This document shows, piece by piece, positions 1 through 37,346 of a DNA stretch of 37,346 nt. The position numbers and the translations under genes are program-made. Origin of the DNA: Candidatus Saccharimonadota bacterium (GTDB lineage: Bacteria > Patescibacteriota > Saccharimonadia > Saccharimonadales > Saccharimonadaceae); the NCBI GenBank assembly GCA_017515205.1, contig JAFWHN010000003.1:1-37346 (forward strand), read 5' to 3'. Numbering within the stretch: the first letter of the stretch is position 1; the number at the start of each line of letters is the position of its first letter. The notes under the pieces were generated by a model. That model had not been told where the DNA came from. It searched no databases and saw nothing but the letters and a program-made list of their open reading frames with translations.

Positions 1-1
1 C

Positions 2-664
2 CAAGTTACCCTCCCAACCATTGAAAAAACAGGCCATACTTGCAAATGGCAAGATAAAGCTGAGACCAGTACTTATTATGATTCTGGTGCTCAAATGACT
101 CCAACTAAAAACACAGAATTACAAGGTGTATGTACGGCAAAACCTGTCGAACCAGACACTCCCGACAGCGACCAATCCAAAGACTATGCTTTTTCCGAAG
201 GCACAGTATCATTAGACGAAAATGGCAATCTCATAATTAAAACTTCTGGCCCAGCAAACAAGTTTTCAAAACTCTTACTAAATGATGAGCCACTTGAAAA
301 AGACGTGGACTATACCATTGCGTACAATCCAGAAACTGGCGGCAGTATTATTACTCTAAAACATGACCTTGTAGCAGGTTTAGAAAATGGCCAATATGTT
401 ATTACTGCAGAATATGAAGATGGCGTTTCTAAAGCCACTATCACCAAAAATGATGATGAATTTACTATTAAAAATATCGAAGCAAAAGAAGACATAATAG
501 TGCCAAATACTTCTGGCACGCCAGACACTGGCATTACCACTAATAATAACGAAGGTATTATCGCAAGTACTCCATTCATCATTATTGCCACCATTCTATT
601 TGGTTCAAGTATCGCATTTATAATTCATCGCAATAGTAAAAGGGTCAGCTTCACTAAGCATTAA
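2..664 (+). CDS. Cell-surface protein, C-terminal part, with PDTG-type wall-sorting tail (5' end outside window)
   Basis: The reading frame is open from base 2, so the protein begins upstream of the window; the ATG at 95 is only an internal methionine. What is visible is an end of an InlB-like repeat (LPTI... around a TCKW core), a Pro/Asp linker (PVEPDTPDSD) and a globular segment of about 100 residues (GNLIIKTSG ... DVDYTIAYNPETGGSIITLK) that resembles X2/Ig-like stalk domains of wall-anchored proteins. The end reads VPNTSGTPDTG, a short polar spacer, a hydrophobic segment (FIIIATILFGSSIAFII) and a basic tail (HRNSKR), the layout of a sortase signal. The same C-terminal architecture recurs in the gene at 2201, so the two are paralogs. 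The role is presumably adhesion or surface display; the ligand is unknown. Surface location is fairly sure, function is not. Confidence 0.8.
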   Translation, partial: QVTLPTIEKTGHTCKWQDKAETSTYYDSGAQMTPTKNTELQGVCTAKPVEPDTPDSDQSKDYAFSEGTVSLDENGNLIIKTSGPANKFSKLLLNDEPLEKDVDYTIAYNPETGGSIITLKHDLVAGLENGQYVITAEYEDGVSKATITKNDDEFTIKNIEAKEDIIVPNTSGTPDTGITTNNNEGIIASTPFIIIATILFGSSIAFIIHRNSKRVSFTKH

Positions 665-676
665 AATAACTCAAAT

Positions 677-706
677 AAAGATAGCAGGTTAGAACCTGCT
701 ATCTTT
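677..706 (+). terminator. Intrinsic terminator after the first surface gene
   Basis: A perfect inverted repeat AAAGATAGCAGGTT / AACCTGCTATCTTT with a 2-base centre begins 13 bases after the stop codon. Its end is T-rich, so it should work as a Rho-independent terminator. Confidence 0.85.
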
Positions 707-737
707 CTTACCTATTTTCAAGAAAGAATAATTAGAG

Positions 738-743
738 TATAAT
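738..743 (+). promoter_or_regulatory. proS -10 box (leaderless type)
   Basis: TATAAT ends 7 bases before the proS ATG and there is no Shine-Dalgarno sequence in between. Transcription should start at or next to the ATG. TTTTCA lies 17 bases further upstream as a possible weak -35. Confidence 0.7.
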
Positions 744-750
744 TATCACT

Positions 751-1983
751 ATGAAAATGTCACAATCTTTTGTTAAAACTCTACGTCAAGCCTCAGGTGA
801 AGAAACTACTAAAAACGGTGCACTTCTCACTCGAGCCGGATACATCCATAAAGAGATGGCCGGTATTTACGATTTTTTACCTCTCGGCCTCAAAGTTCTC
901 GAAAACATCAAAAATATCATCCGTGAAGAATTAAATAAAATCGGCTGCGAAGAACTATTAATGTCTACTTTGCAAAATCCTGAACCTTGGGAAAAAACTA
1001 ATCGTTTTTCTAACCAACAAGTCGATATTTGGTTCAAAACCGAACTCTCTAGCGGCGGCGAACTCGGTCTCGCCCCTACTCACGAAGAACCAGTCACCGA
1101 ACTTCTTAAAAGCTACGTCAAAAGCTACAAAGATTTGCCCATTCACATTTATCAATTTCAAACTAAATTCAGAAATGAAAAACGCGCTAAATCCGGTATT
1201 CTCCGTAGTCGCGAATTTCTCATGAAAGATCTTTATAGTTTTCATACTACACCAGAAGAATTAGATGATTACTACAATCAAATCATGCAAATTTATCAAA
1301 CCATTTTTAAACGCGTAGGCATCGGAGATATTACCTATCCAACTTTTGCTTCTGGTGGTATCTTTTCTAAATACTCCCACGAATTCCAAACTTTACTACC
1401 AGTAGGCGAAGATACTGTTTATTATAACGAAGATAAATCAATTGTCTTAAACAAGGAAGTCTACTCGCCAGAGGTTCTAAACGATCTAGGCGTTAAACCA
1501 GAAGAATTACAAGCCACTACCGCTGCTGAAGTCGGCAATATCTTCAAACTCCAAACCAAATTCACAAATCCGCTAGGTCTTAAATACTCCGCCGAAGATA
1601 ACACCGAAAAAGAAATCTATATGGGCTGTTATGGCATTGGCGTTTCTCGCCTCATGGGCGTCATCGCCGAAGTTCACACCGATGACAAGGGGCTTGTCTG
1701 GCCAGAATCAGTTGCACCGTTTAAATATCATCTCATCGCCATCGGTGACGAAGGCACCAAAATCGCCAACGAATTATATGAAAAACATCCAGATCAATTC
1801 CTTTTTGACAATCGAGACAATCTTCGCATAGGTGAAAAATTCGCCGATGCCGATCTCATCGGCTTACCATACCGTATTGTTATTTCTGACAAAACCCTAG
1901 CCGAGAACTCCGTCGAAATCACCGAACGTAGTAACGGCAAATCCAAGCTTTTACCACTCAAAGCCTTCCAAAAAAACCTATAA
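751..1983 (+). CDS. proS: Prolyl-tRNA synthetase without the editing insertion
   Basis: Charges tRNA-Pro with proline in the cytoplasm. The class II catalytic core is complete: motif 2 (FRNEKRAKSGILRSREFLMKD) and motif 3 (MGCYGIGVSRLMG) are present, followed by an anticodon-binding domain (residues ~325-410: FKYHLIAIGD, FLFDNRDNLRIGEKFADADLIGLPYRIVI in part). At 410 residues it is about 160 shorter than the usual bacterial enzyme. The missing part is the INS (YbaK-like) editing domain between motifs 2 and 3; a short linker (YYNEDKSIVLNKEVY...) stands there instead. Such short forms are known in alphaproteobacteria and mitochondria. ATG at 751 fits the leaderless promoter; a second ATG lies at 757. 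Three tRNA-Pro genes lie further along the window. Confidence 0.97.
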   Translation: MKMSQSFVKTLRQASGEETTKNGALLTRAGYIHKEMAGIYDFLPLGLKVLENIKNIIREELNKIGCEELLMSTLQNPEPWEKTNRFSNQQVDIWFKTELSSGGELGLAPTHEEPVTELLKSYVKSYKDLPIHIYQFQTKFRNEKRAKSGILRSREFLMKDLYSFHTTPEELDDYYNQIMQIYQTIFKRVGIGDITYPTFASGGIFSKYSHEFQTLLPVGEDTVYYNEDKSIVLNKEVYSPEVLNDLGVKPEELQATTAAEVGNIFKLQTKFTNPLGLKYSAEDNTEKEIYMGCYGIGVSRLMGVIAEVHTDDKGLVWPESVAPFKYHLIAIGDEGTKIANELYEKHPDQFLFDNRDNLRIGEKFADADLIGLPYRIVISDKTLAENSVEITERSNGKSKLLPLKAFQKNL

Positions 1984-2124
1984 ACACCATATATATTATA
2001 AGTTTTAAAAACAATACGCTAGCTTTTGAATCGAAAAAGTTTTTATCATTTTTACTACAGCTAGTTATGTTTTTAATAATCTAATCTATATCAAAAACTT
2101 TTCCACAGCACCTAATAAGAATTA

Positions 2125-2148
2125 CTAAAAAACACTTGTGTTTTTTAG
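2125..2148. terminator. AT-rich palindrome, possible bidirectional terminator
   Basis: CTAAAAAACAC and its exact complement GTGTTTTTTAG are separated by TT, between proS and the second surface gene. Runs of A and T on the two sides would suit termination in either direction. The stem is AT-rich, so efficiency is uncertain. Confidence 0.5.
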
Positions 2149-2158
2149 AAATATATTT

Positions 2159-2164
2159 TATACT
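2159..2164 (+). promoter_or_regulatory. Possible -10 box of the second surface gene
   Basis: TATACT lies 36 bases before the ATG at 2201, with an AAAGG Shine-Dalgarno-like sequence at 2174-2178. The gap from AAAGG to the ATG (22 bases) is long, so either the start or the ribosome site could differ. An in-frame stop at 2186 limits the start to 2189 or later. Confidence 0.4.
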
Positions 2165-2200
2165 AAAACATAGAAAGGTCAAACATAAAAAATAAAAAAT

Positions 2201-4336
2201 ATGCTAGTAATTAGTAAAAAGAAGCTCTTTTTTCGAAGTATAGCTTCGTTTTTAATCATCACTCTCATTTCATTACCAATCGTCAAAAACATAACAAATA
2301 ACCTGCTTGCATCTGCAGAATCATGCCCAAGCGCAGAAGCCTCCAATTGTAGTACATGGAAAAAAGGAACAAATAGCGGAAAATCCTATTATTTGTACAA
2401 TGGCACTTTAGGATCCATTTGGGTAGACGAAAACATTCTTGATAACGCAGACTACTTCGTTGGTGATTATGCAGGCGGTAAATACGTTGTTATTAAACCA
2501 GAATACTTAAACACTCTCGAAGCCAAAGACCAGTATTATGAAATAACAATTACACTTTCCGATTACCCAGAAGAACTATACAAGTATTATCTAAAGATTG
2601 AACCAGCGGATGACACAGAATTTACAGAAATAATCAATCAGACAATTGAAGGAAACACTGCAGGAACTATTCAACATACATTAAATTGGACACCAATTCC
2701 CGGTTCTGACATCGAATTTCGAAATACCATGGGCGGCGAAACCAGTACATTACATATTGTGGCCGGTCAAGCATACTCAGTCACGTCGAAGTTTGACATT
2801 ACCACTACCTACGACGGGAATAAAACGATAACTGTAAATTCACTCGGAAATGATCCAGAACCATTCACTGCAATAGATGTTACTTACCTTACAAATGACA
2901 AAACCGAGCCCACCCCAGATCCAGATTATACCTGGACCAAAGGCAGCACCACTGGGTTAACTATAAATAATGCTTACGATCAATCAACAGAAACTCCTGA
3001 AGGGATAAAACTAAATAATACTATAGTAAACTGGCATAACTGCATCACAGATTCAAATGGCAATATCACTATCGCTACAAGTTGTTTAAATAATTTTGAA
3101 GCTGGCATATATACAATAAACCTAGACTATACAGCCGAAGAAGCAGAAGGCCATATATTTAGTCGTGAACTAGGAACACTCGCAATTGAAAACGAAAACC
3201 CAACTCCAACATATACCGTCACACTAAACCCCAACGGTGCAAGCAATGTGCCAACAGCATCAACTCAAGTTACATATGGCATGCATTCCTTAGATCCAAT
3301 CGCCATACTTCCTATCAAAGCAACTACAACTGAAACCAGAACCATTTCAGGTTTTACATTAAGCGAAAGTGCTAATGGCGCCACCGTTTCTTCAACTGAA
3401 ACGCTAAATAGCAAAAGTGATACCCACTATGTCTTTAATGGTTGGTATGAAGAGCCTGCCGCAATTAATAAAGTCGCATCAAATGACTCCTCCCCAACAT
3501 ACCCGAAACTAGAGCCAAATACTGCATACACCAACGAAGAAAGACAATGGATTGATACGTCAGGAAACGTTACCTTATATGCAGGCTATACATCTACTAC
3601 TGACCCATATACTTCAGTCACATTACCAACTATCACTAAAGACAATTTTACTTGTGGTTGGAGCACCAATAGTTCTAGTACTAACTACACCTATGCTTCA
3701 AATGCGAGTATTACTCCAAATAGTAACTTAACGCTCTATGGTATATGTAAAGCTAATTCAGTCAATCCAGATGATCCAGTTAACCCAGATGACCCAGTTA
3801 ACCCAGACGGTCCAGTCAATCCAGATGACCCGAACAAATCAGATGAAGAATCAAACAATAAAAAATATCCAATTACAAACAGCATCCAAACTTTAGGTGA
3901 AAACGATAATCTGATTATCAAATCTAACGGAAAAGCCGATAAGCTTATTGGAATAGAAATTGATGGCAAAGAAATACCGAAAGATTATTTTAAAATCACA
4001 ACTAATCCAAAAACTGGTGAAATCATTATCGAAATTAATCACGATTTCGCAATTAATCTAAAAGATGGTGAACATAAGATTGCTATAGTTTATGACGACG
4101 GCACTTCCGAAGGAATAATTACGAAAAATGGCAATAATTTCGTTATTGAAAATATAGACACAGAAGTACCAAACACTTCCAATATTACTCCAGATACAGG
4201 CACAATGACTAAAAAGAATGGAAGTGTCATCGATAACGCTCCAATAATTCTGACTACTATCATAGTCGTTTCTTCAATCGCAACAATGGCTATACGCAAA
4301 AACGGTAAAAAGATTACTTTGCCAAAAAACAAATAA
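2201..4336 (+). CDS. Exported surface protein with InlB-type repeats and PDTG sorting tail
   Basis: Secreted and probably wall- or membrane-anchored, 711 residues. The N-terminus is a signal peptide (basic KKK, hydrophobic core, LLASAES). The middle contains an InlB/Listeria-Bacteroides-type repeat (about residues 345-470: YTVTLNPNGASN ... YVFNGWYEE ... VTLYAGY) and a second, shorter one (VTLPTITKDNFTCGW ... LTLYGICK). A fourfold VNPDDP linker follows (about 521-544), then an X2/Ig-like domain (NDNLIIKSNGK ... KDYFKITTNPKTGEIIIEI). The tail is VPNTSNITPDTG, with TPDTG at 663-667, then a hydrophobic segment and a basic end. It is a paralog of the gene ending at 664, with proS between them. InlB repeats are typical of adhesins; the actual partner cannot be told. 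Confidence 0.88.
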   Translation: MLVISKKKLFFRSIASFLIITLISLPIVKNITNNLLASAESCPSAEASNCSTWKKGTNSGKSYYLYNGTLGSIWVDENILDNADYFVGDYAGGKYVVIKPEYLNTLEAKDQYYEITITLSDYPEELYKYYLKIEPADDTEFTEIINQTIEGNTAGTIQHTLNWTPIPGSDIEFRNTMGGETSTLHIVAGQAYSVTSKFDITTTYDGNKTITVNSLGNDPEPFTAIDVTYLTNDKTEPTPDPDYTWTKGSTTGLTINNAYDQSTETPEGIKLNNTIVNWHNCITDSNGNITIATSCLNNFEAGIYTINLDYTAEEAEGHIFSRELGTLAIENENPTPTYTVTLNPNGASNVPTASTQVTYGMHSLDPIAILPIKATTTETRTISGFTLSESANGATVSSTETLNSKSDTHYVFNGWYEEPAAINKVASNDSSPTYPKLEPNTAYTNEERQWIDTSGNVTLYAGYTSTTDPYTSVTLPTITKDNFTCGWSTNSSSTNYTYASNASITPNSNLTLYGICKANSVNPDDPVNPDDPVNPDGPVNPDDPNKSDEESNNKKYPITNSIQTLGENDNLIIKSNGKADKLIGIEIDGKEIPKDYFKITTNPKTGEIIIEINHDFAINLKDGEHKIAIVYDDGTSEGIITKNGNNFVIENIDTEVPNTSNITPDTGTMTKKNGSVIDNAPIILTTIIVVSSIATMAIRKNGKKITLPKNK
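3761..3832 (+). repeat. Four 18-base tandem repeats encoding VNPDDP
   Basis: Units begin at 3761, 3779, 3797 and 3815, each a variant of GTtAAcCCAGATGAcCCA. They encode VNPDDP, VNPDDP, VNPDGP and VNPDDP, a stiff acidic linker before the wall-proximal domain. Copy number may vary between strains by slippage. Confidence 0.9.
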
Positions 4337-4391
4337 TAAAACTTAACAACAAAAAAACTCCCAACTACACTCGATGCCAAAATACTTTTAA

Positions 4392-6746
4392 TTACTTTTG
4401 TAACGCTTCAGTAACCCCTTTCTGGTTTTTCTGAATTAGCTTAATCCTCGCCTTAATCTCATTTTTTCCAATTTCCACTGCTCGCATAAGCGTAGGATCA
4501 TCTTTTAACGGCTCAAAAAACTTATAATACTTATCGAATTCTTCTTCTGTTCGTGCTAATTTGCCAATCACCATTGGATAGTCACCCAAAGTTTTCTCAC
4601 CACCAGCTTCTTTTATCATTTCCCAATTTTTTACCATCCAGTCAAACGCTTTTTTACGCGACTTCGGATTTTTATAAAGACACACAAATAAATGCAATTG
4701 GTCCTGTGGCTTCACCACTTCTGTATCATTCAATAATCTCAATACTTTATCCAATTCTCTTTTATCACGTACCAAAGTTGCTGCTAATAGATAATCAAAC
4801 CTCACATCCGGATCTGCTATAGTTTGGTATTTCTCCAAATACTCATCTACCATCTTTGGCTCCAAATAAATTTTCGCACTCAAAATATCATCCCTTATTT
4901 CCGCATCCATTTTTCGATAATCTTTATCATACCAAGTGGCCAATTTCTTAAATCTTTCTTTGTCTTCAGCATAATAATCAAGCGCCATTAGATTTGCTCT
5001 CAGCCTAATTACATTCTCATCGTCATCTTTTTTCGTCGCCAAACCAATTTCAGCCAACTTCGCATCCACTAACTTTAAAGTATATTGCTTCAACTTCTTC
5101 TCTTCTGGTGATCCATCATCTACATAGACCATCAAATTTCCCACGAGTCCTGCCACCTTATTCCAAACTGCCGCTTGATCTTCAAACTTAAATCGCATTA
5201 AAAGCGGAACCAAAAAAGCCGCACTTTGCATTCCCGCTTTCGTAATCAAATCTCGGTCTATTAAAAGTCTTAGTTTTTCTTCCAATCCCAATTTATCAAA
5301 ATCTTTTAATCTCTCATTAAATTCTGTTTCCTTTAGATTCAGTATATAATGTCCACTCATATCTTCCGTCACCCTCGGAATCGGCCATTCATCTTTTTCA
5401 CAAGGTCCATCTAATAAAAATCTTTTTTGGCTAAACTTTCTAAAATCATACGCCTCACTCGTAATTATCGGATAGCCCGGTTTGTCAATGAATGCATGCA
5501 TTAATTCACTCGGATTAAACTCTGCGTATGGTTCCAAAGCTTTCCACAAATCATCACCCACCGTATTTTGATATTTATACTTTTCAAAATAATCTCGAAT
5601 TCCTTTGCAAAAATTCTCCCAGCCCATCAAACGAATCAGCATCAACATTAATCTTGCACCTTTTGCATACACAATCGCTCCATCAAAAAGCGTTGCAATT
5701 TCTTCTGGGCTTTTTACATCTTGATGCACTGATTGCACACCCTTATAAGCATCACGAAGCAGTGCCGCATAACAATCACTAGTGAAGAAACTCTCAAAAA
5801 TTTTATATTCTGGATGAATATAATCCGTCGCATAGTATTCCATCACCGTCGCGAACGATTCGTTCAGCCACAAATCATCCCACCATTTCATCGTCACCAG
5901 ATCACCAAACCACTGGTGTGATAATTCGTGCGAAACAGTAAGAGCTACCGACTTCTTCGTACCAAGCGTCGCATCCGGAGATGCTAGCATCATCGATTCA
6001 CGATAAGTCACCAGTCCCCAGTTTTCCATCGCTCCCGCTTCAAAATCTGGCAGGGCCACCTGATCCAATTTTTTCAAAGGATATGGCAAACCGAAATTAT
6101 CATCATAAAATTCCAAACTTCTCGCTGCAATTTCATTCGCAAAATCTACCGAATTTACATCCTGGTTCAAAGCACAGTAAGTCGTAATTTCCACACCATG
6201 CTCATTTTTTACTGTATGACCATGAAACTTACCAATCACCCATGCAAGTAAATATGTAGACATCCGTGGCGTCGGTTCACCCATCGGTACATTTGTCAAA
6301 ATCAAATCATCCTTTTCTGGAACACTGATTTTTAATTCAAACACGGCTTTTGCAGCCGGTTCGTCAATACACGGAAAAGCCTCCCGTGCATAATGACTTT
6401 CAAATTGCGTTGCCACTATCGTTTCGGTTTTACCTTTATATTCATAAGTTGACAAATATGCACCCTGCATATTCTCATTTAACTTACCATGATAGACGAT
6501 TTTAATTTCATTCTCACCAAGCGAAACATCTTCAATTTCCAAAACTTTTCCATCCGCCTTAAACTCGACCTTTTTATCATTTACTAAAACATCAGTCACT
6601 TTTAACCCCACCGCGTGGAATTTTACCGTTTCGCTTAAAGCCTCACCACAAACAGTCACTTCTCCACCAATCGTTTTTTTATTCTTATCAATCAAAAGAT
6701 CAAGCAGATACTTTTCTGGTTTAAAGTATTTTAACAATCTTTCCAT
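4392..6746 (-). CDS. pepN: M1-family zinc aminopeptidase (aminopeptidase N-like)
   Basis: Removes N-terminal residues from peptides. The signature exopeptidase motif GAMEN is at residues 238-242 and the zinc site HELSH at 273-277 is followed by the third ligand Glu296 (WLNESFA). An N-terminal beta domain precedes it and a long alpha-helical C-terminal domain follows. At 784 residues the length is normal for short bacterial or archaeal M1 enzymes. No signal peptide is seen, so it is probably cytoplasmic, where it could complete breakdown of peptides released by FtsH or imported from a host. It lies 9 bases downstream of ftsH, with AGGGAG before the ATG, so the two are co-transcribed. Confidence 0.95.
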   Translation of the reverse strand: MERLLKYFKPEKYLLDLLIDKNKKTIGGEVTVCGEALSETVKFHAVGLKVTDVLVNDKKVEFKADGKVLEIEDVSLGENEIKIVYHGKLNENMQGAYLSTYEYKGKTETIVATQFESHYAREAFPCIDEPAAKAVFELKISVPEKDDLILTNVPMGEPTPRMSTYLLAWVIGKFHGHTVKNEHGVEITTYCALNQDVNSVDFANEIAARSLEFYDDNFGLPYPLKKLDQVALPDFEAGAMENWGLVTYRESMMLASPDATLGTKKSVALTVSHELSHQWFGDLVTMKWWDDLWLNESFATVMEYYATDYIHPEYKIFESFFTSDCYAALLRDAYKGVQSVHQDVKSPEEIATLFDGAIVYAKGARLMLMLIRLMGWENFCKGIRDYFEKYKYQNTVGDDLWKALEPYAEFNPSELMHAFIDKPGYPIITSEAYDFRKFSQKRFLLDGPCEKDEWPIPRVTEDMSGHYILNLKETEFNERLKDFDKLGLEEKLRLLIDRDLITKAGMQSAAFLVPLLMRFKFEDQAAVWNKVAGLVGNLMVYVDDGSPEEKKLKQYTLKLVDAKLAEIGLATKKDDDENVIRLRANLMALDYYAEDKERFKKLATWYDKDYRKMDAEIRDDILSAKIYLEPKMVDEYLEKYQTIADPDVRFDYLLAATLVRDKRELDKVLRLLNDTEVVKPQDQLHLFVCLYKNPKSRKKAFDWMVKNWEMIKEAGGEKTLGDYPMVIGKLARTEEEFDKYYKFFEPLKDDPTLMRAVEIGKNEIKARIKLIQKNQKGVTEALQK

Positions 6747-6755
6747 CGTTTCTCC

Positions 6756-8675
6756 CTAATGCAACTTAGCAGCTATTGGTAATTTCGCTTCTTTTAACAA
6801 CGGCCCAAGGTCATTTTCTTCCAAAGTTTCATGCGCCAATAATTCTCCTGCCAGTTTATCCAATAATTTCTTATTAGTCTTCAAAACTTCTTCTGCTCTT
6901 TTTGCCGCTTCGTCTGAAAGCTTTTTAATTTCCGCATCGATTATCTCCGCTGTCTTTTCCGAATATGGCTTACCTGCTGTAATAGTATAATAGCCCGTCG
7001 CTTCATCTGGAAATACCAAATTGCGTGTATTCTCTCCCATACCCTCTTCTACGACCATCGACTTTGCAAGTTCTGCGACGTTCTTAAGGTCTGACGAAGC
7101 ACCAGTCGTAATAGCATCTGTACCAAATATCAACTTTTCCGCTACTCTACCGCCCATGCCACGTGCCAAGATATCTTTCAATTCAAAAATATTCTTATAA
7201 CTTCTATCTTCCGGTGGCAAGAACCAAGTCACCCCACCAGTGTTACCACGCGGAATAATCGTAATCTTATGCACTGGATCAGAATCAGGCAACACGTGCC
7301 CTACAATCGCATGACCTGCTTCGTGATAAGCAGTAATTTTCTTTTCCATGTCATTCATCACTTTTGATTTCCGCTCTGGACCAATCGCTACTCTCTCAAA
7401 TGCCTCAGTCAAGTCCTTATTCGAAATTGCTTTATGACCTTCTCGTGCCGCTGTAATTGCCGCCTCATTAGCAATATTTGCTAAATCTGCACCAGATGAT
7501 CCAGCCGTCTTTTTTGCAAGTGATTCCAAATCTACATCTTCCGATACTGGTTTGCCCTTAAAATGCACTTTCAATATTTCTAAACGATCTTTTCTCTCCG
7601 GTAGTGTTACATTCACGTGACGATCAAACCGACCAGGACGTAACAATGCTTTATCAAGCATATCCACACGATTTGTCGCCGCCATCACAATTACACCAGA
7701 ATCATTATCAAACCCATCCATTTCTACCAAAATCTGATTAAGCGTCTGCTCATCTTCACGTCCTGCACCACCACGTGCATCACGTTTATGTGCTACCGCA
7801 TCAATTTCATCAATAAAGATAATCGACGGCGCATTTTTCTTTGCCTTTGAAAACAGATCGCGCACTCTAGACGCGCCCACACCTACAAACATCTCCGCAA
7901 ATTCTGAACCAGAAATCGAGAAGAACGGCACATTAGCTTCACCAGCTACGGCGCGCGCCATCAAAGTTTTACCAGTGCCCGGCTCGCCTGCAAGTAGCAC
8001 CCCACGTGGAATTTTCGCACCTAATTTCTCATACTTTTTTGGACTCTTCAAAAAATCCACAATTTCTGTTAAATCTTGCTTAGCTGCTTCGTTCCCAGCT
8101 ACATCTTTGAAAGTAACTTTCTTTTTATCTGGTCCGTATAGTCTTGCTTTTGATTTACCAAAGCCTAACGACTGGTTATTTGCCATATTCGCTTGTTTCA
8201 TCATCCATGAGAAGAAAATTACAATTGCCACAATCGGAAGTACCGTCAAGGCCACATCTAACACGATTCCCCAAGCATCAACGTCCTCTTTGTATTCGAT
8301 AATCGGATAAGACTCCTGACACTTTGTTAACTCTTCACCCTCTAGATCTTCACAATGATTCACTAATCCCTGGTCATAAAGTGTGCCAGAATTATCCTTA
8401 CGAGAAGTTTCAGTTGGTTGATCCTTTCCTTTCAAAGTAATATCAAGCGTATTGCCAGTCACGGCAATTCTTGCAATATCACCTTCCGGATCATTCGCCC
8501 TAGTAATTACTTCCGAAATCGGCACCTCAGTTTTCTGCACCTTATTATAGCTCATATTGCTAATCAAAAAGGCTCCTAGAAAAACCAACACCACCGCAAA
8601 CAAAACGCTTCTTATAGTGTTTGATTTATTATTAACAGGCTTACCCTTTGTTTTATTCGTGATGTTTTCCGCCAC
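6756..8675 (-). CDS. ftsH: ATP-dependent zinc metalloprotease FtsH
   Basis: Membrane-bound AAA+ protease that degrades misfolded membrane proteins and regulators. Membrane segments lie at residues ~22-40 and ~137-157. The AAA domain has Walker A (GEPGTGKT, 230-237), Walker B (IIFIDE, 285-290) and the second region of homology ([18 protein letters not shown]). The zinc site is HEAGH (451-455). The 639-residue length is usual. Odd: the extracytoplasmic domain carries a Cys pair (C108, C119) in an acidic loop, which could form a disulfide. The start is GTG at 8675, fixed by AAAGGAG 9 bases upstream. It is the first gene of an ftsH-pepN operon. Confidence 0.98.
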
Positions 8676-8698
8676 TTTTTTATCTCCTTTATCTCTTT

Positions 8699-8707
8699 AT
8701 TTTATCA
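8699..8707 (-). promoter_or_regulatory. ftsH promoter, extended -10
   Basis: TGATAAAAT on the minus strand, about 24 bases upstream of the GTG start. It leaves a short leader that holds the Shine-Dalgarno sequence AAAGGAG. Confidence 0.6.
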
Positions 8708-8724
8708 CATTTATTGGAATAATA

Positions 8725-8733
8725 TGATATAAT
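8725..8733 (+). promoter_or_regulatory. Promoter of the tRNA-Pro cluster, extended -10
   Basis: TGATATAAT ends 10 bases before the first tRNA-Pro. It diverges from the ftsH promoter about 20 bases away. Confidence 0.7.
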
Positions 8734-8743
8734 TTATGTGTGC

Positions 8744-8819
8744 CTGGGTGTGGCGCAGTTGGTAGCGCGCGACTTTTGGGAAGTCGAGGCCGCTGGTTCA
8801 AGTCCAGTCACCCAGACCA
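8744..8819 (+). tRNA. tRNA-Pro (anticodon TGG)
   Basis: The acceptor stem CTGGGTG/CACCCAG starts with the C1-G72 pair typical of bacterial tRNA-Pro. The anticodon stem CGACT/AGTCG encloses TTTGGGA, giving anticodon TGG. The T loop is TTCAAGT and CCA is encoded. It is the first of three tandem proline tRNAs. Confidence 0.97.
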
Positions 8820-8832
8820 TTTTTTATGATTC

Positions 8833-8909
8833 CTGGGATTGGCGCAGCCCGGTAGCGCGCACGCATGGGGTGCGTGAGGTCAGGAGTTCAAATCTCCTAT
8901 CCCAGACCA
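8833..8909 (+). tRNA. tRNA-Pro (anticodon GGG)
   Basis: The acceptor stem is CTGGGAT/ATCCCAG, the anticodon stem CACGC/GCGTG encloses ATGGGGT (anticodon GGG), the T loop is TTCAAAT and CCA is encoded. It starts 13 bases after the previous tRNA, with no terminator between them. Confidence 0.95.
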
Positions 8910-8934
8910 TAATACAATCTAGAATAATATACAT

Positions 8935-9010
8935 CTGGGTGTGGCGCAGTTGGTAGCGCGCAGCGTTCGGGACGCTGAGGTCGTCAGTTCAAGTCTGATC
9001 ACCCAGACCA
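8935..9010 (+). tRNA. tRNA-Pro (anticodon CGG)
   Basis: The acceptor stem is CTGGGTG/CACCCAG, the anticodon stem CAGCG/CGCTG encloses TTCGGGA (anticodon CGG), the T loop is TTCAAGT and CCA is encoded. The acceptor stem matches that of the TGG isoacceptor, suggesting local duplication. Confidence 0.96.
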
Positions 9011-9016
9011 TTTTTA

Positions 9017-9025
9017 TGCTATAAT
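9017..9025 (+). promoter_or_regulatory. Leaderless-type promoter of the gene at 9032
   Basis: TGCTATAAT ends 6 bases before the ATG at 9032 and begins 6 bases after the last tRNA-Pro. Confidence 0.7.
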
Positions 9026-9031
9026 AAAATC

Positions 9032-9346
9032 ATGTCAAAAAACATTAACAAAATACAAAAATTAAGCATTACCAACTTCATCATCGGATTTATCATTTTA
9101 ATTGTCTCTCTCATGGTCATAAATAATGCACCAGGATATACTTTATTCGCTTGGTTTTACATTCTAGGCCCCTTTGCAATTAGTGGAGAAATTATTAACG
9201 TCATCCTTTTAGTGTCCACAATCATCAACTCAAACAAACAAAAAAATCAAACGACTCCACTCTTTATCATTATTGCAGTGCTAGGCACAGTTTTGTCATT
9301 TTCCCCATTCATTTATATCGCAAAACAAATCATATTTTACTCGTAA
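9032..9346 (+). CDS. Small membrane protein with about three transmembrane segments
   Basis: A protein of 104 residues that I do not recognise. Hydrophobic segments cover about residues 14-31 (FIIGFIILIVSLMVI), 38-62 and 76-102, with a short polar loop NSNKQKNQTTP between the last two. No catalytic or binding motif is visible. The ATG lies 6 bases after a TGCTATAAT promoter and has no Shine-Dalgarno sequence, so it is read from its own leaderless transcript directly behind the tRNA-Pro cluster. Its last 10 bases overlap the 3' end of the convergent helicase gene. It could resemble DUF4190-like small membrane proteins, but that is a weak guess. Confidence 0.75.
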   Translation: MSKNINKIQKLSITNFIIGFIILIVSLMVINNAPGYTLFAWFYILGPFAISGEIINVILLVSTIINSNKQKNQTTPLFIIIAVLGTVLSFSPFIYIAKQIIFYS

Positions 9347-11343
9347 ATTGGCAAATTGTCATCTGGAAACGGATCAAAATCCGAATCGGAAAAATCTTCA
9401 GTAAAATCTTTAAACCCATCTCCATCTTCATCTTTATAGCCTAAAGATCCATACGGATTATATCCTAGTTCCGTCAGAAATCTTGATGGCATATTATAAT
9501 TCCGCGACCCATACGAGTATCTCGACGCCGCATAAGTCAAAAATAGTTTTTTCATCGCGCGGGTCATCCCTACATACGCCAAACGTCTTTCTTCCTCCAT
9601 TTCCTCTTCTTTTTCGGCCGCTCTACTACCCGGGAAAAGCCCCTCTTCCATTCCCACAATAAACACCACTGGAAATTCCAAACCCTTTGCCGCGTGTAGA
9701 GTCAAAAGCGTCACCGAATTTTTCGCCGTCGTCTCGTCCGCCGACGACATCAAACTCGCATCCGCCAAAAACTCTTCTAAACTATTATATTCCGCTGCTT
9801 GTGTACCTAGGACTTCCAAATTTCGCATCCGCTCTTCACTACTCGGCGTGCCGTCATCCGTAAGTGCCTTAAAATCAAAATACTCCACCACGCGTCTTAC
9901 AATTTCACCCGGATTATCATCCAACTTTACCGATTTCAAAAAACCAATTAATCTAAATAGCCCATTTTTTGCTTTTGACGAACTCAAAACTTCTGGAAGG
10001 TCTGGATCCATCAGTGGCCTCTCACCAGAAATCGCATCTAGTCCCGCCAAAACCTTCGCAAGCGAAACTTCACCCACACCAGAAAGCACATTACTAAACA
10101 CCCGCGTGAGGCTCACTTTATCGCGCTGATTCACTACCAATCGCAGAATCGCCAGCACATCTTTTACTTCCTTCCGATCATAAAATCTCACCCCGCCCAC
10201 GATCTTATACGGAATCTGCATATTCATAAACGCTTTTTCAAACGCATACGACTGCGCGTTCGTCCGATAGAGAACCGCAAAATCTGCTAAATCCGGAAAT
10301 TCGCTTTTTAAATTCAAAATTTTGAGCGCTACAAAATTTGCCTCTGCATTTTCATCCTGGAGTGATTCAATATCCACCGGCTCACCTTTTTCGGCCTCTG
10401 TATATAAAGTTTTATCGGTACGCATTTTATTTTCATTAATAATTTTTTGCGATGCCGCTAGAATATTTCCCGTCGAACGGTAATTTTGTTCTAGCTTAAT
10501 CACCTTCGCGCCCGGAAAATCTTTCTCAAAATTCAAAATATTAGTAAAATCCGCCCCCCGCCAAGAATAAATCGACTGCCAATCGTCCCCCACCACGCAA
10601 ATATTACGCTTTTCATTCACTAAAAGCCGCACAATGTTATACTGCACCACATTCGTGTCTTGATATTCATCAATCAAAATATGCTCAAATTTTTTCTGCC
10701 ACTTTCCACGAATCTCCGGAAAGTTTTTCAGAAGCGTTAATTCATATAATAATAAATCATCAAAATCGAGTGCCGCCGCTTTCTTTTTTTCCTCTTCATA
10801 ACGATAAAAAATCTTCGCAATTTTCTTCTGATTAGGATAAAAAGCATCTGCTTCATATTCCTCTGGACCTTTGCCTTGATTTTTCTCGTTCGAGATAATC
10901 GCCTGAATCGATTTGGGCTTCAAGCTTTTATCGTCCGTAAACCTCAGTTCTTTCATAATTCGTCGCACTAAAGAAATCTGGTCATCTATATCATAAATTA
11001 CAAAATTCCGATCTAAATTAAGGGCCTCTGCCTCCTGTCGCAAAATCTTCACTGCAATTCCATGAAACGTACCCATATAAGGCATAAATGACCGTGATGG
11101 CTCATCAGACGTATCTTGTAATATTTTCCATAGCCGCCGTCGCATCTCATTCGCTGCCTTATTAGTGAAAGTTACTGCCAAGATATTTGATGGTTTTACA
11201 CCGTGCGCAATCAAATTTGCAATTCTATAGGTTAAAGTTCGCGTTTTCCCCGATCCCGCTCCCGCTAAAATCAACACCGGCCCTTCCAAACATTCCGCCG
11301 CCTCTTTTTGCGCCTCATTCAAGCCATCTGTAATCTCATTCAT
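9337..11343 (-). CDS. uvrD: UvrD/PcrA-type superfamily 1 DNA helicase
   Basis: A 3'-5' helicase for DNA repair and replication-fork upkeep. Walker A GAGSGKT is at residues 28-34, motif II reads DEYQDTN, and motifs GDDWQSIYSWRGAD, QNYRSTGNIL, LLTLHAAKGLEF and EERRLAYVGMTRA are all present. The length (668) is slightly short for PcrA, and the end is acidic (EDFSDSDFDPFPDDN) rather than carrying a recognisable RNA polymerase-binding tail. The ATG at 11343 sits 6 bases after a TGCTATAAT box lying in the short gap behind murA, so it has its own leaderless transcript. UvrD, PcrA and Rep are hard to tell apart here. Confidence 0.95.
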   Translation of the reverse strand: MNEITDGLNEAQKEAAECLEGPVLILAGAGSGKTRTLTYRIANLIAHGVKPSNILAVTFTNKAANEMRRRLWKILQDTSDEPSRSFMPYMGTFHGIAVKILRQEAEALNLDRNFVIYDIDDQISLVRRIMKELRFTDDKSLKPKSIQAIISNEKNQGKGPEEYEADAFYPNQKKIAKIFYRYEEEKKKAAALDFDDLLLYELTLLKNFPEIRGKWQKKFEHILIDEYQDTNVVQYNIVRLLVNEKRNICVVGDDWQSIYSWRGADFTNILNFEKDFPGAKVIKLEQNYRSTGNILAASQKIINENKMRTDKTLYTEAEKGEPVDIESLQDENAEANFVALKILNLKSEFPDLADFAVLYRTNAQSYAFEKAFMNMQIPYKIVGGVRFYDRKEVKDVLAILRLVVNQRDKVSLTRVFSNVLSGVGEVSLAKVLAGLDAISGERPLMDPDLPEVLSSSKAKNGLFRLIGFLKSVKLDDNPGEIVRRVVEYFDFKALTDDGTPSSEERMRNLEVLGTQAAEYNSLEEFLADASLMSSADETTAKNSVTLLTLHAAKGLEFPVVFIVGMEEGLFPGSRAAEKEEEMEEERRLAYVGMTRAMKKLFLTYAASRYSYGSRNYNMPSRFLTELGYNPYGSLGYKDEDGDGFKDFTEDFSDSDFDPFPDDNLPIYE

Positions 11344-11349
11344 TATTTT

Positions 11350-11358
11350 ATTATAGCA
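11350..11358 (-). promoter_or_regulatory. uvrD leaderless-type promoter
   Basis: TGCTATAAT is followed by 6 bases and the ATG. The box occupies the 18-base gap between the murA stop and the helicase start. A TTGACC-like -35 lies 15 bases upstream, inside the end of murA. Confidence 0.7.
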
Positions 11359-11361
11359 AAA

Positions 11362-12912
11362 TTAAATTCCGGTCAACGGTTCAATATCTGCCCCCAGGTG
11401 TCGCAGTCTCGCTGCAAAATCCTGATAACCACGGTTAATCGGATACACATTACGTAAAATCGACTTCCCTGGCGCCGCCAGCATCCCAATCAGAATCACC
11501 ACTGCCGGCCGAAGCGCTTGTGGCGCCACTAGTTCCGCCGATCGCCAATTCGTCGGTCCTTCAATATAAACTCGATGCGCATCAAGAAGTTCCACCTTCA
11601 CATTCAAATTCGAAAGTTCCGTCGCATACACCGCCCGATTTTCAAACACCCAGTCATGAATTAAGGTTCTGCCTTCCGCCACCGCTGCAATCACGGTGAA
11701 AAATGGTAAGTTATCAATGTTAAGCCCCGGAAACGGCATCGGGTGAATCTTATCTGCCGGTGCTACCAATTTAGATTTTTTTACAGTCAAATCTACTAGT
11801 CGCGTTCGTCCATTCGCCGACAAATACTCCGGTGTCTTCTCAAATTTTGCATTCATATTCTTTAAAACTTCTAGCTCAATTTCCAAAAACTCAATTGGCG
11901 CCCGAAGAATCGTAATTTCAGAATTTGTCACTAGAGCTGCCGCAATAAAGCTCATCGCCTCAATTGGATCCTCTGAAATTGTATATTCTACATTAGTGCT
12001 ATGGCGTGATTTACCACGCACCACCAATTTAGTCGTCCCCACTCCTTCAATCTTAACGCCCAGTTTTTCCAAAAAGAAACAAAGATCTTGAACCATATAA
12101 TTCGGCGACGCACCTACAATTGTAGTTCTGCCCGAGCTCATCGCCGCCGCCATCAGCACATTCTCAGTCACTGTATCACCACGTTCAGACAGTACGATAT
12201 AACGGTCTTCTTTGCTCTTCAAAACTTTCTGGTCAACTTCCACTTCATAAAAACCGCTATTACTTGCCGCATCCACTTTAAGGCCAAACGAAGCTAAAGC
12301 TTTCAAATGCGGCTCCACGGTCCGTACGCCCAATGAACATCCACCAGCATAAGGTAACGTAAACTTTTTATAACGAAAAAGAAGTGGGCCTAAAAACATA
12401 ATAATCGAACGCGTTTTTCTGGCTGCATCAATATTTAATTCATCTAATTTTAATTCACGTGGTGATATAATTTCTAGGTCTCGATGCCGATTCATCCAGT
12501 GACATCTCACGCCAATTGACTCCAAAACTTCAATGATTCTAAACACTTCTTCAATTCGTGCCACCCGATGTAAAACTGTCTTTCCAGTATTTAAAAGCGC
12601 CGCACAAAGTAACCCAACTGCCGCATTTTTTGAAGTATTTACTGTAATTTCACCCGTCAATTCCTTGCCACCACGAATCATAAAACTCTGCGAGACTGAG
12701 TCATTTATAGAGAGAATTTGCGTACCAAATACCTCCGACATCTTTTTCACCATCTCAAGCGAAATATTTTGCCCACCTTTTTCAATCCGGTGAATCGCCG
12801 ACTGACTAGTCCCTACTGCCTGAGCCAATTCACCCTGTGTCCAACCCTTTTCTGTCCGCAGTTGTTCTACAGTTTCACCAATCACCTGCTGATAAGTTTT
12901 CATCTTCTTCAT
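11362..12912 (-). CDS. murA: MurA-like enolpyruvyltransferase with N-terminal XRE helix-turn-helix
   Basis: An EPSP-synthase-fold protein of the MurA family, which adds enolpyruvate to UDP-GlcNAc in peptidoglycan synthesis. Residues ~13-63 form an XRE helix-turn-helix (WTQGELAQAVGTSQSAIHRIEKG); the MurA part starts near residue 76 (SKNAAVG substrate loop). The catalytic cysteine is Cys192 in GGCSLGVRTVEPHL. The Asp of the FPTD motif is kept (PGLNID), as are ENR and RGYQ near the end. Odd: the Asp of the usual TDLRA motif (Asp369 in E. coli) is Ala here (PQALRPA). I chose ATG 12912, 7 bases after TGATATAAT; a longer reading from 12963 would run through the promoter. It is either a MurA with a DNA-binding domain or a regulator derived from MurA. 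Confidence 0.9.
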   Translation of the reverse strand: MKKMKTYQQVIGETVEQLRTEKGWTQGELAQAVGTSQSAIHRIEKGGQNISLEMVKKMSEVFGTQILSINDSVSQSFMIRGGKELTGEITVNTSKNAAVGLLCAALLNTGKTVLHRVARIEEVFRIIEVLESIGVRCHWMNRHRDLEIISPRELKLDELNIDAARKTRSIIMFLGPLLFRYKKFTLPYAGGCSLGVRTVEPHLKALASFGLKVDAASNSGFYEVEVDQKVLKSKEDRYIVLSERGDTVTENVLMAAAMSSGRTTIVGASPNYMVQDLCFFLEKLGVKIEGVGTTKLVVRGKSRHSTNVEYTISEDPIEAMSFIAAALVTNSEITILRAPIEFLEIELEVLKNMNAKFEKTPEYLSANGRTRLVDLTVKKSKLVAPADKIHPMPFPGLNIDNLPFFTVIAAVAEGRTLIHDWVFENRAVYATELSNLNVKVELLDAHRVYIEGPTNWRSAELVAPQALRPAVVILIGMLAAPGKSILRNVYPINRGYQDFAARLRHLGADIEPLTGI

Positions 12913-12919
12913 ACAAAAA

Positions 12920-12947
12920 ATTATATCACAGCATGAATATTTGTAAA
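12920..12947 (-). promoter_or_regulatory. murA leaderless-type promoter
   Basis: TTTACA, a 16-base spacer, then TGA-TATAAT, ending 7 bases before the ATG at 12912. It is divergent from the pgk promoter about 45 bases away. The helix-turn-helix of this MurA could in principle act here (inference). Confidence 0.75.
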
Positions 12948-12968
12948 GCAAAAAATCACCCAAAAATG

Positions 12969-12977
12969 TGCTAAAAT
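12969..12977 (+). promoter_or_regulatory. pgk leaderless-type promoter
   Basis: TGCTAAAAT ends 6 bases before the ATG at 12984. No Shine-Dalgarno sequence is present. Confidence 0.7.
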
Positions 12978-12983
12978 AAAACT

Positions 12984-14042
12984 ATGAAAACAATTAAAGA
13001 TATAGATGTTAAAGATAAAATAATTCTAGTCCGCGTAGACTACAATGTACCAGTTAAAGACGGTAAAGTCGTAAACGATCTCCGTATTCGCGCCAGCTTG
13101 CCCACTATTAATTATCTTCTGGAACACGGCGCTAAAAGAATAATTCTTATTTCTCATCTCGGCCGGCCCGAAGGCAAATTTGCTCCTGAATTCACTCTCC
13201 AACCAGCAGTCAACGCTTTACAAAAAATCATGCCCGAACAAACAATTGGGTTTTATCCTCTACCTAATAAAAATGATGCAAAGACAATCCCAATTCCAGA
13301 TTACGTCAAAATCGCCCTACTGGAAAACCTCCGCACTAACCCAGATGAAGAAGAAAATGACCAAAATTTCATCAAAAATGTTGTACATTCTGTCAACGCA
13401 GACATTTACGTTCAAGACGGCTTCGCTGTTACTCACCGTGCCCATGCCTCAACTGATGCTATTAAAAATGTTCTACCTGTCTACGCTGGTCTTTTAGTAG
13501 AAAAAGAAATCAATAATTTGAAAAAAATTATCGAAAATCCCGAAAAACCTCTTCTCGTTATCATTGGCGGCGCCAAAGTTGACGACAAGCAACCGTTAAT
13601 TGACAAGTTTTCCAAAATTGCCGATCAGATTTTCGTGGGTGGTAAAATTGCCAGTGAAGGTTACCAAACCAAAGATGCCAAAATCATCGTCGCAGATGAT
13701 TTCGACGAAAATTCTGCCGGCGAAAAACTCGACATCGGTCCTCTATCCACCACCAAATTATCTGACCTCATCACTGATGCCAAAACCATCATTTGGAATG
13801 GCCTACTTGGTTATGCCGAAGATCCCGCCTATGCTACTGCCTCCACCATCACCGCTGAAATGCTTGGTGAAAAAGAAAATGCTACTACTGTCATCTGTGG
13901 TGGCGATACTACCGGATTCGTCGAAAACCTCATGAAAGACCATAAAAACTTAAACTATTCACTAGTCTCCACTGGCGGTGGAGCCGCACTAGAATTTCTC
14001 CTCGGCAAACCAATGCCAGGACTTGAAGCTATAGCTTCCTAA
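12984..14042 (+). CDS. pgk: Phosphoglycerate kinase, shortened
   Basis: Transfers phosphate from 1,3-bisphosphoglycerate to ADP in glycolysis. Family motifs are clear: VRVDYNVPVKDG and SHLGRPEG (substrate site), DGFAVTHRAHAS, GGAKVDDK (nucleotide site), LDIGP, WNGLLGYAEDP and STGGGAALEFLLGKPMPGLEA. It has 352 residues against about 390-400 usually. The loss is in the C-terminal domain: after VGGKIASEGY the stretch that normally leads through GKSLVEED and the following helix to VVVADEF is cut to a few residues (QTKDAKIIVADDF). It is divergent from murA, and its stop lies 3 bases from the stop of convergent pyk. Confidence 0.96.
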   Translation: MKTIKDIDVKDKIILVRVDYNVPVKDGKVVNDLRIRASLPTINYLLEHGAKRIILISHLGRPEGKFAPEFTLQPAVNALQKIMPEQTIGFYPLPNKNDAKTIPIPDYVKIALLENLRTNPDEEENDQNFIKNVVHSVNADIYVQDGFAVTHRAHASTDAIKNVLPVYAGLLVEKEINNLKKIIENPEKPLLVIIGGAKVDDKQPLIDKFSKIADQIFVGGKIASEGYQTKDAKIIVADDFDENSAGEKLDIGPLSTTKLSDLITDAKTIIWNGLLGYAEDPAYATASTITAEMLGEKENATTVICGGDTTGFVENLMKDHKNLNYSLVSTGGGAALEFLLGKPMPGLEAIAS

Positions 14043-14045
14043 TGA

Positions 14046-15476
14046 TTAAATCTTCCTAATTTTAATCGTATCGGTACCGACCTTGTTGTCTTTTCCAGAC
14101 ACTATCACTGCCGTTAGGTCTTTTTCGCCTTCTTTAGTCAACAAATATCCAGATTCTTTTAACTCTTGTCCAAGTTTATAACCAGAATTTCGTTCATATG
14201 GCCTCATAAAAGCTGAATTGGCATATATGAGTGCCAATTGGTTTGCCACTCTCGCATTAAACGTCACTGTCACAATCGGCAAATTCGGTCTTTCACCTGC
14301 CATCTTCATCGCCGTTGCACCAGTCGCCGTCTGACAAATCAATATATCCGCATCGATATCCTCAGCTAACCTTGCTGCTGCACTCGAAATCGCATCATAT
14401 ATGCCTAACTTCCTTACATCCTTTTCGATCGGTGCCATCCGCGAATGATTTTGTGTGAACAAAATCACCTTTTTCATTTCCTTAACTGTTTCTAATGGAT
14501 ATTTACCATTTGCCGTTTCATCCGAAAGCATCACGGCATCTGCGCCTTGCACCACTGCAGTCGCTACATCCGAAACCTCCGCCCGCGTTGGCTCTGGCTC
14601 ATCTACCATTGAAGCCATCATCTGCGTCGCCACGATACAAAGTTTCGCATGTTTTCGGCAAAGTGAAATCAACTTTCGCTGCACGATTGGCACAACTTCC
14701 GCACCGGCCTCCACTGCCATATCTCCTCGCGCCACCATAATACCATCCGACGCTTCTACGATATCTTCTAACTTCTTCTCACTTTCGATCGCCTTCTTAG
14801 TCTCTATTTTCGCAATGACTTTGGCCGTCGAACCATACGACAAAAGCAACTGTTTTAATTTAGTGATATCATTCGCACTTTGCACAAACGAAAGTGATAC
14901 GTAATCATAATCACAATTTGCCCCGTATTCAATATCCGCCAAATCTTTTGGTGTCAAAATATCGCCGCCAAAATCTGTATCCGGCAAATTTAGACCTTTC
15001 TTCGACATCACAAAGCCGTCATTCAAAATCTTTACTTTAATCGCTGTGCCAGACACTATTTCCATAACTTCAGACTTAATCTTACCATCAAACAAGAATA
15101 TCGGCTCGCCCACTGTCACCTTTTCCGCCAAATTATACTGCACTGGCACTGTCAATCCACCATCATGCTCAAATTCTTTTGACTCCAAAATCAGTTCATC
15201 ACCAGTTTTTAAATCCAAATGATTGTCTTTCAACATACCCAAACGAATTTTTGGACCTTGCAAATCCTGTAAAATTGCCACTGAACGACCCTTTTTTGCT
15301 GCCGCTTCTCGAATCCATTTAATCTGTTGATCACGTTCTTCATTTGAGCCATGCGAACAATTTAGTCTACAACCATTCACACCAGCCATAATTATTGATT
15401 CAATCATTTCCGCCGAATTCGTCGCTGGCCCTATCGTTGCTAAAATTTTTGTTCGTTTAAAAAGTCTACTACTCAT
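14046..15476 (-). CDS. pyk: Pyruvate kinase
   Basis: Converts phosphoenolpyruvate and ADP to pyruvate and ATP, the last glycolytic step. Motifs: TKILATIGPA and NCSHG near the start, LQDLQGPKIRLG, VIAKIETKKAIE (with the catalytic Lys), MVARGDMAVEAG, and the signature region TQMMASMVDEPEPTRAEVSD. The C-terminal domain (about 355-476) is normal, giving 476 residues. ATG 15476 is 6 bases after TGG-TAAAAT and lacks a Shine-Dalgarno sequence. With pgk next door, ATP-forming steps of lower glycolysis are clustered, though the two genes face each other and have no visible terminator between them. Confidence 0.97.
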   Translation of the reverse strand: MSSRLFKRTKILATIGPATNSAEMIESIIMAGVNGCRLNCSHGSNEERDQQIKWIREAAAKKGRSVAILQDLQGPKIRLGMLKDNHLDLKTGDELILESKEFEHDGGLTVPVQYNLAEKVTVGEPIFLFDGKIKSEVMEIVSGTAIKVKILNDGFVMSKKGLNLPDTDFGGDILTPKDLADIEYGANCDYDYVSLSFVQSANDITKLKQLLLSYGSTAKVIAKIETKKAIESEKKLEDIVEASDGIMVARGDMAVEAGAEVVPIVQRKLISLCRKHAKLCIVATQMMASMVDEPEPTRAEVSDVATAVVQGADAVMLSDETANGKYPLETVKEMKKVILFTQNHSRMAPIEKDVRKLGIYDAISSAAARLAEDIDADILICQTATGATAMKMAGERPNLPIVTVTFNARVANQLALIYANSAFMRPYERNSGYKLGQELKESGYLLTKEGEKDLTAVIVSGKDNKVGTDTIKIRKI

Positions 15477-15482
15477 GATTAT

Positions 15483-15491
15483 ATTTTACCA
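15483..15491 (-). promoter_or_regulatory. pyk leaderless-type promoter
   Basis: TGGTAAAAT on the minus strand ends 6 bases before the pyk ATG. It is back to back with the promoter of the gene at 15521. Confidence 0.7.
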
Positions 15492-15505
15492 TAACCGCCA
15501 TAATA

Positions 15506-15514
15506 TGATAATAT
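15506..15514 (+). promoter_or_regulatory. Leaderless-type promoter of the gene at 15521
   Basis: TGATAATAT ends 6 bases before the ATG. An overlapping TATAAT at 15512-15517 is an alternative but would leave only 3 bases. Confidence 0.65.
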
Positions 15515-15520
15515 AATACT

Positions 15521-16018
15521 ATGACAAAAGTAAAAGCTAAACCAAAAGCAAGTGCAAGAGCAAGTGCAAAATCACGCCAAAAAAATCGCACGAAAAGCGC
15601 ATCTTCTTCTTTCTCGGTTCGAAAGCTCGTTTTGTCAATCATTCTCGTTGTCATGGTAATAATCATTATTTCCACTTTTTATGCTTTTTTCTTTACCAAA
15701 GAACAAAAAATTAAATCCAGTCTTTCTGCACTAGCTAGCGATTATTATGAAAACTATTTTTACGAAAACATGGTTAACTCCGAAGAATTCAAAAAAATAA
15801 ACAACACTGAAACTGCACTTTCCAAATATCACGACAAAGGCCTAACGCCAATTTCCTTAAATAACTTATTGCTATCTAACGACCAAAAAAATTACGAAAA
15901 ATATCACTTCCTTACCGATTATTGCGACGAAGAAAAAACTACTGTTATCTTTTATCCTGACCCACCGTACAAACGCACGTCATATCACACCGAATACACC
16001 TACACTTGCAATTTCTAA
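15521..16018 (+). CDS. Single-pass membrane protein with very basic N-terminus
   Basis: 165 residues, family not recognised. Residues 1-34 are rich in Lys, Arg, Ala and Ser (KAKPKASARASAKSRQKNR), then one transmembrane segment (about 35-60, LVLSIILVVMVIIIISTFYAFFF), then an outward domain of about 105 residues. The basic side should stay in the cytoplasm and might touch nucleic acid or lipid head groups. The outer domain ends in two cysteines (DYCDEE and YTCNF) that could pair. It is read from a leaderless promoter divergent from pyk and lies just before tRNA-Glu. The layout recalls small secretion or pilin-like anchored proteins, but nothing decides this. Confidence 0.75.
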   Translation: MTKVKAKPKASARASAKSRQKNRTKSASSSFSVRKLVLSIILVVMVIIIISTFYAFFFTKEQKIKSSLSALASDYYENYFYENMVNSEEFKKINNTETALSKYHDKGLTPISLNNLLLSNDQKNYEKYHFLTDYCDEEKTTVIFYPDPPYKRTSYHTEYTYTCNF

Positions 16019-16024
16019 CCTTTT

Positions 16025-16033
16025 TGTTATAAT
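16025..16033 (+). promoter_or_regulatory. tRNA-Glu promoter, extended -10
   Basis: TGTTATAAT lies 32 bases before the mature tRNA-Glu 5' end. Confidence 0.6.
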
Positions 16034-16065
16034 ATAAAAGCTAGTTCTCTAGCGTTTAACAAACT

Positions 16066-16140
16066 GGCCTCATAGTATAATGGTTAGTACAACGGGTTTT
16101 CATCCCGTCAATGTGGGTTCAATTCCCGCTGAGGTCACCA
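16066..16140 (+). tRNA. tRNA-Glu (anticodon TTC)
   Basis: The acceptor stem is GGCCTCA/TGAGGTC with one G-T pair. The anticodon stem ACGGG/CCCGT encloses TTTTCAT, giving TTC. The T loop is TTCAATT and CCA is encoded. Confidence 0.97.
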
Positions 16141-16144
16141 AAAA

Positions 16145-16164
16145 GCCCTCAAGGGCTATTTTTC
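16145..16164. terminator. Bidirectional terminator after tRNA-Glu
   Basis: AGCCCT-CA-AGGGCT flanked by AAAAA on one side and ATTTTT on the other. It can stop the tRNA transcript and the minus-strand operon that ends at 16170. Confidence 0.85.
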
Positions 16165-16169
16165 TATTA

Positions 16170-16889
16170 TTATCCTTCATCACAAATCACATCTGTCGAA
16201 TTTTCACTATAATTAATCGTGTATTCTGATAATTTAATCGGCGTGCTTTCAAGATAATCCGTCGCCATCTTTTTAAACTTTTCAGAATCACAGACCGAAA
16301 CAATCACATCAATCGTCTTATTAGCTTCGTCCCCTTCTATATGTATATCTGGCGCAGCATCTTCATACTGAGACTTCACGACATATGGCAAGTACAAACC
16401 AAGCGAATAAGTACTATTATAAGAACCGTGGCAAATAGTCTCTGGGTACTTCATTTTACTTTGTGGTGGGCAATCCACCACCACTTCATACACCACGCTC
16501 TTATCTTTAGACCAACCTGTCGAAATTGTATATGTCTGTTTCAATGAATCAATATCTACTATAAAATTTACACTCACAGATCCATCTTCGTTTTCCGTTT
16601 CTTGATACGTCCCTTCGCGAATTACTATATCATCTATGTTGTTTGAATCTACGCCAGGCAAACTACTAGAAACAAGTGTCCAAATATTATCAGCCACAAA
16701 ATCTTTAGCATTATTAGGAATACTGGCTTCTTCTTCTGTTTTGTTATCCTCTATGGAAGCATATTGCCTTGGTGCTAAGAAAAACTGTAGAACCGATACC
16801 AAAATAGCAATAATTACTATCTGTAATATTGCAGCAATGCCAATTTTTTGATTTTTTGATAAATTATTAAGTAAATTTTTAAACATCAC
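16170..16889 (-). CDS. Membrane-anchored exported protein, last gene of the hydrolase operon
   Basis: 239 residues, not recognised. One N-terminal transmembrane segment (about 18-40, IAAILQIVIIAILVSVLQFFL) anchors an extracytoplasmic domain with four cysteines (VVDCPP, ETICHG, VSVCDS, VICDEG) that could form two disulfides. The start overlaps the stop of the upstream hydrolase by ATGA, so translation is coupled and the two products are probably made in fixed ratio. It may hold, inhibit or assist the wall hydrolase, but there is no direct evidence. A bidirectional terminator follows. Confidence 0.8.
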   Translation of the reverse strand: MMFKNLLNNLSKNQKIGIAAILQIVIIAILVSVLQFFLAPRQYASIEDNKTEEEASIPNNAKDFVADNIWTLVSSSLPGVDSNNIDDIVIREGTYQETENEDGSVSVNFIVDIDSLKQTYTISTGWSKDKSVVYEVVVDCPPQSKMKYPETICHGSYNSTYSLGLYLPYVVKSQYEDAAPDIHIEGDEANKTIDVIVSVCDSEKFKKMATDYLESTPIKLSEYTINYSENSTDVICDEG

Positions 16890-19363
16890 TCACTCAATGC
16901 TCCATCCTTTAGTTTCTTACCGGCATAAGCATAGTTATACCCTTTGCTCTTAGCTTCTGCGAATGTAATAGTAACTGCGTGTGGCTCGTAATAAAGTGCA
17001 CTTTTACCCTCCGAACAAGAAGCTTCACCAATCACCATTTTTTTCGCCTTTTCATCGATACCCAAAACCACGCCCGTATGTGTCCATGGAGAATATGTAC
17101 TAAAAACTGCAAATAGTTGGGGCTCGGTACCAGTCTCAAAGCCATACTCACCAAGACGATGGGCCATTTCGCCACCAGTAGCAGTATGATCCCAATTCGG
17201 TCCAAGAGTCGTATATCTATTTACAAACCACTGTGAAAAGGCTACGCAGTTATTCATTATACCAAAAGGACAATTAACTAGTCCGTTAATCATCCCACCC
17301 ATAATAGTTTTTCTGCGCCAATCTTTTTTATAGTATTCCCCCATTGCCGCATCATGATAGGGCTTCATAAACGCCTCAGCTTCAGAAAGCGACATATTCT
17401 TCAGCCCCTCCATCGCATAGATATCACCATTCCCATTCTTCCCAGCACAAACATTACAGCTGGAAGTCCCCTTTTTGTTATTTTTATTCCGATAAACCAC
17501 TCTTTTTCCAGTATGGTAAGAAGTATTAGTAATGAAACTAGAGTCGCGCACCAATCCATACCTATCACCTAACGAAGCCGACACGTCATAACCAGTACCG
17601 TTAGCGTCTTCTGCATATATTCCAACATGCTCTGGGCTATTACTACCACTCTTATAATAAAACACTACATCCCCAGATTCATATTTATCTAGTTTTTTAA
17701 CATTATCTATCTCAACTTTTTCCCAATCATCACTTCCTTCCACATACCTCAATAGAGTTGGTACGCTGCCCATTTCAAAATTCTTATCCACACCAGAATA
17801 TCGTACCGCCGTTGTCACAAAGCGATCACAGCTTTTGCCACCTTCTACACTGTTTGATGGATCTACCTCTTCAATATAATATTTCGCAAACCTCTTTGTT
17901 GCACTACTCGCCGCATCGCTATCTTTTCCAAGTGGCCACGCCAATTCCAAAGCACTTGCACCTATATCACCATTACCTGGCCCCGACATCGTAACCTTGC
18001 CAGTCGAATTAGATTCCGATACACCATCCTTTACCGAAACACCATCCGTAGAATTTTTAGCACTTTTAGCCCTAATAATATACTTAGGATTGCTAAACGA
18101 ATCGATATGACCATATGTCGAACCCCAACCAGCTTTTGCCACCCAAAGCTCATTTTCTTCATCTCTCACTGCAATCTCTACGTGTTCTACTTTTTTACCA
18201 TCCTTATTCGTAGATATTCTATAAAGCACGTCACCAGCTTGTATACTAGATTTCTTTCCATCATAATCCAGCCTTTCCCACAAGTCTTTATTCTTGCTAA
18301 CATAGTCTAGCACTTTACCGGAACCATCAGGAAAATCTTTATCATAGCCAGAATATCTTACCACAGTTCCTACAAACACATCGCAAGAAGCCCCTACACG
18401 TCTATACTCATCCCAATGTTTATGGTTAGGATAAACATCTCCAAGCGCCTTCTTAAATAACGCTGTCGGACCACCATCGCCCCATTCATAATCATCTTTG
18501 CTAGTACCCTCTGGCCATGCCAATGCTACCGCCGTGGCGTTTATATTCTTACTGCCTTCTATCTTCCCACTGCACGATGGATCACCGCTCGAACCCTCTC
18601 CGGAAATTTCCTCACCATGCAATTTATCATAAAATTCCTGTGCTGATTCACGTCGACCCGGTCTTGTACCTTCAATATTTCCTGGTACCTCCACTCTTTC
18701 CAAAAAATAATCTGCCGCTTCCTGCACAGTTTTTGTATTATATATACCGCCATAGACGGAATTACTATCAAACTCTTGTTTCAATCTACAAAGTTCAATC
18801 GCAAGCATTTCGTTAGTCACATCATCGCCGGCTTTTTCCAAAAACTCCGCTCCACTAACATTTTTGCCATATTCTTGTCTACCTTCGTCAATATAAGTAT
18901 TCCATAACTCAATATTATTATCCTTAAATGTATTATATAAGTTAACCCTTCTTCCAAATGACCACTGTATTAAACCTAAGCCATAAGAAGTACTACTATT
19001 CCCAGCTATGTCAAAATTAGGCGAAGCATTAATGAAACTAGTCTCATGTCGCGCTGGATTCAATCCAGATTCGTGTGTCATATTGCCCATTACGCCAGCC
19101 GCCTGCTCGTCACTTAAAAACGTAGTTAGTCCACTCCACACTTTTTCCTCTATCGTTTCACCAGAAACCGTAATTCCGCAAGCCTCACCCGAACCACCTG
19201 AGCCGTCACAATTATCTATAAAAAACAAAGAATTCTGAGAACGAATCGCATATTCTTCATCAGTTAGACTATCACTCGCAAACGACTGCCGGTTGCCAAT
19301 AATCAAACCTAGCAATAATACCAAAGCAATTACTAACAAACTACATAAAACTTTTCTTCTCAT
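16886..19363 (-). CDS. Secreted multi-domain peptidoglycan hydrolase: phage-type lysozyme, two NlpC/P60-like domains, CHAP
   Basis: An 825-residue exported wall hydrolase. A signal peptide (1-30) is followed by a phage-tail-lysozyme-type domain (about 68-250) with the GNMTHESGLNP motif and probable catalytic Glu98. Two related NlpC/P60-like units come next: about 278-435 (Cys327 in SCDVF, His394 in EHVEI) and 472-625 (Cys512 in SCDRF, His579 in EHVGI). A CHAP-like domain (about 680-820) has Cys706 in NNCVAFSQW and His762 in THTGVVLG. Glycan strands and stem peptides could thus both be cut. It lies between a PEGA protein 2 bases upstream and an anchored protein with ATGA overlap. Likely roles are own-wall remodelling or opening of a host cell wall. 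Domain calls rest on motifs only. Confidence 0.88.
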   Translation of the reverse strand: MRRKVLCSLLVIALVLLLGLIIGNRQSFASDSLTDEEYAIRSQNSLFFIDNCDGSGGSGEACGITVSGETIEEKVWSGLTTFLSDEQAAGVMGNMTHESGLNPARHETSFINASPNFDIAGNSSTSYGLGLIQWSFGRRVNLYNTFKDNNIELWNTYIDEGRQEYGKNVSGAEFLEKAGDDVTNEMLAIELCRLKQEFDSNSVYGGIYNTKTVQEAADYFLERVEVPGNIEGTRPGRRESAQEFYDKLHGEEISGEGSSGDPSCSGKIEGSKNINATAVALAWPEGTSKDDYEWGDGGPTALFKKALGDVYPNHKHWDEYRRVGASCDVFVGTVVRYSGYDKDFPDGSGKVLDYVSKNKDLWERLDYDGKKSSIQAGDVLYRISTNKDGKKVEHVEIAVRDEENELWVAKAGWGSTYGHIDSFSNPKYIIRAKSAKNSTDGVSVKDGVSESNSTGKVTMSGPGNGDIGASALELAWPLGKDSDAASSATKRFAKYYIEEVDPSNSVEGGKSCDRFVTTAVRYSGVDKNFEMGSVPTLLRYVEGSDDWEKVEIDNVKKLDKYESGDVVFYYKSGSNSPEHVGIYAEDANGTGYDVSASLGDRYGLVRDSSFITNTSYHTGKRVVYRNKNNKKGTSSCNVCAGKNGNGDIYAMEGLKNMSLSEAEAFMKPYHDAAMGEYYKKDWRRKTIMGGMINGLVNCPFGIMNNCVAFSQWFVNRYTTLGPNWDHTATGGEMAHRLGEYGFETGTEPQLFAVFSTYSPWTHTGVVLGIDEKAKKMVIGEASCSEGKSALYYEPHAVTITFAEAKSKGYNYAYAGKKLKDGALSE

Positions 19364-19365
19364 TT

Positions 19366-20022
19366 CTAATCTTCAACCCCCTTCTCGTAAACAATCTCAT
19401 AATCGTCTGGGTTAAATCCAGCCTCACGAATCATATCTAAAACTACAGCGTAGTTTTTGCCAGTATAATCCATTACTATCAAGCAAAACGCCTTCTCTTC
19501 ACACTGATCGCCTTCACCCCAATCAATATTAATACTCACTAACTCCGTAGCTTCAGGATCAAAAGTACTACTACGTTGTAGTGGTAATTTATCTTTGATA
19601 GCAACTATCTTTTTATATTCTGCAATAAATTTTTTCGCCTCTTCATCATCTGCTACTTCTTCCAAATATGTTATTTCATCTGGATTCTCTAGATAGTAGC
19701 CAAACCCACCTTCTGCATCCAATAGATACGCCCACACCCGTTTAAATTCCCCGTCATATATTTCAAAATCAAACTCTTTAGTCTGCATTCCTTCCATCGA
19801 AATTTTGACATGATAATTTCCCGGCACAATATCATACGGTTGAAAATTATCATATTTCCCACCGTTCAATTCAATCGTCGCTTCGCTCGGCGCCACAAAA
19901 ATATCGATTGTCGCCGTTTTAGCATTATGCAAAACTATCACCAAAGTCACCACCAAAATCGCCACCACGTTCAAAAATATTAACGCACTAGCCACTTTAT
20001 GTCTGGCAATAAAACTAAACAT
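19366..20022 (-). CDS. Membrane-anchored PEGA-domain protein
   Basis: 218 residues. One transmembrane segment lies near the N-terminus (about 11-30, ALIFLNVVAILVVTLVIVL). A PEGA-type beta domain follows (about 35-95: VAPSEATIELNGGKYDNFQP ... VPGNYHVKISMEGM), a fold often found in surface proteins. The remaining acidic domain has a Cys pair (DQCEEKAFC). It is the first gene of the operon with the multi-domain hydrolase, which starts 2 bases after it, so it may position that enzyme at the envelope (inference). TGATATAAT lies 9 bases before the ATG and no Shine-Dalgarno sequence is visible. Confidence 0.85.
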   Translation of the reverse strand: MFSFIARHKVASALIFLNVVAILVVTLVIVLHNAKTATIDIFVAPSEATIELNGGKYDNFQPYDIVPGNYHVKISMEGMQTKEFDFEIYDGEFKRVWAYLLDAEGGFGYYLENPDEITYLEEVADDEEAKKFIAEYKKIVAIKDKLPLQRSSTFDPEATELVSINIDWGEGDQCEEKAFCLIVMDYTGKNYAVVLDMIREAGFNPDDYEIVYEKGVED

Positions 20023-20031
20023 TACTATTTA

Positions 20032-20040
20032 ATTATATCA
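20032..20040 (-). promoter_or_regulatory. Promoter of the PEGA-hydrolase operon
   Basis: TGATATAAT ends 9 bases before the ATG at 20022, leaving at most a few bases of leader. Confidence 0.65.
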
Positions 20041-20059
20041 TATTTAAATCAACATATTA

Positions 20060-22075
<2,016 letters not shown>

Positions 22076-22086
22076 CAGTTTTTTGA

Positions 22087-23100
22087 CTAATTATCTAACA
22101 ACCATCGATAATATAAGTATAAATATGCCGTCACAAAAACATTTGTAAAGCTAATCATTACCATCAAAAGAATTGGCACAATTGGTACTTCAGCCACAAA
22201 AACAATTCCCTTCACCGCCAAATCAAACATAATAATCGGTATCATTATTATCACCCACATTATTACTATCACCATAATTAGTGCAATCAAACGTAAAATC
22301 AAATTCATCCTTCTCCCGCGCATCAATTCCGCCGCCAAATTCAAGGCCGCCAGCGGATATGTCCCCGGAGCACTCACCGCCACAAACGCAATTAAACTAC
22401 TCGTCAAAAGATAACCCGAAATTAAAATCATCAAACCTGCAAAACCAAAGAATAACAATGCATAAAACGGCGTGTTCAGAAACTCCGTCTGTACTGCCGC
22501 AGTATATGCAATCGTTAAAAGCAAAATCGGAATGCACTCCATCATCACAACCAAAAATAATATCGCCATCGGTACCATTGGCGCCATAGCATTATAAAGT
22601 GCATCTCTCAACTTAATTTTTTTCTTTGCTAGCAAAAACCTCAAAACAAAAATCGTAGTCAAAGCGACCATCACGAAAATCAAAGCCTGAAACACTAGCG
22701 TCGCTCCTGCCGATTCACTCGTAAAACCAATCGTTCTAGTCGTAGACAAAAGCAAAAGGCTTGCTTTACCAAAACCTTCATTAGACTCGCCTATCGATTC
22801 TTGCAACTTATTATAGTTGGCCTCGCTCATCACTCCAACTAGCAAAACCTGCAATACGACTGCAATCAAAATCAACGGCAAAAACAAACGCCAGTTTTTA
22901 AATATAATCCTAAACGTCTCCAAAATATGCTGCATAATACTTGGCAATTTCGTTTCGCGCTGATAATCTTCCCTATATGAACGCCGAAAACTACGATGCC
23001 GAAAACTCCTCGGCTCTTGAGATTTCTGATTTTTACTGGACGCACGAGATTTTTGTGTCTTTTTAGTCTTCGATTTCTCGCTAGAAAGTCGTTTTGCCAT
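22087..23100 (-). CDS. Polytopic membrane protein with basic N-terminus
   Basis: 337 residues, family not recognised. The first ~55 residues are strongly basic (KRLSSEKSKTKKTQKSR, RHRSFRRSYRE) and should lie in the cytoplasm. About six hydrophobic segments follow (about 72-92, 130-152, 170-192, 205-235, 262-290 and 300-325). The pattern recalls YciC-like or DUF975-like membrane proteins without a diagnostic motif. Its start overlaps the end of htpX by 20 bases, so it is translated in the same operon as lemA and htpX and may belong to the same envelope quality-control function. Confidence 0.8.
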   Translation of the reverse strand: MAKRLSSEKSKTKKTQKSRASSKNQKSQEPRSFRHRSFRRSYREDYQRETKLPSIMQHILETFRIIFKNWRLFLPLILIAVVLQVLLVGVMSEANYNKLQESIGESNEGFGKASLLLLSTTRTIGFTSESAGATLVFQALIFVMVALTTIFVLRFLLAKKKIKLRDALYNAMAPMVPMAILFLVVMMECIPILLLTIAYTAAVQTEFLNTPFYALLFFGFAGLMILISGYLLTSSLIAFVAVSAPGTYPLAALNLAAELMRGRRMNLILRLIALIMVIVIMWVIIMIPIIMFDLAVKGIVFVAEVPIVPILLMVMISFTNVFVTAYLYLYYRWLLDN

Positions 23101-23959
23101 GCTCTAATCTTTCAATCCGTTTTTCAATCGGAGGATGAGAGGAGAATAAATTACTGAAAAAACCTTTACGTAAAGGGTTATTGATATACATCGCTTCCGT
23201 GGCAACGTTTTGGCTCTTCATTGGTGCACTATGCTCCTGTAACTTCCGTAGTGCGTCAATCATCCCTTCTGGATATCGCGTAATGTTTACTGCCGAAGCA
23301 TCCGCCAAATATTCCCGCTGTCTCGAAACTGCCATCTGTGCAAGTGAAGCTAGAATTGGAGCCAAAATGCCTGCAATAATTACCAAAAGATAGCCCACCG
23401 GACTACCTTCATTATCACGTCGCCGACTGCCATAAAACATCATTCTAAACCCATAATCCGAAATTAGTCCCACTACACAAACTAGCCCGAATACTACCAT
23501 TGACACTCGAATATCATAGTTTTTCACGTGCGACATTTCATGTGCCATCACAGCAGTCAATTCCTTATCATTCATAATATCAATTAAACCAGTCGTCGCC
23601 GCGACCGACGCATGTTTCGGATCACGTCCTGTCGCAAAAGCATTTGGCGCATCATCACTAATGATATAAACTTTCGGCATCGGAAGGCCAGTAGTAATTG
23701 ATAAATTCTCTACGATATTATAAAATCGTGGATTATCTTTTTTGGTGATTTCCTTCGCTCCAGTCATTGCCATTGCAATCGAACTTGCTGCAAAGTATTG
23801 TATAACAGCATAGACGATAGCAATCACTATCGTCCACACCGCCAACCAAACGTCATTGTATGCCCAAGCAAACAATCCCGCAATCGCACCAATCAACAAA
23901 ACAAATCCGATTATCAGAAAAATCGTCTTACGTTTATTCTCGGCAATTTGCTTATACAT
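23081..23959 (-). CDS. htpX: HtpX-type membrane zinc protease (M48)
   Basis: A membrane metalloprotease that clears damaged membrane proteins, often in parallel with FtsH. Two N-terminal membrane segments (about 14-31 and 38-57) come before the active site HEMSH (140-144); the third zinc ligand is the Glu of REYLADA. Two more hydrophobic stretches follow the site. 292 residues is normal. It starts 1 base after the lemA stop and ends inside the next gene, so lemA-htpX and the membrane protein form one operon, a pairing common in many bacteria. Confidence 0.97.
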   Translation of the reverse strand: MYKQIAENKRKTIFLIIGFVLLIGAIAGLFAWAYNDVWLAVWTIVIAIVYAVIQYFAASSIAMAMTGAKEITKKDNPRFYNIVENLSITTGLPMPKVYIISDDAPNAFATGRDPKHASVAATTGLIDIMNDKELTAVMAHEMSHVKNYDIRVSMVVFGLVCVVGLISDYGFRMMFYGSRRRDNEGSPVGYLLVIIAGILAPILASLAQMAVSRQREYLADASAVNITRYPEGMIDALRKLQEHSAPMKSQNVATEAMYINNPLRKGFFSNLFSSHPPIEKRIERLEHGKTTF

Positions 23960-23960
23960 T

Positions 23961-24539
23961 TTAGAACTTCACTTCAGGCGCATCTTTGATTTTAGCCTTT
24001 TCAGCTTCATCAACTTCGAAATAATCACGTGGCTTAAAATGACCAATCATATTATTAACCACATTAGTCGGGAAAGTTTTAATCTTAGTATTCAAATCTT
24101 TCGCACCAGCATTATAAAATCTGCGAGCCGCTTGAATCTTGTCTTCCACATCTTGAAGCTGTGATTGTAACTTTACAAAGTTTTCATTAGCTTTAAGTTC
24201 TGGATAAGCTTCCGCGATTGCAAAAATTTTGCCAAGCGCCCCTTGCATTTCCTTCTCAGCTTCCGCCGCTTGCTTCACGGTTTTCGCACCCATCACCGCA
24301 CTTCTAGCTTCGGTCACCATTTGGAAAGTTTCTTTTTCGTGCTTAGCATAACCCTTCACAGTCTCTACTACGTTTGGAATCAAATCCGCACGATATTTCA
24401 ACTGTACCGTGATATCTGACCAAGCCTCATTTACTCGCTCATCGAGCTTTACTAAACCATTATATATTCCAGCAATCACTGCAACGAGTAGAACAATTAC
24501 CGCTACAATTACGATTGCTATAATTCCACCTACTGGCAT
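23961..24539 (-). CDS. lemA: LemA family protein
   Basis: 192 residues with one N-terminal transmembrane segment (about 4-26, GGIIAIVIVAVIVLLVAVIAG), followed by the helical LemA domain with its hallmark VNEAWSDITVQLKYRADLIP and PNVVETVKGYA. The bulk is thought to face outward as a coiled helical bundle. Its exact role in the family is unsettled; the regular neighbour is an HtpX protease, as here. AAAGGAG stands 6 bases before the ATG. It lies 24 bases behind tRNA-Cys with no terminator between, so the tRNA promoter may also drive this operon. Confidence 0.96.
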   Translation of the reverse strand: MPVGGIIAIVIVAVIVLLVAVIAGIYNGLVKLDERVNEAWSDITVQLKYRADLIPNVVETVKGYAKHEKETFQMVTEARSAVMGAKTVKQAAEAEKEMQGALGKIFAIAEAYPELKANENFVKLQSQLQDVEDKIQAARRFYNAGAKDLNTKIKTFPTNVVNNMIGHFKPRDYFEVDEAEKAKIKDAPEVKF

Positions 24540-24563
24540 TTTTTCTCCTTTTAATTAATATTT

Positions 24564-24637
24564 TGGAGGTGCCTACCGGAATTGAACCGGTGTACGCGGT
24601 TTTGCAGACCGCTGCGTAACCACTCCGCCAAAGCACC
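24564..24637 (-). tRNA. tRNA-Cys (anticodon GCA)
   Basis: The acceptor stem is GGTGCTT/AGGCACC with T73, an identity base of tRNA-Cys. The anticodon stem GCGGT/ACCGC encloses CTGCAAA, giving GCA. The T loop is TTCAATT and CCA is encoded. Confidence 0.97.
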
Positions 24638-24647
24638 AACTGCCTTT

Positions 24648-24656
24648 ATTATATCA
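24648..24656 (-). promoter_or_regulatory. tRNA-Cys promoter, extended -10
   Basis: TGATATAAT on the minus strand, 10 bases before the tRNA. It overlaps the stop of the EamA gene. It may also serve lemA-htpX. Confidence 0.65.
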
Positions 24657-25577
24657 TACTTGCATTAAAACAATACCGACCACAACGAGTAACGTAGCAG
24701 CCAAATGCACCAAAACCACCTTCTTATTTAAAGACTCACGCCCAAACTTTGGCCACACCAAAGTCAAAATAAGACCGAGGAAAAAAATCGCAATCGGCTC
24801 CGCCGAATCCGAAGAAACCGAAGCAATCGCGATAGCCGGAGCAGTCGCTAGTGCTCCACGATAAGTAAACTCCTTAGCCATACCAAAAATACAATTTGAA
24901 ATTAGTGGACGAAACACCTTGAAACGGCTAGAAATCGCTACCGTGCGAAAACGTTTATGCCACCTAGGATTACAATAGACTACCAATACGTCCATAAAAC
25001 CCTTAGCAAACAAAATAATGCTTATTTGTTTTACAAAATCAAGCGATCCATCATCAGCACTAATAAATAAAATATTACTCACGAAGTTTAATAACACCGC
25101 CAGTATTGAACAGAAGAAAGCTCTTAGACGGATTTTGCGACTTTTCTTACGAGCAGTCAAAACCACCATCAAAGACGCAGACAAAATCAAACCAAAAGCC
25201 ACTAATTGAATAGGCGAAAATCTTTCACCTAAGAAAAACCAACCATAAACTAAATATAAAATTGGTGCTAACTGGATAAATATCCCAAGATTTGTAGAAT
25301 TATCAATTTCGAGCGCCCGAAAATAAGAAATTCCCGCAATACTACTGAAAAACCCTGAAATTACCAAAGGTATCAGAATTTCAAACGGTACAGTCGAAAC
25401 ATTAAAGTTCGTAATCGCCAGAATTGCCAAAGCGGCAATCATGTAGAAACTGCCGTAGAATAGTTTTTGTGAAGCCGAGCCTTTTCCTTTGAAATAAACA
25501 TCCGTCGAATAATTATCAACAAAAATCCTTAACGAATCAAACAAAACTGCCAAAATAACGAACGCTATCCAGCTCAC
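24654..25577 (-). CDS. EamA/DMT-family transporter
   Basis: 307 residues with about ten hydrophobic segments in two EamA-like halves. The first half ends in the family pattern YFRALEIDNSTNLGIFIQ followed by LAPILYLVYGWFFLGERFSP; the second keeps the APAIAIASVSSDSAEPIAIFFLG equivalent in part. Members of this drug/metabolite superfamily move amino acids, nucleotides or other metabolites across the inner membrane; the substrate cannot be read here. In a cell with few biosynthetic genes an uptake or exchange role is plausible. Its start overlaps the upstream CaCA exchanger by ATGA, so the two are translationally coupled. Confidence 0.85.
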   Translation of the reverse strand: MSWIAFVILAVLFDSLRIFVDNYSTDVYFKGKGSASQKLFYGSFYMIAALAILAITNFNVSTVPFEILIPLVISGFFSSIAGISYFRALEIDNSTNLGIFIQLAPILYLVYGWFFLGERFSPIQLVAFGLILSASLMVVLTARKKSRKIRLRAFFCSILAVLLNFVSNILFISADDGSLDFVKQISIILFAKGFMDVLVVYCNPRWHKRFRTVAISSRFKVFRPLISNCIFGMAKEFTYRGALATAPAIAIASVSSDSAEPIAIFFLGLILTLVWPKFGRESLNKKVVLVHLAATLLVVVGIVLMQV

Positions 25578-26548
25578 GCCAATGCCTCAAACACGATATA
25601 GCCGTAATAAATTGCAAAGACTAGTAACATCAACGCACCTTCTGCCCTAGTAATTTTCTCGTCTCGCCTCGTCATCACAAAAAGCAGCACTGCTGATAAT
25701 ATCAACATTACTAAATCAATAATCTGGAAACTTTCTGGCGTAATCGCTCCAAAAATTGCCACCGGAATACCCATCACAATACAAATATTAAATATATTAC
25801 TGCCAATAATGTTGCCAACAACCAAATCAGTTTCTTTCTTACGTGCCGCTACTATTGTGGTCACAAGTTCAGGTAGTGACGTACCAATTGCGATAACTGT
25901 TAACGCAATAATACGATCCGTTACACCAATCCCATGTGCAATTTCAGTCGCGCTATTTACTACTAATTGTGAACCACCAACTAAACCTGCCAAGCCAATC
26001 AAAGTCATAATAAATGCAATGCCAAGTTTATACTTTGGTTTTTCCTTTTTACGGGAACTCATTTCTCGGTTTTTAATTGCCATTACAATAAGGTAATAAA
26101 GGAAAATCGCAAAGAATAATAGACAAATAATCGCATCACTTCTGGTAATCGAATTGTCTGCAGCGCTATTTAGCGAAGTATCAAGGAATAGCACTACTAA
26201 AGCAGTCGAAATCAAAAGTAAAATCGGAATCTCTTTCCTAGTAGTATCCTTATTAACTTTTATTGGATAAATCAGTGCGCCCACACCCAGCAAAAGTAGC
26301 ACGTTAATAATATTACTACCTATCACATTACCCAGTAACATGTCGGTCGATCCAGAAGCCAGCGAAGACAAAGACACCGCCAGCTCCGGAGCACTAGTGC
26401 CAAAGGCAATAATAGTGAGCCCAATTAAAGTTTTTGAAACTCGAAAATGAGTTGCTATTGATGAAGCGCCGTCGATTAACCAATCAGCGCCTTTTATAAG
26501 TATTACAAATCCGATGATAAGTAATACAATTGGTAAAATTAGTTCCAT
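25574..26548 (-). CDS. CaCA-family sodium/calcium antiporter (YrbG-like)
   Basis: 324 residues with about ten membrane segments and the two alpha repeats of the calcium/cation antiporter family: GTSAPELAVS ... GNVIGSNIINVL near residues 50-85 and GTSLPELVTT ... GNIIGSNIFNI near 220-255. Both carry the acidic residue (APE, LPE) that binds the cation. It exchanges calcium for sodium or protons. A lysine- and arginine-rich loop (KNREMSSRKKEKPK) links the halves. It is the first gene of a two-gene operon with the EamA transporter. No clear promoter or Shine-Dalgarno sequence is seen; the leader is only A/T-rich. Confidence 0.93.
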   Translation of the reverse strand: MELILPIVLLIIGFVILIKGADWLIDGASSIATHFRVSKTLIGLTIIAFGTSAPELAVSLSSLASGSTDMLLGNVIGSNIINVLLLLGVGALIYPIKVNKDTTRKEIPILLLISTALVVLFLDTSLNSAADNSITRSDAIICLLFFAIFLYYLIVMAIKNREMSSRKKEKPKYKLGIAFIMTLIGLAGLVGGSQLVVNSATEIAHGIGVTDRIIALTVIAIGTSLPELVTTIVAARKKETDLVVGNIIGSNIFNICIVMGIPVAIFGAITPESFQIIDLVMLILSAVLLFVMTRRDEKITRAEGALMLLVFAIYYGYIVFEALA

Positions 26549-26612
26549 TTTTTTATTTTTAAAGTTATTACGCTTACATTTTAAACGATTTTTGAAAAAA
26601 AAGCAAGAAATA

Positions 26613-26621
26613 TGATATAAT
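26613..26621 (+). promoter_or_regulatory. tRNA-Gly promoter, extended -10
   Basis: TGATATAAT ends 10 bases before the tRNA-Gly 5' end, the same spacing as at the tRNA-Pro cluster. Confidence 0.65.
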
Positions 26622-26631
26622 AATCACATAT

Positions 26632-26708
26632 GCGAGCGTAGCTCAGTCGTTTAGAGCGCTTCCTTGCCAAGGAAGAGGTCGAGAGTTAGAGTCTCTTCGC
26701 TCGCACCA
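26632..26708 (+). tRNA. tRNA-Gly (anticodon GCC) with altered elbow
   Basis: The acceptor stem GCGAGCG/CGCTCGC is perfect. The anticodon stem CTTCC/GGAAG encloses TTGCCAA, giving GCC. CCA is encoded and a terminator follows. Odd: the D loop AGTCGTTTA has T where G19 is expected, and the T loop TTAGAGT has A where the near-universal C56 is expected. The two changes match, so the 19-56 tertiary pair would be U-A. The outermost T-stem pair is a G-T wobble. Confidence 0.93.
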
Positions 26709-26718
26709 CCTCAAATTT

Positions 26719-26738
26719 GCTCCAGTCGGAGCTTTTTT
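26719..26738 (+). terminator. Terminator after tRNA-Gly
   Basis: GCTCC-AGTC-GGAGC followed by TTTTTT, 10 bases after the tRNA. The convergent glycosyltransferase gene ends just beyond it. Confidence 0.85.
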
Positions 26739-26743
26739 GTTGA

Positions 26744-27715
26744 TTAATTTCCCAATAATGGTTTATCAGTTTTTGCTAAATCAGCGCCTTTTTGAATCAA
26801 CGCTGCCACCTTCTCATGATCAGCCTTCTGCTTTTCTTCATCAAACGCCGCTTGCTGCCGTTTTAACTCTCCAGTAAAACCAGTTCCCTTCGCTGCATTC
26901 CAAAAGATTCTCTCACATGGCACATTTTTATACCGCCACGGTTTATTAAATAAATTAAAGTGCACCAATTTTACATTTTTAGGCAAATCTTTTACCGGCT
27001 CCGCATTCCAACAAGGATCTAAATGCAAAATTTTTCCCTTCAAAATCACATTCAGATAATCCTGGTCCGGCGCTACCAAATCCGCATCATATTTTTTAAT
27101 CAGACTAATCATCGTAGACAAATATTTCATCTTCCGCATCTTCTTTAGATCCATCACCATTACGCCATCGTTTACGTACTCATCATGTGGCACCCCCATC
27201 GCTTTATCTACATAATCACGAAATTCCGGGATCGCAGTCACTTTCGGATCAACCATCGCTGCTACAACTTTGTCACCCAATTCTATATCATACAACTTGC
27301 CAATATCATCCCGGAGAATTGTATCGCTATCAATATAAACTGCCTTTTCATAAATCGGGAACATCCGCGGGATAAAAAACCGATAATAATACACGGCGCT
27401 CGAGAAAAAATCTCCCGCACCTTTTTTTCGCCGTGTGCAATAAGCCACGATCGCCTTTAAATAAAGACTACTCGTCATCTTTTTAAATTGAATTGCACAA
27501 TTTTTCGTCACCAAATGCCGAAGACGCCATCTGTTAACAAGGTTCAACCCATCATGCAAAATAATCACTCGATAATACCGCTTCGGATCTGTATGTTGCA
27601 TTAGGGAATTAATCGCCGCTGCTGCATACGGTGCATAGGCACTATTAATCGTCAAAAACACCGGCACCGCTTTAAATTTATTCAATGGATTAATCCCAGT
27701 ATAAAAAATACTCAT
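26744..27715 (-). CDS. Family 8 glycosyltransferase
   Basis: 323 residues. A GT-A fold enzyme that moves a sugar from a nucleotide donor to an acceptor. The metal-binding DxD motif lies in AVYIDSDTILRDD; NDGVMVMDLKKM, APDQDYLNVIL and LVHFNLFNKPWRY are the other GT8 landmarks. The C-terminal ~40 residues are lysine-rich and helical (KRQQAAFDEEKQKADHEK) and may touch the membrane surface. It is last in a run of three genes with an acyltransferase and another GT8, and overlaps the former by ATGA. The cluster suggests glycolipid or lipid-linked envelope sugar assembly; donor and acceptor are unknown. Confidence 0.92.
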   Translation of the reverse strand: MSIFYTGINPLNKFKAVPVFLTINSAYAPYAAAAINSLMQHTDPKRYYRVIILHDGLNLVNRWRLRHLVTKNCAIQFKKMTSSLYLKAIVAYCTRRKKGAGDFFSSAVYYYRFFIPRMFPIYEKAVYIDSDTILRDDIGKLYDIELGDKVVAAMVDPKVTAIPEFRDYVDKAMGVPHDEYVNDGVMVMDLKKMRKMKYLSTMISLIKKYDADLVAPDQDYLNVILKGKILHLDPCWNAEPVKDLPKNVKLVHFNLFNKPWRYKNVPCERIFWNAAKGTGFTGELKRQQAAFDEEKQKADHEKVAALIQKGADLAKTDKPLLGN

Positions 27716-28533
27716 TTTTTCTTATACTCAAAATACTCGTAACTATTCTTCTTACTATATTTTACCATAGAATCATAAGCCTTTTTAGCTAAATCCGCCC
27801 GGTTCTCATCTTCAGATTTTTTAGGGTCCGGGTAAAATGGACCATCTACATAAATATCCATCCTCGGCAAATCACCTCGCTTCTGATCTTTACGTTTGTG
27901 ATAAGTCGTCGTCATTGTAAAAATCGGCAAATTATTCCGCACCGCATAGGTAAACGATTTATCGCCCGCCGGAAACTTCCTTACTCCTGTATAATACGGC
28001 CAAAGGTGTGCCTCCGGATAAATTACTAAACAATTCCCTTGCTGAAGTCTACAATCTGCCGCCTCGTGAAACGCCTTTTTCTCTTCTTTCGTCTTTCCAA
28101 GTGGTAATCCACCAATATATGGCAAAAACTTTCCAATCCCTGGCACTTTCAAATTCACCGGACTGATAATCGTGAAAATCCGCCGATTTGCCGCAAGCGC
28201 CGGCCCAAACACATCATGAAATGGATTCGTGTGATTACAATACATCACATAACCTTTACCCTTCGCCTTTTTCAACTTTTCGCGCCCATAAAACTTCGCC
28301 TGCCAATAACCCCGTTCATAATACTCCCCAAACAACTTAAAAATCCGAAATAGCACCGACGAATACATTCTCTTGAACGGATTTTTCGGAATAAATTCAT
28401 AACCTTCCGGTAACCTCACTTCTTCATGTTTCTCTTGCTCCGCCGTCTGGATCGGATCGTCCGTCTCGTTTTCATAGTAAATCACCCGTTCTGATTTCGG
28501 AATGTCTTTTTGGAATAATTCTGCCTTCGCCAT
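27712..28533 (-). CDS. PlsC-like lysophospholipid acyltransferase
   Basis: 273 residues. Likely transfers an acyl chain to a lysophospholipid or a glycolipid at the membrane. The acyltransferase block I reads YCNHTNPFHD, that is H-x5-D to the last Asp, one residue longer than the usual Hx4D. A block III equivalent is VIYPEAHLWPYYTG with the Glu kept. No clear transmembrane helix is visible, so attachment would be peripheral. It lies between two GT8 genes: the upstream one overlaps by 1 base (TAATG) and the downstream one by ATGA, so all three are tightly coupled. A specific substrate cannot be assigned. Confidence 0.85.
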   Translation of the reverse strand: MAKAELFQKDIPKSERVIYYENETDDPIQTAEQEKHEEVRLPEGYEFIPKNPFKRMYSSVLFRIFKLFGEYYERGYWQAKFYGREKLKKAKGKGYVMYCNHTNPFHDVFGPALAANRRIFTIISPVNLKVPGIGKFLPYIGGLPLGKTKEEKKAFHEAADCRLQQGNCLVIYPEAHLWPYYTGVRKFPAGDKSFTYAVRNNLPIFTMTTTYHKRKDQKRGDLPRMDIYVDGPFYPDPKKSEDENRADLAKKAYDSMVKYSKKNSYEYFEYKKK

Positions 28534-29360
28534 TACAAATTCTCCTTAAGCTTAGCGTATTCTTCCAGTATATCATCAAACTCTATAATCCCCAAAACCT
28601 CATGCACACGCTCCACATCAAATGGTTTTACTTTTTGCACCCTAAAATACGGCCAAAATTTAAAATTATTGCTAAAATGATGTAAAACCGTATCTTCCCT
28701 TGGTCTCTCGCCCTGCTCATTATATTTTCGCGGCATCAATTTCCGATGTGTAATCGATTTATTGAGCGCCGCCTGATCTGCCAGCATCATCCATCTTTTC
28801 GCGCACAGTTTCACCGCCTTTTCAAACATCCCAGACTTCAAACATTCCGGCACATTAAATAGCATCACGCCCGAATTCATATAATCAAAGTTGGTGAGAC
28901 CGTGATAATGATAAAAATTCTTCCCGTAAATATCGAACACCCCCGCCGCTTCGGTTCCCTCTAAATTCGTATTATAGAATTCCTGTATATCCTTCCGGCA
29001 CACCACATCATAATCTAAATACAAAATCCGATCTAGTTTTTTAAGTTCCGGCACTTTATCAATGTAGAGTCTTAGCATAGAGCACGGCGTAAAATACGAA
29101 CCCATGTTTTTTGCTGGTAAATTTTCCCTAAACACTTCCGTAGCATCAATCAATTTCACTGAATTTTTCGTATTATACTTCTTGACCAATTTATCTAAAA
29201 ACTGCGCCGCTTCGTTTTTAAACGGTTTTACCCCCTCATATTTAATCGTCACTATATATATATTATATATGGCGTCTTTTTTACCCCGCATTAGAAGCGA
29301 CAAAATCGACACCAATACTCCCCGATCAATCCCTTCATCACCGCAATACAATATATTCAT
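28533..29360 (-). CDS. Family 8 glycosyltransferase, first gene of the envelope trio
   Basis: 275 residues. GT8 hallmarks are ILYLDYDVVCRKDI (DxD-type metal site), FDYMNSGVMLFN, LADQAALNKSI and TVLHHFSNNFKFW. It is related to, but clearly different from, the GT8 at 26744. The ATG at 29360 lies 6 bases after TGGTATAAT, and that box overlaps the stop of the YolD-like gene, so the trio has its own leaderless promoter although it sits close behind the polymerase operon. It probably acts on an envelope lipid or polysaccharide intermediate together with the adjacent acyltransferase. Confidence 0.92.
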   Translation of the reverse strand: MNILYCGDEGIDRGVLVSILSLLMRGKKDAIYNIYIVTIKYEGVKPFKNEAAQFLDKLVKKYNTKNSVKLIDATEVFRENLPAKNMGSYFTPCSMLRLYIDKVPELKKLDRILYLDYDVVCRKDIQEFYNTNLEGTEAAGVFDIYGKNFYHYHGLTNFDYMNSGVMLFNVPECLKSGMFEKAVKLCAKRWMMLADQAALNKSITHRKLMPRKYNEQGERPREDTVLHHFSNNFKFWPYFRVQKVKPFDVERVHEVLGIIEFDDILEEYAKLKENL

Positions 29361-29366
29361 AGCTTA

Positions 29367-29375
29367 ATTATACCA
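29367..29375 (-). promoter_or_regulatory. Leaderless-type promoter of the GT8-PlsC-GT8 trio
   Basis: TGGTATAAT ends 6 bases before the ATG at 29360 and overlaps the stop codon of the preceding gene. Confidence 0.7.
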
Positions 29376-29595
29376 AATTTATCTCGTCCAAAAGATCCAA
29401 CCTATCATCATCCAAATTTTTCTCAATTATTCGTCGGCTTTTTAGCTCTGCAAACTTCGCCGTCTGCCTTACTGCATCCGCATACCCAATCAGTGCCGCA
29501 TACGGCGCAAACTGCGCTGCCCGCATTTTGCGCGGCAGCCTCGGATGATTTTTTGGCTCATAGTGCGGATGATTAATAATTTCGTCGTATTTCAT
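29368..29595 (-). CDS. YolD-like protein, partner of Y-family polymerase
   Basis: 75 residues. The pattern HPRLPRKMRAAQFAPYAALIGYADAVRQ matches, in its first and second halves, the YolD-like family known from Firmicutes, where such genes sit beside UvrX/ImuB-type translesion polymerases. That is exactly the context here: it overlaps the end of the polymerase gene by ATGA. The biochemical role of YolD-like proteins is not well settled; an accessory role in translesion synthesis is inferred from the pairing. The family match rests on recall of the RAAQFAPFAALTGY motif. Confidence 0.8.
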   Translation of the reverse strand: MKYDEIINHPHYEPKNHPRLPRKMRAAQFAPYAALIGYADAVRQTAKFAELKSRRIIEKNLDDDRLDLLDEINLV

Positions 29596-30944
29596 GCTTT
29601 ATGTCCTCCAATCTGCCGATTTCTCTCGCGCCCCGTCGCCCCCTCCTCAAAATTAATACCCTTTAGAATTGCATTCTTGCCATAACGTTTTTTAATTGCA
29701 ATTACCGCTTCGTTCGCTCGTTGCTCTTTAGCAAGCTCTGCTCTATCGTTCTTTTCAAACAAATTCAATTGGCGCAGCTCAGTTCTAGCTTCCTCTTCAC
29801 GCTTCACATTACAAACATCAATCATAATCCGCCGAACCTTCAGCTCCGGATTCACTTTTTCGTCAAAAATCTTTTGCACTGCCTCACTAATTAAATGTGT
29901 AGAAGCCGTATATTCTTCCAACTTATAGCTTCCGTGCGCGTGCTTTGGCACCTTCCGCCCGTAAAAATCTTCCGCCATCTCACCGTGATAATTTTCTAAG
30001 CTCGTTTTATCATAACCCACTGTCATCATTACTTGATCCGTTACTAACTTTTTATTTAGTAAATTCAGCCCAATATCCTCCGCCATTTCTTCTGCCACCA
30101 CTTTCGCTTTTTTAAAATCATACGGTTCTTTTAAAACTTGCCCCGACGAAAACGAATTTGTTTCCGGCCGATACTTTTTTATCTCAGCAATTTCGCACGG
30201 TTCATAACCCCAAGCATGGTCAATCAAAAATTCCGCATTCACACCGAATTGTTTATACAAAAAGTCCTCGTCTTTTTCCGAGCACAGCGCCACGTCCCCC
30301 ATCGTATAAAGCCCATTTTCTTCTAGCCTTCTGGCATAGCCTTTCCCCACGCGCCAAAAATCCGTTAGTGGCCGATGCTCCCAGAGTTCCCGTCGGTAGC
30401 TCATTTCATCTAGCTCCGCAATCCTCACACCATCCTTATCCGGCTCCTTATGCTTCGCCACAATATCCATCGCCACCTTCGCAAGATATAGATTCGTACC
30501 AATCCCCGCCGTCGCCGTCACACCAGTTTCCTTCAAAACCTCCTTGATCATCTTCATCGCGAGTTCTTTTGCCGTACAATTATAAGCCTTGAGATACGGC
30601 GTCGCATCGATAAACACCTCATCGATCGAATAAACGTGCATGTCCTCCGCCGCAATATAGCGTAGATATATATTATAGATACGTGTACTGTAGCTGATAT
30701 AATATGCCATCCTAGGCTTCGCAATCAAAAAATCCTTCGCTTTTTGTTTTACTTCGTAAAGCCTCGCCCGTCCCGGAATCCCCAGTTTTTTTAGAGCTGG
30801 CGACACCGCTAAACAAATCGTTTTATCCGTCCGTGACTCATCCGCCACTACTAGCTTCGCCGTCAAAGGATTTAGTCCTCTCTCCACGCATTCCACCGAC
30901 GCATAAAACGACTTCAAATCAATCGCAATATAAACCTTCCCCAT
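29592..30944 (-). CDS. Y-family translesion DNA polymerase (DinB/UvrX-like)
   Basis: 450 residues from the ATG at 30944. Copies past DNA lesions. The first catalytic Asp is in IAIDLKSFYASVE (Asp9), the second pair is Asp108-Glu109 in VYSIDEVFIDA; Lys/Arg-rich fingers and the HhH thumb (DFWRVGKGYARRLEENGL) follow, then the little-finger domain. QLNLF near residue 410 matches the beta-clamp binding consensus. Serine in DLKSFYASVE and the YolD partner favour the UvrX-like branch over classical DinB. The frame stays open to 31037, but that extension runs through the tRNA-Leu gene and terminator; TATAAT 6 bases before 30944 fixes the start. Confidence 0.94.
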   Translation of the reverse strand: MGKVYIAIDLKSFYASVECVERGLNPLTAKLVVADESRTDKTICLAVSPALKKLGIPGRARLYEVKQKAKDFLIAKPRMAYYISYSTRIYNIYLRYIAAEDMHVYSIDEVFIDATPYLKAYNCTAKELAMKMIKEVLKETGVTATAGIGTNLYLAKVAMDIVAKHKEPDKDGVRIAELDEMSYRRELWEHRPLTDFWRVGKGYARRLEENGLYTMGDVALCSEKDEDFLYKQFGVNAEFLIDHAWGYEPCEIAEIKKYRPETNSFSSGQVLKEPYDFKKAKVVAEEMAEDIGLNLLNKKLVTDQVMMTVGYDKTSLENYHGEMAEDFYGRKVPKHAHGSYKLEEYTASTHLISEAVQKIFDEKVNPELKVRRIMIDVCNVKREEEARTELRQLNLFEKNDRAELAKEQRANEAVIAIKKRYGKNAILKGINFEEGATGRERNRQIGGHKA

Positions 30945-30950
30945 ATATTT

Positions 30951-30956
30951 ATTATA
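30951..30956 (-). promoter_or_regulatory. Leaderless-type promoter of the Y-polymerase operon
   Basis: TATAAT ends 6 bases before the ATG at 30944. It sits directly behind the tRNA-Leu terminator. Confidence 0.7.
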
Positions 30957-30960
30957 ACGA

Positions 30961-30981
30961 AAAAACGCCAAGTCGGCGCTT
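30961..30981 (-). terminator. Terminator after tRNA-Leu
   Basis: On the minus strand AAGCGCC-GACTT-GGCGTTT followed by more T residues. It separates tRNA-Leu from the polymerase promoter. Confidence 0.8.
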
Positions 30982-30995
30982 CTCGATTCAGTTTT

Positions 30996-31080
30996 TGGTG
31001 CCCGAGATGGGACTTGAACCCATACGGATTTCTCCATTCGATTTTAAGTCGAACGCGTATACCAATTCCGCCACTCGGGC
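30996..31080 (-). tRNA. tRNA-Leu (anticodon TAA)
   Basis: The acceptor stem is GCCCGAG/CTCGGGC. The anticodon stem TTCGA/TCGAA encloses CTTAAAA, giving TAA. A long variable arm (TGGAGAAATCCGT) marks a class II tRNA, the T loop is TTCAAGT and CCA is encoded. Confidence 0.97.
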
Positions 31081-31088
31081 ACACCATT

Positions 31089-31097
31089 ATTATACCA
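31089..31097 (-). promoter_or_regulatory. tRNA-Leu promoter, extended -10
   Basis: TGGTATAAT on the minus strand, 8 bases before the tRNA and directly behind the trxB-like stop. Confidence 0.65.
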
Positions 31098-31099
31098 CA

Positions 31100-31876
31100 T
31101 TATTCCAGATATTGCACCGCTGCCATCGCGGCATTCGCCCCATCACCTGCCGCTGTCACCAGTTGTCGTAAATTCTTCGTCCGACAATCACCCGCTACAA
31201 ACACACCTGGACAAGACGTCACGCAAGTCTCGTCTGCCACAATATATCCTTCCTGATCCAGCTCTACCAGGCCTTGCAAAAATCCAGTACTCGGCACCCT
31301 GCCAATTGCTACAAAAATTGCTTCCGCATCTTCCGGCAAAACATCATCATGGTGCACGTGATAAACTTTTGATGCAATTTTCTCTAGATACTTAATCTCA
31401 TATTTCGCCGTATTGCCACTGCCTACCACTACCACTGGCCTGCCTTTATAAAGCGCGCCATCACAAGTTGCACAGTACGAAATTGGTCGCTTTCCAGCCT
31501 CCTTAATCTGCTTTTCGCCTAATTTCCTCGGCTCCGTCCCCATCGCTAAAATTATCGCACCACACGAATATTCATTTTCATCAGTTTTTACTACAAATCC
31601 CTTATTACCCTCTTTACTAGCAATCGAAATAACTTCTTCATCTTTAAAATTCACACCTAAATTATTCGCCTGGTGATATATTTTCTCCATTAAATCTGGC
31701 CCTGAAACACCTGGCTCCCCCGGCCAATTATCCAACCTTAAAGAATCTATAATTTGCCCACCAAAGGCTTTTTTCTCTAAAACCAGCACTTCACGCCTAG
31801 CACGCTTAGCGTAAATTGCTGCCGTCATCCCAGCCATTCCTGCCCCCACAACTACAATATCAATCTCTTTTTTCAT
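31100..31876 (-). CDS. trxB: Thioredoxin reductase-like flavoprotein with shortened NADPH domain
   Basis: 258 residues against about 310 in typical TrxB. The FAD-binding GAGMAG motif (11-16), the redox-active CATC (Cys135, Cys138) and the C-terminal FAD motif GVFVAGDCR are intact. The NADPH domain keeps GSGNTA (152-157) but the chain then jumps from VYHVHHDD to AEAIFVAIG, leaving out about 45 residues, including the HRRxxxR motif that grips the NADPH phosphate. The enzyme may use NADH or another donor. It should reduce thioredoxin or a similar protein. AAGGAG precedes the ATG, and TTGAAA-17-GATAAT is a plausible promoter. Confidence 0.93.
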   Translation of the reverse strand: MKKEIDIVVVGAGMAGMTAAIYAKRARREVLVLEKKAFGGQIIDSLRLDNWPGEPGVSGPDLMEKIYHQANNLGVNFKDEEVISIASKEGNKGFVVKTDENEYSCGAIILAMGTEPRKLGEKQIKEAGKRPISYCATCDGALYKGRPVVVVGSGNTAKYEIKYLEKIASKVYHVHHDDVLPEDAEAIFVAIGRVPSTGFLQGLVELDQEGYIVADETCVTSCPGVFVAGDCRTKNLRQLVTAAGDGANAAMAAVQYLE

Positions 31877-31893
31877 TTTTCTCCTTAACTACT

Positions 31894-31922
31894 ATTATCC
31901 CTCAAATTACTTCTTTTTTCAA
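31894..31922 (-). promoter_or_regulatory. trxB promoter
   Basis: TTGAAA, 17 bases, GATAAT on the minus strand, with a short leader carrying AAGGAG. Confidence 0.55.
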
Positions 31923-31965
31923 ATAAAAAATATTCCCTTCTCCTATTGCATTTTTAAAACTTTTA

Positions 31966-31974
31966 TGCTATAAT
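31966..31974 (+). promoter_or_regulatory. Promoter of the orphan gene at 32022, extended -10
   Basis: TGCTATAAT, giving a leader of about 40 bases that ends in the strong ribosome site GGGGGGTGA. Confidence 0.7.
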
Positions 31975-32021
31975 ATAGAGATAGCGCTTTTATTGCACAT
32001 TAAAAACAGGGGGGTGAAAAA

Positions 32022-32372
32022 ATGTTCCAATCACAAGTTTCAAAAGTTGCTAAAAAATTAGTTAATCTAACTGATGAAAGAATCAAGGTCTATAACAAAA
32101 GCTCTGGAGAAATAGTAACACTCGAGCCAAGCTCGATTCAGTTACCTAAAGAACCAGACGACTGCGAAAATCCAAGTATTATGTACGTAGTCAAAAAGAA
32201 AACCGCGAATCGACTTAAAAGAAGTGAGGGCAGGAGACTGTCAGACATTGCCATTATACGTTGCAAAGACAGAGGAAGGCATAATGTCGAAATCACATAT
32301 TTGGTATGGGGAAATGACATCCACACCGAAGTCGCCTTAGTAGCAACTAGCATTATAACAAATAATCTATAA
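32022..32372 (+). CDS. Orphan 116-residue protein, NLT-type fold resemblance
   Basis: Not firmly recognised. The start LVNLTDERIKVYNKSSGEIVTLEPS and the later YVVKKKTANRLKRSEGRR recall, in spacing, short proteins with an NLTPH opening found in bacteria and phages; this resemblance is from memory and weak. No membrane segment or signal peptide is seen, so it should be soluble and cytoplasmic. It is a stand-alone transcription unit: extended -10 promoter, a G-rich Shine-Dalgarno sequence (GGGGGGTGA, 3-4 bases before AAAATG) and its own strong terminator. That arrangement, unlike its leaderless neighbours, suggests high or separately controlled expression. Confidence 0.75.
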   Translation: MFQSQVSKVAKKLVNLTDERIKVYNKSSGEIVTLEPSSIQLPKEPDDCENPSIMYVVKKKTANRLKRSEGRRLSDIAIIRCKDRGRHNVEITYLVWGNDIHTEVALVATSIITNNL

Positions 32373-32380
32373 AGTGCTTT

Positions 32381-32406
32381 GCGGAGTAATAATACTCCGC
32401 TTTTTT
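32381..32406 (+). terminator. Terminator of the orphan gene
   Basis: GCGGAGTA-ATAA-TACTCCGC followed by TTTTTT, 9 bases after the stop codon. Confidence 0.9.
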
Positions 32407-32415
32407 CTTGCCTTG

Positions 32416-34539
32416 TTATACCTTATTAATCACCGGAATTACAATTGGCGTATGTCCCGTCGCATCAAACAAAATATGCTCGACATCTTCCTTGATTTCT
32501 TCCTTTAAAACTTTCATTTCTGGGTCCGTCGAAATCGATTTATCAGTTTTCTGTCGGAGATAATGACGAATTTTCCCAATCAATTCCTCCGAATTATCTA
32601 GATAAATAAATGCTCTCGATACGATATCTGGCGTTTTCATCAAATGTCCAGTCTTTTTGCTAAGCGTCAAAACGATAATAAATATTCCTTCCCGTGAAAT
32701 ATGAATCCGATCCTTCACCACCGCTTCATGCACTTGCTGATCCGCGTCGTCATATAGTTTATTTCCTACGTGAATCCGACCAGCTTTGCGAATCGTCTTT
32801 TCAGGAGTCAATTCCACGATATCTCCATCATCTGAAAGCAGAATCCTTGATCGATCCAAACCAATCACATTTTCCGCCATTTCCGCATTATGCTCTAGCA
32901 TGTAAAATTCACCGTGATACGGCATATAGTTCAAAGGATGTAACCTCGTCACAAAATCCACATGATCCTCAAAATATGCATGCCCAGACAAATGTAAAGG
33001 CCCGATATTAGTAAGATGCGTCTTTCCGTTTTGAATAACCTGTGCTCCCTCGCGCAAAAGCCCATCCACCGTCGAAACTACATGTGGCTCATTGCCCGGA
33101 ATCGGATTTGACGAAAACACAATCGTATCGGTCGACTTAATCTTAATGTATTTATGCGCACCAGTCACCATCCGATTCAAAACCGCGTTCAATTCGCCCT
33201 GCGAACCAGTACAGACTATACAAACTTTTTCATCTGGCAACTTAACGATGTCTTCCATCTTCACAATTGTGTCTTTTGGTACTTTCACAGACTTTGAACG
33301 TAACGCCACTTCCACATTATTAATCATCGAAAAGCCCGAAAATGCTACTTTGCGACCTCGTTTTGACGCTTCTTTCAAAATCAACTCAATTCTTGAAATC
33401 TGTGACGAAAAACACGAAATAATCACTCGACCGTTCGCATAATGGTCCATTACTTTACCCAAATTCTCACCTACATCATATTCTGAATGTGGATGATGCC
33501 CTGGTGAATCAATATTAGTCGACTCGTTTACCATCAAATCTACGCCTTCTTTTGCGACAATCTCATCAATTCTTTCATAATCAGTCTGCACACCCATCGG
33601 GTTGTTCTCATGTCGCCAGTCTCCCGAAAAATAAATTAAACCATTCGGTGTTCTGACTACGATTGCCGTATTGCCAGGAATAGAGTGAAGCGTATGAATA
33701 AACTCTACCGAAAAATGCTCACTTACCTGAATTTTTTCGTGCTTAAATGGGTCTACCACCTGATAATTCATCTCCGGTTCATCTTCAAGCTCCGACATCT
33801 GTTTTTTAATCATTCCAAGCGTAAATTCAGTGCCATAAATTGGCGTCAAATGCGAAAACTTCGGTAGCAAATGCCTGCAAGCCCCAATATGGTCCAGATG
33901 TGCGTGCGTGAAGCAAATCGCCTTCACTTTAGAAACATTATCCTCTAAATATTTAATATCAGGAATCAGATAGTTTACTCCTGGATAATCGTCTCCCGCA
34001 AATAACACCCCCATATCTATTACAATCATTTCGGTTTTATATTCCAGAATCGTCATATTCTTACCAATGCCAAATTCACCCACACCACCAATCGGAATAA
34101 TCCGCACTGATTCTGGGTCTGGTCGCATCTGCTTCAATTTAGCATTCGTTACCTGCTCACCACCATATCCATTATAGCGTGACTTATTCACTGGTATACC
34201 AATAATATGCTGTGTCGCTTGTGCATTCACATCTTGGCTTAACATTCTCTGATGGTGCATTACCTCACCTTTTTTCGCTGAAACCGACAAATTAACTTTT
34301 CTTTGCTCGGCCTCTAATTTAGCCTGAGATTTTTCGGCTTTTTTGCTAGATTTTTTACTAGTTTGTGCAACTTTTTTCGCAGTTTTCTTATTAACTAACT
34401 TTTCATCCTTACCGCCAGGCCCAAAATTCGAATTAAAATTTCGATTTTGTGCCTCTTCAAATTGCTTTTTAATATCTGGCAATCTTTCTGCCCTCGATTT
34501 TAAGAGCCGGGCACGACGCTCTTCTTCTTTTAAATTCAT
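32416..34539 (-). CDS. rnj: Ribonuclease J with long basic N-terminal extension
   Basis: A metallo-beta-lactamase-fold nuclease (5'-3' exo- and endonuclease) for mRNA decay and rRNA maturation. The zinc motif THAHLDH lies at 211-217, further ligands are in HTLHSIPGN and FSGDWRH, and beta-CASP features include CFSSQISR, CTGSQGE and YMPYHGEFYM. At 707 residues it is about 150 longer than usual. The conserved part begins near 146 (RIIPIGGVGEFG). The extension is Lys-, Ala- and Gln-rich (KKTAKKVAQTSKKSSKKAEK) and probably disordered, perhaps binding RNA or ribosomes. AAAAGGA precedes the ATG. It is divergent from nusA. Confidence 0.96.
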   Translation of the reverse strand: MNLKEEERRARLLKSRAERLPDIKKQFEEAQNRNFNSNFGPGGKDEKLVNKKTAKKVAQTSKKSSKKAEKSQAKLEAEQRKVNLSVSAKKGEVMHHQRMLSQDVNAQATQHIIGIPVNKSRYNGYGGEQVTNAKLKQMRPDPESVRIIPIGGVGEFGIGKNMTILEYKTEMIVIDMGVLFAGDDYPGVNYLIPDIKYLEDNVSKVKAICFTHAHLDHIGACRHLLPKFSHLTPIYGTEFTLGMIKKQMSELEDEPEMNYQVVDPFKHEKIQVSEHFSVEFIHTLHSIPGNTAIVVRTPNGLIYFSGDWRHENNPMGVQTDYERIDEIVAKEGVDLMVNESTNIDSPGHHPHSEYDVGENLGKVMDHYANGRVIISCFSSQISRIELILKEASKRGRKVAFSGFSMINNVEVALRSKSVKVPKDTIVKMEDIVKLPDEKVCIVCTGSQGELNAVLNRMVTGAHKYIKIKSTDTIVFSSNPIPGNEPHVVSTVDGLLREGAQVIQNGKTHLTNIGPLHLSGHAYFEDHVDFVTRLHPLNYMPYHGEFYMLEHNAEMAENVIGLDRSRILLSDDGDIVELTPEKTIRKAGRIHVGNKLYDDADQQVHEAVVKDRIHISREGIFIIVLTLSKKTGHLMKTPDIVSRAFIYLDNSEELIGKIRHYLRQKTDKSISTDPEMKVLKEEIKEDVEHILFDATGHTPIVIPVINKV

Positions 34540-34577
34540 AAGTTCCTTTTTTATTACAAGTATTAAACAGTAACCTT

Positions 34578-34606
34578 ATTATAACAAACTGCTTGCATTT
34601 TTTCAA
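34578..34606 (-). promoter_or_regulatory. RNase J promoter
   Basis: TTGAAA, 17 bases, TATAAT (extended by TGT) on the minus strand, giving a leader of about 32 bases. Its -35 region overlaps that of the nusA promoter. Confidence 0.75.
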
Positions 34607-34620
34607 GACTTTGCTATAAT
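34593..34620 (+). promoter_or_regulatory. nusA promoter
   Basis: TTGCAT, 16 bases, TATAAT with TGC extension. It shares its -35 region with the divergent RNase J promoter. Confidence 0.8.
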
Positions 34621-34637
34621 AAATACATACAGATTTG

Positions 34638-34666
34638 ACCGGCTCTTGAGATAGAGACGGTTTTTT
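34638..34666 (+). promoter_or_regulatory. Terminator-like hairpin in the nusA leader (possible attenuator)
   Basis: ACCG/CGGT and CTCT/AGAG stack around one G-A mismatch with a 6-base loop, and TTTTTT follows. It begins about 10 bases after the expected transcript start and ends 17 bases before the ATG. The position between promoter and gene suggests premature termination as a control step. Confidence 0.6.
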
Positions 34667-34682
34667 AAATGAAAGGAAAAAT

Positions 34683-35792
34683 ATGGAAAATCTAGATCTC
34701 AAACAAATGTCAGCCATGGTAGATATTATTTCCGAAGAAAAAGGTTTACCTAAAGAAACCGTACTAGACGTAATTGAACAAGCCATCGCTGCTGCCTGGC
34801 GCAAGGATAACGGCGATCGTGATATGAACGTCCGTGCCAGTTTGAACACTAAGACCGGTGAAGCAGACGTTTTTGTAGCTCGTGAAGTCATCGAAGATGG
34901 CCTAGCCTACAACCCATCCACCGAAATCCCTCTAAAAGAAGCTGGCAAAAAAGCTAAGGTCGGTGAAACTATCGAGGAAAAATTCAAAGTCAAATCCTTC
35001 GGTCGTGTCGCCGCTGGCACTGCCAAGCAAGTAGTTATCCAACGCTTACGCGAAGCCGAAAACGACGCCGTTCTCACCGCTTTTGAAGATAAAATCGGCA
35101 CCGTCGTCACTGGTACAATCTCGCGTGTTGAGCCAAAACTTGTTCGCATTGATCTCGGACGTGCCAGCGGCATCATGCCAAGAAGCGAACAAATCGACGG
35201 AGAATACTACACCGTTGGTAACCGTATTAAAGTCTATATTAAAAATATCGAACGTGGTGACCGTGGCGCTCAATTAATTCTCTCTCGTGGTTCTGCTGAA
35301 TTCATCGAATGCCTCTTCCGTCAAGAAGTACCTGAACTTGAAAACGGCACTGTGGAAATCAAAGGTATTGCCAGAGAAGCCGGTAAACGCACTAAAATCG
35401 CTGTCCAATCTACTGTTCCAGGCGTTGACCCAGTCGGCACTTTTGTAGGCGGTCGCGGTATTCGCGTCCAAGCCGTCATGAATGAAATCGGCGATAAAGA
35501 AAAAATCGACATCATTACCTGGAGCGACAACATTTCTGAATACATTCGCGAAGCATTAAGCCCAGCTGAAATCGTCAAAGTTGAAGTCGAAGGCAAAAAA
35601 GCTAAAGTCTATGTCACTGAAGATCAACAGTCTATCGCGATTGGCAAACAAGGCCAAAACGTCCGTCTTGCTTCTAAACTCACCGGCTACGAAATCGACA
35701 TTGAGCTTATGAAATCAACTCACAAGAAAAAGAAACAAAACGTCGAAGATGCTCTTCTAAGCGCACTTGAAGAAGAAACCACCGAAGAATAG
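34683..35792 (+). CDS. nusA: Transcription termination/antitermination factor NusA
   Basis: Binds RNA polymerase and nascent RNA and tunes pausing, termination and antitermination. The N-terminal polymerase-binding domain (1-~120), S1 domain (~130-200: GTVVTGTISRVEPKLVRIDLGRA in part) and two KH domains (~210-350: VGTFVGGRGIRVQAVMNEIGDKEKIDII in part, and IAIGKQGQNVRLASKLTGYEIDI in part) are in the usual order. It ends after the KH domains with an acidic tail (EEETTEE), 369 residues, without the C-terminal repeats of E. coli. AAAGGA precedes the ATG. The leader contains a terminator-like hairpin. Divergent from RNase J. Confidence 0.98.
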   Translation: MENLDLKQMSAMVDIISEEKGLPKETVLDVIEQAIAAAWRKDNGDRDMNVRASLNTKTGEADVFVAREVIEDGLAYNPSTEIPLKEAGKKAKVGETIEEKFKVKSFGRVAAGTAKQVVIQRLREAENDAVLTAFEDKIGTVVTGTISRVEPKLVRIDLGRASGIMPRSEQIDGEYYTVGNRIKVYIKNIERGDRGAQLILSRGSAEFIECLFRQEVPELENGTVEIKGIAREAGKRTKIAVQSTVPGVDPVGTFVGGRGIRVQAVMNEIGDKEKIDIITWSDNISEYIREALSPAEIVKVEVEGKKAKVYVTEDQQSIAIGKQGQNVRLASKLTGYEIDIELMKSTHKKKKQNVEDALLSALEEETTEE

Positions 35793-35809
35793 CCAAAAAT
35801 AGCTTTTTA

Positions 35810-35818
35810 TGCTATAAT
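35810..35818 (+). promoter_or_regulatory. ahcY promoter, extended -10
   Basis: TGCTATAAT, 17 bases after the nusA stop codon. The leader is about 60 bases. Confidence 0.7.
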
Positions 35819-35829
35819 TACCACATAGG

Positions 35830-35855
35830 ACTGGGCATCAAGCCCAGTTTCTTTT
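35830..35855 (+). promoter_or_regulatory. Hairpin with T-rich tail in the ahcY leader
   Basis: ACTGGGC-ATCAA-GCCCAGT, a perfect 7-base-pair stem, followed by TTCTTTT. It begins about 5 bases after the expected transcript start. It could stop transcription early or stabilise the 5' end. It is too short to match known SAH riboswitches. Confidence 0.6.
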
Positions 35856-35870
35856 ACGTACCTTTATTCT

Positions 35871-35879
35871 TAGGAGGTG
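35871..35879 (+). promoter_or_regulatory. Strong Shine-Dalgarno sequence of ahcY
   Basis: TAGGAGGTG lies 8 bases before the ATG at 35888 and fixes the start. ACCT at 35860-35863 could pair with AGGT inside it and mask it weakly. Confidence 0.8.
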
Positions 35880-35887
35880 TTGATAAG

Positions 35888-37126
35888 ATGTCAAACATAC
35901 TGGACCCTAGTCTTGCCCCTATGGGCAAAGAAAAAATCGAATGGGTCAAAGACCGCATGCCAGTCTTGACTAGAATTGGTCAAGAATTAGCTAGCGATAA
36001 AATACTGAGAGGCCTCAAGATTGGTATGTCTATTCACTTAGAAGCTAAGACCGCTTATCTTGCTTTAATTTTAAAAGAAGCTGGCGCCAGAGTATACATC
36101 ACAGGGTGTAACCCCCTATCTACCCAAGATGATGTTGCTGCTGGACTTGCTAGTCTCGGTGTTAATGTCTACGCCGCACGCGGCATTAGCCCCGACAAAT
36201 ACCTTGAGTATCAGCGCAAAGTGCTAGACAATCAACCTGACCTTATTATCGACGATGGCGGCGATCTTCTAGAAACCTACTGTGCCATGCCAGAAGCTCA
36301 AAAATGGCAACTCTACGGTGGTTGCGAAGAAACTACAACTGGTATCATCCGTCTGAAACAGCGTGAAAAAAATGGTACTTTGCCATTTCCAATGATGGAT
36401 ATCAACGATGCCCATTGTAAACATTTTTTTGACAACCGATTCGGAACTGGTCAATCTGTCTGGGATGGTATCATGCACACCACTAACGTACTCGTCGCTG
36501 GCAAAACAGTAGTCGTCGCTGGCTACGGTTATTGTGGTGAAGGTATCGCCATGCGTGCTAAAGGGCTCGGAGCCAAAAGAGTTATTGTCACTGAAATCGA
36601 CCCTATCAAAGCTATCAAAGCCAGCTTAGACGGGTTTGAAGTCATGACTATGACAGAAGCAGCTCCACTCGGAGACTACTTCATCACGGCTACTGGTTGC
36701 AAAGACGTTATCACTAGCGAGCACTTTGTGCTCATGAAAGATAATGCTTTCCTTGCCAATTCTGGTCACTTCGACGTAGAAATTAACCTACACGACCTTG
36801 CTACAATGTCCTATGCCTCGGAAGAACGCCGCGAAAACATTACAGGTTATTATCTCGAAAACGGACACACACTCAATGTGCTTGCTGAAGGACGTTTGGT
36901 TAATCTCGCCGCTGGCAACGGTCACCCAGCCGAAATTATGGACATGAGTTTTTCGCTTCAGGGACTTGGGCTCAAGTGCCTAGTTGAAAAATGCGGTATG
37001 TTGGAAAACAAAGTCTATAATATCCCACAGGAAATGGACAGCTACGTTGCAAACATCAAACTTGCAGCTATGGGTATCCATCTTGACAAACTCACCGACG
37101 AGCAAGCTGCTTATCTAAGCTTCTAG
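35888..37126 (+). CDS. ahcY: S-adenosylhomocysteine hydrolase, short archaeal/Thermotoga-like form
   Basis: Splits S-adenosylhomocysteine into adenosine and homocysteine, relieving inhibition of methyltransferases. Substrate-site motifs IHLEAKTAYL, DDGGDLLETY, EETTTGIIRL and the DxxxKHxFDNRFGTGQS stretch are visible; the NAD site is VVVAGYGYCGEG. LANSGHFDVEI and NLAAGNGHPAEIMDMSFSLQ complete the fold. At 412 residues it ends in EQAAYLSF and lacks the KPxxYRY tail that reaches the partner subunit's NAD in most bacterial and eukaryotic enzymes. Short forms occur in archaea and Thermotoga, and some prefer S-inosylhomocysteine; the preference here is unknown. It has its own promoter, a leader hairpin and a strong terminator. 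Confidence 0.96.
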   Translation: MSNILDPSLAPMGKEKIEWVKDRMPVLTRIGQELASDKILRGLKIGMSIHLEAKTAYLALILKEAGARVYITGCNPLSTQDDVAAGLASLGVNVYAARGISPDKYLEYQRKVLDNQPDLIIDDGGDLLETYCAMPEAQKWQLYGGCEETTTGIIRLKQREKNGTLPFPMMDINDAHCKHFFDNRFGTGQSVWDGIMHTTNVLVAGKTVVVAGYGYCGEGIAMRAKGLGAKRVIVTEIDPIKAIKASLDGFEVMTMTEAAPLGDYFITATGCKDVITSEHFVLMKDNAFLANSGHFDVEINLHDLATMSYASEERRENITGYYLENGHTLNVLAEGRLVNLAAGNGHPAEIMDMSFSLQGLGLKCLVEKCGMLENKVYNIPQEMDSYVANIKLAAMGIHLDKLTDEQAAYLSF

Positions 37127-37131
37127 CCTCC

Positions 37132-37161
37132 AAATATCCCGCTTTTAAAGCGGGATATTTT
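37132..37161. terminator. Terminator after ahcY
   Basis: AAATATCCCGCTTT and its complement AAAGCGGGATATTT surround a single central T, with TTTT at the end. It is nearly symmetric, so it could also stop read-through from the rRNA side. Confidence 0.85.
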
Positions 37162-37203
37162 CATATAATTACTCACTTTCTACCACTTTTGACAAAAACA
37201 TCA

Positions 37204-37231
37204 CAAAAAAATCCACCCTTTCGGGTGGATT
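37204..37231 (-). terminator. Terminator of the rRNA operon
   Basis: On the minus strand AATCCACCC-GAAA-GGGTGGATT followed by more T residues, just behind the 5S rRNA. Confidence 0.9.
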
Positions 37232-37240
37232 CTTTATAAT

Positions 37241-37346
37241 TTGGCACCTTCCTAGTTTCCCGCTGTTGCAGTATAATCGGCGCGACTGAGCTTGACTTCT
37301 GTGTTCGGAATGGTAACAGGTATTTCCTCAGCGCTATGGGCACCAA
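37241..37346 (-). rRNA. rrf: 5S ribosomal RNA
   Basis: The minus strand begins TTGGTGCCCATAGCGC and ends GGAAGGTGCCAA; these ends pair as helix I (TTGGTGCC with GGTGCCAA, with two G-T pairs). The conserved central region CCGAACACAGAAG is present. The length of 106 bases is compact but complete. It reaches the last base of the window, so 23S and 16S genes should lie beyond on the same strand. Confidence 0.95.

Follow-up and report, generated by a model that had tools for sequence, protein, structure and literature searches.

The question raised by this locus is why an enzyme of cell wall synthesis should carry a DNA-binding domain, and what that domain does. The window, by which we mean the whole stretch of 37,346 nucleotides analysed here (contig JAFWHN010000003.1 of a Candidatus Saccharimonadota bacterium), contains on its minus strand an open reading frame with an ATG at 12912 and a stop at 11362, in which an XRE helix-turn-helix (HTH) is joined to a full MurA (Table 1); the named relatives are Candidatus Saccharibacteria. 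The answer that we consider likely from the sequence comparisons below is that the protein would be a functional MurA which, by way of its XRE domain, binds a palindrome at its own promoter and represses that promoter. The first-pass annotation had read one frame as an XRE domain followed by a complete MurA, and Pfam bears this out, with HTH_3 at residues 16-66 (E = 5.8e-15, 55.5 bits against a cut-off of 23; above the cut-off in 49/49 relatives of set A5) and EPSP_synthase at residues 80-502 (E = 5.3e-50). An AlphaFold2 model built with 48 relatives (mean pLDDT 88.6) displays four HTH helices (residues 7-21, 26-33, 37-45 and 52-62), a weak linker at about residues 68-73 and a MurA fold. The nearest solved structures are MurA enzymes, with 5u4h as the top Foldseek match (E = 5.2e-37) and a TM-score of 0.90, by target length, to E. 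coli MurA 1uae.

Table 1. Positions in the window of the HTH-MurA gene, its protein domains and the predicted elements of its promoter.
Feature	Position	Strand	Basis or remark
HTH-MurA gene, 516 aa, ATG start	11362..12912	-	ORF and Pfam; sole EPSP_synthase-family member of the genome
XRE/Cro-type helix-turn-helix domain, residues 16-66	12715..12867	-	Pfam HTH_3, AF2 helices and dN/dS
Recognition helix, residues 37-45, within the invariant TSQSAxxRIExGxQN motif	12778..12804	-	AF2 model and invariant residues
Flexible linker, residues 63-76	12685..12726	-	Low pLDDT; residues 68-73 below 50
MurA (enolpyruvyl transferase) domain, residues 77-516	11365..12684	-	Pfam and Foldseek
Cys192, matching the catalytic Cys115 in E. 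coli MurA	12337..12339	-	Alignment with E. coli MurA
ERGDT replacing E. coli K160-VSVG-164 (UDP-binding loop)	12172..12186	-	Alignment; subfamily trait
PQALRP loop replacing TDLR(A), without Asp369 and with one extra residue	11506..11523	-	Alignment; subfamily trait
Predicted operator TATTCATGCTGTGATATA, genus variant of TATATCA-N4-TGATATA	12922..12939	-	0/500 shuffles as good
-35 box TTTACA of the murA promoter	12942..12947	-	Promoter reading
Extended (TG) -10 box TATAAT, 7 nt from the ATG and overlapping the predicted operator	12920..12925	-	Promoter reading

The mechanical list of open reading frames begins this gene at an upstream TTG (12963), a start that we discarded because it lies 5' of the promoter. 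The evidence also came out against a start after the HTH: the HTH codons are under purifying selection (dN/dS about 0.075 in 14 close relatives, where the MurA part gives 0.06), and in many relatives in-frame stops are found a few codons 5' of the same ATG. Both observations support translation beginning before the HTH. Elsewhere in the window we noted a protein of 825 aa that contains a phage-tail-lysozyme domain (PF18013) and may be a secreted wall hydrolase (16886-19363, minus strand), a 711-aa protein without a Pfam match at 1e-5 (2201-4336, plus strand), and an RNase J whose metallo-beta-lactamase domain is preceded by an N-terminal extension of about 150 residues (32416-34539, minus strand).

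A search of the window's genome (650 kb, 91% complete) found no second, canonical murA: the gene is its only member of the EPSP/MurA family, and a single EPSP-family gene is likewise present, together with murB, in 8/8 single-contig relatives, which speaks against the first-pass suggestion of a sensor without full activity. The same genome has six Mur-ligase matches. The fusion is conserved in close relatives and almost throughout the order: of about 163 genomes sampled there, mostly metagenome bins, all but two match the fused model, by a count that, like several others, was made by hand from table rows. Nearly all of the listed matches cover model positions 1-506, in frames longer than 500 aa. 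Other orders of the same class have an ordinary, unfused MurA of 417-449 aa; in three of these unfused proteins (L042, L043 and L047) Asp replaces the catalytic Cys115 (GGDxIG), a known fosfomycin-insensitivity substitution. Outside the class the fusion recurs in six families (f58, f73, f111, f154, f162 and f52), and unfused members of the same MurA subfamily exist as well. In a tree with ordinary MurA as outgroup, the subfamily forms one clade (100/100) whose earliest branches are unfused and within which the fused genes arise, with later losses of the HTH in L077, L079, L082 and L076, each beside fused sisters; the order of the deepest splits between the fused families is only partly resolved.

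The protein shares 29% identity with E. coli MurA, and its subfamily keeps K22, N23, R91, C115, R120, D305, R331, R371 and R397 of that enzyme, including, as the first-pass annotation had noted, the catalytic Cys. That annotation also reported an Asp-to-Ala change in the TDLRA motif as a possible sign of a sensor role. Asp369 is indeed gone; the change is, however, a loop change with an extra residue that is common to the whole subfamily, in which TDLRA becomes PPALRPA or PQALRPA and KVSVG becomes E-x-GDT in fused and unfused members alike. Because unfused relatives carry the same loop, the alignments place the loss of Asp369 before the HTH and independent of it, and we discarded it as a mark of a sensor. 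Nor need a change at this position kill the enzyme, since one report links Asp369Asn in E. coli MurA to increased fosfomycin resistance (PMC10352792).

These results bear on the possibility that the MurA part has little or no enzymatic activity and serves as a ligand sensor for the HTH, with wall precursors otherwise made or obtained. The loss of Asp369 and the changed UDP loop would agree with it, as would a score below the cut-off of the murA equivalog (TIGR01072, 297.3 against 392.7 bits) and the precedent of BzdR, whose enzyme domain lost catalysis on turning sensor (PMC3602430). The cut-off of NF006873 is passed (320.9 against 297 bits). We nevertheless regard this reading as unlikely, given that no other gene of the family is found in the genome or its single-contig relatives while murB and the Mur ligases are present, that the active-site Cys, Lys, Asn, Arg and Asp305 are kept, that unfused relatives have the same loops, and that the MurA part is under purifying selection. 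We therefore continue with the reading of HTH-MurA as an enzyme that is probably active.

If HTH-MurA is also a DNA-binding protein, a target would be expected, and the first-pass annotation proposed the divergent murA/pgk spacer. For 80 named genes, the nearest among 574 hits, we examined 120 bp of upstream sequence. In most Saccharibacteria it contains an 18-bp palindrome, TATATCA-N4-TGATATA, directly before the ATG; in Streptomyces, Kitasatospora, Nonomuraea and kin the actinobacterial version reads TATCTCA-N4-TGAGATA. The end of the palindrome is 8-11 bp from the ATG in 72/80 of the named genes. In the genus of the window the predicted operator is TATTCAT-NNTG-TGATATA, with a left half, TATTCAT, that fits the dyad poorly. 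The right half-site doubles as an extended -10 box, so part of the palindrome signal is promoter, but the left half falls within the spacer and is unexplained by the promoter alone. With only 7 nt from the -10 box to the ATG, the murA mRNA is probably leaderless or nearly so. The conserved palindrome at murA's own promoter supports the proposal of a DNA-binding wall enzyme with its target in the spacer. The suggestion that pgk is the gene controlled from there did not hold, because the palindrome overlaps murA's -10 box and is still found before murA where another gene lies next to it.

Counting dyads with fixed arms and no motif model proved too weak in AT-rich promoters, most of the shuffled P values being not significant, and for this reason we used a symmetric matrix, held-out genes and unfused controls. 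The matrix was trained on the 80 named genes and finds a site before 80/80 of these. With P values that rest on shuffles of short AT-rich promoters, 26/36 held-out fused genes and 0/13 unfused relatives have a site at P<=0.01 (Fisher 4.4e-6, a figure that ignores shared descent). The 10/36 held-out genes without a site at this threshold within 80 bp include several with one farther upstream. Sister pairs agree with this pattern, in that the fused L073 has a site and the unfused L077 does not, and likewise for L074 and L082. No site was found upstream of L075, which retains the HTH by Pfam and whose recognition helix reads IDTSLLTEIELGQKD against TSQSAxxRIExGxQN. In L071, L072 and L074 the residue preceding the invariant Gln is Thr and not Ser, and the half-site becomes TATAGC/GCTATA in 3/3 of these genes, whereas xGC half-sites occur in 1/111 of the Ser genes, a contrast that ignores shared descent and counts three cases only. 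In these alignments the palindrome covaries with a residue of the recognition helix. In family f58, three genes (L237, L238 and L241) have two operators 62-72 bp apart upstream of the fused murA, as expected of cooperative repressors.

This pattern also bears on two readings in which the HTH would not act on the palindrome. The site might belong to another repressor, the HTH of MurA having a different target or none, which we judge most improbable because the site is missing both before unfused genes and before the gene with the altered helix, is conserved from Patescibacteria to Streptomyces, and varies with the recognition-helix residue. Alternatively, the HTH might contact another protein and so position the enzyme where the wall grows. 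A precedent for such folds is RodZ, whose XRE-like domain binds MreB, and the gene is one of wall synthesis. However, the domain matches the DNA-binding HTH_3 and HTH_31 strongly, HTH_25 appearing below its cut-off and in relatives alone, and the palindrome accompanies the HTH in different phyla while unfused genes have none, so that a protein-binding role appears very unlikely. The palindrome at murA's promoter is thus kept as the probable target of the XRE domain.

Whether HTH-MurA might be a wider regulator, acting also on pgk or other wall genes, was considered from genome-wide searches. The murA promoter ranks first in 8/8 listed relatives, as the single best site in 7/8, and in 5/5 actinomycete genomes (6.5-10.9 Mb) the gene's own promoter is the single best site, which argues against a wider role. 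In favour of one, further matches in the window's genome carry 1-3 mismatches, with two of them inside or beside murD, and the genome of L136 (G497) has a second perfect TATATCA-N4-TGATATA at C1:54534-54551, with a weaker one 80 bp on. The operator-like sequence with one mismatch inside murD (C9:264756-264775; L181: 1501-1520), where the coding sequence spells YSSYDII, and the site with two mismatches inside a methyltransferase-like gene (C9:223740) are both coding sequence for YSSxDII, so they are probably chance and we discarded them as a regulon. Altogether we think it rather improbable that control extends beyond murA.

We infer that the palindrome is bound by the protein, that binding represses, and that the enzyme is active, and the circuit may be pictured as follows. 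The cell's only MurA would make UDP-GlcNAc-enolpyruvate for the wall pathway, while its N-terminal XRE domain would bind the 18-bp palindrome, which overlaps the -10 box of the murA promoter. At high levels the protein most likely occupies the palindrome as a pair and obstructs RNA polymerase, and the first committed wall enzyme would thereby limit its own amount. An XRE domain on a palindrome over a -10 box implies repression, judging from established XRE biology, and with a DNA-binding head and a palindrome on its own promoter, the enzyme is most likely an off-switch for its own gene. Since the putative repressor is the enzyme, the enzyme level would feed back on its own transcription. Occupancy by the substrates, UDP-GlcNAc and PEP, may also alter DNA binding.

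The same protein appears to be present in Streptomyces as MurA2 (the SCO5998 family), with the same two domains, about 60% identity, and the same palindrome in the same place. In the tree the actinobacterial sequences (seven rows) group together as one clade (100/99) within a well supported Saccharibacteria set (22 rows, 100/99). Such nesting suggests, as the simplest reading, a transfer of gene and operator from Patescibacteria to Actinobacteria; the known hosts of Saccharibacteria belong to the phylum of Streptomyces. Unlike Saccharibacteria, Streptomycetes also keep an ordinary MurA and AroA, so MurA2 is a second copy there. An aconitase gene lies upstream on the opposite strand in 6/11 actinomycete loci checked, and S. 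coelicolor SCO5998 itself was matched through this synteny only, the aconitase neighbour being as published for SCO5998/SCO5999 (PMC12161575). Streptomyces genomes G491-G493 and G495 have a different palindrome, TATCTCGATGTCGAGATA, 1.5-3.2 kb from murA2; it is near the divergent aconitase gene, and from this position we discarded it as the same operator. In the accessible portions of published descriptions, SCO5998 appears either as MurA2, with a DmdR1 site predicted close by, or as a SigB-regulon target, and these portions mention neither an HTH nor autoregulation. Our literature searches, with most subscription papers outside their reach, found no paper describing the HTH-MurA fusion.

A further reading, which we put forward tentatively as possible rather than probable, is that HTH-MurA is a ligand-gated enzyme-repressor, in which closure of the MurA domain on its substrate changes the grip of the HTH, and that this circuit was passed from Saccharibacteria to Streptomyces and persists there as MurA2. 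If this is true, the first committed step of wall synthesis would read its own substrate and set its own transcription with no separate regulator.

MurA control, as known elsewhere, is mostly exerted on the protein, by proteolysis, activators and product inhibition. The ordinary MurA of E. coli and B. subtilis has the same fold and shares most catalytic residues with HTH-MurA, but has no HTH and retains Asp369 and the KVSVG loop. Active enzymes with a DNA-binding domain that repress their own pathway are represented by NadR (an XRE HTH with nucleotidyltransferase and kinase domains), PutA and BirA; their ligand switches are proven and, to our knowledge, none of them is a wall enzyme. The anatomy of HTH-MurA, as predicted from sequence, agrees with this trigger-enzyme or enzyme-repressor type. 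By analogy of architecture, the closest worked-out analogue is BzdR, which binds operators and similarly has an N-terminal XRE domain, a linker and an enzyme-derived C-terminal domain (PMC3602430). Its shikimate-kinase-like domain, however, lost activity and BzdR controls a catabolic operon, in contrast to HTH-MurA, which is the sole enzyme copy and has its predicted site on its own promoter.

The unfused, fused, HTH-lost and HTH-altered genes form a natural series in which an enzyme recruits a DNA-binding domain and is apparently still an enzyme, a stage that the BzdR work rebuilt artificially (PMC3602430). The Streptomyces copy makes autoregulation testable in tractable organisms. Saccharibacteria are epibiotic bacteria, and a whole order of them appears to build transcriptional feedback into MurA itself.
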